A stretch of 64,000 nt of DNA, taken from positions 310,001 to 374,000 of the forward strand of contig JAJCXM010000003.1 of assembly GCA_029263455.1 (NCBI GenBank). The letters run 5' to 3'. Positions 1-64,000 of this stretch are shown piece by piece. The first letter of the stretch is position 1. The number at the start of each line of letters is the position of its first letter. The DNA is from Holophagae bacterium. Lineage in GTDB: Bacteria; Acidobacteriota; Holophagae; Acanthopleuribacterales; Acanthopleuribacteraceae. A program made the position numbers and the translations under genes. The notes under the pieces were generated by a model. That model did not search any database. It saw only the letters and a list, made by a program, of their open reading frames with translations, and had not been told where the DNA came from.

Positions 1-1345
1 CAGCTATTTCTTGATTATATTCTGTGTCCGATGAGGCGATGTTCAAACTCAACTTGTCCGACTCTGAGAATCGCAGAAAAAGGTCTGCACTCAGGACTCG
101 GTTTGTGTATCCGTCACCTTCGCGGCTGGTTGCCATAGCCCCGGCGGTGCTGTTCTTGCCAAAATCGTACCTATAGCGACCTACGAAACCAGTCGTTTTA
201 AAATCAAACGAAGAATTACGAGATCCCTGATTACCAGGGACGACAATATTGGTCACGTCATCTTGAGTCAAGAAGGTCCCGAAAGAGTGGGAGCCAGATT
301 TACCCGATAACTTCAGCGCCGCTGTAGGATTGGCCACGGTTCTGGTGTGTACCAGATTGAGAGGGGTTTGGTAAGTATCGGCACCTTCTTGAAAAAAGGG
401 CCGAGTTTCCGAAAAGAACAAGGCAAACTGCTCGTTAATACCAAGGTTCACTGCGTCCGCTTCCACCTGCGAAAAATCTGGACTAACGGTGGCGTTAAGC
501 GTCATGTTGGGAGTGACCCCCCAGCGCACGGTCGCGCCAGCATCGGACGAGCTATCTGAAACGTCAAAATCGTTGCCATTAAGCCCACTACGCCGTTCAC
601 TCTTGAATGCCGTAACGGTGGGAACCACTTCCAAATTGGCACCTGGCGCAACTCCTTCAATGCCAGCTATTTTGTCAGCCTGACCTAAGTAGGTATTTGC
701 GCCTCTCTTCCTTGGCCACAGGCCCATGTGATGACGGTAATCACGGGGATAACTTCGAAAGGCGTCAAAACCCCAAGTCTGCGGTCCTTGCTTATCTTGA
801 AACCTCAATTGATTGAAAGGAATCAATATTTCTGTTTCCCAACCCGTATCTGTCATACGAGAAGCCGAACTCCAAATTGCGTTCCAGGCGGTGTCATAAC
901 TGCCGCCGATTTCGTCATTGATGGCATCCATCTGAACGCCAACTGGGTTAACAATAAATTCATAGGCACGCCTTTGGTCATTAAAGGTGTCTAACATGAT
1001 GCCAACCCAATCGTCCTTGAACAGGTCATCGTGGTCGTTGTAGCGAGCCCTTATTTCTGATGGACGCGAATCGTGACAACGGAAGGCAGCCGCAAAGCCC
1101 CTTTCTGTCACTAATAGAAACAGTTCAGTGCGTACGGGAGGTGTCGTGTTATCTCCTGGTTGCACTTCGTAATCCAATTCTAGTCGAAGGGCATCGCGCC
1201 ACTCACTTTCATCCACGACACCGTCAACCACAACAGAGGAAGCGACCCCAATATCGTAGGTTTGAATGGACCTATTCTCCAACGCATCAGACGCCACCGA
1301 GAAGAAGCCCAGACAGATCGGAACCATAGCAGAGACACAGCGCAT
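1..1345 (-). CDS. DUF5916-type outer-membrane protein with N-terminal CBM9-like domain, 3' end outside window
   Basis: The reverse strand is open from an ATG at 1345 to the left edge (448 codons). The product begins with a short hydrophobic leader, then a beta-rich region of about 200 residues with the pattern of CBM9-like domains (VDGVVDESEWRDA, then DDWVGIMLDTFNDQRRAYEF). Next comes the signature of DUF5916 proteins, PDFSQVEADAVNLGIN followed by FFSETRPFFQEGADTY (around residues 310-345), and the start of a beta-barrel. Family members are predicted outer-membrane barrels with an N-terminal carbohydrate-binding-like domain; substrate and activity are unknown. The start is the first ATG and gives a plausible signal peptide; an in-frame ATG six codons later is the alternative. 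The C-terminal barrel lies beyond the window. Confidence 0.85.
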   Translation of the reverse strand, partial: MRCVSAMVPICLGFFSVASDALENRSIQTYDIGVASSVVVDGVVDESEWRDALRLELDYEVQPGDNTTPPVRTELFLLVTERGFAAAFRCHDSRPSEIRARYNDHDDLFKDDWVGIMLDTFNDQRRAYEFIVNPVGVQMDAINDEIGGSYDTAWNAIWSSASRMTDTGWETEILIPFNQLRFQDKQGPQTWGFDAFRSYPRDYRHHMGLWPRKRGANTYLGQADKIAGIEGVAPGANLEVVPTVTAFKSERRSGLNGNDFDVSDSSSDAGATVRWGVTPNMTLNATVSPDFSQVEADAVNLGINEQFALFFSETRPFFQEGADTYQTPLNLVHTRTVANPTAALKLSGKSGSHSFGTFLTQDDVTNIVVPGNQGSRNSSFDFKTTGFVGRYRYDFGKNSTAGAMATSREGDGYTNRVLSADLFLRFSESDKLSLNIASSDTEYNQEIA

Positions 1346-1622
1346 AATGACCTCAACAATCACATCGAAACGGATTTATGTGTTTATACGCAATTAGTGC
1401 CACCAAAGGTTTTCAACCAGTGTCATATTGCATCATCGCAAATGGCGCGAAAGATCGTGTTTTTTGCCAGCTATTTTAGCTTCTGTTATTCTTTCGCCAA
1501 TTTCGATTCTAGAGGACCGCTATAGTCCAATTCGTGCGCGATGTTTTGGTCGGAACCACATCGTGACTCCTTTGTTGCCACGTAAGGTCCATTCTGTGGC
1601 AATCGGTAACTATGACGATCGG

Positions 1623-3032
1623 TCACTTTGGAGTCCTGTTCACCAGCAAAAACAATGTTCGCGGTGACCCACTGATCTGCACCTTTTCCTTGATCGTAAA
1701 GTGCTTGGTAAAAACGGCTTCGAAATTTTCCAGGTCATAGTGATCAAAAATATCTTTTCTGCTTGCTAACAGGCTCTGCACCATTGGATCTTCCTTGGGC
1801 ACAAATTCGATCACGAGTTCGCGACACAGTGACGCAAAGAATTCGGCCAAGTAAGTAAGCGGCACATTGTTGGATATAGCCAGATGATGGATAAGCGCGA
1901 GCGCCAAAACCATGTCAACAGGTCCTCGTTGTAAGAGCGACATACGCTCTTGATTGGCCCAACCCAAGGCTGAACTAGGGTTGGCTAGGTCCATCAAAAG
2001 CGGCGTTAAGTGACGCTCTTTGTCTTTGCGACTCTCAAGGTAATTCTTCTCGACGCAAGCGGGATCGATATCAAAGGCATAGGTTGCTATCCCTTGTTTG
2101 GACGCTAGCCTACTAAACCGACCTGTATTGGCGCCCAAATCCCAAACTGTTCCTGGCTGACATTCGCTCAAGAATCGCTCGACCAAAGCCAACTTGTGTT
2201 CTTGTGAGTCGTCGGTATAGCTAAGATCGGAATAATATTCTGCCCATTCTGTCCCTTGAGGGTGCCACTGTAGTTTGGTAACAACGTTGATAAGACTCTC
2301 GTTGATCCACTCCAAAGACTGGGCTGATATTTTCCTTGTGACTTTCTTAGGTTGTGGGTTGGCGGCCGAATAGCGCCTTAAGGTTGCAGCGTGAATGTGT
2401 AAATGAGTTAAGAGGCCGTATTTGAACTTGGTTTTCGTAGGTAGAAGTTTGCTAACCAGGTCAAGAGGCACACCATCTATATAGAGGCTACTAAGCCTCA
2501 CATGGCGCACATCACCATAGGACATTAAAGCTAATGGCCCCAGGAAATGCTGACAAAACTGTTTATATGCCTGCCAAGGTTCACCATCTTCATATGTCTC
2601 CAGCGAAAGAGAGTCGATGAGCAGAGCGCGACCTTGATGGAACTGAATATTATAAGCGCTGGCATCCTTGAGGATCATGCCGTGTTTAAGTGCTTCCTTT
2701 TGTATCGACAGAGTCGCTAAAGCTGCATCCTTTAATTGAGAGAACGACCATTCGTAAGGGTAAGAGATAAAGGGAACCAAGTCCGGCTTAAGTACTTTAT
2801 AGGCACCGCGCCAATGATGATCTCCCTTATCTGGAAAATCGTCAGCGCCAACTTCACTATGGGGGATCAACAGACCGCGTTTGATCAAACGTTCATAAAG
2901 GCCTGAATCGTTAAGTTTTTGGTAATGCGACTCATACGCTTGATTCACCCGGCGATATAACGTTTGTTCATGAACAAATAAATATCCGCTAGGGTCCCTA
3001 AAAGAACCGGGTACTTTCATTGTCTCTTTCAT
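1623..3032 (-). CDS. Kinase-like domain fused to class I SAM-dependent methyltransferase (NoeA-like)
   Basis: 469 residues. The C-terminal half is a Rossmann methyltransferase: motif I DLGANTGRFS near residues 296-305, an acidic residue at the end of strand 2 (AFDIDP), and later MVLALALIHHL. The N-terminal half opens with SFRDPSGYLF and LYRRVNQAYESHY, the layout I recall for nodulation protein NoeA-like methyltransferases. Within it, KDASAYN (D123, N128) and LLIDS (D140) reproduce the spacing of the catalytic-loop Asp/Asn and metal-binding Asp of protein-kinase/APH folds, so a kinase-like fold is inferred. GAGG seven bases before ATG 3032 supports the start. The YLDPATGS mini-protein lies 158 bp upstream on the same strand. 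Substrate unknown. Confidence 0.8.
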   Translation of the reverse strand: MKETMKVPGSFRDPSGYLFVHEQTLYRRVNQAYESHYQKLNDSGLYERLIKRGLLIPHSEVGADDFPDKGDHHWRGAYKVLKPDLVPFISYPYEWSFSQLKDAALATLSIQKEALKHGMILKDASAYNIQFHQGRALLIDSLSLETYEDGEPWQAYKQFCQHFLGPLALMSYGDVRHVRLSSLYIDGVPLDLVSKLLPTKTKFKYGLLTHLHIHAATLRRYSAANPQPKKVTRKISAQSLEWINESLINVVTKLQWHPQGTEWAEYYSDLSYTDDSQEHKLALVERFLSECQPGTVWDLGANTGRFSRLASKQGIATYAFDIDPACVEKNYLESRKDKERHLTPLLMDLANPSSALGWANQERMSLLQRGPVDMVLALALIHHLAISNNVPLTYLAEFFASLCRELVIEFVPKEDPMVQSLLASRKDIFDHYDLENFEAVFTKHFTIKEKVQISGSPRTLFLLVNRTPK

Positions 3033-3190
3033 TTCATCGCCTCAAAACAAAAGAAGCTGTGCCATCGAACAACACAACCTCAATTCCGTTGTCTTTGCCT
3101 AAAGTCTCCAAACGCCGAAGGTCCTAATATCGATCAATCCTTTGCACAAGGCGAGTCAGTGGGCACACATTCAGACCTAAGTCTGTCGAC

Positions 3191-3433
3191 CTAAATCTCC
3201 GTATCGGAGGACGAAGAGTCTTCCGATTCTTCAACGGTAACGTCCTTCTTTCGCGAAAAGAAACTGCGCAGTTTTCGCCAATATCCAGCAATAAAGAATG
3301 CGGCACCTGCTAATGCTGCCAATACGCCTTGCAAGATAATGCTACCCGTAGCGGGATCTAGATAGGCATAGGCCGCTGAGGTTGAACCTATAAAAAATAG
3401 CAATACGATTGCCAAAGACCTTAGCCAAAACAC
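3191..3433 (-). CDS. Small membrane protein with YLDPATGS motif
   Basis: 80 residues starting at GTG 3433, with GGAGG seven bases upstream. The layout is a hydrophobic N-terminal segment ending at an AYA-like site, the motif YLDPATGS right after it (residues 24-31), a second hydrophobic segment (about 35-52), a basic patch (YWRKLRSFFSRKK) and an acidic, serine-rich tail. Small proteins with an N-terminal YLDPGTGS-type motif are a recurrent unnamed family. Here it lies directly upstream of the kinase-like/methyltransferase fusion on the same strand, which suggests co-expression. Function unknown. Either one membrane segment plus a cleaved signal peptide, or two membrane segments. Confidence 0.75.
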   Translation of the reverse strand: MFWLRSLAIVLLFFIGSTSAAYAYLDPATGSIILQGVLAALAGAAFFIAGYWRKLRSFFSRKKDVTVEESEDSSSSDTEI

Positions 3434-3756
3434 CCAGGGACCTCCGTAAATATAACGGCAAATAATAGCATAGTGGCTTGAACAAACCAGAATATGTTTA
3501 GCTCTAAATATCTGCGATGTTCACTCCGCGATACGCCAGAACCTGGGCCGAGACGAAAACCCAATCCATTCGAATGCCGGCTGACGTCGACGATCCGACC
3601 TATCGATTGCCGAATTGATCAACTTTCACAACTTGGATCTTACTACAGGGATACCTTGTTCACAGAGCTTCGCACAAGGCTCTGAATCTCGCGTTTTAAT
3701 TGCAGATTCATTAACTCTTTGTTCCCGTTAGGCGTTGATTTACCTATAGTTAAGCT
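3434..3756. other. Intergenic region between divergent genes
   Basis: This stretch separates the leftward YLDPATGS gene from the rightward NHL gene and must hold both promoters. The only structure I see is a short hairpin, CAGAGC-TTCGCACAAG-GCTCTG, at about 3664-3685. No convincing coding frame, repeat or transcription-factor box was found. Confidence 0.5.
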
Positions 3757-5529
3757 ATGGGCATCTTTCCATTGCTATTGTCATTATTCTGCCGACAGGG
3801 ACTTGAGAGCATTGGCTTCGAACGCCAACTGCCAGGCTTGTGCTACGACTCGTTTATTTATGATCTCAAGGGCCAACCTTGGGCCTTAGATCGTTGGCAT
3901 TCGGTTTTGGTTGACCTCGAGCATAAAACAGAAATCCCAATTGACTTATTTGACAGTTATTCAGAGCTTGATCTAGCGTGGCACCAAGATGGGCCTGTTG
4001 TTTTTGACCGTCTGCAGGGAAAGCTGCACTTGATCAACAGCCCCAGTTTTTTGGACCTAGCCCTACAGCCGATTGGGAAGCTCATGCGCCCATACTTCAG
4101 ACTCGGCTCAAACGAAAATTCGTGGCTATTTGTGGATGGAGCTCGAAAGGAACTCGTTGTCTTTGACAAGAAGGGTAAGTTTATACGTGTCTCCCCTATT
4201 GAGATTGATGATGCTTTAGATCCTGTTGCCGTCGGCGCGATTTCGGGAACATGGATTATCTTGGAAAAGAACTTTCACCGCTTGTTATTTGTCGATGATT
4301 CAGGGCAAGTTAATAAAATCATCGGCGGCTTCGGTTCAGCTCCAGGACTCTTCAATAGCCCATCGGATCTAGTGATATTTGAAGACTTGATTTTCGTTTC
4401 AGATAGCGGCAATGATCGAATACAAGTACTCGATCGACGCGGTAATGTCATCACAAAAATCGGTGCGTCGGAGTCGGTAAACCACACGGGCAACGGTGGA
4501 TTGCATGAGCCCCAACAGCTCATCGTTTGGCGAAAAGAGGGTCTTCTCAAACTAGCCATCTCGGAACCATTGGAGAATCGAGTTCAGATTTTTAGCGAAG
4601 CTAGTTCACACATACCCAACCCATATTTATCGCCCTCAGCTCATCTAGGTCCAAATATTGCCGTTCATCAACAGCAAGTCGCTATGGCTGACCCAGAGTC
4701 GGGCCGCATTTTCCTGTTTGATCTGCGCGCAGAAACGCCCATCCATACAGCCACCATGGCATCTCAAGGTAATGGTGTTGCAAATCTGCAACAAGCCGTC
4801 AGTTTGACGTTTGACGACGCCCAACATCTTTGGCTGCTTGATCGAGGACAAGAGACCATTGTTCAAGTGAAGATTGTTCCAAGTGCCAACAAATCAGTTG
4901 GCTTCAATGCGGACCAACTACATGTGGCTCGCACGATTCGTTGGTCTCATTTGGTCGAGGATACGTCAGCACTGGATTTGTCCATTATTCGTTGGCAACC
5001 GTCCGCGAAGCGTATTGTCCTGTTTGATCGACTTACACAGTCAATCTATAGCCTAAACGAGAATGGACATTTGGATGGCCAGCTGATTGATATTGGATTA
5101 CCAGTGATCGACCTCGCATGCAACGCTGGCCAAGTCCTGGTCGTCAGCGCAATTGCGCCCTTCGTAAGCCTTTACGACGTCTATGGCAAATCCATCACGT
5201 TGGGCGAATTTGGCATTGGACCTGGCCAGCTAATCAAACCTGTCGCCGTCGCAATCGTCGCAGGCAACTTGTACGTACTTGATCAGGAGCGCCAAAAAAT
5301 GCTTATTTTTGACGCACGTGAAGGGACATTCCTCTCTGAATTCGGTCAGATTGGCGTCGCTGATGGGGATTGGTGGAAACCAAGTTCCTTTGCCATTGAA
5401 AACAATGAGTTCTTCGTGAACGACTACGGTAATCACCGCGTTCAAAGCTTCGATCTAAATGGGCAATGGACGCGCACGTTCAGTACCGGCAGGACGGTCA
5501 CTCGCGCCACGAAGGCAATGCGCCAATGA
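3757..5529 (+). CDS. NHL-repeat beta-propeller protein
   Basis: 590 residues made of repeated propeller blades. NHL-type units are clearest at GGFGSAPGLFNSPSDLVIFEDLIFVSDSGNDRIQVLD (split here: GGFGSAPGLFNSP, then VSDSGNDRIQVLDRRG) and at the C-terminus (GEFGIGPGQLIKPVAVAI, then VNDYGNHRVQSFDLNG). A short hydrophobic N-terminus (MGIFPLLLSLF) may be a signal sequence. NHL propellers bind proteins or ligands and are usually not enzymes. Its last bases overlap the next start codon (ATGA at 5526), and that gene overlaps the di-haem peroxidase gene in the same way, so the three are translationally coupled. This suggests an exported module with a shared task. Confidence 0.8.
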   Translation: MGIFPLLLSLFCRQGLESIGFERQLPGLCYDSFIYDLKGQPWALDRWHSVLVDLEHKTEIPIDLFDSYSELDLAWHQDGPVVFDRLQGKLHLINSPSFLDLALQPIGKLMRPYFRLGSNENSWLFVDGARKELVVFDKKGKFIRVSPIEIDDALDPVAVGAISGTWIILEKNFHRLLFVDDSGQVNKIIGGFGSAPGLFNSPSDLVIFEDLIFVSDSGNDRIQVLDRRGNVITKIGASESVNHTGNGGLHEPQQLIVWRKEGLLKLAISEPLENRVQIFSEASSHIPNPYLSPSAHLGPNIAVHQQQVAMADPESGRIFLFDLRAETPIHTATMASQGNGVANLQQAVSLTFDDAQHLWLLDRGQETIVQVKIVPSANKSVGFNADQLHVARTIRWSHLVEDTSALDLSIIRWQPSAKRIVLFDRLTQSIYSLNENGHLDGQLIDIGLPVIDLACNAGQVLVVSAIAPFVSLYDVYGKSITLGEFGIGPGQLIKPVAVAIVAGNLYVLDQERQKMLIFDAREGTFLSEFGQIGVADGDWWKPSSFAIENNEFFVNDYGNHRVQSFDLNGQWTRTFSTGRTVTRATKAMRQ

Positions 5530-5894
5530 TCTTACAAGTCTTGTTCCTTATTGGCGGTTGTCCAATTTTCCAAAACGCGACTTCGGTGTTGGGCGATATC
5601 CACGTTGAGTACTGTTTTGATTCACTGCCCTCGCCCCGAATTCCGAATGTGCTGAGGATACGACTTAGCGAAGACACAGCAAAACTAGTTACAGGGTTGA
5701 TCGTAGACGCCCGCATGCCTGAGCATCAGCACGGGCTATTGCATCCAGTGACAGTAAAGAGAACGAGTCAGAAAGAATGGTCTGTTTCTGATCTCGTACT
5801 GCACATGCCAGGGCGTTGGGTTATCAGTTTAGATTTCGCTTACGGCGGTGACTACAGGCGCGTTCGCATCCCACTGAATCTGAAATTCCGATGA
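5526..5894 (+). CDS. YtkA-like domain protein
   Basis: 122 residues from ATG 5526, which overlaps the stop of the NHL gene; the frame is open further upstream but the coupled ATG is the natural start. A hydrophobic N-terminus (MILQVLFLIGGC) looks like a signal or lipoprotein signal. The centre carries VDARMPEHQHGL, matching the MPxHxHG signature of YtkA-like (FixH-related) immunoglobulin-fold domains, and the C-terminal pattern GRWVISLDF is typical of that family. Such domains often sit near copper or haem proteins. The histidines could bind metal, but this is inference. It sits between the NHL protein and the di-haem peroxidase. Confidence 0.8.
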   Translation: MILQVLFLIGGCPIFQNATSVLGDIHVEYCFDSLPSPRIPNVLRIRLSEDTAKLVTGLIVDARMPEHQHGLLHPVTVKRTSQKEWSVSDLVLHMPGRWVISLDFAYGGDYRRVRIPLNLKFR

Positions 5895-7030
5895 TCATTG
5901 CTGTCTTTTTCTTTTCTTGTCAGGTTGATTGGTCCCAGGAAGAGATCCATCTCATGCAAACGCTAACTATTCGAGTCCCACAGCTAGACCCTAGTAATCA
6001 TTATGAGTCTGATCCATTGGCTGCCGAACTTGGACGAAGCCTGTTCTTCGATCAACGACTTTCCGCAAAAGGGGACAAAAGTTGTGCGAGCTGCCACATC
6101 CCAAGTCAGTATTTCACCGACAAGCTCGATCACCCAGTTGGCTTCAAGCGCAATACGCCGACCCTCATCAATGCCGCCTTTCAGTCGTTTTTCTTTTGGG
6201 ACGGCCGACGAGACTCGCTCTGGTCTCAAGCATTGGACCCTGTTCAACATCCGTTAGAATTCGATTCGTCGATCGAAGAACTGGCCAATCTTGTTCGCAG
6301 CGATGACTGCCTATCGCAAAGATATCTGACAATATTTGGTGAATCTCCTACAAGTTTTAAGTTGCCTGATTCACAAACTATAGCTGTACACATCGCCAAA
6401 TCGATTGCGGCCTACGAGTTTAGGCTCATTTCGGCACCCAGCCCCTTTGATCATTTTGCGAAAACGCTCCAACAAGGACAAACAACGAGTCACTATCTAG
6501 ATTCGGTTGCACAAAAAGGGCTGAAACTATTTATTGGACAGGCAGGCTGCATCCGCTGCCACCACGGTCCCAGTTTCTCTGACGGTCAATTCCATCGACT
6601 AGGTATCCCGGATCAAATTGAGCCACCTACTTTGAGTGACTCGGGTCGCTGGCAAGGCATGCTAGATTGGCAAGCTCATCATCTTAACGCAGCGTCCGAA
6701 TTCAGCGACGACACCACTTCGTACAGAGCTCGTCGCGTCAAACTCATGCAGGTGAGTGATCGTGACTGGGCATCGTTTCGCACGCCAAGTTTACGTAATG
6801 TCGCCATGACTGCACCCTACATGCACAACGGGTCGTTTCCAACACTGGAGAGTGTTCTTGAAATGTATAACCTGCGAACCAACATTGTAGCTCATGGTCA
6901 TCATCCCGAACCACTGCTCACGCCGCTCGAACTGGGAGCAGACGAACTGAATCAACTGATCTTGTTCCTGCACACACTAACAAGCCCAATCGCTGATTCA
7001 TGGCTGGAACCTCCTCCATTATGTGATTAA
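5891..7030 (+). CDS. Di-haem cytochrome c peroxidase (MauG/CcpA family)
   Basis: 379 residues with two haem c attachment motifs, CASCH (65-69) and CIRCH (220-224), in the typical two-domain arrangement. Family hallmarks are LGRSLFFDQRLS before the first haem, TPTLINAAF and FFWDGR after it, and near the end TPSLRNVAMTAPYMHNGSFPTLESVLEMYN. Relatives either reduce hydrogen peroxide in the periplasm or oxidatively modify a partner protein, as MauG does; nothing visible separates the two. The start ATG 5891 overlaps the YtkA-like gene's stop (ATGA). The leader ends in FFFSC, so a lipoprotein is possible, though the usual basic n-region is missing. A methylamine dehydrogenase is not encoded in the window. 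Confidence 0.92.
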   Translation: MIIAVFFFSCQVDWSQEEIHLMQTLTIRVPQLDPSNHYESDPLAAELGRSLFFDQRLSAKGDKSCASCHIPSQYFTDKLDHPVGFKRNTPTLINAAFQSFFFWDGRRDSLWSQALDPVQHPLEFDSSIEELANLVRSDDCLSQRYLTIFGESPTSFKLPDSQTIAVHIAKSIAAYEFRLISAPSPFDHFAKTLQQGQTTSHYLDSVAQKGLKLFIGQAGCIRCHHGPSFSDGQFHRLGIPDQIEPPTLSDSGRWQGMLDWQAHHLNAASEFSDDTTSYRARRVKLMQVSDRDWASFRTPSLRNVAMTAPYMHNGSFPTLESVLEMYNLRTNIVAHGHHPEPLLTPLELGADELNQLILFLHTLTSPIADSWLEPPPLCD

Positions 7031-7094
7031 GAACACAGCCCTCTCCGATCAGCATAGGGTATGGTTAAGTAGTTCGTATTAGGATGGATGAATA

Positions 7095-8429
7095 ATGCAC
7101 TGGCTACTGTTACTTTTTTTATTTCATGAAGATGATCCCAAGATCTTGGATCGTCAGCCTCCGGTTGTCAGCCCATCCTTTCGAGCCATTGAACAGCGTG
7201 GTGCGCCTCCTTTTACATCATTGAATGTAACTCTGGCTAGTTGGTTACCCTTAGCTGAATTCGGAGCCAATCACACTAGCGGCGCGGACTGTTGGGGTTA
7301 TACGTCTCCCTCCGGTCGTGAATATGCCTTAATAGGCTTATCGCATGGAACCGGATTTGTAGAAATAAGCAATCCCGACAATGCCCAGGTTATTGAAGTA
7401 TTACCGAGTCCCGTTAGCCTCTGGCGAGATGTAAAGACTTACGGTGATCGCGCCTACGCAGTATCTGAGGGCGGTGGCGGCATTCAAATATTTGACCTTA
7501 GTCAAATTGACAGCGGTGTGGTAGTGCAATCAGGAACCGTTGACGATGTCCCTCCAAACAAAACTCATAATGTGGCCATTAACGAGACCAGCGGTTTTTT
7601 ATATCGATGCGGTGGTTCTGGCCAAGGCTTGCGAATTTACTCATTGGCCACGCCCGATACGCCGGTTTTTGTCAATAGTTGGTCATTTCGCTACGTTCAT
7701 GACGCCCAAATTGTCACCTACACAAGCGGACCCTATGCAGGGCGAGAAATCGCCTTCTTGTGTGCTGGTTTCAATAACGGCAATACACAGACCGGTTTAA
7801 CCATCTTGGATGTGACCGATAAGAACAACATCCTCGAATTGACTCATTTTTTTTACTCAACACCGGCCTACTCTCATCAAGGTTGGCTCTCGCCTGACCG
7901 AACGCGATTCTACTTGAATGATGAGCTAGATGAACAATTCCAAAGTACGACAACCACAACTCGAGTCGTTAATGTTGAAGACTTGAGTCAACCGGTTGAA
8001 GAGGCTTCTTTCACAAATGGCAATTCGGCGATTGATCACAATCTCTACACCAAAGACGACTTCATCTACGCCGCTAACTACCGCAGTGGTTTGCGTATCT
8101 ACCGCAATAACGCTGGAACCCTCAGTGAAATTGCATTCTTCGATACGTACCCAACCGATGATCAGGCCAACTTCAACGGCCTCTGGAGCAGCTATCCTTA
8201 TTTCCCTAGCGGCACCATTATTGGCAGTGACTTGGAGAGAGGCTTGTTCGTTTGGCGATTCGAGCCAGTTTCCGGCGATCTCAATGGCGATTACATTGTT
8301 GATGAATCAGATCTTCAATTGGCATCAGAATCCTGGCATCAATGCCCCAGCAACTGTGTCGGCGACATAAATGGGAATCTGCAAGTAGAAGTACTGGACC
8401 TTACAGGTATCATCAATCAAATGCAGTGA
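7095..8429 (+). CDS. LVIVD/choice-of-anchor-B-like secreted protein with dockerin-like C-terminus
   Basis: 444 residues, start ATG 7095 preceded by AGGATGG. After a short hydrophobic leader comes a propeller-like region with the features of choice-of-anchor-B proteins: WGYTSPSGREYALIGLSHG, GFVEISNPD, WRDVKTYGDRAYAVSEG, then HNVAINETSGFLYRCGG. The last 50 residues contain two EF-hand-like calcium loops, DLNGDYIVDESDL and DINGNLQVEVLDL, the layout of type I dockerin domains. It lies 64 bp downstream of the di-haem peroxidase on the same strand and may belong to that transcript. The tail may anchor the protein to a surface partner; no cohesin was seen in the window. Confidence 0.8.
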   Translation: MHWLLLLFLFHEDDPKILDRQPPVVSPSFRAIEQRGAPPFTSLNVTLASWLPLAEFGANHTSGADCWGYTSPSGREYALIGLSHGTGFVEISNPDNAQVIEVLPSPVSLWRDVKTYGDRAYAVSEGGGGIQIFDLSQIDSGVVVQSGTVDDVPPNKTHNVAINETSGFLYRCGGSGQGLRIYSLATPDTPVFVNSWSFRYVHDAQIVTYTSGPYAGREIAFLCAGFNNGNTQTGLTILDVTDKNNILELTHFFYSTPAYSHQGWLSPDRTRFYLNDELDEQFQSTTTTTRVVNVEDLSQPVEEASFTNGNSAIDHNLYTKDDFIYAANYRSGLRIYRNNAGTLSEIAFFDTYPTDDQANFNGLWSSYPYFPSGTIIGSDLERGLFVWRFEPVSGDLNGDYIVDESDLQLASESWHQCPSNCVGDINGNLQVEVLDLTGIINQMQ

Positions 8430-8439
8430 TTGCTGGCTA

Positions 8440-11400
8440 TCAAAATGTGAACTGATTCAGAAACGCAGTCATATCTTGGACGTCGAGCACGCCATTACTA
8501 TTGGCATCTAAAGTAACGTCAAAATTGAATGGGTCACGCCACGACTCAAGCGGAAAAAGCTGCAACGGATGGGCATAGATTGAAAAGTGGCGTTCCTGTT
8601 GACTTAGGTTGCCAGCAATGTCTTTTATTTCGACATTCAGGGACCCACCCACCAGTCCAAATATGGGAATTGCTAGGTCGTAAGCCCAGATATGGTCATC
8701 TATCTGAACAAAACTCGCGGCTAGATCGGTCCCGGGCGCTTGGCCATCAATCTCGAAGTCAGCAATTACGCTGAATTGGGTCACATCAAGCCCTGAATAA
8801 TAATCAAATAGCCCGATCCTGATCTGATTCAAAGGTTCAAAGACATAACCTGAACGCGGCTTGCTAATAGTTAGAGTGGGTCGCAAATCATCGAGAAACC
8901 ATCCAAACTGAACGCGCGAAACACCAACGGCATCAGTTACGTTGACAGGACAGCCCAAATCGACCCAGGTCGCAAGCATCATCTTTTCATCTTCAGTCAG
9001 CGATGGGATTGGCTGACCTGTGACTGGATGGACACTGCCAACTGGAGGCATGATCGTGCCCTCAAAATCAAGATCAGCCTCGTTGGGATTGCTGCCAACC
9101 GGTAAGGTATTAGCATCTCCTGGCACAGTTTCGGTTGGATGATCGCTATTAGACCAGCCATCTAAACGCTCACCAAAAATCTTCCAAATCAACATACTAC
9201 GGCGAGATTGAAATTGACGGATATAGCGGGACGCGTTGGTTTGACGCCAATTCCCGTTGCTAATTACGGGAGGATAACCATAGTCAGCGTCCTGATCTCT
9301 CGCCAACCGGTTATAGCTATTTTCGTGTCGATCTACGATGGACTCATCATCCAACACCAATTCGGCTGTTGGATTACTCAGGTTATGGCACGGAACGCAT
9401 GAACGCGCCAACACGGGTTTGATGTCCCTGTGGTACTCGACATCAAGTGCTCGTTCGGCAATCACATTGGTCGTTGTTTGGCCTGCAATACGCGTGAGCA
9501 CTGGCGTCTGCAATGCAAGATCCTGGATCACATAGTCTGGTGACGCAGCCGCCGTCTGGCCGAAGTCGGTCGGTAATTCAGCGTGCGCATGACAGCCACC
9601 GCAATCGTATCTAGCTTCGCCGGGCCGCACTTGATGCCAAGTTTGAGACGAATTCAACACCATCCTTTTGTCATCCAACGCTTGAAAGGTGAAAGCAACA
9701 TCTGCGGGAAGACGCACCAAGAAGCTGGTATCCGGATTGCCATCACCGTCTAGAAGCGTCTGACCACCACTATCCGTTTTTCTCAGCGGCACTTCACCAA
9801 GAATACGTAGCCGTTCATTGGCATGGCTGTGAAAATTCCGTTCGGCCCCACAACAGCCACCATTTGGCCCATAACTACGGTGGCTTGTGGGTTCCATAGC
9901 CAAGATGCGAACCGCGAAAATATCATCGTCGCCGTACAGTCCAGAATCCGCACCCTGCGTAAACCAATTGGTACTGGCGTTGTTTTCTGAAGTATTAAAA
10001 GGATCTAAGCCATTAAAGGCTGCTTCGCCTCGGCCAGGAAACGTATTGCGATTAATCATGCTTGCCGAACCAACCAGGGCAAATGGCGTTCCTGGGGGGA
10101 GTTCACTAAATAACATGCCGTCATTGGGCAAGAATGGCTTGCTAGCAGGTTTCTCGATTCCGTAGATGCGATCATAGGGAACCAATGCCTTCGGCCAGTT
10201 TTCGTTGTAGTTTGGATCGTTTTTGATCAAGACTAGCTCGCCTGGAACAGACACGGGCGCATTATCAACTAATACATAGATACCAGCATCGTAATATGGG
10301 ATGGGTGTTGGGCGATTGAGATCGTTTGCAGGACCCGGCGTCCATACGATGAGCAGATCGTTTTCAGGTGCCGCGGAAGGATGGGTCACTTTCCCAACGC
10401 GTTCGCTTAAGGGATCGAGAGGATCAGATAGGGGTGCGCCTGAATCCGTGCCCCAAGTAAATGGCGTCAGGCCCCGCAATCCAGACGGAGAAAAGGGATA
10501 ACGCTCGTAGCGAGGCAACCCGTTTGCATAAACACCGGCTTGAATCGCTGGGTTCGATGGGTCATTGGCAATGGGCGATCCGAAGGCGGGTTGTATCGCA
10601 GGATTCGCTGGAAAAGCGATCAAGGCTCCGAAGCCATTATTGTTGAGGTTGTAATAGTCGACGACGGCGATTTCGCCGTTACTCAGTTGCGTTTGGAAGT
10701 GGAAGGCCTGGGGCCCAGCAAAGGCACTCATCAAGGGACCCCAATTTCGTCCATCTGGCCAAATTGACCATAATCCCCACATACGCTGGTCACGAAAGCC
10801 CTGTGCTTCATAAGACGAGAACATTACTCTGCCATCCATCAGAACCGTAGGATGTAATGCGGATCCAATATTGAGAAAGCCAACTTGCTCCACGTTTTCG
10901 CCGTTCTGGTCCATCACGTATAGTTGTAAACACGTTTGTGTATAGGATTTATTGGGTAAGAATCCGTTTCTGTTGGTCGTGAACATCAGCCGACCATCTG
11001 GCAATGGACATGGGCCCAAATTGAGGATGCCATAGCCAAGATAATTTTCGTCTGCTGCGGCGCCGTTACCAGTCGGGTCGCTAGACCAATTGCCCGCTGC
11101 CGTATTTGGTGTCCACTCTTGAAACGTAAGCCTGATTTCTGTTCGCGTGGCCATATCCATTCGGTAGATGTCCGCACCATCCCAAGGAAGATCGCCGCGC
11201 TGAGGATTGAGACCGGCCGGCGTCATGTCTAAGAACCGGCTATAAAAGAGCGTCTGACCATCAAAGGAGACTGCCGTATCTATCACGGCACCTAATCCCG
11301 CGGCCACCAGCACCTCTTCGCTACCATCTGGATGCAGCAACATCAGGTCACTACCGGGCTCGATACTGGCGGGGTGAAAAACCTCAGGCCAGATGGTATT

Positions 11401-11508
11401 GGTGAGGTCACCATATCGAGGCGAACGGACATAAACAATATCGTAGTCTACAACTTGAGCCATCAAGGGACTTAACGCCAACGCAACTAAGCAGATTTGC
11501 CTAATCAT
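8440..11508 (-). CDS. HzsA-related di-haem protein with PD40-like repeats and dockerin-like tail
   Basis: 1022 residues with a signal peptide (MIRQICLVALALSPLMAQ). The N-terminal half is a TolB/PD40-like propeller (DIVYVRSPR, GADIYRMDMATRTEIRLT, CPLPDGRLMFTTNR). Two haem motifs follow, CGGCH (636-640) and CVPCH (704-708), then IMPPVGSVHP and an immunoglobulin-like region. The combination matches proteins annotated as related to hydrazine synthase subunit alpha; that relationship says nothing about hydrazine chemistry here, as no partner subunits are present. The extreme C-terminus DANSNGVLDVQDMTAFLNQF is one dockerin-like calcium loop. It faces the choice-of-anchor-B gene, with only 10 bp between the stops. 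Confidence 0.8.
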   Translation of the reverse strand: MIRQICLVALALSPLMAQVVDYDIVYVRSPRYGDLTNTIWPEVFHPASIEPGSDLMLLHPDGSEEVLVAAGLGAVIDTAVSFDGQTLFYSRFLDMTPAGLNPQRGDLPWDGADIYRMDMATRTEIRLTFQEWTPNTAAGNWSSDPTGNGAAADENYLGYGILNLGPCPLPDGRLMFTTNRNGFLPNKSYTQTCLQLYVMDQNGENVEQVGFLNIGSALHPTVLMDGRVMFSSYEAQGFRDQRMWGLWSIWPDGRNWGPLMSAFAGPQAFHFQTQLSNGEIAVVDYYNLNNNGFGALIAFPANPAIQPAFGSPIANDPSNPAIQAGVYANGLPRYERYPFSPSGLRGLTPFTWGTDSGAPLSDPLDPLSERVGKVTHPSAAPENDLLIVWTPGPANDLNRPTPIPYYDAGIYVLVDNAPVSVPGELVLIKNDPNYNENWPKALVPYDRIYGIEKPASKPFLPNDGMLFSELPPGTPFALVGSASMINRNTFPGRGEAAFNGLDPFNTSENNASTNWFTQGADSGLYGDDDIFAVRILAMEPTSHRSYGPNGGCCGAERNFHSHANERLRILGEVPLRKTDSGGQTLLDGDGNPDTSFLVRLPADVAFTFQALDDKRMVLNSSQTWHQVRPGEARYDCGGCHAHAELPTDFGQTAAASPDYVIQDLALQTPVLTRIAGQTTTNVIAERALDVEYHRDIKPVLARSCVPCHNLSNPTAELVLDDESIVDRHENSYNRLARDQDADYGYPPVISNGNWRQTNASRYIRQFQSRRSMLIWKIFGERLDGWSNSDHPTETVPGDANTLPVGSNPNEADLDFEGTIMPPVGSVHPVTGQPIPSLTEDEKMMLATWVDLGCPVNVTDAVGVSRVQFGWFLDDLRPTLTISKPRSGYVFEPLNQIRIGLFDYYSGLDVTQFSVIADFEIDGQAPGTDLAASFVQIDDHIWAYDLAIPIFGLVGGSLNVEIKDIAGNLSQQERHFSIYAHPLQLFPLESWRDPFNFDVTLDANSNGVLDVQDMTAFLNQFTF

Positions 11509-11816
11509 GAATCGTGCCCAGCAATATGGCTAGTGTCCAACTATATGGATCGTGTCCGACTATTTTATTCACTGGCTTCTAAACTCCGTAACCAAGGCCT
11601 TGATCCATTACATGCCTGAGACGCACATAATTCAAGGCACACCCTCCCAAAACGGTCACGTATGTGAGCCAAATCACCTCAACGGACTTGGAAAGTGCGT
11701 TTAGCCGGGCTAGAAACAAACACGATCGCTGTTGACTGAATAAGGGTCAATGGTTAGGCTTCGATAAAAGTGTCTCGCAGCTAACACTTAGCGTGCCCTA
11801 TCGTTCAGGAGTTCTC
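11509..11816. other. Intergenic region between divergent genes
   Basis: This region carries the promoters of the HzsA-related gene (leftward) and the serine hydrolase (rightward). Near 11531-11565 a short imperfect direct repeat, GTGTCCAACTAT / GTGTCCGACTAT, lies just upstream of the HzsA-related gene and could be an operator; this is only suggestive. The rest shows no gene or strong structure. Confidence 0.4.
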
Positions 11817-13508
11817 ATGTTGATCATCCTACTGACCTTACTATTTGCGACTGATGTACCTGCCGCCGAAGACCCGATTTCGCCGAACGTTAGGGAGAAT
11901 ATCCGCTTGCGCGTGGTGTATCAACATTTTCCAAGCATTGCCATAGGTGTCATAGCGGCTGAAGGTACGACTTATGCCACCTGGGGTGAGGTTAGCTCTG
12001 GCGTTCAGGCAGACGAACTGTCGGTATACGAAATCGGAAGTATCTCAAAAGTATTCACGGGTATTTTGTTGGCCGACCAAGTAATAAAAGGCACATTGAA
12101 ACTCGATACTCCTGTGCAATCCCTATTGCCAACGGGCGTTAGCGCACCGTTATTTGACGGGCACGACATACAGCTATTTCATCTTTCAACTCATTCGTCC
12201 GGGCTGCCGCGCATGCCAGACAACTTCAACCCAGCAAATCCAGCCAACCCATACGTCGACTATAGTGAACAACTTCTCTTCGAGTTCTTAACACACCACA
12301 AAATGAGGCGCGCACCAGGAAGCGACTTTGAATATTCAAATTACGCTGTTGGTCTATTGGGCCATTTGTTAGCCCAAAAATCTGGTTCGTCATATCCCCA
12401 ACTCGTACAGGAGACAATCGCCAAACCGCTGGCTATGAAAATGACTGCGGTCACCCTAACTCCAGAGATGCGCAAACACCTGGCACCGCCAACCAGCAAT
12501 GGCGTGGTCGTCTCGCTTTGGGATTTAACCACCCTCGCCGGAGCCGGTGGCATTCGTTCAAACGTCCAGGACATGTGTGTGTTCATAAAAGCAAATATGG
12601 GCATGGTTGAAACCGACCTACGGGCGGCTATGGACCTTTCACATCAACAGCACTATCAAGCACCAAACGGCACAAGAATAGGACTTGGATGGCATATCAA
12701 AACCGGCGACCCAGATATTATCTGGCACAACGGCGGAACAGGCGGCTACCGCACCTTTGCTGGCTTCACCGCCGATCATTCGAAGGGGGTTGTGGTCTTA
12801 ACCAATTCCACCCGTAACTCAAACGATATCGGCTTTCACCTTCTAGACGCGACCAATGAGCTTGCGATCCCCAAGAAATCGCTGCTATCAATCATGGCGC
12901 CAGTGCTCGAATCGGACGGCATCAAAGCGGCTCAGGATTTATTCTACAAATTACGTGTTGAATCGGCTGATTCGCTTGAATTCCGCGAAACAGATTTCAA
13001 TAACCTTGGTTACGAATACTTAGCTAACGGTGACCTTGAAAAGGCGATCGCCATCTTCGCCTTAAACGTCGAAGCCTTTCCTGAAGGATTCAACACCTAC
13101 GATTCCCTTGCTGAGGCCTACATGGTGAATGGTCAGAACGAACTGGCAATTGCCAATTACAATAAATCACTCGCACTCAATCCTGGCAACGACAATGCCC
13201 GTGCCAAACTAGCAGAGCTTGGGCAAGCAACTGAAGCCGAACATCAAGTGGCAGCTGCTACACTCAAAGACTATCAGGGCACTTACCAGCTGACGCCTCA
13301 ATTCTCGATTTATGTGACTGTCGAAGGCAATCAGCTATTTGCTCAAGCAACCGGACAACAAAGATTCCAAGTATTTCCCGAATCAGATAACCTCTTCTAC
13401 TACAAGGTTGTGGAAGCCAAACTTGAATTCCATCGGGATCAAACAGGTAGCGTGAACGCTATGACCCTGCACCAGAACGGCAAACATCGCGGCGAACGTG
13501 TTAAATAG
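11817..13508 (+). CDS. Serine hydrolase of the class C beta-lactamase family with TPR region
   Basis: 563 residues from ATG 11817, chosen because AGGAG lies five bases upstream; a GTG at 11793 is also in frame. A signal peptide is followed by the penicillin-binding/beta-lactamase fold with all three motifs: S75-I-S-K78, Y173-S-N175 and HNGGTGGY at 304-311 in the position of KTG. HxG in place of KTG is common in esterase or peptidase members of this family. Residues about 395-460 form TPR-like helices (NLGYEYLANGDLEKAIAIF, NELAIANYNKSLALNPGN), and a beta-rich domain of about 90 residues closes the protein. Probably a periplasmic hydrolase of peptides or peptidoglycan fragments; substrate unknown. 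Confidence 0.88.
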   Translation: MLIILLTLLFATDVPAAEDPISPNVRENIRLRVVYQHFPSIAIGVIAAEGTTYATWGEVSSGVQADELSVYEIGSISKVFTGILLADQVIKGTLKLDTPVQSLLPTGVSAPLFDGHDIQLFHLSTHSSGLPRMPDNFNPANPANPYVDYSEQLLFEFLTHHKMRRAPGSDFEYSNYAVGLLGHLLAQKSGSSYPQLVQETIAKPLAMKMTAVTLTPEMRKHLAPPTSNGVVVSLWDLTTLAGAGGIRSNVQDMCVFIKANMGMVETDLRAAMDLSHQQHYQAPNGTRIGLGWHIKTGDPDIIWHNGGTGGYRTFAGFTADHSKGVVVLTNSTRNSNDIGFHLLDATNELAIPKKSLLSIMAPVLESDGIKAAQDLFYKLRVESADSLEFRETDFNNLGYEYLANGDLEKAIAIFALNVEAFPEGFNTYDSLAEAYMVNGQNELAIANYNKSLALNPGNDNARAKLAELGQATEAEHQVAAATLKDYQGTYQLTPQFSIYVTVEGNQLFAQATGQQRFQVFPESDNLFYYKVVEAKLEFHRDQTGSVNAMTLHQNGKHRGERVK

Positions 13509-13528
13509 AGACCACTAACAAGACAGCC

Positions 13529-14122
13529 TTATGACTTGAAACCATCAAATGAGTTGAAGAAACAGAATTCTGACGTTGGTTTTCGCGCTCTGGCCTTAAA
13601 TTCAAGCTCCTGTAGACGTTGTGGTAGCTGCTTAGCATCACCAAGATGGCCGATGGCGATTCCGGTCACCACATCAACATTTTCCGGAACGTCGTACACG
13701 TCAGCAATTCGGTCTCGGTCAATACCCGCCATTTGGTGTAAAAAGAGTCCGCGGCTTGTGGCCTCAATGGTCAGATTCGCGATAGCAAGTCCGACATCGT
13801 GCCAAGCATGTGCATTGGCCTTTCCATTGTGAGCGAAACTGCGTTGCGCAAACGTCAGCATCAAGACGCCGGCATTTTTGGCCCACAGACGATTGCCTTC
13901 CGTTAAACAGGAAAGCATGAGTTCGAATGATTCGCGTTTTTCCGTGTGGGCGAGCAAAAAGATCCAGGGTTGCTCATTGAAGCATGACGACGCCCAACGT
14001 GCTGCTTCTAACAAAGCATGCAAATTTTCTTTTGAGACACCTCGCCCTGAAAACGCCCGAGGGCTCCATCTCTGGGATATTAACTCGTGGACTGGCGTAT
14101 CTAAATCTGCTGGTTTCTTCAT
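13529..14122 (-). CDS. Nitroreductase family protein
   Basis: 197 residues from ATG 14122, with GAGGTG six bases upstream; a GTG three codons earlier is in frame. The N-terminus ISQRWSPRAFSGRGVS matches the FMN-binding R-S-x-R-x-F motif of nitroreductases. ASSCFNEQPWIFLLA follows, and the C-terminal GIAIGHLGD is typical of the second FMN-binding segment. These are dimeric flavoproteins that use NAD(P)H to reduce nitro compounds, quinones or related substrates in the cytoplasm. It is transcribed divergently from the DUF2071 gene and convergently with the serine hydrolase. Substrate cannot be inferred. Confidence 0.9.
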   Translation of the reverse strand: MKKPADLDTPVHELISQRWSPRAFSGRGVSKENLHALLEAARWASSCFNEQPWIFLLAHTEKRESFELMLSCLTEGNRLWAKNAGVLMLTFAQRSFAHNGKANAHAWHDVGLAIANLTIEATSRGLFLHQMAGIDRDRIADVYDVPENVDVVTGIAIGHLGDAKQLPQRLQELEFKARARKPTSEFCFFNSFDGFKS

Positions 14123-14237
14123 GCGTTTCACCTCACAGCGGGATTATAGCGGCTATTTGACAGGGCCCCACAGTCAACCCTCCATAACTGATGCCCAAAT
14201 CACAGGCGACCGGCTGTTAAATTGAGTTGGCTATGGC

Positions 14238-14990
14238 ATGATGGAGCCCATGAACGACTCTCAACTTCACCGACCTTGGCCACGACCGAGAACCAGATGG
14301 TGGTGGCGACAACGTTGGAGCCAACTTGCCTTTATTCACTGGGAAGTGCCCGTTGAGTTGGTCCGAACCTGGCTGCCAGACACGCTTGAGGTTGATACCT
14401 GGAATGGAAAGACCTACCTCGGCATTGTGCCTTTCCTCATGCAAGATGTTCGACCTCGCTGGGGTTTCAGTGTGCCAGGTTTATCTAACTTCCCAGAAAT
14501 TAATGTACGTATTTACGTCACTGATGGCCATAAGCCCGGTGTCTGGTTCCTGAGTCTAGATGCGACACAACAACTCGCTGTCTGGGCTGCCAGGAATCTT
14601 TTTCATTTGCCGTATTATCGAGCAGATATCGGAGTTCAATCTTCGTCGGATGCAGTGCGTTATCAAGCCCAACGCAGAAAGAGTCCGCTAGCGTTTGATG
14701 CGGAGTATGGACCCGTCGGACCTGTTATTGAAGCGCTATCCGGCTCCCTCGAACATTGGCTTACCGAACGCTATTGTCTCTATGCCTTGCACCCTCGATT
14801 GGGTCTTTGTCGCAGCGAAGTCCACCACCTACCCTGGCCGCTTCAGCAGGCAAAGTTAGACATTAAAGTAAACACATTAGCGTCAGAATTTGTGGATTTG
14901 ACGCGCCCACCTGAACACGTCCATTTCGCTGCTGACTTGGATGTTGTGATGTGGCCGATTCGTCCGTTGGAGATTCGATCTGGACAGTAA
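14238..14990 (+). CDS. DUF2071 (YqjF-like) family protein
   Basis: 250 residues. Family marks are FIHWEVPVELVRTWLPDTLEVDTWNGKTYLGIVPFL, given here in parts (IHWEVPVELVRTWLP, then GKTYLGIVPFLM), and later FPEINVRIYVTDGHKPGVWFLSLD. The DUF2071 family is cytoplasmic and related in fold to acetoacetate decarboxylase-like proteins; no reaction is established for it. The start is uncertain: ATGs at 14238, 14241 and 14250 are all in frame and none has a good ribosome-binding site. It stands alone, divergent from the nitroreductase and convergent with the next gene, whose stop is 9 bp away. Confidence 0.85.
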   Translation: MMEPMNDSQLHRPWPRPRTRWWWRQRWSQLAFIHWEVPVELVRTWLPDTLEVDTWNGKTYLGIVPFLMQDVRPRWGFSVPGLSNFPEINVRIYVTDGHKPGVWFLSLDATQQLAVWAARNLFHLPYYRADIGVQSSSDAVRYQAQRRKSPLAFDAEYGPVGPVIEALSGSLEHWLTERYCLYALHPRLGLCRSEVHHLPWPLQQAKLDIKVNTLASEFVDLTRPPEHVHFAADLDVVMWPIRPLEIRSGQ

Positions 14991-14999
14991 ATCTGAGCC

Positions 15000-15677
15000 T
15001 TATGGTTCAGCTTGTTTCGTTTTAAATACATGCTGCAAATCTGAGACATCAGCCTGAAGTTCCACGAGCATTTGATGGATAGCTCGATGAAAGTATATAT
15101 ACCAACGGTACTTGCCTCTAAGGTGCTGATTTGAATCATAAAAAGCACTTGTTTCTTGATCCATATCGGGCACTAATAAGGTCATCAAGTAGTCGTTATA
15201 TCTTTCACTGACGACCGAAAGATAATTAACTTTTATGAAGAGCAACTCAACCTGCCGAATCAGTTCTTCATCCAAAACATCGAATCCGCCGGTTGAGAGC
15301 ATGGCGTCCCAGCTGCCTGTATTGACAGGCGCTGCTGGCAAAGGAATCGGCAAGGGACGGGGCATTTCACCGCGTTCATAAGCCTCAATAAAACCTTCCA
15401 TAAATGTTGTTTGATGATGAGCAACGGCCTCCTCAAACATCGAATCAAAAATAACCAGATCACCAATTAGACTTGATTGAATCCGGTTGAATTTTTGTTT
15501 GTCGCGTTGAGCTTCGCGATAGTCCTCCAATACGAACGCGCCGTAGACGCCAACAAATACAACCAACATTTCTGCCAATAATAAGCGAACACGACGGGCC
15601 CAACGGCTTGGCTGAGATTTGACTGAGATTACTTCGCCGTCTGGTGCACCGATGTTGGATGTTTCGTCGTGTTCCAT
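15000..15677 (-). CDS. Single-pass membrane protein of unknown function (DUF6090-like)
   Basis: 225 residues from ATG 15677 (a TTG two codons earlier is also in frame). The cytoplasmic N-terminus of about 30 residues is basic, followed by one membrane helix (LLLAEMLVVFVGVYGAFVLEDYREA) and a largely helical, probably periplasmic, domain. The helix-plus-EDYRE arrangement resembles DUF6090-type proteins, in which an Glu/Asp-Asn/Tyr stretch follows the helix. Residues 105-135 include a proline-rich stretch and NTGSWDAMLSTGGFDVLD. It follows the ABC permease gene on the same strand with 36 bp between and may be the last gene of that transcript. Function not recognised. Confidence 0.6.
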   Translation of the reverse strand: MEHDETSNIGAPDGEVISVKSQPSRWARRVRLLLAEMLVVFVGVYGAFVLEDYREAQRDKQKFNRIQSSLIGDLVIFDSMFEEAVAHHQTTFMEGFIEAYERGEMPRPLPIPLPAAPVNTGSWDAMLSTGGFDVLDEELIRQVELLFIKVNYLSVVSERYNDYLMTLLVPDMDQETSAFYDSNQHLRGKYRWYIYFHRAIHQMLVELQADVSDLQHVFKTKQAEP

Positions 15678-15719
15678 AACCAAGTCTACCGTTTAATCAA
15701 ATCCAATTGCTAGTACCAC

Positions 15720-16532
15720 TTAGGTCGTTTTTACATCTCGCCTGACCAACATTTGCCACGCTGTAACGGCCAAGCTGATTGAACAAACCAAGAGGATCAC
15801 CACATCTCGTGTGGGGAACATCCCTGTCTGCAGAACGCTCATAGGTTGGTAATAATACAGCAGGCTCAAGAATGCGGTCGCTTTTGCTGGCGCCCAGAAC
15901 TGTGCCGCGAAACTCCAGAAAAAAGATACAAGCACAAGCCCGATGCTCCAGCCAATGGCATTGCCTCTTCGTCTGCACAGCGTTGAAAAGAACATGCTCA
16001 AACATCCAACGGCTAGATAGAGACTCAAATAGTTAAAAGCGATAGAGAATGTATTCATCCAGGAAAAGGGAGCAGCGTTTTCTATTGAAATGGCTCCAAG
16101 CCAATGGCCCAAGACCCCAAAACTCACAATACCGGTGGCTGACATCACAAAAACAAATCCGTAAGAAACAAACAGGCGGCCACGAGAAAGCGGGAACGTT
16201 AATAGAAACTCGGCCGTACCACGATCTACTTCACCTGCCGGAAGTCGTGTGCAGCTCGTGACGGCATGGACCCAGCTCAACGCTAATATGACCGGATGAA
16301 CCCAAGAAAATGCACGTAAAGCCTGCGGCCCAAAATCTGCCGGGTCCGTGCCCAATAATGCTTGAACCAAGGTGCGAATGAAGCCAACGTTCATGATTTG
16401 ACCCATAAACTGTTCGCCCATGGTCGAAAAAACACGAGCTAGAATAATCTCAAACAACATAAACGCCACCGCACAAATCACGGCGATCTTGGCCGACTCA
16501 CGCCAGGCCTTTTTCAGAACGCCGCGATTCAC
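15720..16532 (-). CDS. ABC-2 type exporter permease
   Basis: 270 residues with six predicted membrane segments in the ABC-2 arrangement. The pattern DRGTAEFLLTFPLSRGRLFVSYG (residues about 95-117) is the conserved cytoplasmic loop seen before the third helix of ABC-2 permeases. The GTG start at 16532 overlaps the stop of the ATPase gene (GTGA), so the two are translationally coupled and form one transporter. ABC-2 systems export drugs, lipids or polysaccharides from the inner membrane; the substrate cannot be read from the sequence. Confidence 0.88.
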   Translation of the reverse strand: MNRGVLKKAWRESAKIAVICAVAFMLFEIILARVFSTMGEQFMGQIMNVGFIRTLVQALLGTDPADFGPQALRAFSWVHPVILALSWVHAVTSCTRLPAGEVDRGTAEFLLTFPLSRGRLFVSYGFVFVMSATGIVSFGVLGHWLGAISIENAAPFSWMNTFSIAFNYLSLYLAVGCLSMFFSTLCRRRGNAIGWSIGLVLVSFFWSFAAQFWAPAKATAFLSLLYYYQPMSVLQTGMFPTRDVVILLVCSISLAVTAWQMLVRRDVKTT

Positions 16533-17407
16533 GGATCCACCTGATAGTAAGAGTGGAACAGTCGCTCTAAATTTGGTGACTCGAAGCTCAAATCAGACGC
16601 CCCATGGTCCAAAGCCCAGGCGGCGATTTTCGAGGACGAGCCCTCAAACTCTCCTACCCACATTTTTGAGCTGCGTTGACTCCAAGCCACATCAACTGGG
16701 ACCTGCGATGGAGGTTCTTCCTGCCACAGGACTCGTACTAGCCGCTTGGCCTGTTGCTTCAGCTTGTGGATGGGTTCGTCGGCAACTATCTGGCCCTGCC
16801 TAATGATCACAATCTGATCACACAAAGACTCCACTTCCGACAACGTATGTGATGAAAACAATACCGTGGTTCCCGTTTGAGCACGCTGCTTTAACTCGGC
16901 CATTAATCTGCGTTGCATAACGGGATCTAATCCAGATGTAGGTTCATCCAACACAAGTAGATTTGACTGGTGAGACAGGGCCATTAAGATGCCCAACTTC
17001 TGTCGCATTCCTCGCGACATGTCACGCACTTTGACATCCTGAGGCAATTCGAAGAGTTCACTTAGCGTGCGCCAACGTTTGGAAAGGCTTTCGCCACGCA
17101 CATCTTCGATGAGCTTCAGGCCTGCCGCACCTGTTAACCATGGCCATAGCCTCACATCTCCGGGTAAATATCCTATGTCGCGTAGGTTATCTTGACGTGC
17201 CTTCCAACAATCTCGACCGGCGATGGTTGCTGCGCCTGAACTAGCCTGGATGAGGCCAACCAGGATGCGAATAAGCGTCGATTTACCAGCACCATTTGGC
17301 CCCAAAACACCACATAGCGTGGCCGCTGGAAGGATAAAGTCAATGCCGTCGACGCCACGACGCTGACCATACCACTTACTTAGTTGAGAACAATCAATCA
17401 ACGACAC
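16529..17407 (-). CDS. ABC transporter ATP-binding protein
   Basis: 292 residues with a full ABC nucleotide-binding domain: Walker A GPNGAGKST (about 36-44), signature MSRGMRQKLG (about 130), Walker B NLLVLDEPTSGLDP, and the switch histidine in LFSSHTLSEVE. A C-terminal region of about 80 residues is typical of ATPases paired with ABC-2 permeases. The start is GTG 17407 without a clear ribosome-binding site; the AlkD-like gene ends 5 bp upstream, so it probably relies on readthrough coupling. Together with the overlapping permease gene it powers export across the inner membrane. Confidence 0.92.
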   Translation of the reverse strand: MSLIDCSQLSKWYGQRRGVDGIDFILPAATLCGVLGPNGAGKSTLIRILVGLIQASSGAATIAGRDCWKARQDNLRDIGYLPGDVRLWPWLTGAAGLKLIEDVRGESLSKRWRTLSELFELPQDVKVRDMSRGMRQKLGILMALSHQSNLLVLDEPTSGLDPVMQRRLMAELKQRAQTGTTVLFSSHTLSEVESLCDQIVIIRQGQIVADEPIHKLKQQAKRLVRVLWQEEPPSQVPVDVAWSQRSSKMWVGEFEGSSSKIAAWALDHGASDLSFESPNLERLFHSYYQVDP

Positions 17408-17412
17408 AGGAT

Positions 17413-18111
17413 TTACGAGATCCCGAATTTCTTCTTGGCATAATCACTGGTGAGGTGTTTGACGACGTCAAATGGATCACATTTGCCGCGTCCTGATGTG
17501 ACCTCAATGGGCCCTATTTTCTTGGCTAACGCGAGTGCGACGCCATGAAGCCTTATATTTCGTTTACCTATTCCCATAAGCGATGCGGCCATCGCCAACT
17601 GGTTTGATGGCTCTTCGTCAGCAATTGTTGCCTGGATATGCTGGATGCAATTGAGGAAAAAGGCGTCGTCTGGACCACGCTTCTTTTTAGATACTTCATA
17701 AAGCAGCCCGTATCCACAGGAGCGACGTATCGGGTCTGGGCTATGGATCCATTCATCGGTTAGCTCTACGACAAAAGGCGTTTTTGCCAGGGTTGCCCCA
17801 CACGTTGAGAACACGTGAGCTAAATAGCCCTGGGCGACTTCTTCAACTTGTCGCTCGGCTTGAACGCGTGTCATTTGTTTAGGGTCATCAATGAGTAGAG
17901 CGATGATCTTAGCGTCGTAAAGTTCCGTATCCCAAAGCTGTAATGCCAAGACACGATCCTTGCCAATTGTTTTGGCTAATTTGCGTAATACAGTGAGACC
18001 AATGCCAAAGCTCTTGAGCCTTTCCTGTGATGGCTCCATCGTCTCCCAATTCTGAATACCCTTCTCATTCTGGTTTTCCTCAAGGAGATTCAGTACGTCC
18101 GTTTTGTCCAT
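17413..18111 (-). CDS. DNA alkylation repair protein (AlkD-like)
   Basis: 232 residues from ATG 18111. The open frame extends to 18237 but that part overlaps the promoter region of glgB and lacks family similarity. The protein is all-helical with HEAT-like repeats and fits the AlkD/COG4912 family: GIGLTVLRKLAKTIGKDRVLALQLWDTELYDAKI (in parts), then WIHSPDPIRRSCGYGLLYEV. AlkD removes N3- and N7-alkylated purines without base flipping. Here the C-terminal half is close to uncharacterised relatives (GIGKRNIRLHGVALALAKKIGPIEV), so activity is inferred only from the family. It is the first gene of a run with the ABC exporter, 5 bp apart. Confidence 0.75.
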   Translation of the reverse strand: MDKTDVLNLLEENQNEKGIQNWETMEPSQERLKSFGIGLTVLRKLAKTIGKDRVLALQLWDTELYDAKIIALLIDDPKQMTRVQAERQVEEVAQGYLAHVFSTCGATLAKTPFVVELTDEWIHSPDPIRRSCGYGLLYEVSKKKRGPDDAFFLNCIQHIQATIADEEPSNQLAMAASLMGIGKRNIRLHGVALALAKKIGPIEVTSGRGKCDPFDVVKHLTSDYAKKKFGIS

Positions 18112-18289
18112 GACCCATGCTACCAGAAGACTTGCACAACGTGGCAATTGTCGTTTCAAGAAGCTGTTTTCCCAATGATTGAGAGTCCCGAGATGGCCGA
18201 ACCCGCTTGTCTGTGGACAGGCTTCTGGCGCTCCCATATACTCGACTTATGTCCAACACTCATTTAAGTGCACAGGAATCAAAGTGACG

Positions 18290-20317
18290 ATGAAGAGCCC
18301 TCGGCTCGGAGCCATGATCGAACTAGATCCCGCACTTAGCTCATATTCAGAGTTTCTTGTGCGGCGATGGAAGAACTTTATGGCGCGCAAAAAACAGCTG
18401 TTACGCGACTACGAAACGTTGTCCATTGCCGCCAACGGACACCAATTCTTTGGTTTTAATCAAGGAACTCACGACGGGTTGGCGGGCGTCTGGTATCGGG
18501 AATGGGCGCCTGCCGCTCGCAGTCTTCACCTTATCGGTGACTTCAATGGTTGGAACCGACGCACTCACCCCATGACGCAAGACGAAAACGGCGTTTGGCA
18601 TCTATTCCTGCCCAACAACGACCCAGACTATGCCTTACTACATGGCAGTCGGATCAAAGTAAACGTGGAAACGCTGGGCCAGAAACGCGACCGCATCCCC
18701 GCCTATATTCGACGTGTAACTCAAGACACTCGAACGCTTGATTTCTGCGGTGTCTACTGGCAACCGCAACCTTATCAGTGGCAACACGCAAAACCTCAGA
18801 TTAATAGCAGACGGATTTATGAAGCCCACGTGGGCATGTCATCGGAAAGAAAAGGCGTCGCGACCTTCGCCGAGTTTGCCAGAAACGTGCTGCCCAGAAT
18901 AGCGAAACTCGGTTATACCGGCGTGCAGCTTATGGCTTGTATGCAACATCCCTACTACGGCAGCTTCGGTTATCAGGTCAGCAATTTCTTCGCTGTTTCC
19001 CACTACTTTGGAACGCCCGAAGATCTGAAAGCGCTCGTTGACGACGCACACGGCTTAGGACTCGAGGTGTATTTAGACTTAGTACACAGCCACGCCGTCA
19101 GTAATATCCTTGAAGGTCTCAATCAGTTTGATGGCACCGACTTCCAATACTTTCACGCTGGGTCACGTGGCGATCATCCGGCCTGGCAATCTAAATGTTT
19201 TGACTATGCCAAGCCTGAAGTTATTCGCTTCCTGTTGAGCAATGTCAAATATTGGCTTGAGGAGTATCATCTGGATGGCTTTCGTTTTGATGGCGTCACC
19301 AGCATGGTTTACCTTGATCACGGCCTTGGTCGCGAATTCCATCATTATGATGACTATTTCCAGATCACCAATTTGGATGAAGACGCGATCACCTATTTAC
19401 AGCTCGCCAATGACTTAGTGCACGAACTTAACCCCAGCGCCGTTTGCATGGCTGAAGAGGTGTCAGGATTACCGGGCCTTGCCAGACCCATCGATGAAGG
19501 CGGCTTGGGATTCGATTACCGACTGGCGATGGGGATTCCCGATCATTGGATAAAGCTGTTAAAAGACCAGCGAGACGAGGACTGGCACATGGGCGACCTC
19601 GTTCGCGTTCACGCCGACCGAAGACGTAGCGAACCCCATATCGCCTATTGCGAATCTCATGATCAAGCGCTAGTGGGTGACAAATCGATCGCATTTCGGC
19701 TTATGGACGCTCAGATGTATGTCGACATGGAAATCGGTCGCCGAAGTCCGATCATAGATCGTGGATTGGCGTTGCACAAAATGATCCGTTTATTCACCTA
19801 TTGTTTAGGAGGAGAGGCCTATCTTAACTTTATGGGCAATGAATTTGGACACCCGGATTGGGTCGATTTCCCGCGTGAGGGCAACCAATACAGCTACCAC
19901 CATGCCCGCAGGCAATGGTCATTAGTTGACAGCCCTTTTTTGCGGTACCAACAGCTCAATGCATTTGACATGGCCATGCACCGTCTGGATGACAGCTTCA
20001 ACATCTTAGCTAATGCCGACATTGAAGTGATGGCTGTACACGAAGACAACAAATGGATATTTATTAGGCGAGGCGCTTTGTATTTTCTGTTCAATTTCCA
20101 TGTCTGGCATTCTGCAAGTCAATTGGAAATAGGCGTTCAACAGAGTGTTGCTCACAGGGTGGTGCTCAACTCTGATGATCAACAATACGGCGGCCAGCAA
20201 CGAGTCAAAGGTGACATGCTCTATCCGCCAATGAATCAGAAAGCACATGGATTCTCTGATTCGGTACACATCTACTTGCCCGCACGCAGCTGTCAGGTCC
20301 TCGCAGCTGTGACTTAG
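18290..20317 (+). CDS. glgB: 1,4-alpha-glucan branching enzyme, eukaryotic-type (GH13_8)
   Basis: 675 residues from ATG 18290 (the frame is open upstream; ATG 18314 is an alternative). An N-terminal CBM48 (FNGWNRRTHPM) leads to the GH13 barrel with nucleophile D334 in DGFRFDGVTSM, acid/base E389 in MAEEVSG, and CESHDQALVGDK carrying the third catalytic Asp. The motifs YGSFGYQVSNFFAVS, EEVSGLPGLARPIDEGG, GFDYRLAMGIPDHWI and LNFMGNEFGHPDWVDFPREG match plant and animal branching enzymes rather than the usual bacterial GlgB, so this is subfamily GH13_8. It forms alpha-1,6 branches in glycogen. No other glycogen gene is nearby. Confidence 0.92.
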   Translation: MKSPRLGAMIELDPALSSYSEFLVRRWKNFMARKKQLLRDYETLSIAANGHQFFGFNQGTHDGLAGVWYREWAPAARSLHLIGDFNGWNRRTHPMTQDENGVWHLFLPNNDPDYALLHGSRIKVNVETLGQKRDRIPAYIRRVTQDTRTLDFCGVYWQPQPYQWQHAKPQINSRRIYEAHVGMSSERKGVATFAEFARNVLPRIAKLGYTGVQLMACMQHPYYGSFGYQVSNFFAVSHYFGTPEDLKALVDDAHGLGLEVYLDLVHSHAVSNILEGLNQFDGTDFQYFHAGSRGDHPAWQSKCFDYAKPEVIRFLLSNVKYWLEEYHLDGFRFDGVTSMVYLDHGLGREFHHYDDYFQITNLDEDAITYLQLANDLVHELNPSAVCMAEEVSGLPGLARPIDEGGLGFDYRLAMGIPDHWIKLLKDQRDEDWHMGDLVRVHADRRRSEPHIAYCESHDQALVGDKSIAFRLMDAQMYVDMEIGRRSPIIDRGLALHKMIRLFTYCLGGEAYLNFMGNEFGHPDWVDFPREGNQYSYHHARRQWSLVDSPFLRYQQLNAFDMAMHRLDDSFNILANADIEVMAVHEDNKWIFIRRGALYFLFNFHVWHSASQLEIGVQQSVAHRVVLNSDDQQYGGQQRVKGDMLYPPMNQKAHGFSDSVHIYLPARSCQVLAAVT

Positions 20318-20841
20318 GTCAGTTGGCTGTTTGGGTCTACGAAAAACGGTTTCAGCCAGCCGTATGGTTGCCTCCGAATTTGCCATAACAGCGGCACCAA
20401 GGTTCGAATCGAGTAATGCAAGTGAGGCGGTTTTCCTGACGCGTTTCCTGTGTCCCCAACCGAACCCAAGCGAGCACCCGATTGTGTGTAGACGCCAAGT
20501 CCAGGTTGTATCTCTTGCAAATGAGCGTAATAGAATAGTCGCCATTTTGAACCAAGCACCAAAACGTAATGGCCGCCCTTTTTTGTGTATCCTTTGGAAA
20601 GAATAATGCCAGCGGTGCTGGCCACGACTGGCGTCCCAGGTGCAGCAAAAATATCGATGCCGCGATGCACGCCTGAAGTGCCCCATGGATGGTACCAGTA
20701 CGATTGCGGGTGCCAATCGGTCGGCGTCGCACCGGTAACGGGCATTGTTTTTCCTGCCGGCAAAATCAAGCCAATCAAATAGACAGCCACAAGGCACCAA
20801 GCTAATGTTCGGTGGCGCGCCAATGGAATAGATTCTGGCAA
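20314..20841 (-). CDS. M23 family metallopeptidase (LytM-like)
   Basis: 175 residues. An N-terminal membrane segment or signal (residues 10-30) precedes an M23 domain with the zinc ligands in HRGIDIFAAPGTPV (HxxxD) and HLHYS (HxH), plus YAHLQEI and GSVGDTGNASG between them. M23 enzymes are Gly-Gly or peptide-bridge endopeptidases of the periplasm. The start is TTG 20841 with AGGA six bases upstream; I saw no better start. Its stop overlaps that of glgB by 4 bp on the opposite strand. Confidence 0.88.
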   Translation of the reverse strand: MPESIPLARHRTLAWCLVAVYLIGLILPAGKTMPVTGATPTDWHPQSYWYHPWGTSGVHRGIDIFAAPGTPVVASTAGIILSKGYTKKGGHYVLVLGSKWRLFYYAHLQEIQPGLGVYTQSGARLGSVGDTGNASGKPPHLHYSIRTLVPLLWQIRRQPYGWLKPFFVDPNSQLT

Positions 20842-20951
20842 GTCACATCCTTGATCTAAACGTGGGTGCCTGACATTTACAGCGTTATTGTGTAAGATGT
20901 CTGCTCTTTTAATAAAGATACGATTTATCGATCACCACGAAAGCAAAGCTT

Positions 20952-21878
20952 ATGCAAAATTGTCGCAATCATCCAAATGTTTCAGCCCTTCATTCATGTG
21001 AATGGTGCAACGAACCCTTTTGTAATGACTGCGTTGAGGTCAAGAGTATCGGCTCGGTTCAGGTTGTTCTTTGTTCCTGTGGCGGAGGTTGTCGTCCCAT
21101 CGCAAATGCCCAGCAACCCGCAAGTCAAAGCTTCAATCCATACGGATCACCCCAACATGCTGGAACAATGACGGCAACCCAAAAGGACCTACGGCAAGAA
21201 CGTGCCCGCGAAGCGCATGAACTTGACTACTGGAGCGCTTTTGGATACCCCATCTCCGTTGGTGGCGTTCTGTTAATGGTGATCGGATCACTCATCTATA
21301 CCGTCTTTTCCTTTGCAGCCATGTTTTCTCCCATCATGGGTCTGATCGTTTTGCTCCTTGTCGGCGGCTATGCTTGCGCCTATTTTCAAAAGATCATTCA
21401 TTCGTCAAGCGATGGCGAACGCGACTTGCCTGATTGGCCCGATATGACTGAAATATTCTCCGATATTATTAGACCGGGTGTGCAGTTGCTCGCCGGCCAA
21501 TTGTTCTGCTTTGCGCCAGCCGTTTTTTATGGCATCTATGTTTCGCCCGATCTCATTATGATTTTGCTGGCCTTAGCGGGATTGATCTATCTACCCATTG
21601 CCCTACTATACGTAACCTTAAACGACAGTTTAATGTCCATCGTCAACGTTCATGTACTTGTGCCATCAATCGGTAAGATCGCACGCGACTATTTCCTTGT
21701 TTTTGCCATATTGGTCGTGTTGTACGCCTTGACCTCAATCATTGGGCTCGTATTACTGATGTTTTCCATTCCTGGCATTATCGTGGGTAATTTGCTTATG
21801 TTTTATGTGTTGATTGTTCAGTTCCGTATCATTGGCATCATGTACTTCAAGAAACAGGAGGTGCTTGATTGGTTCTAA
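20952..21878 (+). CDS. B-box-type zinc finger membrane protein (DUF4013/Yip1-like)
   Basis: 308 residues. The N-terminal 50 residues form a treble-clef, B-box-like zinc-binding module: CRNHPNVSALHSCEWCNEPFC split as C-x-H, C-x2-C, C-x2-C. A linker rich in Gln/Pro follows, then about six membrane helices in pairs, with RDLPDWPDMTEIF in a cytoplasmic loop typical of DUF4013-like proteins. Such proteins are membrane proteins of unknown role. ATG 20952 has only a weak ribosome-binding site. It is convergent with the M1 peptidase gene, 12 bp apart. Confidence 0.75.
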   Translation: MQNCRNHPNVSALHSCEWCNEPFCNDCVEVKSIGSVQVVLCSCGGGCRPIANAQQPASQSFNPYGSPQHAGTMTATQKDLRQERAREAHELDYWSAFGYPISVGGVLLMVIGSLIYTVFSFAAMFSPIMGLIVLLLVGGYACAYFQKIIHSSSDGERDLPDWPDMTEIFSDIIRPGVQLLAGQLFCFAPAVFYGIYVSPDLIMILLALAGLIYLPIALLYVTLNDSLMSIVNVHVLVPSIGKIARDYFLVFAILVVLYALTSIIGLVLLMFSIPGIIVGNLLMFYVLIVQFRIIGIMYFKKQEVLDWF

Positions 21879-21890
21879 CAACAAGCGCGG

Positions 21891-24470
21891 TTAGGGATGG
21901 GATTTTTCAAGCCGTTGTTCAAGCTCTTCAAGTCTCTTCTTTAGGGTGCCTAACTCGTCTTTGACGCTAGGTTCGTGAGCTTCACTCTGACCTGAATTCA
22001 ATGTTCGCTGCGCGAAGCCACGGACAAAAGTGGAGCGGTGATTTTCAGCTATGTTCTTTAGGAAGTTTTTCGCCCGGATATCATCAACGCCCGCAAAGGC
22101 TCCGATAATCCCATAGGTGAGGCGACTGTTTCCTTGACTTGAACTCGATATCAGACTCTTTATAATATTCTCTTTCATCTCAGGTGTGGCCGTGTTCATT
22201 GCGCCCCTGATAACCGCAAAGACGGCCGTCCCATATTTTCGAGACTTCAAGGTTGGCACTTCGGCCAGCAATGTTTCGATCAATGATTCGTCGCCAGACT
22301 CAGCAAGAATCCCAATGGCCGCGGCTTTGATGACATCCTCATGGGAGTCCATCTCCATAGCTTTTTTCGCCCACGCTTGAGCTTCAGTCGGCCTCAACTT
22401 ACCCAGTGACCCTAGTGCCGCTGCCTGTGTTTCGTAACTGAGATCGTTTTCAAAAAGCTCAGTAAGGCGATTCACCGTGCCTTCACTCACTTGCAACGCC
22501 GCAAGCGCGGTTGCGGCTCGCGCCCTTACTTCAGAACTGGGGTCGGACAAAGCGTCGCTTATCTTGTCTTCACTGTTCTTTGGCGCAATAGCGGCCAACG
22601 TCTCTGCCGCGGAGGCACGAACTTCCGACGATCGATCATTCTTCAAGACACGAGCAACTGCCTGACCCAATTTCTTGCTGGTGTTCTCGTTTTTGGATAC
22701 TTGCGCCAAAGCGTTTAGCCTCGAAACCACGTTGTGATCATGTTCCAGTTGATAGGTCCACCACTCAAGTGGTTTATCAAATGAGACATCGGCCAGAAGA
22801 ACTTTCTCGGCATCAAAACTCACGTTTAGAGGCCGTTGCGCGATCGGCAACAAGAATTCATGTTGAGCCTGGTCGACAGTCACAACAAAAGACTGAATGC
22901 CCGAGCGAGTTTGCACCTCGATGTCGACGGGTGTGCGGAACAAGGGAACTAGGCCTTGTGTTTCTTGTTTCTGTAAAACTTTTAAAGCTAGTAACTTACT
23001 GAATGGATTATAGTCGGCCGTCACCTCAAAAACTGGATAACCACCTAGATAAACCCATTGCTGAAAAAACCAATCCATATTTTTGCCGGTTGCTTCGCGA
23101 ATTGCCATCATCAGGTCGTGGGTATCCACAAGGCCATATGCGTGTTTTTGGATGTAGTGATTCATGGCTTTCCACCACAGCTCTTCGCCTAATTGGTGAT
23201 GGAGCATGTACAAGACGGACGAGCCCTTGACATAGACAGCGTTACTGCGACCGCGACTGTTGGGATCAATAAAGGTCTCAACCATGGCGTTTGGTCGATC
23301 ATTGGAACTTGACCGTTTCGCTCGCGCCTGATTCTTCATCATATCTATGCGATAGGCGTCATCACCGTCCATATGCCGTTCATATAGGGACTCAAAATAG
23401 GTGGCAAAACCTTCATTCAACCACAACTCAGACCAATTACGGCAGGTCAGGTAGTCACCCCACCATTGGTGCGCCAGTTCGTGGGCCACTAAACCTCGAC
23501 TACTTACATCTAAAGCTGCGCGCTCGTCATGAAGGGTGCGATCCGTGTTCAACGTAACCGACACGTTCTCCATGCCGCCGACGACAAAGTCGGTGACGGT
23601 GACCTGTGCGTATTTATCCCACATGTAAGGCACACCAATCTTCTCGGAAAAGAACTTCATCATTTCGGGTGTTTCTCCATACGAGCGCATGGCTGTTGCT
23701 TCACCGACACCTTGATTGACGTAATAGTCCAAGTTGAGAGGTTCATTTCGACCCTCAAGTTGTATGGTGTCTGAATAATGTTCCCAATCAGACGCTCCGA
23801 TGGCGATGAGATAAGTAACGTATGGTTGATCCATTTTCCAATGGAATGTGCGCCACTTCTTGTCGTCGCCTTTGCCCTGGGTCACGCCCACCAAGTGACC
23901 GTTACTAACTACTTGAAGCGGTTCACGAATCGTGAATAAAAATTCGGTCGTCGTTCGATCGTTGGGATAATCGTAGGTTGGGATCCAATGTCGATTATCC
24001 ATATCTTCGCCTTGTGTCCAAACCTGCCAAGGTTTATCGGGCTGTGATTCCGTCGGTTTGATAAAAAACAAACCCGCGCTTGGGTCCGCGCCCGAATAAC
24101 TGATGTGAATGTCCAATAAACTCTCTGGACCGTATGCCTTATCAAGAATGACTTCAATGCCATGACGGGGATTAGCGTCATAACTAGAAAACTCAAGCAC
24201 CTTTCCAGCCAAGCTAACTTCTTCGATGTCAAGCTCTACACTGTCAAACACCAGCCGGTCCACACCGTCAAACAAGGGTCGTAGAGAATTGACTACGGTG
24301 CCCGAAAAACTTGATTGATCAACGTCGATACGCAGGTCCAGTTTGATGTTTATCAGATCGTAATTACGTGAAGGTTCGCTATGGGATTCGGGGTCCGGTT
24401 CGAATGACCATTGTGAATAAGCCGCAAATGGACACACCAATAACAAAAGAGACACGAAATAACGAGACAT
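21891..24470 (-). CDS. M1 family metalloaminopeptidase with C-terminal HEAT repeats
   Basis: 859 residues with a signal peptide (MSRYFVSLLLLVCPFAAYS). Catalytic elements: GGMENVS (substrate binding), HELAHQWWGD near residue 328 and LNEGFATYFE about 20 residues later, which together supply the HExxH-x18-E zinc site. Residues about 590-810 are HEAT-like repeats (DPSSEVRARAATALAAL and similar). The last 25 residues are a predicted coiled coil (ELGTLKKRLEELEQRLEKS). It removes N-terminal residues from peptides, probably in the periplasm. GGGAG six bases before the ATG supports the start. It lies 50 bp downstream of phoR with no terminator that I can see, so it may be read from the phosphate operon. 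Confidence 0.93.
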   Translation of the reverse strand: MSRYFVSLLLLVCPFAAYSQWSFEPDPESHSEPSRNYDLINIKLDLRIDVDQSSFSGTVVNSLRPLFDGVDRLVFDSVELDIEEVSLAGKVLEFSSYDANPRHGIEVILDKAYGPESLLDIHISYSGADPSAGLFFIKPTESQPDKPWQVWTQGEDMDNRHWIPTYDYPNDRTTTEFLFTIREPLQVVSNGHLVGVTQGKGDDKKWRTFHWKMDQPYVTYLIAIGASDWEHYSDTIQLEGRNEPLNLDYYVNQGVGEATAMRSYGETPEMMKFFSEKIGVPYMWDKYAQVTVTDFVVGGMENVSVTLNTDRTLHDERAALDVSSRGLVAHELAHQWWGDYLTCRNWSELWLNEGFATYFESLYERHMDGDDAYRIDMMKNQARAKRSSSNDRPNAMVETFIDPNSRGRSNAVYVKGSSVLYMLHHQLGEELWWKAMNHYIQKHAYGLVDTHDLMMAIREATGKNMDWFFQQWVYLGGYPVFEVTADYNPFSKLLALKVLQKQETQGLVPLFRTPVDIEVQTRSGIQSFVVTVDQAQHEFLLPIAQRPLNVSFDAEKVLLADVSFDKPLEWWTYQLEHDHNVVSRLNALAQVSKNENTSKKLGQAVARVLKNDRSSEVRASAAETLAAIAPKNSEDKISDALSDPSSEVRARAATALAALQVSEGTVNRLTELFENDLSYETQAAALGSLGKLRPTEAQAWAKKAMEMDSHEDVIKAAAIGILAESGDESLIETLLAEVPTLKSRKYGTAVFAVIRGAMNTATPEMKENIIKSLISSSSQGNSRLTYGIIGAFAGVDDIRAKNFLKNIAENHRSTFVRGFAQRTLNSGQSEAHEPSVKDELGTLKKRLEELEQRLEKSHP

Positions 24471-24520
24471 AGCAAACTCCCAAAAAAAGTCTCACCCAAC
24501 AGAAAGGTCTCGCCACTTTA

Positions 24521-26308
24521 TCAACTAACTTGCCCAGCGCCAAGACCTCCATCCACAGGAATTCGAATCTCGAAGGTTGTGCCCTTGCCTAGCACGCTTT
24601 GTACCTGTGCGACGCCACCGTGGACTTGAGCCACATGTTTAACGATGGCCAAGCCGAGTCCGGTTCCACCCGTTCGCGCGCTTCTCGCCTTGTCCACACG
24701 ATAAAAGCGCTCGAAGATTCGCGAAAGATGTTCCGAAGCGATACCATCACCTTGATCTATGACCCTAATGGCGACGCTTTTATCATCTCGTTCAATAACG
24801 ACATGCACTTCTTTCCCGCTTTTCCCGTATTTGATGGCGTTATCGACTAGATTAATCACAGCGTGCTCTAACAAGGCGGGATCACCTTTCATGGCACAGC
24901 TTTCTACGCCACGCACCATAACGGAACATTGACGTTGTTCGGCACGGCTTTGGCAAAACGCGATGGCCTGTTTAACCACGAGCACCAAATCCAAAGGCTC
25001 CTGTTCCATCCCGGTAGCTACCTGTTCCAAACGTGACAAGCTAAGCAAATCCTGAACAATGGCATTCATGCGATCTGTATGTTTCTCAATGATGCCCAGG
25101 AATCGTCGACCATCAGGCTCGCTCTCCAATGCACCATCTAACAGTGTTTCTATATATCCCTTGATCGTTGTAATAGGCGTTTTTAATTCGTGCGACACAT
25201 TGGCCACAAATTCCCGTCGGATATTTTCAAGTTTATGCACGCGTGTGACATCGTTTAGCACCGCAAGTACACCCGTTACCGTCCCGTCTGGGCCACTTAA
25301 GCGCGATGTGATGACGCGAATTCGCTGTTCCTCTGGATGAAAAGCCATGACTTCATGTTCACCCACTTCGCCTTTTGCAAGCGCTGCTTGCATAAATTCG
25401 ACAAGGTCAGGACTTCGAATAACATCATGGATAGATTGACCCGCCGCCTCGTCGAAATTCACCGATAAGATTTGGGCGGCTGCCTGATTAAGCGTCACGA
25501 TACATAAATCGTTGTTAACGCCAACGACGCCTTCCGCCATACCATCCAAAACAGCGCGGAACATGTTTCGTTGCGTTATGACTCGATCGATGCGATCCCT
25601 AAGTTGACGGGCCATGCCGTTCATAGACTTGGAAAGCGCGTTGTATTCTCGCGTACTATACTGCGAAGCAGCCTCGTCGAAGTCACCCTTGGCAAATGAT
25701 TCCGCTCGTTTTTCCAGTTCTTCGATAGGACGTGAAAGTTTACGACCAAGCCGCCAAGCCAATGCGCTTGCCAAGCCAGCCACGAGAAGCGCTAACGCCA
25801 ATACTTGAAATCGCAAAGCTCGAGAGAAAGCACTCAATTTATCCAAACGCCTGGCCGTGCGAATGGTCGCCGGACCCTCATCGGTTGCGACCTTAATAGC
25901 CACATACAACATATCGTCTTGCAATGAGCTGCTCAATCGTCGCGCCGAACCCTGTCCTTCCGACACCGCTTGACGTATCTCGGGTCGCGCTGCATGGTTT
26001 TCCATGTTCTGTGGATCAAGAACGCTATCACCTTTGACGCTTCCGTCGGCTGCAATAAGAGTGATCCTAATATCGTCATCGATTATCAAGTTACGAAGCA
26101 CATCTTGACGAACTGAGTCTTGGTTCCACCAGTCATAGTCTAATGTACGAGCAATCAAATGCGCTCTGATCAATAGTTCCCGTTCTGTTTGTAAGAGAAC
26201 AATGCCGCTGAGATGATGAACGGCCAAAAGACTAACCGAACCGGAAACCACTAATAAGAGCACTAAGTAGGAGGGATAAATCTGCCACCTAAGTCTTTTT
26301 TCGTACAT
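24521..26308 (-). CDS. phoR: Phosphate-regulon sensor histidine kinase PhoR
   Basis: 595 residues: two membrane helices (about 11-33 and 165-188) flanking a periplasmic segment of about 130 residues, HAMP (RLGRKLSRPIEELEKRAESF), a PAS domain (about 255-365), HisKA with H in FVANVSHELKTP near residue 372, and HATPase with NLVDNAIKYG, GDGI and GGTGLGLAIV. It phosphorylates PhoB when phosphate is low. E. coli PhoR lacks a large periplasmic domain; this form has one, as in Gram-positive PhoR. The ATG shares one base with the phoB stop (TAATG), so translation is coupled. The last Pho gene of the operon. Confidence 0.93.
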   Translation of the reverse strand: MYEKRLRWQIYPSYLVLLLVVSGSVSLLAVHHLSGIVLLQTERELLIRAHLIARTLDYDWWNQDSVRQDVLRNLIIDDDIRITLIAADGSVKGDSVLDPQNMENHAARPEIRQAVSEGQGSARRLSSSLQDDMLYVAIKVATDEGPATIRTARRLDKLSAFSRALRFQVLALALLVAGLASALAWRLGRKLSRPIEELEKRAESFAKGDFDEAASQYSTREYNALSKSMNGMARQLRDRIDRVITQRNMFRAVLDGMAEGVVGVNNDLCIVTLNQAAAQILSVNFDEAAGQSIHDVIRSPDLVEFMQAALAKGEVGEHEVMAFHPEEQRIRVITSRLSGPDGTVTGVLAVLNDVTRVHKLENIRREFVANVSHELKTPITTIKGYIETLLDGALESEPDGRRFLGIIEKHTDRMNAIVQDLLSLSRLEQVATGMEQEPLDLVLVVKQAIAFCQSRAEQRQCSVMVRGVESCAMKGDPALLEHAVINLVDNAIKYGKSGKEVHVVIERDDKSVAIRVIDQGDGIASEHLSRIFERFYRVDKARSARTGGTGLGLAIVKHVAQVHGGVAQVQSVLGKGTTFEIRIPVDGGLGAGQVS

Positions 26309-27006
26309 TACATCTCCTGAAACCGATAGCCCACCCCGCGAACGGTTTCAACCAAAGCACTATGCGCATTCATTTTCTTGCGCAAGCCTACCACCAAAAC
26401 ATCGACCGCTCTGTCTGTAACCGCATAGTTCTCGCCACGCAGTGATTTGACGATTTGATCACGCGTAAAAACCCATCCAGGTCGACCAGCAAGCGTCAAT
26501 AACAACTTGTATTCCATGTGCGTGAGCTTCATTTCAACGCCGTCTAATAACGCTTGATGCCTACCCGGATGGACTAGCAAAGGACCCACTTCGATGGAGT
26601 CCGAAGACATACTGCTCTCTTCGCTTACAACTTCGTAGCGACGCATAACAGCACGAATGCGCGCCAAAAGAATACGAGGGCTAAATGGTTTGGAAACATA
26701 GTCGTCGGCACCTAATTCCAAGCCAGAAACCACATCCACATCTTCGCTTCTTGCTGTCAGCATAATAATGGGGATATGTCTGGTCTCATGGTCTGCTTTC
26801 AACAGACGACAAACCTCTAAGCCGTTGAGTTCAGGTAACATGAGGTCTAACAAGATGAGATCGGGCGGATCTTTTCTTGCCATTTCTAGACCTAAGCGCC
26901 CGCTTTCTGCCAAAGCGACCTGATAGTGCTCTCTCTTTAGGTTGTATTCGAGGAGCTGTCCTATATCTTCCTCGTCTTCAACCACCAGAATTTTGTGTGG
27001 GCTCAA
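26308..27006 (-). CDS. phoB: Phosphate-regulon response regulator PhoB
   Basis: 232 residues of the OmpR/PhoB class: a receiver domain with acidic pocket VVEDEED, phospho-acceptor Asp in LILLDLMLPE (about D54), Thr in IIMLTARSED, and Lys in DYVSKPFSPRIL. A winged-helix DNA-binding domain follows (about 135-232; MEYKLLLTLAGRPGWVFTRDQIV, ending GVGYRFQEM). The start is TTG 27006 with GGAGG five bases upstream, an uncommon start codon with a strong ribosome-binding site. Phosphorylated PhoB activates genes behind Pho boxes; the box at 34406-34445 is the likely autoregulatory target. Confidence 0.95.
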   Translation of the reverse strand: MSPHKILVVEDEEDIGQLLEYNLKREHYQVALAESGRLGLEMARKDPPDLILLDLMLPELNGLEVCRLLKADHETRHIPIIMLTARSEDVDVVSGLELGADDYVSKPFSPRILLARIRAVMRRYEVVSEESSMSSDSIEVGPLLVHPGRHQALLDGVEMKLTHMEYKLLLTLAGRPGWVFTRDQIVKSLRGENYAVTDRAVDVLVVGLRKKMNAHSALVETVRGVGYRFQEM

Positions 27007-27016
27007 CGAAGCCTCC

Positions 27017-27679
27017 CTATATTTCCTTGTTGTGACGAATAATTTTCGCCTCGTCCAAGTAAATCACATCTTCGGCCACATGCACGGACTGATCCCCAAT
27101 ACGTTCCAAGTAACGAGAAATGGAAAGCAAGCCCAGCTCTGCCCTTGAAAAACGAATGTTTTGGCCCTCGATGTCTTCGGCAACCACCTTGTGATGGTAT
27201 TTATGTAATTCGTCCATTTCCTTTTCCAATGACAAGACCTCACGAGCCAATTGACCATCACCCTTCAATAAGCTAGTCAACGAAGTGTGCACCATCTTTA
27301 ACGCCAATTCGCCCATTCTTGGGATGTCCATACGCGATTCGGAAAGATAACTGGTGGGCACCAAGGATGCCTTGTTGACAATGTTCTCGGCAAGATCACC
27401 CATTCTCTCAAGGATAGTCGTTACTTTTAACAGCGTGACAATGGCTCTCAGATCACGAGCAACCGGTTGATAAAGGGCCAGAACTTTCAAACAATCTTCT
27501 TCAATATCAACTTCTAATAGGTCAATATTGCGGTCGCCATCACGAACTTCATCTCCAAGCTGCGGATCTCCATCTTTTAGACAGCGTAACGCTTTACCTA
27601 CACCAATTTCGACTAAACCTCCAAGTTTGCCAACTTTACGGTAGATGTCCTTGATTTCGCGGTGATAGTGCTGTTCCAT
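27017..27679 (-). CDS. phoU: Phosphate signalling protein PhoU
   Basis: 220 residues, two three-helix PhoU repeats. Conserved segments are EVDIEEDCLKVLALYQPVARDLR in the first repeat (given in parts: VDIEEDCLKVLALYQP) and LLSISRYLERIGDQSVHVAEDVIYL at the end (in part: RYLERIGDQSVHVAED), both carrying the metal-binding E/D motifs. PhoU links Pst transporter state to PhoR and represses the regulon when phosphate is plentiful. It lies between pstB and phoB with 9-10 bp gaps. Confidence 0.95.
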   Translation of the reverse strand: MEQHYHREIKDIYRKVGKLGGLVEIGVGKALRCLKDGDPQLGDEVRDGDRNIDLLEVDIEEDCLKVLALYQPVARDLRAIVTLLKVTTILERMGDLAENIVNKASLVPTSYLSESRMDIPRMGELALKMVHTSLTSLLKGDGQLAREVLSLEKEMDELHKYHHKVVAEDIEGQNIRFSRAELGLLSISRYLERIGDQSVHVAEDVIYLDEAKIIRHNKEI

Positions 27680-27688
27680 AAATACTCC

Positions 27689-28501
27689 TTAACCAAATCG
27701 ACCTGTCACATAATCTTCCGTATGACGTTGACTGGGGCGCGTAAAAATGACCTCTGTTCGATCATATTCGATTAGTTCTCCCAGATACATAAATGCCGTT
27801 AGGTCGGCAACCCGACCTGCTTGCTGCATGTTATGCGTGACGATCACAACAGTGTATTGATTTTTTAATTCGAGAATAAGTTCTTCTACTTTTGCGGTAG
27901 CTATTGGGTCTAATGCACTACAAGGCTCATCCATCAAAATCACGTCAGGATTGACAGCGATAGCCCGTGCAATGCAAAGCCTTTGCATTTGTCCACCCGA
28001 AAGCCCTAACGCTGAGTCCTTAAGTCGTTCTTTCACTTCGGTCCACAGGGCCGCACCTTTTAAACTGCGTTCAACCGCCTCATCAAGAATCGCTTTATCG
28101 CGCACACCGGCGATGCGCAAACCGTAAACCACATTCTCATAAATGGACATGGGGAAGGGATTCGATTTCTGAAAGACCATGCCTACCCGACGGCGTAGCT
28201 CAATCACGTCACAAGCTTCGTCGAAGACGTTCATGCCATCTAAGCGAATGATTCCGTCCATGCGGACAATATCCAATAAGTCATTCATGCGATTAAAGCA
28301 CCGCAAAAAGGTTGACTTTCCGCATCCCGAAGGACCAATAAAGGCCGTGACTTGACGATGTGGAATCTTCAGACTGATATCCTTCAACGCCTGGTTTGCC
28401 CCGTAATAGAGATTGAGTCCTTCAACCTCGATGGCCGGACCCTCCTCACTCTGTGGGCGTTCCTCTTGGCTGGCTTTTTCAAGATCGTGATTAACGTCCA
28501 T
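27689..28501 (-). CDS. pstB: Phosphate ABC transporter ATP-binding protein PstB
   Basis: 270 residues from ATG 28501; a GTG five codons upstream overlaps pstA and is less likely, since GGAG lies nine bases before the ATG. Walker A is GPSGCGKST, the signature [14 protein letters not shown], Walker [15 protein letters not shown], and the switch [27 protein letters not shown] and [15 protein letters not shown] are PstB hallmarks. The C-terminal [18 protein letters not shown] is family-typical. Energises phosphate import with PstC and PstA. An N-terminal extension of about 25 acidic residues precedes the domain. Confidence 0.95.
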
Positions 28502-28502
28502 A

Positions 28503-30107
28503 TTAAAATGCTCCACTTGTATATCGACTTCTCATGCGTTGGCGTAACACCATGGCGGTACCACTTAGTCCTAAAACCATCACCAACAACAGTAAGGTGG
28601 TTACAAACACCATCGGTATTGCCGCTTCCACGTTGGGAGATTGAAAACCCACATCGTAAATGTGGAATCCCAGATGCATAAACTTGCGTTCTGGATGGAA
28701 ATAGGGGAAAACGTCATCGACCACGAGGTTCGCAGCCAGTTTCGCCACACCCACCAACATCAGCGGTGCCACTTCGCCAGCCGCACGAGCGATGGCCAGA
28801 ATCAGCCCCGTCAACATGCCAGGCATGGACATCGGTAAGACGACACGTAACAGGGTCTGCAGTTTAGTCGCCCCTAACGCCAATGAACCTTCTCTTAAGC
28901 CCTTGGGTACCGCGGAAAGCCCTTCTTCTGTGGCCACAATGACTACTGGCATCGTGAGTAATGCCATGGTGAGACTTGCCCACAACAAACCGCCCGTGCC
29001 AAAAGTTGGCGAAGGTAAACGATTAGAAAAGAACCACTCATCAATCGTGCCACCAATGCCATAGACAAAAAAGCCAAGGCCAAACATGCCGTACACAATT
29101 GAAGGTACGCCAGCCAAGTTGTTCACGGTAATGCGTACCAATCGCACTAAGAAGCCTTCCTTGGCGTATTCACGCAGATAGACGGCCGCGATAACGCCTA
29201 AAGGCATGGTGAAGATACTCATGATGATCACCATGATGGCGGTCCCAAAAATGGCAGGAAACAGGCCACCCTCAGTATTGGCTTCGCGAGGCGCTTCGGT
29301 GATAAGTTCGCTCATGCGTTTGCCATACAAACCCAAACGCGAGAACCAAGACATTTGGTTGGGTTGATAGGATCTTAGGATTTGAAAGAGCGCGATTTCT
29401 TTGATGCGACCATTGACGTCGGTCATCACCACTTTTTGCGTCATCAGCTCGACGCGAAACGATTCAACTTTTGCCCTCAATACTTCGAATTCCGTTTCGT
29501 CGCTGATCGATTCTTCGCGTAAGCGTTGCCAGCGTTCAGAATTCTCTTTGGTATCGATCAGCGCCAGTCGCAAGGATTCTACGTTCTGATTGAGATCTGC
29601 CATTTCATCGGACCAGCGGTTGAGTTCATCTCGTTTGGCGGACATGGTTACCAAGGCACGCTTGAACTCTGAATGTTTGTTTTCGTTGTTCAGCGCAGGT
29701 TGCCCCAATAGCTTCAAATCAGACAGGTAGCCCACGAATTGTCCATGTTCAAGGCGTTCAAGAACATAGACATCATCGGGAAGCTGTTGATTTTGAATTT
29801 CCGATTCCTCAAGCCATTTAAAATCAATGCCATAAAGGTCACGATTACCTGTCTTGATTTGCGTTCCAGCTTTTTCCTTATTGCGTTTAGTCAATTCACC
29901 AAGGGCCTTTGAGCCGTCAGTCATTTCGAATTCATGAATAGACCGCGGCCACAAAGCTGATAGCCCGTTGACGGTCACTAAAACCAACAAGCCAACCAGC
30001 ATCAGAACCGTGGTCAACATGCCTGCAGCAGATAGCCAAACCCATACTTCCCCGCGCGCGTGTCGCCTTGTCATGGACTTGGCGGTAGCTTGATTCTTTG
30101 ATTTCAT
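28503..30107 (-). CDS. pstA: Phosphate ABC transporter permease PstA, long form
   Basis: 534 residues from ATG 30107 (a TTG at 30122 overlapping the pstC stop is the alternative). The C-terminal 270 residues hold six membrane helices and the permease loop [31 protein letters not shown], cited here as [19 protein letters not shown]. The N-terminal 250 residues consist of one membrane helix (about 18-45) and a soluble, probably periplasmic, region with a heptad-like helical part (about 140-215). E. coli PstA has 296 residues; long forms are known in Pseudomonas and Vibrio. pstB follows after one base. Confidence 0.92.
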
Positions 30108-30118
30108 CTGAGCCGCCT

Positions 30119-32254
30119 TCAAAATTGTCCGTATCTTTTTCGCAATGAGTGGCGCACGAACTCTGCAGCCGTATTGACCAAGAACGTCAAAGCAAACAGG
30201 ATCAATGCCGTCAGGAAAAGCACGCGATAGAGACTGCCATCAATCGGTGCCTCTGGAATCTCAACCGCAATATTGGCCGACAAGGTACGCATCCCATTAA
30301 AAATGCTCCAATCAAGGACTGGCGTATTGCCAGTAGCCATCAATACAATCATGGTCTCGCCTACGGCACGCCCAAATCCGATCATGGCGGCAGCAAAAAT
30401 CCCGGGACTGGCCATCGGTAGCACCACCTTGCGCAACGTCTGCCACGGTGTGGCGCCGAGCGCCAAAGAAGCGGCGGTCACGTGGGCTGGAACGTTGGAA
30501 AGCGCGTCTTCAGACATGGTGAAAATAATGGGGATCACCGCAAAACCCAAAGCAAAGGCAATGACCACACAGTTTCGTTGATCCACCGCCTGACTGTAGG
30601 CTTGAAAGTACCAAAGCTCAAAATCACCCGCAAACAACCATTCCTGAATGGCGTCACCCGCCAAGACCGAAAAGAGAATAGCCAAGCACAGCAGAGGTAA
30701 TATGCGCACAAATTCCCGACCTGGCTTGCTCTTGCCAAAGGCGTAGCGCCACAGGATCATGCCCACAATCACGGTAGCGGGAACCACAATCAAGGATAAG
30801 AACGTGGCAGGCAGGCGATTCTCCAAAATGGGTGCGAGCCACAAGGCCGCTAAGAAACCAACCACAACCGAAGGGATAGCTGCCATCAATTCAACCGCCG
30901 GTTTGATGAATCGTTTCCAACGCGGATCCATCAGGTAGCTGGTGTACATCGCGCCCAATAACGCAATTGGCAACGCAAATATGAGGCTGTACAAGGTGCC
31001 TTTCAAGCTGCCCCGCACCAAAGGCACCAAACTCAATTTGGGCTCAAAATCGTCGGTTGATGCGGATGATTGCCACGCAAATGTAGGCTCCAAGTAGCCT
31101 TCGTACCAAACCTTAGTCCACAGAATCCCAGCACTGATTTCTATGTGAGGTCCGTAAATCTCCCATGTCCAAAACTTGTTACTAACATCCTGTCCAATCA
31201 CGACCTGACCTTGATGGTTCACCATGATTTGCTTCAGTTCATGGTCACCTCTGAGGCGAACAGCCTCTTGCTCGGTTGTGGTGTGGAATTGGGACACCGT
31301 GCCATCCTGCCTCAAAACAAACACACTCTTGTCTCGGAATGAGGGAACTAATTGGCGTGCTCCGTTCCAGTCTTTCTCAAACCTATGGACTTCCACAAAT
31401 TGGTTACTGGCAAAGAACCAGGTACTCAGACGGGTATCACTGGCAACGACCAATGACTCATCACCGAAGAGCAACGTCATCTTATGGATGGGCGATCCCG
31501 TATTTATGCGTGTTCGTTCGCTCGGTTCTGAATCGGCTTCAATACGCCAAACCACCAATTCCCCGTTGCCAGAGCCAGCGTAAAGATCTCTTCCATCCCG
31601 ACTCAGAGAAAAATCCGTCAGGCCTGGGAGGAGCACGCTTGATGCGGACGTTACGCGTTCCACCTCGCCAAACAGATCCTCTTCTTCGGTTTCCGAAGTA
31701 ATAAGCAGCTGATCTTCGATTTGTTCCACAACGACCCGTCCAGAATCGGTGGCGCGCATCAAGTTGCGCATCACGCCCTGGCCAGAAAACATGGCAAGGG
31801 TTTCGTGTTGGGGCTCAATGCGTCGATTGCCGACCTCGTCGAAGACCGATTTGAACTCAATTTGTTCCAGAGAAGTGATGCCGTCGCTCCAGGTTAGGGT
31901 GATGAGGTTCTGTGGATCGGCGTCGGCATAAACAATTTCCGCGTTTTGCCGCAGCACTTTACTGGATCTAGCTTCCTGAGTTTGTAACTTGATAAAGACA
32001 AGTCGACCTTGACGGTCCAGTCGATAGGCATTTTCTTGATAGTCATCCAGCGAAAACGCGACTATGTCCGATGCTTGCAAATCGATTTGAGTTACTTTTT
32101 CCACCCGCGCATTGCCAAATAATGGCCAAGCGACGCGGACCATTAACAAGATCATGACGGCCATACACAAAATAACCGCTAATCCGCCTAAGGTAATAAG
32201 CCATTTGGCAGCGCGGTCCATGAAATGTATCCGCCGTCGTCTATTCTGGTCCAT
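30119..32254 (-). CDS. pstC: Phosphate ABC transporter permease PstC, long form with propeller-like insert
   Basis: 711 residues from ATG 32254 (TTG at 32266 also in frame). One membrane helix near residues 15-40 is followed by about 330 soluble residues that read as a WD40-like propeller (GLTDFSLSRDGRDLYAGSGNGELVVWRIE, in part: SRDGRDLYAGSGNGELVVW). The permease domain with six helices follows, including MAAIPSVVVGFLAALWLAP and the loop EDALSNVPAHVTAASLALGATPWQ. Standard PstC has about 320 residues. The extra domain is presumably periplasmic and could sense or contact PstS. The stop overlaps the upstream TTG of pstA. Confidence 0.92.
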   Translation of the reverse strand: MDQNRRRRIHFMDRAAKWLITLGGLAVILCMAVMILLMVRVAWPLFGNARVEKVTQIDLQASDIVAFSLDDYQENAYRLDRQGRLVFIKLQTQEARSSKVLRQNAEIVYADADPQNLITLTWSDGITSLEQIEFKSVFDEVGNRRIEPQHETLAMFSGQGVMRNLMRATDSGRVVVEQIEDQLLITSETEEEDLFGEVERVTSASSVLLPGLTDFSLSRDGRDLYAGSGNGELVVWRIEADSEPSERTRINTGSPIHKMTLLFGDESLVVASDTRLSTWFFASNQFVEVHRFEKDWNGARQLVPSFRDKSVFVLRQDGTVSQFHTTTEQEAVRLRGDHELKQIMVNHQGQVVIGQDVSNKFWTWEIYGPHIEISAGILWTKVWYEGYLEPTFAWQSSASTDDFEPKLSLVPLVRGSLKGTLYSLIFALPIALLGAMYTSYLMDPRWKRFIKPAVELMAAIPSVVVGFLAALWLAPILENRLPATFLSLIVVPATVIVGMILWRYAFGKSKPGREFVRILPLLCLAILFSVLAGDAIQEWLFAGDFELWYFQAYSQAVDQRNCVVIAFALGFAVIPIIFTMSEDALSNVPAHVTAASLALGATPWQTLRKVVLPMASPGIFAAAMIGFGRAVGETMIVLMATGNTPVLDWSIFNGMRTLSANIAVEIPEAPIDGSLYRVLFLTALILFALTFLVNTAAEFVRHSLRKRYGQF

Positions 32255-32277
32255 CGATCCATCCAAATCCTAAGTCA

Positions 32278-32296
32278 AGGGGGCCAACGGCCCCCC
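32278..32296 (-). promoter_or_regulatory. Intercistronic hairpin between pstS and pstC
   Basis: A GC-rich stem, AGGGGGCC-AAC-GGCCCCCCT as read on the plus strand, sits between the pstS stop and the pstC start. No run of T follows on the transcribed (minus) strand, so it is unlikely to be a full terminator. Hairpins after the binding-protein gene of ABC operons commonly stabilise its mRNA and give the binding protein in excess over the permease; that role is inferred here. Confidence 0.65.
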
Positions 32297-32307
32297 TCTT
32301 ATTGGCT

Positions 32308-33267
32308 TCAATCAAGTAAAGCGAGTTGTTTGTCTGCGACCTTTGCGGGCAAAGGAATGTAGCCGCTCTTGACCACAACTTCTTGACCTGCTTTTGACAG
32401 GACATAACGAAGAAACTCTTTGACCACCAAAGGCAGCTCTTCACTTGGCTTTTTGCTGATATAGACGTACAAGAGCCGACCCAACGGATAGTCACCAGCT
32501 AGCACGTTTTCTGCTGTCGCTTCAAAATAGACACCTTCCGTTTTTGCCAACTTGAGTGTCTTCACACCGGATGTTTGATAACCAATCCCGGAATAACCAA
32601 TGCCCGAAGTGTCCTCTGTAATGCCCATCACAACAGAAGCAGAGCCGGGTTGTTCTTTGACCTGATCTTTAAAGTCACCTTTAAAAAGGGCGTGTTTTTT
32701 GAAATAGCCGTAGGTTCCAGAAGCCGAGTTTCTGCCGTACAAACTCAAGGGTTGCTTGCCCAAGGCTCCGCTCACGCCCAGCTGACTCCAGGTAGTGATT
32801 TCTTCTGCCAACCCACCCTTACGGGTTTTTGAAAAGATGGCGTCAACCTGTGCCAGGGTCAGTTCTTGCAACGGATTGTCTTTATTGACGTACACGGCAA
32901 GCGCGTCCAATGCCACGCCAACGGCCGTTGCCTTGAATCCACGTTTTTGCTCAAAAGTCTCCATTTCTTCACGTTTCATTTTGCGTGACATGGGCCCGAG
33001 TTGAGAAACGCCTTCGGAAAGCGCGGGTGGAGCCGTACTTGAACCTTTACCTTCTACTTGGATGGCGACATTGGGGTAGTGCTTTTTGAATCCCTCTGAC
33101 CACAAAGCCATTAGGTTGTTTAGCGTGTCTGAACCGACACTGTTGATGCTGCCGGAAACACCAGCTACTTGCACATAGTCGGCTAACATTTCGTCAACCT
33201 CAGCTGGCGTCTGAGCTAAGCAAAACGCCGAGAGCATGGCCACAACAAGGCTCAATCGATACTTCAT
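32308..33267 (-). CDS. pstS: Phosphate-binding protein PstS
   Basis: 319 residues from ATG 33267, chosen because GGAGG lies six bases upstream. A signal peptide (MKYRLSLVVAMLSAFCLAQ) precedes a type-II periplasmic-binding fold: GSINSVGSDTLNNLM near the N-terminus, ALSEGVSQLGPMSRKMK (typical phosphate-contact loop), GRNSASGTYGYFK, and a C-terminal LRYVLSKAGQEVV. It captures phosphate in the periplasm for PstCA. It sits between the porin gene (27 bp upstream) and pstC, and a hairpin follows it. Confidence 0.95.
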   Translation of the reverse strand: MKYRLSLVVAMLSAFCLAQTPAEVDEMLADYVQVAGVSGSINSVGSDTLNNLMALWSEGFKKHYPNVAIQVEGKGSSTAPPALSEGVSQLGPMSRKMKREEMETFEQKRGFKATAVGVALDALAVYVNKDNPLQELTLAQVDAIFSKTRKGGLAEEITTWSQLGVSGALGKQPLSLYGRNSASGTYGYFKKHALFKGDFKDQVKEQPGSASVVMGITEDTSGIGYSGIGYQTSGVKTLKLAKTEGVYFEATAENVLAGDYPLGRLLYVYISKKPSEELPLVVKEFLRYVLSKAGQEVVVKSGYIPLPAKVADKQLALLD

Positions 33268-33294
33268 ATCTTTCCTCCGCAAAATTATGGATCG

Positions 33295-34311
33295 TTAAAA
33301 CTTCACATTGCAGTCCAGTTGGACCCGCAAGAAATCACTCGTGTCGGAGAGAATGCCTTCGCTGTGTGCAATCGACAGACTCCAGGTCACGTGTTTACTG
33401 AATTGGTAGTTACCGGAGACTTGATGACCTTCGCGATCGGCGAAGCCAAAGTCGCTATCCGCGAAAGCTCCGACGACGGCATTGGCTTCGATGTGGGCAT
33501 ATTTGTATTTCAGGTCCCACTCACCTGCCTGCTTGGCCTTTCCATAAGACAAGAACAAGGCGTAAGCGATATCATTTGATTCGACCCCACTTGGCGCATC
33601 CTCAGACAGGTTATTGACAAAATGAACGGTGGCTTTCAACTTTTTGTCGGTATTCAATACATAGGATCCAACAACGTCGAGTAAGTGAAAATCCGAGGCT
33701 GCACTGTTGTTGCCGGCGCTCGGCAGGCCAGCGTCCGTCAAGTCGCTATAGTGGTAATAACCAAGAGCCGCTAATCCGCGGTCAAACTTCCTACCAACCT
33801 GGCCCGCCAGCAAATTTGAATCTGTTTTTGAGCTCTGTTCTTCGACCATGAATTGTCCCAAATGGACAAAGGTCTTGTCCCCAAATGACTGCGACAAGCC
33901 TTCCGGGTTAACGTCTGAGTCCCACAAGATATTGGTGGTTTCAAAAGGGTTGGCAATTTTTCCGGCTGCGATCACGCCGTTGTTGAGCTTGTATTCGACA
34001 AAGACACGATCTATCCAGATCTCTTTGCCACTGAATCCATCGTCGAAAGACTGATTGGTTGATGTGGGTTCGCCGGCCCCACTCGCCAGTCGAAAACCGA
34101 AATCAAGTTTATCGCTGATGGCCTTTTCACCGGCCAATCGCAGTCGAAAACGACCGCGGTTTCGGTCTTTACTGACGTCATTGTCCGTTCCTTCATAACG
34201 AAGGCGCAAATCGCCCTTAAAAGTCCAATCTGATATCCACGCAGGCAAATCGCCTGCAAATCCAATGAAGCCCATAAAAGAGCCCAAGCATACTGCTAAC
34301 CATCGATTCAT
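33295..34311 (-). CDS. Putative porin of the phosphate operon
   Basis: 338 residues from ATG 34311 (GAGG upstream); the frame is open to 34386 but the ATG gives a clean signal peptide (MNRWLAVCLGSFMGFIGFAG). Alternating beta strands (GDLRLRYEGTD, GRFRLRLAGEKAISDKLDFGFRLASG, VFVEYKLNNGVIAAGKI) end in a C-terminal aromatic residue (LDCNVKF), as expected for an outer-membrane barrel recognised by Bam. It resembles the putative-porin family (Porin_5-like). As the first gene behind the Pho box it probably provides phosphate uptake across the outer membrane, like OprP/PhoE in function though not evidently in sequence. Confidence 0.82.
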   Translation of the reverse strand: MNRWLAVCLGSFMGFIGFAGDLPAWISDWTFKGDLRLRYEGTDNDVSKDRNRGRFRLRLAGEKAISDKLDFGFRLASGAGEPTSTNQSFDDGFSGKEIWIDRVFVEYKLNNGVIAAGKIANPFETTNILWDSDVNPEGLSQSFGDKTFVHLGQFMVEEQSSKTDSNLLAGQVGRKFDRGLAALGYYHYSDLTDAGLPSAGNNSAASDFHLLDVVGSYVLNTDKKLKATVHFVNNLSEDAPSGVESNDIAYALFLSYGKAKQAGEWDLKYKYAHIEANAVVGAFADSDFGFADREGHQVSGNYQFSKHVTWSLSIAHSEGILSDTSDFLRVQLDCNVKF

Positions 34312-34405
34312 GTTGACCGTCCTCGGTATCCAGAATCCGCAGGAACGACTTGCTCGAACTGCGGTTAGAAAGCGATCTCTCGCCACCGCAAGATTACCTG
34401 TTTCG

Positions 34406-34445
34406 GGTTAGGCCAACATAGATTTAATGTTAGGTTTTTGTTAGG
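34406..34445 (-). promoter_or_regulatory. Pho box (four 7-bp units, 11-bp period) and -10 element of the pst operon
   Basis: Read on the minus strand the units are CCTAACA, CCTAACA, ATCTATG and CCTAACC, separated by AAAA, TTAA and TTGG, so the starts are exactly 11 bp apart. This is the architecture bound by PhoB dimers (7-bp direct repeats with 4-bp spacers). Nine bases after the last unit comes TAATCT (34396-34391), a good -10, with no -35, as expected of a PhoB-activated sigma-70 promoter. Transcription would begin near 34384, giving a leader of about 70 bases before the porin ATG. PhoB is encoded in the operon, so this predicts autoregulation. Confidence 0.85.
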
Positions 34446-34525
34446 CGCATAAGGTGCTTAATCTAAGCCACTTAAGCAATAGCCTAATAATCGACGTGGC
34501 CTTCTTAGATATGCCGAACCGCTCC

Positions 34526-34646
34526 CTCTCAGGCAGAGTGCGGCGTCGACAGGAGCTAAAGTGACTGAGGCATGCTTTCAATGAAGACAATATATGAGAC
34601 GAAATGAACCTGTCTGCGAATCAAGCGCAGCGAGGTTCGCTAGCGC
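34526..34646 (+). repeat. Imperfect direct repeat, copy 1 (left of HigBA-like pair)
   Basis: About 121 bp that recur at 35571-35693 on the other side of the toxin-antitoxin pair. Shared landmarks are AGTGCGGCGTCGACAGGAGC, GACTGAGGCA, ATGAGACGAAATGA and CTGCGAATCAAG. The end is palindromic (GCGC-AGCGA-GGT-TCGCT-AGCGC). No coding capacity. Confidence 0.85.
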
Positions 34647-34745
34647 AAAAAACGGGAGCTACGTGTAAGTTCAATTTTCCCTTTTGGTCACTGAAGTCTT
34701 CATGCAAGAACTTGGCGTCTATGCCACATAGTGATATAGTTGCAC

Positions 34746-35162
34746 ATGACGCGCGTCTTTGTTACCAAGGTGTTTGCTAAGTGGTTGAAAACGCAGAGTA
34801 AGTCTGGACTAACAAACATGGACCTATGCCATGCTGTCACTGAGATGAAGAAAGGGCTAATCGATGCCGATTTAGGTGGCGGCGTACTAAAGAAACGAGT
34901 GAGATTGGCTGGACGAGGAAAGAGCCCAGGCTATCGAACAATAGTGGTCACGAATAAAAACGACAGATGGTTTTTCGTCCACGGATTTAAGAAGAGTGAA
35001 AAAGACAATATTGGAACAAAAGAACTTAAGGCTCTAAAGAAACTGAGCAGTGACTTGCTTCCCCTCGACGTCAATCAAATTGCACAAGCGGTTACCAACG
35101 GAATGATGACTGAAATCTGCGGCGATACCAGCGCTAAAGAAAGGAAACACGATGAGCACTAA
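34746..35162 (+). CDS. RelE/HigB-like toxin of a type II toxin-antitoxin pair
   Basis: 138 residues from ATG 34746. The profile fits the HigB2/RelE group (PF06296-like): an N-terminal FVTKVFAKWLKTQ, LCHAVTEMKKGLIDADLGGGVLKKRVRL, then GRGKSPGYRTIVV and FFVHGFKKSEKDNI with a KELKAL helix. Members are ribosome-dependent or free mRNA endonucleases. The stop overlaps the start of the antitoxin gene by 11 bp, toxin first, the usual order for hig pairs. The pair is bracketed by 120-bp direct repeats, suggesting it arrived as a unit. Confidence 0.85.
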   Translation: MTRVFVTKVFAKWLKTQSKSGLTNMDLCHAVTEMKKGLIDADLGGGVLKKRVRLAGRGKSPGYRTIVVTNKNDRWFFVHGFKKSEKDNIGTKELKALKKLSSDLLPLDVNQIAQAVTNGMMTEICGDTSAKERKHDEH

Positions 35163-35463
35163 AAACCCGATCCTTGAATCAGTATACGAAACGGCGAGCG
35201 ATCTCCAAAAGTTGGGTTTTATCAACGCAAAGCGCTTGTCCGAATACAAGGAGCTATGCATTGATCCATCTATGGAATTTAGCCCCGAACGGATTCGCAA
35301 AATACGATCACAACTTAACGTTAGCCAAGTTGCTTTGGCGACCTTCATCAATGTATCTCCTTCAGCAGTTCGAAAGTGGGAACAGGGTGACAAGAATCCT
35401 AGCGGACCCGCAAAAAGGATCTTGGACTTATTGGAGCGCAAGGGCCTAAGCGTATTGATCTGA
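35152..35463 (+). CDS. HigA/NadS-like antitoxin (helix-turn-helix)
   Basis: 103 residues from ATG 35152, with AAGGAAA upstream. The C-terminal half is an XRE-type helix-turn-helix, IRKIRSQLNVSQVALATFINVSPSAVRKWEQG (in part: LNVSQVALATFINVSPSAV), with the WEQGxxxPSGPAxRIL ending that is characteristic of HigA2/NadS antitoxins. The N-terminal half would neutralise the toxin. It overlaps the toxin gene and probably represses the pair's promoter. Confidence 0.9.
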   Translation: MSTKNPILESVYETASDLQKLGFINAKRLSEYKELCIDPSMEFSPERIRKIRSQLNVSQVALATFINVSPSAVRKWEQGDKNPSGPAKRILDLLERKGLSVLI

Positions 35464-35570
35464 GTGGTTCATTGGCCAAAGAAATACATCAAGCATCCAC
35501 TCCGCAATGATCCCTGCCTGAGTCAGGCTCCGATTTGGAGTCCGTGCACCCAGCTGCCGCTGCGGATTGC

Positions 35571-35693
35571 TCTTTCAGGCGGAGTGCGGCGTCGACAGGA
35601 GCCTAAGCGACTGAGGCACCGCTTTCGACGAAGACAATGAATGAGACGAAATGACCCCGTCTGCGAATCAAGTGCAGCGAGGTTCGCTAGCAC
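35571..35693 (+). repeat. Imperfect direct repeat, copy 2 (right of HigBA-like pair)
   Basis: Matches 34526-34646 in the same orientation with scattered substitutions (for example CTCTTTCAGGCGG here, CTCTCAGGCAG there), so the duplication is not recent. Together the copies bracket the toxin-antitoxin pair. Confidence 0.85.
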
Positions 35694-35773
35694 TGAATGA
35701 AGCTATTACGAAGAAATTCCTCGATCACAACGCGTCTTATATTCCCAAAGCGCCAAAGCGCGACAGGATATAG

Positions 35774-35793
35774 CCCCGACCGAGAGGTCGGGG
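35774..35793. repeat. Perfect 8-bp GC-rich hairpin
   Basis: CCCCGACC-GAGA-GGTCGGGG, a perfect stem with a GNRA tetraloop. No T-tract follows on either strand, so it is more likely a dispersed palindromic repeat than a terminator. Confidence 0.7.
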
Positions 35794-35984
35794 TAAGGTG
35801 ACAAAAACGATCCAGAGCCCCCAGAGGCGGCACGTCCTGCCTCAATCATTTCAACTGATAAACCGCCGTTTAACGAAGGTAATAAAATATTTGATGCCAA
35901 CATTTTGCATTAAAATCGAATCAAAATTTACCGTCCCGACCTTCTGCCGCCCAATGGGGCTCTCTGCCGATATTGGACGTTTGA

Positions 35985-36004
35985 CCCCGGCCTTACGACC
36001 GGGG
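35985..36004. repeat. GC-rich hairpin
   Basis: CCCCGG-CCTTACGA-CCGGGG with GCTAAA after it. The second hairpin of this type within 250 bp, in a stretch without genes. Confidence 0.6.
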
Positions 36005-36070
36005 CTAAACTCTGACGCCTCTGTGAGGCTGAAACCCCGGTGATCGTCGGCGACTCAAGCTTCAAGCTGC

Positions 36071-36177
36071 AAGCTCCGATTTGGAGTGCATGCGGATTGC
36101 TGCCGCTTTTGACCAGTGCGCCGAAGCAGGTGAAGCAGCGACCTCGATGAGCCTGCTTGTCGGGCGCAATGCTTCAA
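36071..36177 (+). repeat. Long inverted repeat, left copy
   Basis: About 107 bp whose reverse complement occurs at 44273-44378. Landmarks: GCTCCGATTTGGAGTGC, TGCTGCCGCTTT, GACCAGT, ACGACCTCGATGAGC and GCGCAATGCTT. A third, partial copy of the first 16 bases lies at 35528-35543. The two full copies bracket 8 kb of accessory sequence. Confidence 0.8.
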
Positions 36178-36643
36178 GTCCTAGTCGAGCAAATTGTCGC
36201 CCCTCCTGGGATCGCCGAGTTTCACTCGGCAAGGGTCTATACTCCCTCAAAGTTATGACACTTCCGTATTCTCGTCTCACGAAAAAATTGACTTCTTAAT
36301 TACGTAGTTCTAGAGCTAAGAGCCCAAATCAATCCAGAGAACTTTCGTTCGTCGTCCAAACGGTAAAGGCCTGACTTCGTCAAATTTATGCTCATGCCGA
36401 CTGCAATCGCCCGAGTGCTAGCCTGCTAGGTCGTCCTTGCTGATATCGTCATCAAACAAGAACGCCTGTGTGCCGCGCCATCACTCTTGCCAATGCAGGA
36501 CGCACCCTACGGTTTAAGGCGGAATAGATCCCCACCTTCAGAATCGAGTTCAATTGGCAGATGCGTGCCATCAATTCTGGGATTTCATAAATGGACGATA
36601 GACTCACTTCCCGACAACTTGTCCCCTTAAGACCTTACCAATA

Positions 36644-36940
36644 TTAGGTTGTCAAGAAAGCTACTGCTGATTGTTCGGCGAGCCAGCGCGCCACTTTGCC
36701 ATTACTCGCTAGCGTTTTATGTTGATGAGACGACGCAATCTCAATATTACTCCTCAAGTCGGTGACAGCCCACCACCAAATATTAATGCCATCTGTGTCG
36801 TCCATCCATTCGGCCCTAAGGAGCAGTCCCGCCCAATTGGACGTACAATCATCTTCAAGATCTCCTGACCACTGAGGGTATGACTCTTTTGCGAGCAAGG
36901 TTTGCCAATCTTTAATCTCCAGTTTAGGCATTGCGCTCAT
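36644..36940 (-). CDS. Small hypothetical protein
   Basis: 98 residues from ATG 36940, with AAGGAG six bases upstream; a TTG five codons earlier is also in frame. Composition is coding-like (W and acidic residues: DWQTLLAKESYPQWSGDLEDDCTSNWAG in parts), then EWMDDTDGINIWWWAVTD. I do not recognise a family. The stretch resembles small soluble proteins that sit in accessory regions, and no transmembrane segment is visible. It stands alone between repeat-rich stretches. Confidence 0.6.
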   Translation of the reverse strand: MSAMPKLEIKDWQTLLAKESYPQWSGDLEDDCTSNWAGLLLRAEWMDDTDGINIWWWAVTDLRSNIEIASSHQHKTLASNGKVARWLAEQSAVAFLTT

Positions 36941-37324
36941 TGTGTACTCCTTCAACCGCCCTTTCTTTAAGGGAACTTACCTATTGGTCCAGCCTATTGT
37001 CAATTCCGACGTTATTTGGTGTTGAGGTAGCCTAAACAGCTTCTTTACAACGCTATTGAGTACACTTGCTCACAAATTTGTCAAATTCGCTATTGTGCGA
37101 TTCGCCATGTGTGCCACTCGTTGTCGGGAAAACGAACTCGGATACCTCCCTGTTCTTAAGCCTCGGGCCTACGTAACCCTTTGGGTCAGTCTTCTTATCG
37201 CAAGTCATTGATATTAAGTGCTTTATCTCGTGAGTGGCCGTTCGAGTTCTGGGATTTCAAAAGTATGGGTCGTGATGCTTAGTGCCTGCAAAATGTCTCA
37301 CCCAAGAAAAGGCGGCAACAGTTC
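36941..37324. other. Intergenic region without recognisable content
   Basis: Contains the promoter side of the 98-residue gene and the 3' side of the next leftward gene. I see no repeat of the accessory families, no terminator with a T-tract and no coding frame with plausible composition. Confidence 0.4.
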
Positions 37325-37813
37325 CTATGATTCCCAGGAAGATTCGCCAGACATTAGTTGATTCATTCCAGCAGCCCATTCGCAGGCGTCCTCGGCATCT
37401 GTCAAATCAAGATAGGGTGTTAACACCTGTAAGTACGCAATCAACGCTGCTTTTTCGTCAATAGGCCAGGACCCGAAACGCATTTCCTCAAGCACTTCAA
37501 ACAAATGTAATGGGAATTGGTCTTTCTCAGACTCAGGGGGTGATAGCACCTCAAGAATGCGAGGAAGAAAGTGCTTATAGGCACGAACGGATTCCCCATG
37601 ATCTGCGGTTTCGCAGAGCAAAGTAACGGCCATCTTCGTTTCAATTTTTGTGACTGGCGTAGACGCAAGGTATATGGCGTTTTCATCGGTATAACACGCC
37701 GGACACATGTTCAATCGTTCAATAGAGTAAACAGAGAACACGTCATAAAGTCGAGATATCGCCAATTGCAATACAGACTTCCGTTTTCTTGTTTTACTTA
37801 CCATCCAGTGCAT
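37325..37813 (-). CDS. Hypothetical protein with CPxC motif
   Basis: 162 residues from ATG 37813, with AGGA six bases upstream; ATG 37804 is an alternative and the frame is open to 37873. It begins with a basic stretch (SKTRKRKS), then LYDVFSVYSIERLNMCPACYTDENAIYL, cited in part as YDVFSVYSIERLNMCPACY. Further on is YKHFLPRILEVLSPPE, followed by acidic helices. I recall this CPxC ... FKHFLPRILEL pattern as a widespread family of uncharacterised proteins in varied bacteria. The cysteines may bind a metal. No function can be assigned. Confidence 0.7.
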   Translation of the reverse strand: MHWMVSKTRKRKSVLQLAISRLYDVFSVYSIERLNMCPACYTDENAIYLASTPVTKIETKMAVTLLCETADHGESVRAYKHFLPRILEVLSPPESEKDQFPLHLFEVLEEMRFGSWPIDEKAALIAYLQVLTPYLDLTDAEDACEWAAGMNQLMSGESSWES

Positions 37814-38022
37814 ACAAAATCCTATCACGCGCGCAGATAGCAAAACTGATCGAGTGCTGACGCATAGCCTCATGTCGCCATGGCTTTAGCTTGGTTACTT
37901 TATCTCAGACTTTCGGGCTATTCATGGCGTCCGGCACCGGCTGGTCCTGATATCATCCTGCCAAACACGTAATCGGCCTAATACTGCGCACTTTGCTATG
38001 CATCATCTTAAACAGTGTCTCA

Positions 38023-38052
38023 AATGTGAGTCCGCGCTTCTAGCCGGAGGTT
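38023..38052 (-). repeat. AACCTC...GACTCACATT hairpin repeat, copy 1
   Basis: On the minus strand AACCTCCGGCTAGAAGCGCGGACTCACATT, written here as AACCTC, CGGCTAGAAGCGCG, GACTCACATT. The outer boxes are constant among at least nine copies in the window while the inner part varies. Part of a degraded element (38016-38110). Confidence 0.75.
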
Positions 38053-38165
38053 CGATGCTTTTTTCCTTTCTATACTTAGTATTGATCCGAATTCATCACT
38101 ATCTTTATCAAGCAAAACAAGGTACTCATCCGACAACCTCGTCCCCTGTGTCGCAGGCGTCACTA

Positions 38166-38267
38166 TGACTGTCGCATAAGTCCTAATAATTCGACGAAAC
38201 GATTAGAACGACTATCCCATTTATTGTATCTACCTGAGTACAAACGGATTATAACCTCTGGCTAGAA
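38166..38267 (+). mobile_element. Left part of a MITE (type A), truncated
   Basis: Nearly identical to the first 100 bases of the complete MITE at 39728-39908 (TCCTAATAATTCGACGAAAC, TATCCCATTTATTGTATC, TACAAACGGATTATAACCTC). The right half is absent and the next MITE begins at its end. Confidence 0.75.
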
Positions 38268-38420
38268 GAGGCTGTCTCATAAGCCTTCTAATTTGCTCGA
38301 AACAGCTTGTTAGTTCAATTGGATCATTGCTAAGTACGCAAAAACAAAAGACTTCGAACCTCCGGCTAGAAGCTCGGACTCACATTGAAGACGATTGAAG
38401 CGACTTATGCGACAGCCTCA
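38268..38420 (-). mobile_element. MITE (type B) of 153 bp
   Basis: Ends are GAGGCTGTCTCATAAG and CTTATGCGACAGCCTC, a near-perfect terminal inverted repeat. Its interior, read on the minus strand, matches the MITE at 44647-44800 over its length (AATGTGAGTCCGAGCTTCTA, GAGGTTCGAAGTCTTTTGTT). No coding capacity. The flanks do not show a clear target duplication because it abuts another element. Confidence 0.8.
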
Positions 38421-38555
38421 TCCCGCCTGTAATGTCAAAGAGCATTAATCAACCTAACTGCAGCCCTTTTCCCTATTGTTCGATCTTTTCGACCAATTAA
38501 AGGCTCAACAGTCAAGATGACTGTTCCACGATCGAAAACTGTGCCCTCCTGTGGC

Positions 38556-38573
38556 ACAGACATCCCTGTCTGT
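38556..38573. repeat. Uninterrupted ACAGACA-TCCC-TGTCTGT hairpin (empty site)
   Basis: Perfect 7-bp stem with a TCCC loop, embedded in about 90 bp (38526-38620; CACGATCGAAAACTGTGCCC to AAAATGCAGCCTGTGCTC) that recurs at 39690-39964. In that second copy a MITE interrupts the loop. Confidence 0.85.
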
Positions 38574-38620
38574 GAGGTCAAAAACCTCCGTTCGACCAAA
38601 AATGCAGCCTGTGCTCTCAA

Positions 38621-38687
38621 GAGGCCGCAGGCCGACTGACCCGGTAGCCCACCCCGATGCCGACGCAGTCGGGTGAGGGGTGGGTTA
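38621..38687 (+). repeat. Palindromic repeat GAGGCCGCAGGCCGACTGACC, copy 1
   Basis: Composed of GAGGCCGCAGGCC and a second palindrome CCCACCCCGATGCCGAC/GTCGGGTGAGGGGTGGG. Other copies lie at 39967-39994 (partial), 43114-43177 (inverted), 43345-43400 and 43975-44038 (inverted). Confidence 0.8.
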
Positions 38688-38700
38688 CGCCGCCATCATG

Positions 38701-38731
38701 CAGAGCCCAGAGCGTAGCGGCGGGCGACTGA
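38701..38731 (+). repeat. REP sequence, copy 1 (solo)
   Basis: CAGAGCCCAGAGCG-T-AGCGGCGGGCGACTGA; the same sequence flanks the transposase gene at 43416-43446 and, inverted, at 43925-43955. A solo copy away from the transposase is what REP-type dispersal would leave. Confidence 0.8.
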
Positions 38732-38910
38732 CTATCCCAAGACAAGTATCCACCCTTTTGTGCGAACCCGCTAAAGAACAACGACACCCCTTCTCGCAAT
38801 ATGCAAAAAGCGCAAGCGCAGCGAGCAACACCCCAATTTTCTACACCCATCGTTGCACGCTTGTAATACATTCGTTATAAAATTGGTGATCAGCTAATCT
38901 GGAGCAGATA

Positions 38911-39135
38911 ATGCGCAAGAAACTTACCGCTATTGGCAACAGTCTTGGGCTGGTCATCGAAAAGCCAATTTTGGATTTGCTCAACATCAACCGTGAAACC
39001 GAACTCGAAATCACTACCGATGGTGACGGTCTCAGCATTCGACCCGTCCGTGAAAGCCGTGCAAAACGCATTGAAGACGCCGCTCATCGCGCCATGGATA
39101 ACCACGAAGAGACCTTTCGGAAGCTCGCTCAGTGA
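38911..39135 (+). CDS. AbrB/MazE-family antitoxin
   Basis: 74 residues, ATG 38911 with GGAG upstream. It is a SpoVT/AbrB swapped-hairpin domain: MRKKLTAIGNSLGLVIEKPIL and LNINRETELEITTDGDGLSI (each a part), followed by a charged C-terminal helix that would neutralise the toxin. The stop overlaps the Doc start (GTGA). AbrB-type antitoxins combined with Doc toxins are known, although the founding pair is Phd-Doc. Confidence 0.92.
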   Translation: MRKKLTAIGNSLGLVIEKPILDLLNINRETELEITTDGDGLSIRPVRESRAKRIEDAAHRAMDNHEETFRKLAQ

Positions 39136-39515
39136 CCATCGACTTCCTATCGGTCGACGAGGTGCTTTTCTTAAACCGCCAGCAACTCCAACGATTTGGC
39201 GGAGCAGATGGGGTACGAGACTTATCATTGCTTGAGTCGGCCGCCGCCCAGCCACAATCCTCCTTTGGTGGAAGCTACCTGCACGGAGACCTCTTTGAAA
39301 TGGCTGCAGCTTACTTATCCCACATCGTCAAAAGCCACCCCTTCGTGGATGGAAACAAGAGAACCGGTTTGTTGGCTGCATTGGTCTTTCTCGACCTCAA
39401 TGGAATCATCATAGATCAAGGCAACACTGAGCTCTTCAGTCTAACCCTCGGAACCGCCGAAGGTAAGCTGGACAAATCGTTTGTCACCCAGAAACTACGC
39501 GCTCTGGTGACTTAG
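39132..39515 (+). CDS. doc: Doc-family toxin (Fic fold)
   Basis: 127 residues from GTG 39132, overlapping the antitoxin stop. The catalytic motif HPFVDGNKRTGL starts at H69; the Lys (K76) in place of the second Gly of Fic motifs is the Doc signature. Doc phosphorylates EF-Tu instead of AMPylating targets. FGGADGVRDLSLLESAAAQPQ and AAAYLSHIVKSHPF complete the family pattern. Full length for Doc (P1 Doc is 126 residues). The two-gene unit lies alone between repeat clusters. Confidence 0.93.
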   Translation: MTIDFLSVDEVLFLNRQQLQRFGGADGVRDLSLLESAAAQPQSSFGGSYLHGDLFEMAAAYLSHIVKSHPFVDGNKRTGLLAALVFLDLNGIIIDQGNTELFSLTLGTAEGKLDKSFVTQKLRALVT

Positions 39516-39727
39516 CCCACCCCACAATCAACGCGATGCTCTTTGCGTCATACGCGAGCCTGGCAATTCCACTCGGCACGAACCCAGGTCGCCAGAGATT
39601 CCTCCCTCACCCAAGAGTCAACAACCATTGCGACGCAGCGCCGTGCCATTGACCTTGGTCCGCAAAGAACGGAAAACACAAAAATTCCACGATCGAAAAC
39701 TGTGCCCTACTGTGGTACAGACATCCC

Positions 39728-39908
39728 TGAGGCTGTCTCATAAGTCCTAATAATTCGACGAAACGATTAGACCGACTATCCCATTTATTGTATCTACCTG
39801 ATTACAAACGGATTATAACCTCTGGCTAGCCGGCTTCACTGGTTACGCCGCGCCAAGGAAGCCAGACTCACATTCTTGGGCCTTGAAGCGAGTTTTGCGA
39901 CAGCCTGA
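39728..39908 (+). mobile_element. MITE (type A) of 181 bp inserted in a hairpin loop
   Basis: Ends TGAGGCTGTCTCATAAGT and GCGACAGCCTGA form imperfect terminal inverted repeats; 4-bp target duplication TCCC. The interior contains one AACCTC...GACTCACATT hairpin (39817-39874). There is no open frame for a transposase; termini of the GAGGCTGTC type occur in several IS families, so the helper transposase is elsewhere. Confidence 0.88.
39817..39874 (+). repeat. AACCTC...GACTCACATT hairpin repeat, long form
   Basis: AACCTC, then TGGCTAGCCGGCTTC ... GGAAGCCA, then GACTCACATT. Same long form at 43024-43082 and 44209-44266, outside MITE context there. Confidence 0.8.
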
Positions 39909-40128
39909 TCCCTGTCTGTGTTGTCAAAAACCTCCGTTCCACCAAAAATGCAGCCTGTGCTCCCGAGAGGCCGCAGGCCGACTGACCTGGCAGCCCCCGC
40001 GCTCTCGACGCAATCGAGTTTGGGGACAACAACCGCTCAAAGAGTTTGAGCTTTTTGCCTCGTTCCACTTAGAATATTGGGACAATCCTATTAACGCCGC
40101 AATCGGTCCAACCACACAGCAGGCAAAC

Positions 40129-40683
40129 ATGACAGATACGCCAAGACCATCGCCACTTGCGTACAAATCGCGACCCGTTGTCAGTGTCAAACCAAACTTG
40201 ATTGGGCGTGTCAAATGCCCTGCGTGCGGCTTCAACTTCTCGCTAAAGGACCTCGAACGCTGGAATGGCAGACGGCACTTAACCTGCGGCCAACGTCTTG
40301 AAGTCGAAGGCGACAGCATGCGGCCGGAAATCTTCTGTGTCGTAGGCAATATCATCCAGCGACCGCGGGTGGAATCAAAGGTCACCAGACTCGAGAGCAA
40401 CAAACATTTCCGTCCTGGCGCTAAGGTCTATTGTTTTCCTCCACTCTGGGGTGGCGGCTACGACAAGATCAAAGTCGTGGGTCGCCGACGAGGTTCTGGC
40501 GGCAAATATTTTATCCAAATCGTGATCGATGCGCGTTGGATAGGCAACGCCCGCGCACAGCTCGTTTACGATCCATACGTCATCGATGTCATGTCTCCTG
40601 AGTGGAAAGGAGATCACGATTCAAAACGGGAAGCGGAGCAATTGGCGCAAATGGTAAACGGATACACCTTCGACGAAGGATAG
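40129..40683 (+). CDS. Hypothetical protein with CPxC zinc-ribbon-like motif
   Basis: 184 residues from ATG 40129; the frame is open back to 39883 but that part lies in the MITE and a repeat. Residues 28-60 contain RVKCPACGFNFSLKDLERW and HLTCGQRLEV, which may be a zinc ribbon with Cys at C-P-A-C and T-C. The second half has alternating beta strands and basic patches (KVVGRRRGSGGKYFIQIVIDARW), then a charged helix. I do not recognise the family. It stands upstream of the small coupled ORF and the SUKH-like gene on the same strand. Confidence 0.6.
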   Translation: MTDTPRPSPLAYKSRPVVSVKPNLIGRVKCPACGFNFSLKDLERWNGRRHLTCGQRLEVEGDSMRPEIFCVVGNIIQRPRVESKVTRLESNKHFRPGAKVYCFPPLWGGGYDKIKVVGRRRGSGGKYFIQIVIDARWIGNARAQLVYDPYVIDVMSPEWKGDHDSKREAEQLAQMVNGYTFDEG

Positions 40684-40717
40684 AGGCTTGCAAGAGAATG
40701 CTGGGTTGGACATATTT

Positions 40718-40737
40718 CGCGGGTTGGAAAACCCGCG
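40718..40737. repeat. CGCGGGTT-GGAA-AACCCGCG hairpin
   Basis: Perfect 8-bp stem with a GGAA tetraloop, followed by CTCCTTTTTCTC, so it can also act as a terminator for the preceding gene. Similar stems occur inverted in the two 197-bp repeats (near 43263-43283 and 44123-44143). Confidence 0.75.
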
Positions 40738-40893
40738 CTCCTTTTTCTCTCAAGATTTCGGCATTGACTTCAATTGGCTGGCAAGTGGGCCATACCAAAC
40801 CACACGCTCCATCGTTCTCGTTCCTAATCTCAATATTTCATATCCATGGGTTAACATGATGTCGTTTCCATTCCATAACCAACAGAGAATCCA

Positions 40894-41011
40894 CATGCAC
40901 ACGACCCCGCTCACCGAAATTGGCATTGAACTCATCGACCTGCATTGGTTGAATCAGACGTCAGCAGGCGATCTCTGTGCTCACTACCCAGGTAGGCAAA
41001 TACTCGAATGA
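40894..41011 (+). CDS. Short ORF translationally coupled to the next gene (possible gene remnant)
   Basis: 38 residues from ATG 40894, MHTTPLTEIGIELIDLHWLN then QTSAGDLCAHYPGRQILE. The stop overlaps the next ATG (ATGA), the arrangement of coupled genes, and the composition is coding-like. A longer frame from 40688 runs through the hairpin at 40718-40737 and is not credible. It may be a small protein or the 3' end of a lost gene. No family recognised. Confidence 0.35.
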
Positions 41012-41721
41012 CGATCAGAAAGATCCACCCCCTGATTCAGCAAGCGCTGGATGAAGGAATCGTGTATTTCCATTCTGGCAATTGCGAATGGAAGATACTC
41101 GTGGAACGCGACGAATACGTCGACGAATGTGTAGGTCGGGACGTGTTGATTTTTGCCAATAACGGGTACGGGGATTATCTGTTCCTCAAGTACGATGGAC
41201 CCGATGAGTTCGAACCCGCCGTGTTTGAATTCATGCACGAAGGGCAGCAAGTCGAGCCGCTTCACGACGAATTAGATACCTTACTGGGATTGAGAGAACG
41301 GCCAACGTCCTCGGACGCTTACCCCTCTGCCAAGTATGAGAACGGTCAAGAAGTGGCCCTCGGCGACCGTGTCCAATTCAAGACATGGGTGTCATTCTGG
41401 AAATGGCAAGAGGGCATTGTTTCCTATGTGCCTGGCCAATCGAACAAGGACATGCAATATGAGAGCGACTTGAAGTGGCTAGCCATTCGAAATGACGAAA
41501 TGGAAGTCGATCCGCTAATCGATCCAATAACAGGCGTGGTCAAGAAAGTACGATTGATCGAACGGGGCAAAACCGTACCCAAAAAGCACAAACGCCAGGA
41601 GACCAAAACGTCCTGCCTATTTCAATTGCTGGTAATGGTCCTGGTTTTAGTTGTATTGTTCGGCGCCATTTACCTCGTGATGAGCATCGTTGAATGGATA
41701 AAGCACCTCGTCTTTGCTTAA
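41008..41721 (+). CDS. SUKH-like domain protein with C-terminal membrane anchor
   Basis: 237 residues. Residues 1-95 resemble SMI1/KNR4 (SUKH) domains: LVERDEYVDECVGRDVLIFANNGYGDYLFLKYD in parts (DVLIFANNGYGDYLFLK), then FEFMHEGQQVEPLHDELDTLLG. A second beta-rich segment (about 110-185: LGDRVQFKTWVSFWKWQEGIV) is a possible SH3-like module. A single strong membrane helix (LFQLLVMVLVLVVLFGAIYLVM) closes the chain. SUKH proteins are often immunity proteins for secreted toxins, but no toxin gene is adjacent. Start ATG 41008 overlaps the short ORF's stop. Confidence 0.6.
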   Translation: MTIRKIHPLIQQALDEGIVYFHSGNCEWKILVERDEYVDECVGRDVLIFANNGYGDYLFLKYDGPDEFEPAVFEFMHEGQQVEPLHDELDTLLGLRERPTSSDAYPSAKYENGQEVALGDRVQFKTWVSFWKWQEGIVSYVPGQSNKDMQYESDLKWLAIRNDEMEVDPLIDPITGVVKKVRLIERGKTVPKKHKRQETKTSCLFQLLVMVLVLVVLFGAIYLVMSIVEWIKHLVFA

Positions 41722-41969
41722 AGGTTCAAAGCGCCAAACAAGCAACTATCAAATGCCAAACAATCAATCCCTCAACTTCAAATGAACCCTAACCTTCTCT
41801 TGGATTGACACTTCAAGAGGAAGATCATCGAGATGCCGCTTTTGGCTCTCGTAGTCGGGCAGCAAGTTAACGACAATTATGGATGGCGATTCAAGTGTCG
41901 AGTATTTAAGCGACATCGTCACTTCCACACCGAGCTATGATGGTTCATTGATCTAGAAGGAGGTGGCTT

Positions 41970-42881
41970 ATGCGTGGGTGGTTCGTAATGCTGGGACTCA
42001 TCATTTCAACGTTTTCTTGGTGCGCCCAAGAATCGCAAAAGATTACGTTGCCGAACGGCAAACATTACGAGATTGTGTTCGCTGGTCCATTTGTCGCAGA
42101 GGCAGATCAGACCTCCGGCTTTTTGCTAGCATTCAAGAGCGATTTGCTCAATAAGAATCAAACTAAGGCGTCTTGCATAGAATTGATACAAGCCATGTCG
42201 AACGACCTCAAAGACTCGGATATTGACGTTGTCATTGTGCGAGGTCAACACTCAGGCGTAAACGAAAGCGGCTTAAAACAAACGGTTTTCGAGGGTCACC
42301 AGTTCCAGCGACATGAGGATCGCTGGATACTGACCCCTTCCGACAACCTACCTATGACTTACTCCAATCGATTGCTTGGATTCTCCGTAGAAAAACCCGA
42401 TTCATGGTGGTACCACTGGGTGACTGAGGAAGAACCCGATGACACGGAATTCAGCGGGCAACGCGCCCAAGAACTCCAGGCCATCTCCGTGCTTGGCAAT
42501 CACCTTTCGATCACACAGAAGAAAGAGCCCGTTAAGGGTTTGAATCCAACACTGAATATCTCTGTCATAAGCGCAACTATCAGCCCAGAGCATTATGTTC
42601 AGTCGATCTTGCGTCAGATGGGTCAGCCAAAGATCAGTCAAAACGAGTCTGTGACGTTCAAAGGCTTATCCGGCCATACGATGACTGCCGAATTCACAAC
42701 ACAGTATGGCAACGAAGCCGTCAACATGTGGACGCGATTCACGGCGGTGACGGACAGCCAGCGAATCTACGTTCTAAGTGCCTTTTATCTGGTACAGATC
42801 GAAAACCGAGATCAGGTTGAAAGGGACGTGAGTTCATTCTTCGACAGCTTCAGGACTATCGACTCCAACGATATCGAATAG
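41970..42881 (+). CDS. Secreted protein of unknown function
   Basis: 303 residues from ATG 41970 preceded by AAGGAGGTGG, the strongest ribosome-binding site in this part of the window. A signal peptide (MRGWFVMLGLIISTFSWCA) is followed by a mixed alpha/beta protein: PNGKHYEIVFAGPFVAEADQ, then a segment around 125-170 rich in W (DSWWYHWVTEEEPDDTEF), and a C-terminal part with EHYVQSILRQMGQPK and GHTMTAEFTTQYGNEAVNMW. The last 100 residues resemble PsbP/DUF1795-like folds in layout only. Function not recognised. It stands between repeat clusters. Confidence 0.75.
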   Translation: MRGWFVMLGLIISTFSWCAQESQKITLPNGKHYEIVFAGPFVAEADQTSGFLLAFKSDLLNKNQTKASCIELIQAMSNDLKDSDIDVVIVRGQHSGVNESGLKQTVFEGHQFQRHEDRWILTPSDNLPMTYSNRLLGFSVEKPDSWWYHWVTEEEPDDTEFSGQRAQELQAISVLGNHLSITQKKEPVKGLNPTLNISVISATISPEHYVQSILRQMGQPKISQNESVTFKGLSGHTMTAEFTTQYGNEAVNMWTRFTAVTDSQRIYVLSAFYLVQIENRDQVERDVSSFFDSFRTIDSNDIE

Positions 42882-42968
42882 CCCCTTTTGGCGACGAATG
42901 AGGCAAACACGTATATCGCACCTGAACGCCCAATCACTTCGATCAATCGACATATTACGAATCTGCGG

Positions 42969-43082
42969 ATGGATCGGAGCGACAGGTTACGAGTTGCACC
43001 CTGAGTGTGAATGGATAGCATATAACCTCTGCCTGGCCGGCTTCACTGGTTACGCAGCGCCAAGGAAGCGCAGACTCACATT
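42969..43082 (+). repeat. Repeat unit X, copy 1
   Basis: GATCGGAGCGACAGGTTACG, then AGTTGCACCCTGAGTGTGAA, ending in a long-form AACCTC...GACTCACATT hairpin (43024-43082). Copy 2 at 44157-44266 follows unit Y there, whereas here it precedes unit Y. Confidence 0.8.
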
Positions 43083-43096
43083 GGTGGGCACTTTTG

Positions 43097-43293
43097 GTTT
43101 TATGGAACCCTGACCCACCCCTCACCCGACTGCGTCGGCATCGGGGTGGGCTACCGGGTCAGTCGGCCTGCGGCCTCTTTGGAGTATGAATGGTTGAGCG
43201 TTTCAATGTTAGGCTTCAGCCTGGAGTTTGGGATGCGAACGTCTCTTCCGTGAGATAAAGGAGCGCGGGTTTTCTAACCCGCGAATCTGTCGA
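43097..43293 (+). repeat. 197-bp direct repeat Y, copy 1
   Basis: From GTTTTATGGAACCCTG to GCGAATCTGTCGA, containing one inverted GAGGCCGCAGGCC-type repeat and one GCGGGTT hairpin. Copy 2 (43958-44154) has the same length and about five or six substitutions, so the duplication is recent. The pair flanks the transposase gene. Confidence 0.88.
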
Positions 43294-43415
43294 CTGAGCG
43301 AGGTGACTGGCTGCGAGTTCCAGCGGCAAGCCTCGCCGTGCAATGAGGCCGGAGGCCGATTGACCTGGCAGCCCACCCCAACCGCAGAGAGGGGTGGGTT
43401 ATGGCCGCCGTTGAT

Positions 43416-43446
43416 CAGAGCCCAGAGCGCAGCGGCGGGCGATTGA
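43416..43446 (+). repeat. REP sequence, left of transposase
   Basis: CAGAGCCCAGAGCGCAGCGG then CGGGCGATTGA. With the inverted copy at 43925-43955 it forms a symmetric pair around the transposase gene. Confidence 0.85.
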
Positions 43447-43484
43447 TATCACCGTCTACCGCAAAAGCCGGTTAGAATCGGTCC

Positions 43485-43922
43485 ATGTCCCACAGTTTTG
43501 TCCACGTCTACATCCACGTCATATTCGCCACTAAAGATCGTAGGCCATGGCTTACAGAAGACGTTCGGGTGCGCTTGATCCCTTACCTCGGTGGCATTGC
43601 CCGTCAGAAAAAGGTTGCAACGATTGCCATCGGAGCCGTGGAGGATCACGTGCATGTCCTGTTGAAGCTGCACTCGGCGGTTTCGATCGCCAAACTGATC
43701 GGCGACATGAAGTCCTATTCTTCAGCGTTTGCGAAATCAATAGGGGTTGCTGATTTTGCATGGCAGGAAGGTTACGGTGCGTTTTCGTGCTCCAAAAACC
43801 ATGTGCTCACTGTCAAACGGTATGTCGAGAATCAGGAGGAGCACCATCGCACCCATTCCTTCGACGATGAAATGGCACGTTTGGCAAACATCTGGGGGTT
43901 TGATTGGAGTTCGGGCGGTTAG
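43485..43922 (+). CDS. IS200/IS605-family Y1 transposase, REP-associated (RAYT-like)
   Basis: 145 residues. HUH motif H55-V-H57 in EDHVHVLLKLH, catalytic tyrosine Y113 in VKRYVENQEEHH, and the family N-terminus FVHVYIHVIFATKDRRPWL. All residues needed for single-strand DNA cleavage are present. It is flanked by REP sequences in opposite orientation: one ends 38 bp before the ATG, the other begins 2 bp after the stop. This is the arrangement of REP-associated tyrosine transposases, which nick REP hairpins. A solo REP at 38701-38731 supports activity in the region. No second IS605 gene (tnpB) is present. Confidence 0.92.
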   Translation: MSHSFVHVYIHVIFATKDRRPWLTEDVRVRLIPYLGGIARQKKVATIAIGAVEDHVHVLLKLHSAVSIAKLIGDMKSYSSAFAKSIGVADFAWQEGYGAFSCSKNHVLTVKRYVENQEEHHRTHSFDDEMARLANIWGFDWSSGG

Positions 43923-43924
43923 GA

Positions 43925-43955
43925 ATCAGTCGCCCGACGCTGCGCTCTGGGCTCG
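43925..43955 (-). repeat. REP sequence, right of transposase (inverted)
   Basis: Reverse complement CGAGCCCAGAGCGCAGCGTC then GGGCGACTGA; one mismatch in the core compared with the left copy. It starts two bases after the transposase stop. Confidence 0.85.
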
Positions 43956-43957
43956 AC

Positions 43958-44154
43958 GTTTTATGGAACCCTGCCCCACCCCTTACCCGACTGCGTCGGC
44001 ATCGGGGTGGGCTACCGGGTCAGTCGGCCTGCGGCCTCTTTGGAGTATGAATGGTTGAGCGTTTCAATGTTAGGCTTCAGCCTGGAGTTTGGGATGCGAA
44101 CGTCTCATCCGTGAGATAAAGGAGCGCGGGTTTTCCAACCCGCGAATCTGTCGA
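43958..44154 (+). repeat. 197-bp direct repeat Y, copy 2
   Basis: Same length as copy 1 at 43097-43293. Visible differences include CCCCACCCCTTACCC for ACCCACCCCTCACCC and CTCATCC for CTCTTCC. Confidence 0.88.
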
Positions 44155-44156
44155 TT

Positions 44157-44266
44157 GATCGGAGCGACAGGTTACGAGTTGCACCCTGAGTGTGAAGGGA
44201 TCGCATATAACCTCTGGCTAGCCGGCTTCACTGGTTACGGCGCGCCAAGGAAGCCAAACTCACATT
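44157..44266 (+). repeat. Repeat unit X, copy 2
   Basis: Homologous to 42969-43082, ending in the long-form AACCTC...ACTCACATT hairpin (44209-44266). It lies on the far side of unit Y compared with copy 1. Confidence 0.8.
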
Positions 44267-44272
44267 CTTGAA

Positions 44273-44378
44273 GCTTAAAGCATTGCGCTCGACGAGCAAG
44301 CTCATCGAGGTCGTTTCTTCATCTCCTGCGGCGTACTGGTCTAAAGCGGCAGCAAGCTGCCGCACTCCAAATCGGAGC
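44273..44378 (-). repeat. Long inverted repeat, right copy
   Basis: Reverse complement of 36071-36177 with scattered substitutions; GCTCCGATTTGGAGTGCGGC and ACGACCTCGATGAGCTTGCT are landmarks on the minus strand. Confidence 0.8.
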
Positions 44379-44382
44379 ATGT

Positions 44383-44646
44383 TGCTTGATGCTTGCTTCG
44401 TTTTGGAAGAGGGCTAACAGCCTAACCTCCGACACGGATGTCGGACTCACATTCTTGCAGCTTGATGCTTGTAGCTTGTTGCTTGTTGCTTGCTTCGCTA
44501 TGGATGAGGGCTAACAGCCTAACCTCCGACACGGATGTCGGACTCACATTCTTGAAGCTTGCAGCTTGCAGCTTGTTGCTTGTTGCTTGTTGCTTGCTGC
44601 TTGCTTCGCTTTGGATGAGGGCTAACAGCCTAACCTCCGACACGGA
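44383..44646 (+). repeat. Three tandem units with TTGCTTG heptamers and CCGACA-CGGA-TGTCGG hairpins
   Basis: Each unit of about 97-110 bp consists of a variable run of TTGCTTG-like heptamers, GAGGGCTAACAGCCTAACCTC, and the hairpin CCGACA-CGGA-TGTCGG followed by ACTCACATTCTTG. Hairpins at 44424-44453 and 44521-44550 are intact; the third is interrupted by a MITE after 44646. Heptamer number varies between units, which suggests slippage. Confidence 0.85.
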
Positions 44647-44804
44647 TGAGGCCGTCGCATAAGTGACTTCAAGCGTCTCTAATGTGAGTCCGAGCTTCTA
44701 GCATGAGGTTCGAAGTCTTTTGTTTCTATGCACTTAGGAACTCACCAACTGTACGGACATGCTGTTTTGAGCAAATTTGACGACTTATGAGACAGCCTCA
44801 CGGA
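44643..44804. repeat. Target-site duplication CGGA flanking the 44647-44800 MITE
   Basis: CGGA at 44643-44646 and 44801-44804. Removing the MITE and one copy gives CCGACA-CGGA-TGTCGG, as in the two intact tandem units directly upstream. Confidence 0.9.
44647..44800 (+). mobile_element. MITE (type B) of 154 bp inserted in a hairpin loop
   Basis: Ends TGAGGCCGTCGCATAAGT and ACTTATGAGACAGCCTCA, 4-bp duplication CGGA. Its interior is about 80% identical to the reverse complement of 38268-38420 and contains an inverted AACCTC-type hairpin (44681-44710). Non-coding. Confidence 0.9.
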
Positions 44805-44856
44805 TGTCGGACTCACATTCTTGAAGCTTGCAGCTTGTTGCTTGTTGCTTGCTGCT

Positions 44857-45570
44857 TCACCAGGATTTTGAGAGTTTTTCCACGTACTGCAAGACCTCGA
44901 AACCGTTGCCATCGCGTTTTTTTCGGCCATTCTCGTCGTAGAGCTGGAGGTACGGGATCGAATTGACGCCGTACTGTTTAGTGACAGGCGTTCCCCATTT
45001 GACAATGTCTATTTTTTTGACCGCGACCTTGTCGGGATATTTACGGGCAAGCGCTTCCAAACGCGGCGTTAGTTGACGGCATGGTCCGCACCAATCTGCA
45101 TAAAAATCGAAAACAACCCAGCGCCCTTTTTCCATGTGATCTTTGACGTCAACTTGTTGGCCAGGAATGCCGATTTTATCAATGATGGGCCCGCTTCGAG
45201 CAGAATCGCTAGAATCAGTAGAATCGTCTGATCCACCAACCTCCACGAAAGAAGAAGATGCTCGCGGTGACAAGGCCTTTAACTCTTCATTGGTTATGAC
45301 AATCGCCTTACGATCGATCACCGGTCGAGGCGCTGGCTCAAGTGACTGACCCGGGAAAAAAGTTAAAAATACATCGGGACTCACCTTTTTCATGCGCTCC
45401 CAATCGACCATTCCTTGACTCAGGAACATCTTTTGGCCTTGCTCCATTTGGCAACAAACCATGCTGCGCTCCAGGCTCACCTGTTGCGCCTGAACGGTGG
45501 TTCCATCCAATAAAACAACCTGCATGGTTTCGGGCGCCCAAGAGATAATCATCAAGAAAAAAACGAGCAT
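44857..45570 (-). CDS. Periplasmic thioredoxin-domain protein
   Basis: 237 residues, ATG 45570 with GGAGG upstream. A hydrophobic leader (MLVFFLMIISW) is followed by a domain of about 110 residues (VVLLDGTTVQAQQVSLERSMVCC in part: LLDGTTVQAQQVSL) and a linker rich in Ser/Asp. A thioredoxin fold occupies the last 100 residues with active site WCGPCRQLTPRLEALARKYP and cis-proline in NSIPYLQLYD. Probably exported and active in thiol-disulphide exchange. The N-terminal domain is not recognised. It is the first ordinary chromosomal gene after the repeat region. Confidence 0.88.
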   Translation of the reverse strand: MLVFFLMIISWAPETMQVVLLDGTTVQAQQVSLERSMVCCQMEQGQKMFLSQGMVDWERMKKVSPDVFLTFFPGQSLEPAPRPVIDRKAIVITNEELKALSPRASSSFVEVGGSDDSTDSSDSARSGPIIDKIGIPGQQVDVKDHMEKGRWVVFDFYADWCGPCRQLTPRLEALARKYPDKVAVKKIDIVKWGTPVTKQYGVNSIPYLQLYDENGRKKRDGNGFEVLQYVEKLSKSW

Positions 45571-45790
45571 GGTGGAGCCTCCATTCAGCTCATATCATAG
45601 TTCCTGAGCCACTTTTAGGTCAAACAACCACACATGCAATATTTTGCACTTGATATTGGTCTTTTCCACGCGACATTGTTTTTTTCACCAAAATCCGCAT
45701 TGAACTCATGACAAACCCCGCATATCCAGCACTTAGAGATGTCCGCAGGTTGGCAGAATTTTTGCTCTAGTGCTTCCCAAGGGGGATTCC

Positions 45791-46141
45791 ATGAAGATCC
45801 ATGTTGAGCGAGCTGACCGTATCGAGTTCAAGAACCCATTGCCAAGCTCAATTGATGGCGAGATTAAGGGGCGTATCCACAATGTCAGTGAGACTGGCTG
45901 TAAGGTCAATGCTGGTTCTTGGGTAAAAGTGAACAGCACGGTTCACCGCATCGCTATCTCTTCTGAACAGGAAGAAATATCCGTCGGCGGGCAAATTGTT
46001 CGTGCACGCATGATCCCCGAAGAACACGGCTCAGTTTACGAACTCGGTATCCGATTTCAACAGGACGATCCAGCACTTGCTCACTTGCAAGATTGGTTAC
46101 AGCGCATACAACAAGAGCAGTTGAATCAGGTCCATCATTAA
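45791..46141 (+). CDS. PilZ-domain protein
   Basis: 116 residues from ATG 45791 with AGGGGGA upstream (a GTG seven codons earlier is in frame). Single domain of PilZ type: ERADRIEFKNPLPSSIDGEI and GRIHNVSETGCKVNAG, ending in YELGIRFQQDDPALAHLQDWL. The usual RxxxR and D/NxSxxG c-di-GMP motifs are partly degenerate: NVSETG matches D/NxSxxG, the arginine pair is less clear (R-A-D-R). Binding of c-di-GMP is therefore possible but unproven. Convergent with and overlapping the proline dehydrogenase stop by 4 bp. Confidence 0.8.
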   Translation: MKIHVERADRIEFKNPLPSSIDGEIKGRIHNVSETGCKVNAGSWVKVNSTVHRIAISSEQEEISVGGQIVRARMIPEEHGSVYELGIRFQQDDPALAHLQDWLQRIQQEQLNQVHH

Positions 46142-47043
46142 CGATTAAAGAAGATCGCTTTAAAGAAAGTGCCTGCTAAGGCCGGATTTTCTTTTAATCG
46201 ACGGGTTGAATAGCCATACCAATCCGCGCCGTAGGGCACATAAATACGAACTTTGTGACCCGCATCTCTTAATCGGTTGCGGACATTTTCGCGCACGCCC
46301 AACAACATTTGGAACTCATACTGATCGGTTTTCATGCCGCGTTGCTCGATGATCTTTTCAGCTGCTTCTATCAGAAAGTCATCATGGGTCGCTATTCCCA
46401 CATAAGCATTCTTATCAAACATAGCCGTCAATCCGGTTACGTAGTTATCACGGATCTCCTGATAGCCCTTAAATGCATGTTCTTCTGACTCAACATAAAT
46501 GCCCTTGCATAACCTGAAGTTAGATTCACCGTTATCGGTAACACCCGTTATGTCAGATATGGTGCGACGCAAATAGGCCTGCAAGACTACACCCACATTT
46601 TGACCGTACTGCGCTCTAAACCGTTCATACATCTGAATGGTTAGGCTGGTACAAGGCGTATCTTCCATGTCGAGGCGCATGAAATTCCCAAACTTAACGG
46701 TTTCTATGAGCAGTTTTTCCAAGGTATCGCTACATTTCTTGTCATCTAGAAGTAGGCCAAAGAAGGTGGGTTTAATGGAGATATTTGAGTCAAGTGTATG
46801 TTCATCAATCGCTTGTAACGTTTCAAGGTAGCCCTGATAGGATTGATCGACCTGATCAAAACTGGTCACAAATTCACCTAACAAGTCTAAGGTGGCGCAA
46901 AAACCTTCGTTGTTGAGGCGTTTGACACAACTAATCGCATCAGCCAAAGATGCGCCAGCAATATACGGACGCGATAAACGCGCAACAATTGGCTTGGGCA
47001 CCAACGGCAATGTGCGAACAATCAAGTGATCCAGCAATCCCAT
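46138..47043 (-). CDS. Proline dehydrogenase
   Basis: 301 residues from ATG 47043, chosen because GGAGG lies about seven bases upstream; the frame runs to 47067. A FAD-dependent TIM barrel: GFCATLDLLGEFV, NISIKPTFFGLLLD, FMRLDMEDTPC, GVVLQAYLRRT and the C-terminal EFQMLLGVR with VYVPYG-like VRIYVPYGADWYGYSTRRLKENP (in parts), which carry the proline- and FAD-contact residues (YxxRRxxE as YSTRRLKE). Oxidises proline to pyrroline-5-carboxylate. Monofunctional, not the bifunctional PutA; the partner dehydrogenase is not in this window. Confidence 0.92.
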   Translation of the reverse strand: MGLLDHLIVRTLPLVPKPIVARLSRPYIAGASLADAISCVKRLNNEGFCATLDLLGEFVTSFDQVDQSYQGYLETLQAIDEHTLDSNISIKPTFFGLLLDDKKCSDTLEKLLIETVKFGNFMRLDMEDTPCTSLTIQMYERFRAQYGQNVGVVLQAYLRRTISDITGVTDNGESNFRLCKGIYVESEEHAFKGYQEIRDNYVTGLTAMFDKNAYVGIATHDDFLIEAAEKIIEQRGMKTDQYEFQMLLGVRENVRNRLRDAGHKVRIYVPYGADWYGYSTRRLKENPALAGTFFKAIFFNR

Positions 47044-47207
47044 ATATCTTCCTCCCACCTGGCGCACAGATTCTCACACACGCATTAAGAATACAACAAC
47101 CCAAAAGCGACTATTTAATGCATTCGCATGCTGCTATTGAAGCGATCGCTATTGTAGAGTAGTGGCAAGCGACCGTGCGTCGCGAAAAAGATTGAGGCAG
47201 GTCCCTA

Positions 47208-47810
47208 TTGGCAAGTAAGCGCAGCAAGAACAAAGTGTATCTGGTCGAGACGAGTGAAGGTCAGTATCGAACCTTTACAGATTGGGCCTCCTGCGAAAAA
47301 TATGTTCATGGCCGCCACGTTAGTTTCGCCGGTGGCGCCAATGAGCCCGAAGCCCTAGCTAAGCTGCTGAGGTCAAAGACAAAAAATGTGAGTCGCGAAA
47401 AGAAAGTTCGCAGCCCTGCTCCCGATTTACCCACTATCGGCATTTGCTCGGATGCTGGAACAAAAGGAAACCCGGGCCCGTGTGAATACCAGATCACCGA
47501 CTTGGATGGACATCAGTTGGAACACAAATTTCTTGGCGTTCACTCAAATAACTACGCCGAGCTGGCGGGCATAGGTGCCATGGTCCAATATGCCATTCGC
47601 TCTGCACACGAGCTCTTATGGACGGATTCAAAAATCGCCATGGGATGGATTAGTACAGGTAGAGTGGGAGAAACGGTTCACGAACGCGAAGTCATCATCA
47701 AAATGGCAAAAAAAATACAACAATTGCTCGATGAACACCCCAGCATCCAGCTCAAAAAATGGCATACGCGCCGTTGGGGAGAGATACCAGCCGATTTTGG
47801 TCGCAAGTGA
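47208..47810 (+). CDS. Viroplasmin-like domain fused to RNase H
   Basis: 200 residues from TTG 47208; no ATG lies in the N-terminal part and similarity starts at once. Residues 8-52 are a viroplasmin (caulimovirus-type) domain: KVYLVETSEGQYRTFTDWAS. Then comes a type I RNase H fold with catalytic D in CSDAGTKGNPG, E in SNNYAELAGIG, D in LLWTDSKIAMGW and the last D in EIPADFGRK. It cleaves RNA in RNA-DNA hybrids. The C-terminal WHTRRWGEIPADFGRK is a family hallmark. The CYTH gene begins two bases after the stop, so the two are co-transcribed. Confidence 0.92.
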   Translation: MASKRSKNKVYLVETSEGQYRTFTDWASCEKYVHGRHVSFAGGANEPEALAKLLRSKTKNVSREKKVRSPAPDLPTIGICSDAGTKGNPGPCEYQITDLDGHQLEHKFLGVHSNNYAELAGIGAMVQYAIRSAHELLWTDSKIAMGWISTGRVGETVHEREVIIKMAKKIQQLLDEHPSIQLKKWHTRRWGEIPADFGRK

Positions 47811-47812
47811 CA

Positions 47813-48334
47813 ATGGCAAAAAACATCGAAATAAAAGCTCGCCAAACTGATGCGCAGCAATTCGAGAAGGCCGGTGAATTGGCTGATCAGCCGCTGTCTG
47901 TTTTTGATCAGATGGACGTCTTTTTTGGCACGCGCTTCGGGATGCTAAAGCTGCGAATACAAACCGACACAAAAGCTCACTTAATCGCATATCAACGGGA
48001 GACCTGCGATGGACCTAAGCTTTCAAGTTACGAAATTGCAGAAGTAGAGGATGCGGAAACCATGGAACGTGTCTTACGACAGTCTTTGGGATGCACCGGT
48101 CGTGTAGAAAAGACGCGCAGGTTATGGATCATAGGCCAGACACGCATCCATTTTGATGAGGTCAAAGGGCTCGGCAACTTCATTGAACTTGAGGTTGTGT
48201 TAGATGAGCGACAAAGCCAGGAGGATGGACACACCATTGCAAGACAGATGATGCGGCAATTGGACATCAAAGAATTGGACCTCATTTCTGAGTCGTACGT
48301 GGATCTAATTCGGCAAATGAATACAAATCCATAA
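47813..48334 (+). CDS. CYTH-domain protein (class IV adenylate cyclase-like)
   Basis: 173 residues from ATG 47813. The start MAKNIEIKARQTD carries the ExExK-like signature of CYTH domains as EIKAR, with only two charged residues; later beta strands alternate charged residues (LKLRIQ, LIAYQRETCDGPKLSSYEI, RIHFDEVKGLGNFIELEVVLD), typical of the triphosphate tunnel. Members are adenylate cyclases, triphosphatases or thiamine triphosphatases; activity here cannot be told. It follows the RNase H gene with a 2-bp gap. Confidence 0.88.
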   Translation: MAKNIEIKARQTDAQQFEKAGELADQPLSVFDQMDVFFGTRFGMLKLRIQTDTKAHLIAYQRETCDGPKLSSYEIAEVEDAETMERVLRQSLGCTGRVEKTRRLWIIGQTRIHFDEVKGLGNFIELEVVLDERQSQEDGHTIARQMMRQLDIKELDLISESYVDLIRQMNTNP

Positions 48335-48475
48335 GCCAAGAATAATATGTGATTATGGTCATCTTTAGCGGGAATCAAAAAATGCAGGCACAAATGTTCC
48401 CCAAGTGATGACAGAATCATGGGAGGATAACAAAACAAAAGAACACGCCCAACTTGGCGACTAGAGGTGACCTGA

Positions 48476-50227
48476 ATGAACATCGTGCGAACCGTGACAT
48501 TGACCTTAATTCTCATCGGAACCAGCCTGTCTGCGCAGGTTGTCATCAACGAAGTCATGATTAATCCAAGCACTGGGGAACAGTTAGTTGAATTTAAGAA
48601 TGTGGGCGCTGGGGTCGCGGACCTTAGTAATTTCTGGATGTGCCAATTCCCGACTTATGAGCAGTTAGGCGCAGGCTTAAGTATCGAACCGGGCGAATTT
48701 GCCGTGCTACATATGGGTCAATCCGGTACCAATACATCCACTGATTGGTTCTTATCCACAAGTATGTCACTTGGCGTCGCGGACGGTGAGCTAGGGCTTT
48801 ACAATACCAATGACTTTGGTAATAGTGCGGCCATTGTGAGTTACCTACAATGGGGATCGGGCAACCATACCCGCGCATCTGTTGCCGTTACCGCCGGCAT
48901 CTGGCAAGACGCGAATGATTTTGTACCTGCTCCGGCCGCAGATCAATCCATCGGACTCGACGACATGGCTGTCAGCCCTTTCCAGTCAAGTGATTGGTTG
49001 ACTCAGAGCTCGCCATCGTTTGGCGTCGAGAACGGCACTGTCGCCCATGCGGAGAGCGAGCTACCTGTCAGTCATTTTGCTCAACTCGACGGACATTCGG
49101 TGGTACCTGCATTCGCGACTGGGGAACGTGGTTTGGCCAGCTTCTCGTTTAATCCATTGACCAACAACTTGTCTTACAACCTGATTCACCATCTAATTGA
49201 CGCCAGCTTGATTTCAATCAATGGCCCTGCCCTAGCCGGGACAGCGGGCCCACAACTATTTGGTCTTGGTACGCCCCATCAAGCCATCAGCGGGCAAGTC
49301 CACCTTTCAAACGCCGAGGCTGCAGATTTGGAAGCAGGTCTCTTGTATATCGAAATCAACACCATGTCGGCCGCCGGTCCCGAGATCCGAGGACAGATTC
49401 GAGCTTCATCATCTCTATGGAGCGATGTGAACGAGAGTCAGGAAGTCCCACCTACCGGATCGTCAGCCATCGGCATTACTTATATAACCTATGATCAAGA
49501 CACAAATATGCTTGATGTGCGCGTCGTTCACGATGTCAGCACCGTTACTATCTCACATATCCACGGACCTGCCCCCCCAGGAACCAATGCCGGTGTTGTT
49601 TTTACACTCACGGTTGGACCAACCATTATCGAGGGCTCATTCCTGCTAACGGCGGGTCAGGAAGACGACTTATTAGCGGGGAACTATTACATCAATATTC
49701 ACAGCACGGCTTTTCCTAGTGGCGAGATACGAGGCCAGATCTTCCCTGCCCAGATCCATTTGGCCAGCCTGACTGGCCGTCAAGAAGTTCCCATGACACA
49801 CGCTCCAGCCTTTGGGCTTGGATTAGCTATATATGATGAGAGCCTGGATGAATCGATGACTCAAGTCTTCCACGCAGTGCCCACGCCGACAGCTGCTCAT
49901 ATTCACGGGCCCGCGGCGGCTGGAAGCAATGCCGGCGTCCTCTTCAATTTAGGTACGCCCACCTCTCCCATCCTTTCGTCCAACGCCTTGAGCGCTCAAA
50001 ACGAAAGTGACTTGTTAGCTGGCCTCTTCTATTTCAACGTACATGATGCCTTGTATCCGGCGGGCGTGACTCGGGGTCAGATCCATCAAATCAATGCAAC
50101 GGCTTCCGCCCCATTGATTGCCTTTGCGTCAGATTGGCGGTTGTTTAGTGCCTGTTTTGGCACCACCTTGACCATCATCGAGATTCTTGAGTTTGCAGAA
50201 GCAAATTATGTCTGCCCTAACCCGTAG
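48476..50227 (+). CDS. Secreted protein: lamin-tail domain plus three CHRD domains
   Basis: 583 residues, ATG 48476 with GAGGTGA upstream; signal peptide (MNIVRTVTLTLILIGTSLSA). Residues 20-175 are an LTD (lamin tail) domain: VVINEVMINPSTGEQLVEFKN in part, then GLSIEPGEFAVLHMG. Three CHRD domains follow (about 195-300, 305-420, 425-545); each ends in EIRGQI or similar and the latter two carry AHIHGPA/SHIHGPA. The last 35 residues (DWRLFSACFGTTLTIIEILEFAEANY) are reminiscent of a dockerin tail without calcium loops. CHRD domains were named from chordin; in bacteria they occur in secreted proteins of unknown role. Confidence 0.88.
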   Translation: MNIVRTVTLTLILIGTSLSAQVVINEVMINPSTGEQLVEFKNVGAGVADLSNFWMCQFPTYEQLGAGLSIEPGEFAVLHMGQSGTNTSTDWFLSTSMSLGVADGELGLYNTNDFGNSAAIVSYLQWGSGNHTRASVAVTAGIWQDANDFVPAPAADQSIGLDDMAVSPFQSSDWLTQSSPSFGVENGTVAHAESELPVSHFAQLDGHSVVPAFATGERGLASFSFNPLTNNLSYNLIHHLIDASLISINGPALAGTAGPQLFGLGTPHQAISGQVHLSNAEAADLEAGLLYIEINTMSAAGPEIRGQIRASSSLWSDVNESQEVPPTGSSAIGITYITYDQDTNMLDVRVVHDVSTVTISHIHGPAPPGTNAGVVFTLTVGPTIIEGSFLLTAGQEDDLLAGNYYINIHSTAFPSGEIRGQIFPAQIHLASLTGRQEVPMTHAPAFGLGLAIYDESLDESMTQVFHAVPTPTAAHIHGPAAAGSNAGVLFNLGTPTSPILSSNALSAQNESDLLAGLFYFNVHDALYPAGVTRGQIHQINATASAPLIAFASDWRLFSACFGTTLTIIEILEFAEANYVCPNP

Positions 50228-50360
50228 CCAAGCAGAATTTTTGTTGCCTTACAAACTAAGCGACACCAAGTCATGTCTGGCAAGCGAGACAGGTTTTCGA
50301 CTCCGCCGCTGTAGCTAATGGGTTAGAATGGCCGTTTTACGGATGACAGGAGACAGCACA

Positions 50361-50717
50361 TTGACTGAAGAAAGCGAACAAAACACCCCAATTTCTTTCG
50401 ACGATTTCCTTAAAGTTGAGATGCGCGTGGCTAAGATCATGCAATGCGAGCGAGTGCCCAAATCTAAAAAACTACTGCGCATGGACGTCGATTTAGGCAC
50501 CGAAACACGTCAAATTGTGGCGGGACTAGCCCCTTGGTACCTACCCGAAGAGATGGTGGGTCGACGTGTCGTGGTTGTGGCAAACCTTGCACCGGTTAAA
50601 CTCATGGGTCTTGAGTCTAACGGTATGATCTTAGCCGCAACCGCAGCGACGGAAGCAGCCGTACCGGTTCTGTTAAGTGTCCCTGAAGGCAGCCAACTGG
50701 GAGCAAAAGTAAGTTAG
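50361..50717 (+). CDS. tRNA-binding domain protein (Trbp111/MetG C-terminal type)
   Basis: 118 residues from TTG 50361, supported by AGGAG eight bases upstream; ATG 50328 is an alternative that would add 11 residues. It is an OB-fold of the EMAPII/Trbp111 type: ISFDDFLKVEMRVAKIMQCE, KSKKLLRMDVDLG, RQIVAGLAPWYLPEEMVGR, VVVANLAPVKLMGLESNGMILAA (in part: ANLAPVKLMGLESNGMILAA). Free-standing forms bind tRNA, and similar domains end methionyl-tRNA synthetase. The next gene starts right after its stop. Confidence 0.92.
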   Translation: MTEESEQNTPISFDDFLKVEMRVAKIMQCERVPKSKKLLRMDVDLGTETRQIVAGLAPWYLPEEMVGRRVVVVANLAPVKLMGLESNGMILAATAATEAAVPVLLSVPEGSQLGAKVS

Positions 50718-51365
50718 ATGTCTTTGACCAAAGACAATTATGTGAACTATTTCCGCGCGGTCGAGCTACATTGGTCGATTCGCAGAGAACGACAAATTAT
50801 TGTTTCCCCCATCGAATTTGACGCCATTGACACATGGCATCAATCTCAAGTGCCGCTGCCAGTTGTGCTACGAGCCATCGATCAATTCCTTGAGCGTAAG
50901 GCAAAAGCAAAACGGCCACGCAGTATTCTGCTCAACCATGCCCATAAGGATGTTGAGCGGGTGCACCACGAATACCAACAACTGCACACTGGTCTCGCTG
51001 CCGGCGAAGCCGACTCAGGTGGCCTGACAAGCATCATTCGACGATTAACACGCAAACTCAATCAATTAGCCCGGTCTTGGCCCGCATGTGAACAAGCCAG
51101 CCTCGATATTGCCAATAATTTGAAAAAATTAGACATTGAAAGCCTTACTTCGTTAGCGGATGTGGAAGAGACCTTAATGAAGTGGGACAAGCAATTAATC
51201 GATGAATTTGAAGCGCAGATGAATGCATCCGAGCGCGTGCAACTTGTTTCAGATTTAGATGAGCTGATGGCCGACGATGACGACGTAAAATTGCGTGATC
51301 GCGTATGGCGCGATATGGTACGGTATCACTTCGATATTCCACGTCTAACCACCCTTGGAAACTAA
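50718..51365 (+). CDS. Protein of unknown function upstream of a DnaC-like ATPase
   Basis: 215 residues, start ATG directly after the previous stop. Layout: an N-terminal helical segment (NYFRAVELHWSIRRERQIIVSP), helices around 60-85 rich in Lys (FLERKAKAKRPRSILLNHAHKDV), then a long helical C-terminal half ending DDDDVKLRDRVWRDMVRYHFDIPRL (in part). The combination of helical N-terminus and downstream DnaC-like ATPase recalls the DnaD/DnaI arrangement of replication initiation, but no DnaD signature is visible. Function unassigned; operon context suggests DNA replication or repair. The DnaC-like ATG lies 4 bp downstream. Confidence 0.65.
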   Translation: MSLTKDNYVNYFRAVELHWSIRRERQIIVSPIEFDAIDTWHQSQVPLPVVLRAIDQFLERKAKAKRPRSILLNHAHKDVERVHHEYQQLHTGLAAGEADSGGLTSIIRRLTRKLNQLARSWPACEQASLDIANNLKKLDIESLTSLADVEETLMKWDKQLIDEFEAQMNASERVQLVSDLDELMADDDDVKLRDRVWRDMVRYHFDIPRLTTLGN

Positions 51366-51369
51366 CACT

Positions 51370-52215
51370 ATGACCTGCCCCATTTGCCAAGGAAAAGGAT
51401 TCACGACAAGCCAAAAAGGCATGTACGAAATCGTGATTGCTTGCAGCTGTCAGAGAAAAGCAAAGATCCAACAGCAGCTAGATAACAGCAGTATTCCGCG
51501 TAAATACCAGCGATACACCTTGTCAAAAAAGTCGGAAGACGGCCGTACACCCTTTAAGGAAGCGGAGGGCTTTTACGTTCGCGGACTCTCCGATGAAGAT
51601 GCCGATGCGTTACGTCAATGTAAGATGTCTCAAAAGAAGGCATTATCGCTGTGCCGCGCCCGCTTTACGAGCTACATGACCATGCTCGATCAGCCACCGG
51701 CTTCCGAACTACCAGGCCTAATGCTTTCAGGTACTTGCGGCATTGGTAAGACCCATTTGGCTGCCACATTATTAACAGACTTGGTGTGGTCCGGACTCAC
51801 CCCAGTCATGTTCATCGAATACACGCAGTTATTGCGACGCCTCCGTTATAGTTATGGGTCTAAGGACATCACCGAAGAGGACATCTTAGAACCATTAGTT
51901 AAGGCAAAAGTGCTAGTCCTAGATGATTTAGGTGCACAGGCTAGTGACAATCAGACATGGGTCCAAGACATTCTGGGATATTTGCTAAACGAACGCTATG
52001 GTGCGATGTTGCCCACCATCATCACCACAAACTTCCCAGATGAAGATAGCGAGGACGCCAAGGGTGCAAGGGCGTCTGGGCCTTATTTGACTGATCGAAT
52101 TGGGACGCGGTTGCGATCGAGAATCAGAGAGATGTGCCCCTTGATCACGATGCATGGCTTGGACCTGCGTCAATTGATTGAAACGGCGAAACCGCAAAGC
52201 GGTCCAAAATCGTGA
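51370..52215 (+). CDS. DnaC/DnaI-like ATPase with N-terminal zinc cluster
   Basis: 281 residues from ATG 51370. The N-terminus holds four cysteines, C3-x2-C6 and C25-x-C27, a likely zinc site, followed by a linker and the AAA+ core: Walker A GTCGIGKTH at 121-129, Walker B VLVLDDLGAQA, sensor I TIITTNFPDE and arginine finger region TDRIGTRLRSRI. It resembles helicase loaders DnaC/DnaI and IstB ATPases; there is no IstA or IS end nearby, so a helicase-loader-type role is favoured. The stop overlaps the GTG of the permease gene (GTGA). Confidence 0.88.
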   Translation: MTCPICQGKGFTTSQKGMYEIVIACSCQRKAKIQQQLDNSSIPRKYQRYTLSKKSEDGRTPFKEAEGFYVRGLSDEDADALRQCKMSQKKALSLCRARFTSYMTMLDQPPASELPGLMLSGTCGIGKTHLAATLLTDLVWSGLTPVMFIEYTQLLRRLRYSYGSKDITEEDILEPLVKAKVLVLDDLGAQASDNQTWVQDILGYLLNERYGAMLPTIITTNFPDEDSEDAKGARASGPYLTDRIGTRLRSRIREMCPLITMHGLDLRQLIETAKPQSGPKS

Positions 52216-53873
52216 AGTCCAAGCGAGCTACGCGCTCGCCATGGCTCTTTGTTCCGACCCAGTATTTTGTTCAGGCGATCCCCTATGTCGCCGTGAACTA
52301 CTTATCGGTGGTTATCTATACGCGTTTGGGTGCTTCCGTTGAAGCGATAGGGTTGATGACCAGCCTGATCAGCTTGCCCTGGGTCATCAAGCCTCTTTGG
52401 AGCCCGCTCGTTGATTGGCTGGGAACACGCCGTGCGTGGCATTTATGGAGTACGGTCGCCATTTCGGCTTGTTTTGCCATGATCTCGATCGCTTTTCAGT
52501 CACGCCACTATTTTGCATGGTCGCTAGTCGTTTTCACCTTGTGTGGGTTCATCTCCGCCACGTATGACATCGCAACAGACGGCTATTACTTACACGCACT
52601 CGACAAGAAAGCACAGGCTTTCTTTTCCGGCATTCGCAGCCTTACTTGGCGATTTGGCTTTATGTTCACAAACGGCCTGTTGGTCATGTTGGCAGGATCG
52701 TTAACCATCAAACAACTGGATCACACAGACCATCAGACAACCCAAGAAGCCAAAACAATGATTGCTGAGATTCAAGGCATTGCAACGTCTGAAGTCGACA
52801 AATGGTTACTCAGTGACCCGAAAACCGTAAAGAGGCTGGAAAAAGCCGATCAAGCAAAACGCGATCACATCCTGAGAATGGCATTGATCGAGCAAATGGT
52901 GTCCATCGATAACGAAGCTCGAAGAACGGTCGAATTAAGCCAAAAAGACACCAAATCTCTCGAGCAAACCATCGTTAAAGAGATCCAGAAACGAATTAAA
53001 GCGGCTAATCGAGGCAAGAAGGACACAAGCCTCATTGCTGCCAATACCCGCGACGAATTTGTACAACGAGTCATGCCGGAACGGGTGGCTCTCGCCAAAC
53101 AACAGATGACAGCCGGCTCCAATTTCTTGAGCGAACAGCGCAAAGCCACCGCCGGCGCATGGTCTAAGGTTTTTCTTTTTGTTGCCTTCCTGTTACTTGC
53201 TCTGGCGATTCTCCATGGTTGGCTATTGCCATACCCCGAATCGGACATTGCCGTCGTGAAAACGGGTTCGGGTGTTAAAGAAGCTATCGAGATTTTCGTG
53301 TCCTTCTTTCGTCAACCGGGCATTGTGACTATCGTTGCGTTCATCCTGCTCTATCGTTTTGGCGAAGCCTTCTTGATGAAAATGGCGTCTGTCTTTTTGT
53401 TACGAGAGTTAGGGCTTACCAACGCGGAATACGCCTGGGGATATTCCGTACTAGGCGTCATTGGTTTGGCGTCTGGAGGCGTCATTGGTGGCTGGTTGAT
53501 AAGCCGCTACGGATTGAAGCGCACCATCTGGCCTTTGGCTTTGGCTATGAACTTGCCAGACCTGCTCTATGTTTATATGGCCATCGCGAAACCATCGGTC
53601 TATGTCGTCTACGCCATGATTGGTTTGGAGCAATTTGGTTTTGGGTTGGGGTTCACGGCCTTCATGGTGTTCCTAATGTACACATCCAAAGGACAATACC
53701 GCACTGCTCACTACGCTATCGCAACCGGTTTGATGGCCTTGGCGATGATGGTCGCGGGCATGGTGAGCGGTTATTTGATCGCTGCGCTTGGCTACACGAC
53801 ATTTTTTATCGTTGTCAGTCTTTGCACCGTGCCAGGGATGTTACTGATCCCTTTCCTGAAAATCAATGAATGA
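52212..53873 (+). CDS. AmpG-like MFS permease with a long charged insert
   Basis: 553 residues from GTG 52212. N-terminal half: AmpG/PAT-family MFS motifs FVQAIPYVAVNYLSVVIYTRLGAS in part, PWVIKPLWSPLVDWLGTRR and YDIATDGYYLHAL (typical DVALDA-like site). C-terminal half: GEAFLMKMASVFLLRELG, then GYSVLGVIGLASGGVIGGWL. Between the halves lie about 150 residues (165-325) of charged coiled-coil-like sequence without membrane segments. AmpG imports muropeptides from the periplasm; substrate is inferred only. It is coupled to the DnaC-like gene by a 4-bp overlap. Confidence 0.85.
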   Translation: MKSKRATRSPWLFVPTQYFVQAIPYVAVNYLSVVIYTRLGASVEAIGLMTSLISLPWVIKPLWSPLVDWLGTRRAWHLWSTVAISACFAMISIAFQSRHYFAWSLVVFTLCGFISATYDIATDGYYLHALDKKAQAFFSGIRSLTWRFGFMFTNGLLVMLAGSLTIKQLDHTDHQTTQEAKTMIAEIQGIATSEVDKWLLSDPKTVKRLEKADQAKRDHILRMALIEQMVSIDNEARRTVELSQKDTKSLEQTIVKEIQKRIKAANRGKKDTSLIAANTRDEFVQRVMPERVALAKQQMTAGSNFLSEQRKATAGAWSKVFLFVAFLLLALAILHGWLLPYPESDIAVVKTGSGVKEAIEIFVSFFRQPGIVTIVAFILLYRFGEAFLMKMASVFLLRELGLTNAEYAWGYSVLGVIGLASGGVIGGWLISRYGLKRTIWPLALAMNLPDLLYVYMAIAKPSVYVVYAMIGLEQFGFGLGFTAFMVFLMYTSKGQYRTAHYAIATGLMALAMMVAGMVSGYLIAALGYTTFFIVVSLCTVPGMLLIPFLKINE

Positions 53874-53924
53874 AGGTGTCATCTCGGTCGTGCTCGCCAT
53901 GACTCATGATAAAATGTCATTGTG

Positions 53925-54893
53925 ATGGATAAATCCTACTACTACACCCGAGCGGGCGAACTCAATCGCGACTTGAAACAAGCTATCCCAATCGATGTTC
54001 TCAAGGCATTGCACAAGAAAAAGCCTTGGCGGCACTTCCTGATTGCCGGTCGCCAATTCTTATTACTTGTGCTGCTGCCCTTGGTCATTTATCAGTTTCC
54101 CAACCCGTTTATTTGGATCCCGTCAGCCATCTTACTGGGATTTGTGGTCTTCAATTATTCCGTATTACTACACGAGGTCGTTCACAAGGCTGTATTTGTT
54201 AAAGAAAGACGCACGCTGAATCGCGTCTTGGGATTCATCTATGGGGCATGTTCAGGGCTGGCATCGTCCCAATTTCACAAGTGGCATATGGATCACCACA
54301 TGCAACTTGGCAGTGACCAGTTGGACCCCAAACGAGCTTACCTATCGCCAAAACGTGTGGCGCGTTGGTATAAGCTTCTGTATTGCACTCCAGCTCTATT
54401 TCCGATCTATTTTCGTGCCGCCGCCATTGCTGCCTCAGGCTACCCAGATAAGCTTCGTCGTGCGATCCGCAAAGAGCGTTTGACCGTCATCACGCTCCAC
54501 CTCTCCGTGTTGGGCCTCTTCTTTTGGATCGACCCGCTTTTTGCCATTAGAGGCTATATTATCCCCGTCTTTTTTGTCTTCCCGGTCGCCTTTACGTTGA
54601 ATCGCCTAGGTCAACACTACGTGATCGACCCCCATGATGTGGCCAAGTGGTCCACATTGATCCGACCAAACGTTGCCTGGAACTTCATGTATCTCTATTC
54701 TTCTTACCATCTTGAACATCACTATTTTCCTGCCGTCCCTTTTTACAACCTAAAGCCTCTGCAAAAAGCGCTAGACAGTTTCTACCAATCACGGAACGTG
54801 CCCAGTTACAGCTATTCACAATTGCTATGGTATTGGTTTGTCCTCAACCATGAGCCTCATAGTTCCGTTAGCCAAGCAGCACGCGCAGCTTAG
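53925..54893 (+). CDS. Fatty acid desaturase
   Basis: 322 residues from ATG 53925 (a GTG directly before it is also in frame). Three histidine boxes: HEVVH at 83-87, HKWHMDHH at 118-125 and HLEHH at 262-266, which bind the di-iron centre. About four membrane helices (first around 37-58). The last box YHLEHHYFPAVPFYNL is that of membrane desaturases acting on acyl lipids (DesA/CrtR-like superfamily). Position of the double bond cannot be inferred. Its stop overlaps that of the aminotransferase on the other strand. Confidence 0.93.
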   Translation: MDKSYYYTRAGELNRDLKQAIPIDVLKALHKKKPWRHFLIAGRQFLLLVLLPLVIYQFPNPFIWIPSAILLGFVVFNYSVLLHEVVHKAVFVKERRTLNRVLGFIYGACSGLASSQFHKWHMDHHMQLGSDQLDPKRAYLSPKRVARWYKLLYCTPALFPIYFRAAAIAASGYPDKLRRAIRKERLTVITLHLSVLGLFFWIDPLFAIRGYIIPVFFVFPVAFTLNRLGQHYVIDPHDVAKWSTLIRPNVAWNFMYLYSSYHLEHHYFPAVPFYNLKPLQKALDSFYQSRNVPSYSYSQLLWYWFVLNHEPHSSVSQAARAA

Positions 54894-56041
54894 TCTTTAA
54901 CGACCTTCAACTCGGACAGCGCGCCAAACAGACGATCAATGTCTTGAGCTTCATTGTAAATATGAGGCGCAACGCGAATAGCACTGCCCCTCACGCTAAC
55001 GTAGATACCACGCGAGGAAAGCTCTGAAGCCAAGGTGGAGGGCAACTCATCTGTAGACCTGAGACCTAAGAGATGAGGTGCTCTAAACTGAGGGTCTTGA
55101 ACGACAAGCCCACCGCACGTCGCTCGTTCTGCTATTTCATCCGTGAATGATCGCAACATATTGGCAATATTACCCTGACCCCAGTCCAAGATGAGATCCA
55201 AAGCCGCTGAAGCCATTGGCAACAAAGTGAAATTACTGCGTTCACCCACATCAAACCTCTGAGCATCGGGCCGTAGCTCATCGCGGTAATTGACCAATTG
55301 AGAAAACGATTCGCTGCCCTCACGGGTGATCCAATTGAATTCGAGTGGCCTTCCCTGTCGATATGGTGGCGCAACCCACATAAAAGCCAAACTGTAGGGT
55401 CCAAGCAGCCATTTATAAGCGGCCGCTACTAAAAAGGCGGGTTTCAATTGGTTAACATCAATTTCAACAACGCCCAGCGATTGCGTTACATCCAAAACCA
55501 AGGGGATATTTAGTTGCTGGCATTTCGCAGAGATCTGGACTAGGTCGAGTTGGTAACCATCCGTCCAATGGCAGTGTGGCAAGGCCACGATGGCAACATC
55601 GGCGGATATTCTTTCGATAATCGCTGCAGTCCAACCTCCCATTTTGGGTCTATCTACGTGATCCAAGCGCGCACCAACCTGATGCGCTAATTCACGCCAG
55701 GGATAGACATTAGAAGGAAACTGCTCGTGGAGGACCAATATTCGCTGATTGGCGCTGCAACTCAGATTGTTCGCAGCTGTGCCAATACCGTAACTTACCG
55801 AGGGCACGATTGACACGCCTTGGGCATCCCCATGAACAAGAGAAGCAAATCGTGCTCGAATTTCATCACTCTCAGAAAAGAAATGAGCAGGTGTGTAAGT
55901 CCACGGCTCAAATTTACGATTCAGTCCCTGAAATCCTGCATCATAGACATCTTGATGCATGGGTGACAGATAGGCGCAATTCAAATAGGTGATCTCGTCA
56001 GGAATATGGAACGCTTGGCGCTGGCTTGGCAGAGTTACCAT
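54890..56041 (-). CDS. Class V aminotransferase (cysteine desulfurase-like fold)
   Basis: 383 residues. PLP fold type I: Lys in AAYKWLLGPYSLAFMW (internal aldimine), Asp in LDVTQSLGVVEIDVNQ, and DEITYLNCAYLSP at the N-terminus, which is typical of class V enzymes. The gene starts at ATG 56041 and overlaps the end of the FMN reductase gene by 7 bp, so the two are co-expressed. Relatives include isopenicillin N epimerase-like and kynureninase-like enzymes; no cysteine of the SufS active-site loop is visible, so a desulfurase role is unlikely. Confidence 0.9.
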   Translation of the reverse strand: MVTLPSQRQAFHIPDEITYLNCAYLSPMHQDVYDAGFQGLNRKFEPWTYTPAHFFSESDEIRARFASLVHGDAQGVSIVPSVSYGIGTAANNLSCSANQRILVLHEQFPSNVYPWRELAHQVGARLDHVDRPKMGGWTAAIIERISADVAIVALPHCHWTDGYQLDLVQISAKCQQLNIPLVLDVTQSLGVVEIDVNQLKPAFLVAAAYKWLLGPYSLAFMWVAPPYRQGRPLEFNWITREGSESFSQLVNYRDELRPDAQRFDVGERSNFTLLPMASAALDLILDWGQGNIANMLRSFTDEIAERATCGGLVVQDPQFRAPHLLGLRSTDELPSTLASELSSRGIYVSVRGSAIRVAPHIYNEAQDIDRLFGALSELKVVKD

Positions 56042-56688
56042 ATCAGCCCCTCGTGTTCACCGCCCGGGTTTGGCGTCGCCGATACCCAAGCGTCCAAGAA
56101 TTTCTTGGCGGCTGCCGAATGGTGTAGAAAACCAAACTTAACCACTTGGCGTCCTACCTCCATGACACGTTCTTGCAATTTGGCATCTTTAAGGTTGCCT
56201 TCCTCATCAAACGCCTGTCCAGCAAAGGGGATCGCCGCTTGATGGGGCACAACCCAAGCATGGAGATGTCGACCAATGGTGCGCAGGCTAGCTAAGGCGT
56301 GAATCGCTCCCATTGGCCCGCCGGAGACCCCAATGAGACCAATCATTTTGCTTTGCACCTCTTCGAATCCCAACAAGTCCAATGCATTCTTGAGCACGCC
56401 ACTGAAACTGCCATGGTATTCGGGTGTTCCCAACACTAAACCATTAGCGTTCTTGACCGCGTTCCTCAATCGATAGACACTTTCGGGGTAGGCGCCGTCA
56501 TCACTGTTGCCATCACAGGCGACGCGACATTCACGCAAATCAAATAACTCCGCTTCCGCCCCAAGTTCGGTCGCGCCACGTAACGCAATCTCTACGGCAC
56601 GCCTGGTAAGACTGTCGGGCCTGAGACTACCGCTTAGGCCGACCACACGAACAGGTTCTCTATTTGTAGGCACAACAACCTCACTCAT
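56035..56688 (-). CDS. NADPH-dependent FMN reductase
   Basis: 217 residues of flavodoxin-like fold: VVGLSGSLRPDSLTRRAVE (phosphate-binding loop), GLVLGTPEYHGSFSGVLKNALDLL (the conserved PEYHGSFSG-K-N-A-D motif) and GLIGVSGGPMGAIHALASLR. Reduces FMN or quinones, or other electron acceptors. First gene of a two-gene run with the class V aminotransferase. ATG 56688 is the natural start. Confidence 0.93.
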   Translation of the reverse strand: MSEVVVPTNREPVRVVGLSGSLRPDSLTRRAVEIALRGATELGAEAELFDLRECRVACDGNSDDGAYPESVYRLRNAVKNANGLVLGTPEYHGSFSGVLKNALDLLGFEEVQSKMIGLIGVSGGPMGAIHALASLRTIGRHLHAWVVPHQAAIPFAGQAFDEEGNLKDAKLQERVMEVGRQVVKFGFLHHSAAAKKFLDAWVSATPNPGGEHEGLIW

Positions 56689-56799
56689 TTATGTGTGACA
56701 AGTTTAACTGACAGACTTGGCGCAATACGAACGAATGTCGTCCAAAAATGTGATTTCTTGCCATTTCTGTCGATTCCCAAAAAAAAATTAAACTTTTGA

Positions 56800-56915
56800 T
56801 GTCTCTCAACCGTTATTAATAGTGAAAGTACAGAGACCGTAATAAGTCTCAGACCACCCCAAATTTCAGAACTTTCTCCTCCATGACAAGGCCGGCCACA
56901 AGCCGGCCTTTTTTC
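56800..56915 (+). ncRNA. Candidate small RNA ending at an intrinsic terminator
   Basis: No protein gene reads rightward into the terminator at 56888-56915, so the transcript it ends probably starts in this intergenic stretch. An AT-rich segment with TTGATG (56796-56801) and TATTAAT-like sequence (about 56814-56820) precedes it. A short stem GAGAC...GTCTC at 56834-56852 could fold. Start point is a guess; no known RNA family recognised. Confidence 0.35.
56888..56915 (+). terminator. Rho-independent terminator
   Basis: AAGGCCGGC-CACAA-GCCGGCCTT followed by TTTTTTC. A strong stem with a T-tract on the plus strand. Confidence 0.88.
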
Positions 56916-57183
56916 TTTGCATAGCCATCGGTATCACCTAGAGAGATGTTCGAATTCACTAAAAAGATTGCCATCGACGGCGTGCTTTGCGTTGCCCTGA
57001 AACGTGGGTATTCCGCCCAAAATGCAAAGCAACATGGGAATTCCACTAGAATTCGAGAAATTCGAGAGCATTTCGATTTGCTCCCTGGATCAATCACCTG
57101 GAACATGGAGGAACGCTCTCGCGAATCCATTGCACCTATTACATGGATCCGCCGAAAAGCCGGTTACCAACAGGAGAACATCC

Positions 57184-58665
57184 ATGAATTATCAATTACT
57201 AGTCCTTGCCCTTGCGGCTTGTATAGTCAATGCTCAAACCGTTGATACCTTAGCTCAATTACGCTCAGATGGTGATGTCGCTGGCGGGCCAAACGGTGTT
57301 GTCTATGCCTCAGACACATTGTCCACTGTCTATGCCATTCAAGCCGATGGTTCCATTAGCGTTTTTGCGGATGCAAGCGATGGACTCAATTCACCACGTG
57401 GTTTGGTCTTCGATGAGAACAATGGCTTACTCTACGTAGCAAACGCGGCTGGCTGGATCACACGCATTCAATTGGATGGCTCAGCCGATACCCTGGCCAG
57501 CGGTTTCAGCATCCCCACTGGATTGGCCCTTAACGATGAAGGCATCCTATTTGTCTGCGATCACACCAATAAAGTTTGGATGGTCCAACCTGACGGCAGT
57601 AAAGAAATATACGCCAACTCGACGACACTTAATCGGCCAAACGGGATCGCGATCGATGAAAACAAGAACCTGTATGTCGCTAGCGCCCATGATGGCAACA
57701 TCTATCGAATCGACGAATCCCGCGAGATTCAGCATCTTGCTCATGTCGACGGACTAAACATCCCTTGGGCGTGCGGATATATGACTTATGTGGACCAAGC
57801 TCTCTTCATAACAAATGGTGATCAAATCATTCACCGAATTGGTATGGATGGTCAAGTCTCGGATTACGCGGGTACTGGCGAGCCGGGAAGTCAAGATGGG
57901 CCAATAAGCAGCGCACAGTTTAATGAACCGAACGGTATCGGACGCTCTCTTGATGGCAGTTATCTCTATGTGGCTGAATTTGGCAAGAATCGTATCCGCA
58001 TCATTCGTCCACCAGGCCAATTGGATCTAAATCTTGTCCTTCCTTGGATCGTCAATAATGATCAATGGTCGAGTGAGATCGGTCTCTATAATGCATCCGG
58101 TTTTGATCAAGAATGCGATCTCGTGGCCGTTTCACGCAACGGCGAAACCATGTCAGCGCACATTTTTATACCGAAGGACGCACTCTTCTCTCGCACTAGC
58201 GATGCGCTTTTCGGGGATTTAACCGGCTATTCAATATCGGTCATGAGCGAATCTCCTCATATCTATGGAACTTATTTGACCTTTAATCTAGAGGCCGCGT
58301 CTGGAGGTCGATCGCCGTCGGAAACGACGGCCTGCCCCAGCGCTGACCTTAGTCAGAGAATACTATTCGGCTATCTCCAAAGTGATGAGATCCCAGCGCT
58401 TGTGATCGTCGCGCCTAACGGGGAGGCAGACAGTCAAGTTAATCTCGAACTATTTGGAGATAACGCCCTAAATGCGAGCATAAGCGTGACTCTACACGGC
58501 AGCCAACCAAATGCATTTCTGCTTAGCGATGTCTTCACGATCGAGTCAGGCATGGGCGCGGTAGCAGTCATTGCCACGTCTAACGATAGTAGCCTCTTGT
58601 GTGGAACCGCATTCATTTTCAACCAAATGCGTCAGCCCTCAATGGCACCGGCGGTCCCGCTCTAA
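57184..58665 (+). CDS. Secreted NHL/SMP-30-like propeller protein
   Basis: 493 residues from ATG 57184, with AGGAG seven bases upstream; the frame is open to 57004 but that part lacks similarity. Signal peptide MNYQLLVLALAACIVNA. Propeller blades with NHL-type ends: GGPNGVVYASDTLSTVYAIQADGS, SPRGLVFDENNGLLYVANAAG, NRPNGIAIDENKNLYVASAHDGNIYRI (each in part). A C-terminal domain of about 180 residues begins at NNDQWSSEIGLYNASG, resembling domains found at the ends of secreted Acidobacterial proteins. Role not known. Confidence 0.85.
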   Translation: MNYQLLVLALAACIVNAQTVDTLAQLRSDGDVAGGPNGVVYASDTLSTVYAIQADGSISVFADASDGLNSPRGLVFDENNGLLYVANAAGWITRIQLDGSADTLASGFSIPTGLALNDEGILFVCDHTNKVWMVQPDGSKEIYANSTTLNRPNGIAIDENKNLYVASAHDGNIYRIDESREIQHLAHVDGLNIPWACGYMTYVDQALFITNGDQIIHRIGMDGQVSDYAGTGEPGSQDGPISSAQFNEPNGIGRSLDGSYLYVAEFGKNRIRIIRPPGQLDLNLVLPWIVNNDQWSSEIGLYNASGFDQECDLVAVSRNGETMSAHIFIPKDALFSRTSDALFGDLTGYSISVMSESPHIYGTYLTFNLEAASGGRSPSETTACPSADLSQRILFGYLQSDEIPALVIVAPNGEADSQVNLELFGDNALNASISVTLHGSQPNAFLLSDVFTIESGMGAVAVIATSNDSSLLCGTAFIFNQMRQPSMAPAVPL

Positions 58666-58764
58666 CACGATCGGCTCAGGATGGTTGTTTTGGTGTCCTG
58701 CCTTAAAGGGCGATATGATAGCGCAATTCAGTATCCCGGGTCCGGGAATGATGCGAAAGGCATG

Positions 58765-60894
58765 ATGCTGTCAGGCAGAAACACGGTGGATCCTGTGCCG
58801 AACGTGGGCGAGACGATAAAGACAGATGCCGGCCCAAACTTGGGATTGGTCCAGCTAGGCAATAACATCGTAGATTTTGATCGTCAGACACTCAGGATCA
58901 ATGACGTTGAACAGAACCTGAGAACAAAAGCCATTCGCGTGCTCGAGTTACTCGTCGTAGAGGCAAACAGAGTCGTCAATCGAGCCGAATTTATTGAGAA
59001 GGTTTGGGAGTTTAACGAATTTACCGGAGAGCGAGGAGTCACCGACACAATTTGGGAGTTAAGACAGACCCTTGACCAAGGCAAAATTCTTTTGGAGACC
59101 ATTCCCAAGAAGGGCTACCGACTAACAATAGAACCCATATTCCTGCGCCAGCAGCTAAAGACCGAAATAACAAAGCCACTCGAAGGAACTTCCTATCGCA
59201 AAAGGGCTTGGCTCTTGCTGCCTGCCTTCCTAGTCATATTTGTGATCGCCTATTTCCAATCTAAGGACGATCAGCCGGCTGTTGCTGTCGTGTCCAAGCC
59301 AAATCAAACCAGCTTCACCAATCGCCCGGGCGTTGAACTCATGCCAAACGCTTCTCCAAATGGCAAATTAGTTTGTTATATATGGCTCTACAAGAATGAA
59401 AGCAAAATAGTTGTCAGATCCATCGACGGCTCGCGTGATGATCAAGTGGTTGTTAGCACGCCCGGCAACAAAGCGAGTCCGGTCTGGTCGCCAGACGGCG
59501 ATCGACTAGCGTATCTTGAGGTACAGCAGCGCGATATCTACTTATGGATAGTCAATGTGGTTTCAGGTCAGAGTAGAAAACTCACGACATCGACAATTCA
59601 CGAAGGGTCGCGGCTTGCTTGGTCGCGTGATGGATTGATCTACACGGCTAGAGTCGATGCGAGCTGGGCGCTCATCGCTCTTAACCTAAATACGCTGATG
59701 GAGAAGCAACTTACCTGGCCCGAAAGCGGTCAAATAGACAGCAAAGCGACCATTAGCCCTGAACAAAGTCGTATCGCGTTCATCAGAACGAATATTGAAA
59801 AAAGACACCGGAATTTGATCATTCTGGACAATGGCGAGCCGGCATTCTTCAATGAGGGTGAATTCAACCAAGTTCTCGACGTGATTTGGCTAAATAACTA
59901 TCAGCTCCTCTTTAATACGAATGATCAAGTAATCCGCCGTCTTGACACTGAAACAGGCGACGTACAGCCCCTCTTTGAGTCTGTCGACCTGGACTTCAAT
60001 GACTTCACCGTGCTCACACATGGTCGCTTGTTAGCGGGTCGTGCCGTTCTACGTAAACATATCGAGGCTCAAGCCTTAGACCATTTGGACCAGCCACCCT
60101 CCGTTTTGATTGAGTCCCTGGCGGACGATATATCGCCCAATTATTCGATCTTGGCAGAAAAGCTCGTTTTTGTCTCCTTTCGGTCCGGGACACCTGAACT
60201 ATGGACGTCAAATTACGACGGATCCAATTTATCGTTGCTCGTACATTCAAATCACTTGATGTGGAAGCCGACGTGGTCACCCGATGCCCACGAAGTGGCC
60301 TATATCCAGGCAATTGACAACCGACACGACTATCAAGTGGTTTCGTTCGATTTGAATTCTGAAATCGAAACTCAGTGGACAGATGATGAATATCTATACG
60401 CAGGCGTTCCGGCTTGGGCCCCGGATGGCGAATCCATTATTGTTGGCCGGACCTCAAGTCATTCAGATTGGTCGCTCGTTCGAGTTTGGCGAAACCACGA
60501 AATCGAAGACCTAGAGATCAACTCATTTTATGGCCAGTTCTCAGAAGGTGGATCTTCTATCTACAGCGTACCTCTTGACAGGCCAGGTTTATGGCGATTT
60601 GGGGTCACAGATGGCTCTCGTGAGTTGCTTATTGATCAACCAGTTCGCTATACACAATGGATCCGCGATGACGGTCAGATTTTCTATATGACGGATGAAA
60701 GTGATTCAAATACTTTGGGTGTCTTCAATTTCGACGATCGCACGACGGTGCCACTTAAAAAAATTGATTCCTATTTGCCTGTGAACGAAACATTGGCATT
60801 CGATAGAGCTCGCCGTAGACTGATATTCAGCACTGTCGAGACATTAGAAAGGGATTTGGTTCTGCTGACCTACGATCAGGACCAAGCGCCCTAA
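58765..60894 (+). CDS. CadC-like membrane-bound transcriptional regulator with TolB-like propeller
   Basis: 709 residues from ATG 58765; the frame is open to 58681 and ATG 58762 is equally possible. Residues 28-120 are an OmpR-type winged helix: VDFDRQTLRINDVEQNLRTKAIRVLELLV in part, VVNRAEFIEKVWEF and GVTDTIWELRQTLDQG, IPKKGYRL. One membrane helix (about 145-163; WLLLPAFLVIFVIAYF) is followed by PD40/TolB-like repeats (SPVWSPDGDRLAYLEV, RLAWSRDGLIYTA, KPTWSPDAHEVAYIQ). This is a one-component membrane regulator sensing a periplasmic cue; targets unknown. Confidence 0.92.
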   Translation: MLSGRNTVDPVPNVGETIKTDAGPNLGLVQLGNNIVDFDRQTLRINDVEQNLRTKAIRVLELLVVEANRVVNRAEFIEKVWEFNEFTGERGVTDTIWELRQTLDQGKILLETIPKKGYRLTIEPIFLRQQLKTEITKPLEGTSYRKRAWLLLPAFLVIFVIAYFQSKDDQPAVAVVSKPNQTSFTNRPGVELMPNASPNGKLVCYIWLYKNESKIVVRSIDGSRDDQVVVSTPGNKASPVWSPDGDRLAYLEVQQRDIYLWIVNVVSGQSRKLTTSTIHEGSRLAWSRDGLIYTARVDASWALIALNLNTLMEKQLTWPESGQIDSKATISPEQSRIAFIRTNIEKRHRNLIILDNGEPAFFNEGEFNQVLDVIWLNNYQLLFNTNDQVIRRLDTETGDVQPLFESVDLDFNDFTVLTHGRLLAGRAVLRKHIEAQALDHLDQPPSVLIESLADDISPNYSILAEKLVFVSFRSGTPELWTSNYDGSNLSLLVHSNHLMWKPTWSPDAHEVAYIQAIDNRHDYQVVSFDLNSEIETQWTDDEYLYAGVPAWAPDGESIIVGRTSSHSDWSLVRVWRNHEIEDLEINSFYGQFSEGGSSIYSVPLDRPGLWRFGVTDGSRELLIDQPVRYTQWIRDDGQIFYMTDESDSNTLGVFNFDDRTTVPLKKIDSYLPVNETLAFDRARRRLIFSTVETLERDLVLLTYDQDQAP

Positions 60895-60992
60895 CTAACC
60901 ACGCTTACCCGAAGAAGCAAGGCACAATCACCCATGGCGGTTGTCGTAATTCAAGAACAGGTTCTTTGCTGGCAAGATTCATACGCCACATC

Positions 60993-61021
60993 AAAAAAAA
61001 GACCTAGCTTAACGCTAGGTC
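60993..61021 (-). terminator. Rho-independent terminator of the serine tRNA operon
   Basis: On the minus strand GACCTAGC-GTTAA-GCTAGGTC followed by eight T residues, six bases after the tRNA-Ser(GCU) end. Confidence 0.92.
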
Positions 61022-61026
61022 TCTAT

Positions 61027-61116
61027 TGGCGGAGAGGCAGGGATTCGAACCCTGGGCACCGTTGCCAGTGCAACTGCTTAGCAGGCAGCCCCATTCGGCC
61101 ACTCTGGCACCTCTCC
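61027..61116 (-). tRNA. tRNA-Ser (GCU)
   Basis: Acceptor stem GGAGAGG/CCTCTCC, discriminator G and encoded CCA, T-loop GGTTCGAATCC, D-arm GCCGAATGG, anticodon arm CTGC-CTGCTAA-GCAG with anticodon GCT, and a long variable arm as in class II tRNAs. 90 nt including CCA. Confidence 0.97.
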
Positions 61117-61133
61117 GTAATCTTTTAATCATA

Positions 61134-61221
61134 TGGCGGAGGAAGTAGGATTCGAACCCACGGACCCTTACGAGTCAACGGTTTTCAAGACCGCCGCTTT
61201 CGACCACTCAGCCATTCCTCC
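61134..61221 (-). tRNA. tRNA-Ser (UGA)
   Basis: Acceptor stem GGAGGAA/TTCCTCC, encoded GCCA, D-arm GGCTGAGTGGTCGAAAGC, anticodon arm CGGT-CTTGAAA-ACCG with anticodon TGA, long variable arm, T-loop GGTTCGAATCC. 88 nt. Transcribed first; tRNA-Ser(GCU) follows after 17 bp. Confidence 0.97.
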
Positions 61222-61240
61222 GCTGAGTCGAACGACGTTG

Positions 61241-61269
61241 ATTGTAGACAGACCACACAGGCAGGTCAA
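61241..61269 (-). promoter_or_regulatory. Sigma-70 promoter of the tRNA-Ser pair
   Basis: On the minus strand TTGACC, 17 bases, TACAAT: near-consensus spacing and hexamers. The start would be near 61234, about 13 bases before the first tRNA. It lies between the TonB receptor's terminator and the tRNAs. Confidence 0.88.
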
Positions 61270-61271
61270 CT

Positions 61272-61299
61272 AAAAAGGGAGCCGCAAGCGGCTCCCTTT
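61272..61299 (-). terminator. Rho-independent terminator of the TonB receptor gene
   Basis: AAAGGGAGCCGC/GCGGCTCCCTTT, followed on the minus strand by TTTTTAG. A long stem 24 bp after the receptor stop; it also insulates the tRNA promoter. Confidence 0.93.
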
Positions 61300-61323
61300 C
61301 CAAATGTGAGGATTCGTCCCAGT

Positions 61324-64000
61324 TTAGAAGCTGAAACGAAGGCCTAATTGTCCGCGCCAGCGGGATCGCAGATCATCGGTCTGGAACCGACCATCTGGGT
61401 CGCTGAACTGGATACGGTAGATAGGTTTACCTGTGTCATCATCAATTCCACGGTACGAGATCGGTGAAACCGCGTTGTTTTGAACATACTGTACACGGCC
61501 TGCCGTGTCGTCCAATAAGTTCATGAAGTTGAAGATATCGGCCGTGATTTGGAACTTATAACGTCCCAACTTCACGTCCTGGGCAACACGTACATCTAAA
61601 GTTCGACGCCAAGGCTCACGACTTGCATTACGTTCTACGATAGAACCGCGTGCATTTCGCAGTGCAGGGTCAGCTTCGATATAGGCATTAAAGTCAGCCC
61701 AAGTACCTCTGTCAATAATGACTTCATCTTCGCTCGCAGGCACGTACAACAAGTCGTTACTGAATTGGCCATCACCATTTAGATCACCATTAAAGGTGTT
61801 AGAAAATGGTCGACCAGACTGTGCGTTGTAGTACAACGACACTAAGGTGTTGCTTGGGAACATGTAGGCAAATGTGGCTGAGAAACGATGTTCGACATCG
61901 TAATCAGAAGCAGCCAAGGTTGGGTTGTTTGGATCGCCCGTCACTTCGTTGAAGCGCCAGTTAGAAATCGCTTGTGATGAGGTTCCATCATTAAGCGTTT
62001 CAGACTTTCCGTTTAAGTAGCTTACAGAGCTCGTCCAACGATCTTTCATGGGACGTTCCAGTTTTAGATTAAGCGTTGTTTGATCACCTTCGCTGTGATT
62101 GGTCAAATAGATGACGTCTGTCAGGGTGGGATCAACACGATCATAAACGGGGCGTCCATCAAACGAACGTTCAGAGGTCTCAAGCAAGTTGAGGTTCTGA
62201 TAAAGGATATCGTTCTCTGTTTTGCTGAAGATAAATTCCGCCGTTGCAATGATGTCGTAGAAAGGGAGCTTCGTGTCATAGGCAATGTTGGCACGCATGA
62301 CTTGTGGCATTTCGAAGCCAGGATCAATGAGATCAATCTCGTTGGTCAAGGTTCGCACGCCAGGGATTGTTTCGGGCTGGTTGAATGGATCTGGCTCAAA
62401 CGGGATATGGTTATCCGCGCTGACGCCACCGGAAACACGTGCCTGAACGCGACTGTAGTCGATTCCGGTATTGCCATACTGGTTTGAGATCCAAACGAAT
62501 GGTGCTCTACCAGAAAAAACGCCAATGCCGCCGCGTAATTGATGAACTGCATCACCTTTTACGTCCCAGTTAAAGCCAACTCGTGGTGACCATGCTTCAT
62601 TACCATCGGCCACTTCGTCGGTTCTCAAGCCAAACAATTCCTCGGAAAGAGGATTACGGCTCGGTTTGTCAGGATAGTTAGGGATGTCAAGGCGTAAGCC
62701 CATGGTGACGTTGAGATCAGGGTTAACGGCCCATTGGTCGCCAACATAGAAGCCCAACATCTGTACGTCAAACTCGGCTGGCTGGTTAGGGTCACTTGTG
62801 TTGGAAAAGCTGTAATCGTATTGTTCAACCCAGCCATTCTCGAAGTCTTCTAGGCTATTGAATTGATAAGCACCAAAGGCTTCACGAATGAAGAGGTTCT
62901 TAAAGGAAAACAGCTCGTTGTGTGTACCGACCGTAAGCGTGTGATTACCGCGGAAGAAGGTGACGTCATTGGTAATTTCAATGATGTCTTGATCCAAGGC
63001 GTTCTTTGTGGAAAAGCGTTCTGTTCCCACTTCAAACTCACCACCACCGGGAAGATTCTCGATCTCAATCCAGGGGAAAGGATCGGAGACGCCTGTGCGG
63101 CGATCTTTGATGGTTTGGTAGGTAATACGGAATTCATTATAAATATCACCGAAGGTGCTATTTAACTGAAGAACCGTTGAGTTGGTTTCATTGGGGAAAA
63201 TATATCCATTGCTAGGGAAGTTAAAGGTGAAACTCCCAGGGCGCAGAATATCATTCACCGCATCTATGTAGTTATGACGCAAGGTCAAACGATGCTCAGG
63301 TGAAATATTCAAGTCAAAGCGGACAAAGAAGTTGTCACTTTCCGTTTTGCGATTGGCTTCTTCGAAGCTACCTGGATCGTAACCATAGGTGTTGATCAGG
63401 ATATCGCGGAAACGAACCGCTTCGTCATAACGACCAAAGTTCTGGCCGCTGCCTGAATTGTCGCCTTCAGGGCGAATAGCCCAACCGGTTGGCTGGTCTT
63501 TATTTCTTAGCTCACCAGACACGAAAAAGAACAATTTGTCTTTGATGATAGGTCCACCGACCGACGCGCCCGTTTGCGTTTCTTCAAACGCACCGAATTC
63601 ACGGTCGTCAATTTCGCCAACAAAAGCATCGTCACGGAAGAAGTAAAATACGGATCCGTTATAGTCGTTGCTACCGCTCTTGGTTACGGCGTTGATGCCG
63701 CCACCGGTGAAGCCACCTTGGCGTACGTCATAAGGGGCAACTAAGAGCTGAACTTCTTGGATAGCTTCGATCGAAATCGGTTGCGCTTCCGCACTACCAC
63801 CTGGGTTGCCGTTTGCCGACAAACCGAAGAGGTCGTTATTAACGGCACCATCAATCAGGATATTGTTATAACGGTTATTGCGCCCAGCCACTGACAGCGT
63901 GCTCACGCCACCGTTAGAATCAAAATCATTAAAATACGATGACGTGCGGGCCAAATCTTCGATGCCACGCGCTAACGCTGGCAAGGTTTCAATGTCTTCG
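61324..64000 (-). CDS. Oar-like TonB-dependent receptor, N-terminal part outside window
   Basis: 892 codons are visible and the frame continues past the right edge (EDIETLPALARGIEDLA at the border), so the start, signal and carboxypeptidase-like repeat lie outside. Visible parts: plug-domain end VSTLSVAGRNNRYNNILIDGAVNNDLFG, GGFTGGGINAVTKSGSNDYNGSVFYFFR (in parts), and about 22 beta strands ending in LRSRWRGQLGLRFSF with the C-terminal aromatic residue used for outer-membrane insertion. Oar-like receptors take up large or peptide-like ligands with TonB; they are abundant in Acidobacteriota, Bacteroidota and Myxococcota. Confidence 0.92.
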   Translation of the reverse strand, partial: EDIETLPALARGIEDLARTSSYFNDFDSNGGVSTLSVAGRNNRYNNILIDGAVNNDLFGLSANGNPGGSAEAQPISIEAIQEVQLLVAPYDVRQGGFTGGGINAVTKSGSNDYNGSVFYFFRDDAFVGEIDDREFGAFEETQTGASVGGPIIKDKLFFFVSGELRNKDQPTGWAIRPEGDNSGSGQNFGRYDEAVRFRDILINTYGYDPGSFEEANRKTESDNFFVRFDLNISPEHRLTLRHNYIDAVNDILRPGSFTFNFPSNGYIFPNETNSTVLQLNSTFGDIYNEFRITYQTIKDRRTGVSDPFPWIEIENLPGGGEFEVGTERFSTKNALDQDIIEITNDVTFFRGNHTLTVGTHNELFSFKNLFIREAFGAYQFNSLEDFENGWVEQYDYSFSNTSDPNQPAEFDVQMLGFYVGDQWAVNPDLNVTMGLRLDIPNYPDKPSRNPLSEELFGLRTDEVADGNEAWSPRVGFNWDVKGDAVHQLRGGIGVFSGRAPFVWISNQYGNTGIDYSRVQARVSGGVSADNHIPFEPDPFNQPETIPGVRTLTNEIDLIDPGFEMPQVMRANIAYDTKLPFYDIIATAEFIFSKTENDILYQNLNLLETSERSFDGRPVYDRVDPTLTDVIYLTNHSEGDQTTLNLKLERPMKDRWTSSVSYLNGKSETLNDGTSSQAISNWRFNEVTGDPNNPTLAASDYDVEHRFSATFAYMFPSNTLVSLYYNAQSGRPFSNTFNGDLNGDGQFSNDLLYVPASEDEVIIDRGTWADFNAYIEADPALRNARGSIVERNASREPWRRTLDVRVAQDVKLGRYKFQITADIFNFMNLLDDTAGRVQYVQNNAVSPISYRGIDDDTGKPIYRIQFSDPDGRFQTDDLRSRWRGQLGLRFSF

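Follow-up and report, generated by a model that had tools for sequence, protein, structure and literature searches.

MITEs that split hairpins at their loops in an acidobacterial genome, and their probable mobilization by an IS1182-family transposase

IS1397-type elements insert in the loops of palindromic units. As cited in a study of REP sequences, IS1397 and ISKpn1, both members of the IS3 family, insert into REPs or palindromic units (PMC1525189). All copies of the REP-targeting IS110 elements ISPpu9, ISPpu10 and ISPa11 lie in REPs, and most IS110 members lack terminal inverted repeats (PMC1525189). In the IS1182 family, IS1272 and TnSha1 use stem-loop targets that have no common sequence (Wan et al. 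2017, PMC5678879; Furi et al. 2016, PMC4923244). IS1272 deletes its target stem-loop and makes no duplication (PMC5678879, PMC4923244), and Wan et al. include duplication of a loop solely as a hypothesis (pathway c of their Fig 13; PMC5678879). According to Siguier et al. 2015, as quoted in PMC5678879 and PMC4923244, some IS1182 members target palindromes, a statement that, according to Wan et al., comes without detailed data (PMC5678879). Loop duplication may already be described in that review.

The element described here lies in a window of 64,000 nucleotides from a Holophagae bacterium (contig JAJCXM010000003.1, positions 310,001 to 374,000). It resembles IS1272 in its probable IS1182-family transposase and in its stem-loop targets, which have no common sequence. 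They differ in the fate of the target: IS1272 removes the stem-loop, whereas here both arms are kept and split and a loop of 5-6 bp is duplicated. Stem-loop replacement of the IS1272 type therefore does not describe these insertions, which retain their stem arms and carry a duplication. Family and palindromic target are also common to this element and the IS1182 members of Siguier et al. 2015, as that review is quoted by others. IS1397 and ISKpn1, as cited, resemble it in inserting into palindromic repeats, and ISPpu9, ISPpu10 and ISPa11 in targeting REPs, but these elements use transposases of other families (IS110 in the latter case).

Positions 39717-39919 of the window read ACAGAC-ATCCCT-GAGGCTGTC...GACAGCCTG-ATCCCT-GTCTGT on the forward strand. 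A MITE of 179 bp (39729-39907) is flanked by two copies of ATCCCT (39723-39728 and 39908-39913), which are flanked in turn by the complementary arms ACAGAC (39717-39722) and GTCTGT (39914-39919). The element thus splits a hairpin whose loop is the target duplication, as the first-pass annotation had claimed. The bare direct repeat at this copy is 7 bp long (ATCCCTG, 39723-39729 and 39908-39914), so that the exact boundary is ambiguous from the window copy alone. Comparison with other copies in the genome sets the ends as GAGGCTGTC...GACAGCCTC, that is, GAGG...CCTC, which gives an element of 179 bp with a 6-bp duplication; its outermost sequences are GAGGCTGTCTCATAAG and GCGACAGCCTG, and the final base is usually C. 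The direct duplication read by the first-pass annotation stands, while its lengths (an element of 181 bp and a 4-bp TCCC duplication) give way to these values. A 4-bp TCCC duplication was also dropped as a rule for the family, since other copies show 5-6 bp.

An intact hairpin, CACAGACA-TCCC-TGTCTGTG, is present nearby at 38555-38574 (DNA fold -7.6 kcal/mol, z -2.55). This sequence, CACAGACATCCCTGTCTGTG, is the sole match at up to three mismatches within the window, where 0.02 are expected. When the two flanks of the insertion are joined, their alignment with 38523-38640 spans 115 columns, contains 8 mismatches and has no gap inside it, and the empty site reported earlier is therefore real. 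It is a paralogous rather than an orthologous site. When 60 related genomes were searched, no homologous MITE turned up beyond the element's own genome, which leaves no orthologous empty site for comparison.

The window contains two further copies, both on the forward strand. One of 152 bp (44648-44799; C3:354648-354799) has a 6-bp duplication, ACGGAT, and splits the hairpin TCCGAC-ACGGAT-[element]-ACGGAT-GTCGGA (44636-44811). The other (38268-38419) adjoins a partial left half at about 38165-38267 (together C3:348165-348419); comparison of its flanks found no matching duplication, and it is probably a recombinant of nested copies. Among the neighbouring genes, those at 38911-39515, beside the hairpin, are likely a toxin-antitoxin pair: a MazE-type match that is weak and falls below Pfam's cutoff, and then a Fic/DOC protein. 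At 34740-35463 a gene for a RelE-type toxin precedes one for a helix-turn-helix antitoxin. A gene for a Y1 (IS200-like) transposase lies at 43485-43922; by analogy with REP-associated transposases elsewhere, it could have a connection with this genome's REP-like hairpins.

The same genome carries an IS of 1941 bp (1.94 kb; C34:331436-333376) with the same ends as the MITE. It has a single open reading frame of 508 aa and terminal inverted repeats (GAGGCTGTCGCATAAGTC / GAGGCTGTCTCATAAGTC). The protein, with DUF772 and DDE_Tnp_1_6 domains, scores 386.9 bits against NF033551, the curated model for IS1182 (cutoff 270), over residues 8-496; the match to this model, the one reading frame, the length within about 1.5-2 kb and the terminal inverted repeats place the IS in that family. 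Each of its two ends matches the corresponding MITE end for about 15-22 bp, including the variant proper to that end (GTCTC or GTCGC), and only the ends are common; the interior of the MITE is not shared. The identification as a MITE is borne out, the element being short and non-coding and sharing both ends with an autonomous element of the same genome. The IS3 family and its member IS1397, to which it had been compared earlier, are the wrong family: the likely helper has the DUF772 and DDE_Tnp_1_6 domains and the IS1182 match, and because the MITE shares ends with this IS, IS1397 is at best an analogy.

The shared ends make this IS1182-family transposase the most likely mover of the MITE. The assembly contains a single full-length IS, whose flanks do not match (TTCCA / ATCCC) and which so does not itself show a duplication, perhaps as a result of recombination or chimeric assembly. 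Several contigs break off in IS1182-type ends or just inside them (C4:486746, C6:33528, C13:34458, C14:323049, C25:77057, C35:1 and C39:25125). Breaks inside this or a sister IS suggest collapsed multi-copy ISs, and the assembly probably contains too few full-length copies.

The genome, which belongs to an acidobacterial relative of Sulfidibacter (6.25 Mb in 40 contigs), has 53 matches to the element. With as many as two mismatches allowed, 118 occurrences of the end motif GAGGCTGTCKCATAA were counted, compared with 13 of the reversed control pattern. Copies were gathered by search and by place; the first 100 listed ends were inspected singly, and copy and flank counts hold among the matches listed. 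Pairing of ends by matching duplications yields a curated set of 25 copies among these matches, with duplications of 5 bp in 16, 6 bp in 8 and 4 bp in 1. Some copies in the genome, including the sole full-length IS, lack a matching duplication. The MITEs fall into two size classes, near 150 bp and near 179 bp; the larger has some 30 extra bases in its central loop. Some MITEs are nested in each other's central hairpin, which is of the CTCTGGCTAGAAGCCAG type, and TAGAA/TTCTA is then duplicated (C19:15284-15565, C21:91440-91590, C11:13548-13780 and others). Imperfect targets in MITE centres were left out of strict hairpin calls.

With the duplication taken as the loop and the first seven flanking positions scored as Watson-Crick pairs, 113 of 175 positions pair in the 25 copies with readable duplications. 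At least four of seven positions pair in 19 copies, against a random mean of 1.75 of seven per copy, and the genome-wide hairpin check proposed in the first-pass annotation succeeds by this count. Under the strict count the proportion is less than half, with perfect stems of 5-7 bp in 9 of the 25; one further copy has six of seven positions paired. When the right (3') arm is slid by 1-3 bases, only 36-45 pairs and no stems of at least 5 bp remain. These flanks show that palindromes are selected in register with the duplication. Many copies that are old have imperfect hairpins and a few show none; little or no pairing (three of seven positions at most) is seen in 6 of the 25. If right flanks are re-dealt among the 25 copies, the observed total is reached in 0 of 20,000 trials, so that the signal is one of complementarity, over and above any motif that the sites have in common.

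The stem-loops split in this genome are varied. They include CACAGGC-GTCTC-GCCTGTG, AACAGGC-AAGAT-GCCTGTT, TCCGAC-ACGGAT-GTCGGA, CGGCC-GAAGAT-GGCCG and TTTGGC-TTCTA-GCCAAA. As single-stranded DNA, the perfect targets take up the expected fold and reach z-scores as low as -5.1, and a target with one mismatch (C4:483862) has an unremarkable fold (z -0.72).

A second genome of the Acanthopleuribacteraceae (Acidobacteriota), that of Sulfidibacter corallicola M133 (NZ_CP071793.1), has eight identical copies of a related IS whose transposase is 43% identical to that of the helper. A 5-bp duplication flanks all eight, and in seven it forms the loop of a perfect 8-bp stem. The stem versions GGTGGAGC/GCTCCACC and GGTTGAGC/GCTCAACC covary; together with the re-dealt flanks, they indicate that complementarity is maintained across unlike stem sequences. 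Two MITEs of this genome are arranged in the same way, within 8-bp stems, and a third occupies a hairpin of a second type, TCGGCC-CAGCG-GGCCAA, with six of seven positions paired. Nearly all targets are a single REP-like repeat, present in about 171 intact copies, so that the chance of landing in a loop is about 7e-5 per insertion, and structure and sequence are not separable from this genome alone.

These observations make it probable that the MITE is moved by an IS1182-family DDE transposase that chooses hairpin-forming palindromes and joins the element at the edges of the loop, which is thereby duplicated. The MITE would be a non-autonomous derivative that shares both ends with the IS. The transposase would select palindromes with a stem of about 5-8 bp, closed by G-R-C / G-Y-C, and a loop of 5-6 nt. 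It would join the element ends to opposite strands at the two loop edges, and gap repair would then duplicate the loop. The excess of complementarity suggests, without settling the matter, that the hairpin is read in an extruded (cruciform or single-stranded) form and not as a symmetric duplex. A more tentative proposal, to which we give slightly less than even chances, is that this IS1182 clade reads extruded hairpins by their shape and joins at cruciform loop edges, which would make it a natural, multi-copy case of the pathway that is hypothetical for IS1272. If true, deletion and duplication of structured targets would both be within the reach of one transposase family.

That a single MITE merely happens to sit in a single palindrome is refuted. 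Every individual site is short and only one was noticed at first, but 9 of 25 stems reach at least 5 bp where 0.0013 (0.13%) is expected per site, a binomial P of about 2e-20 with no correction for related targets. These counts are not fully independent, since sequence is shared among copies, targets and MITE centres. The pattern also recurs in Sulfidibacter. A more serious competitor, possible though we would not favour it, is a transposase that reads a symmetric double-stranded motif through a two-fold symmetric complex, the hairpin being incidental. A near-fixed C-N-G-R-C ... G-Y-C-N-G surrounds the duplication, and G-R-C stands at the right distance in 49 of 86 distinct outward end flanks among the matches listed (6.6% at random). 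At the three pairs adjoining the loop, which are near-invariant (G-R-C / G-Y-C), covariation is not significant (P=0.09), and a sequence motif thus accounts for part of the signal. The proposal of Tobes and Pareja 2006 (PMC1525189) that palindromic REPs are recognized in a regulator-like way, and their mention of palindromic Tn5 targets, are in keeping with such a reading. So are more distant proteobacterial IS1182 relatives, which have 4-bp duplications (GACC, GGTC, GGCC), a symmetric consensus (GNCNGC...GCNGNC) and few perfect hairpins; even this set retains a small excess of complementarity (P=0.004), too weak for these relatives to be counted as further replicates of hairpin targeting. Against the symmetric motif, the variable positions 4-7 form 54 pairs in 22 non-redundant sites, obtained by cutting homologous targets to one each, while 34 are expected and 0 of 20,000 re-dealt trials reach this number. 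The stems of Sulfidibacter also covary, and a consensus alone would not predict complementarity. As a separate observation, a Pseudomonas mandelii IS1182 copy lacks a direct duplication, and its two flanks are mutual inverted repeats across the target bases (GGTC / GACC).

It is unlikely that a dispersed REP-like repeat is targeted by its sequence and is a hairpin only by coincidence. The single REP type that takes nearly all insertions in Sulfidibacter fits this idea, as does ACARRC, which stands at the right distance in 19 of 86 end flanks of the MITE's own genome among the matches listed, compared with 0.5% at random. Yet targets in that genome include MITE centres and stems as unlike as CGGCC, TCCGAC and TTTGGC, and the pairing excess persists when CACAGGC-like sites are removed (P=0.005). 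The Sulfidibacter MITE in the second hairpin type likewise speaks against recognition of one repeat sequence.

Two genomes and numerous sites supply sequence evidence for a DDE transposase that chooses hairpins and cuts where the loop meets the stem. Nesting of MITEs in one another's central hairpins is a route shown by this family. Taken with IS1272, the insertions suggest that IS1182 elements share structural targeting and differ in the place on the stem-loop where their ends are joined. They offer a tractable natural case of a transposase that picks its target by palindrome or shape.
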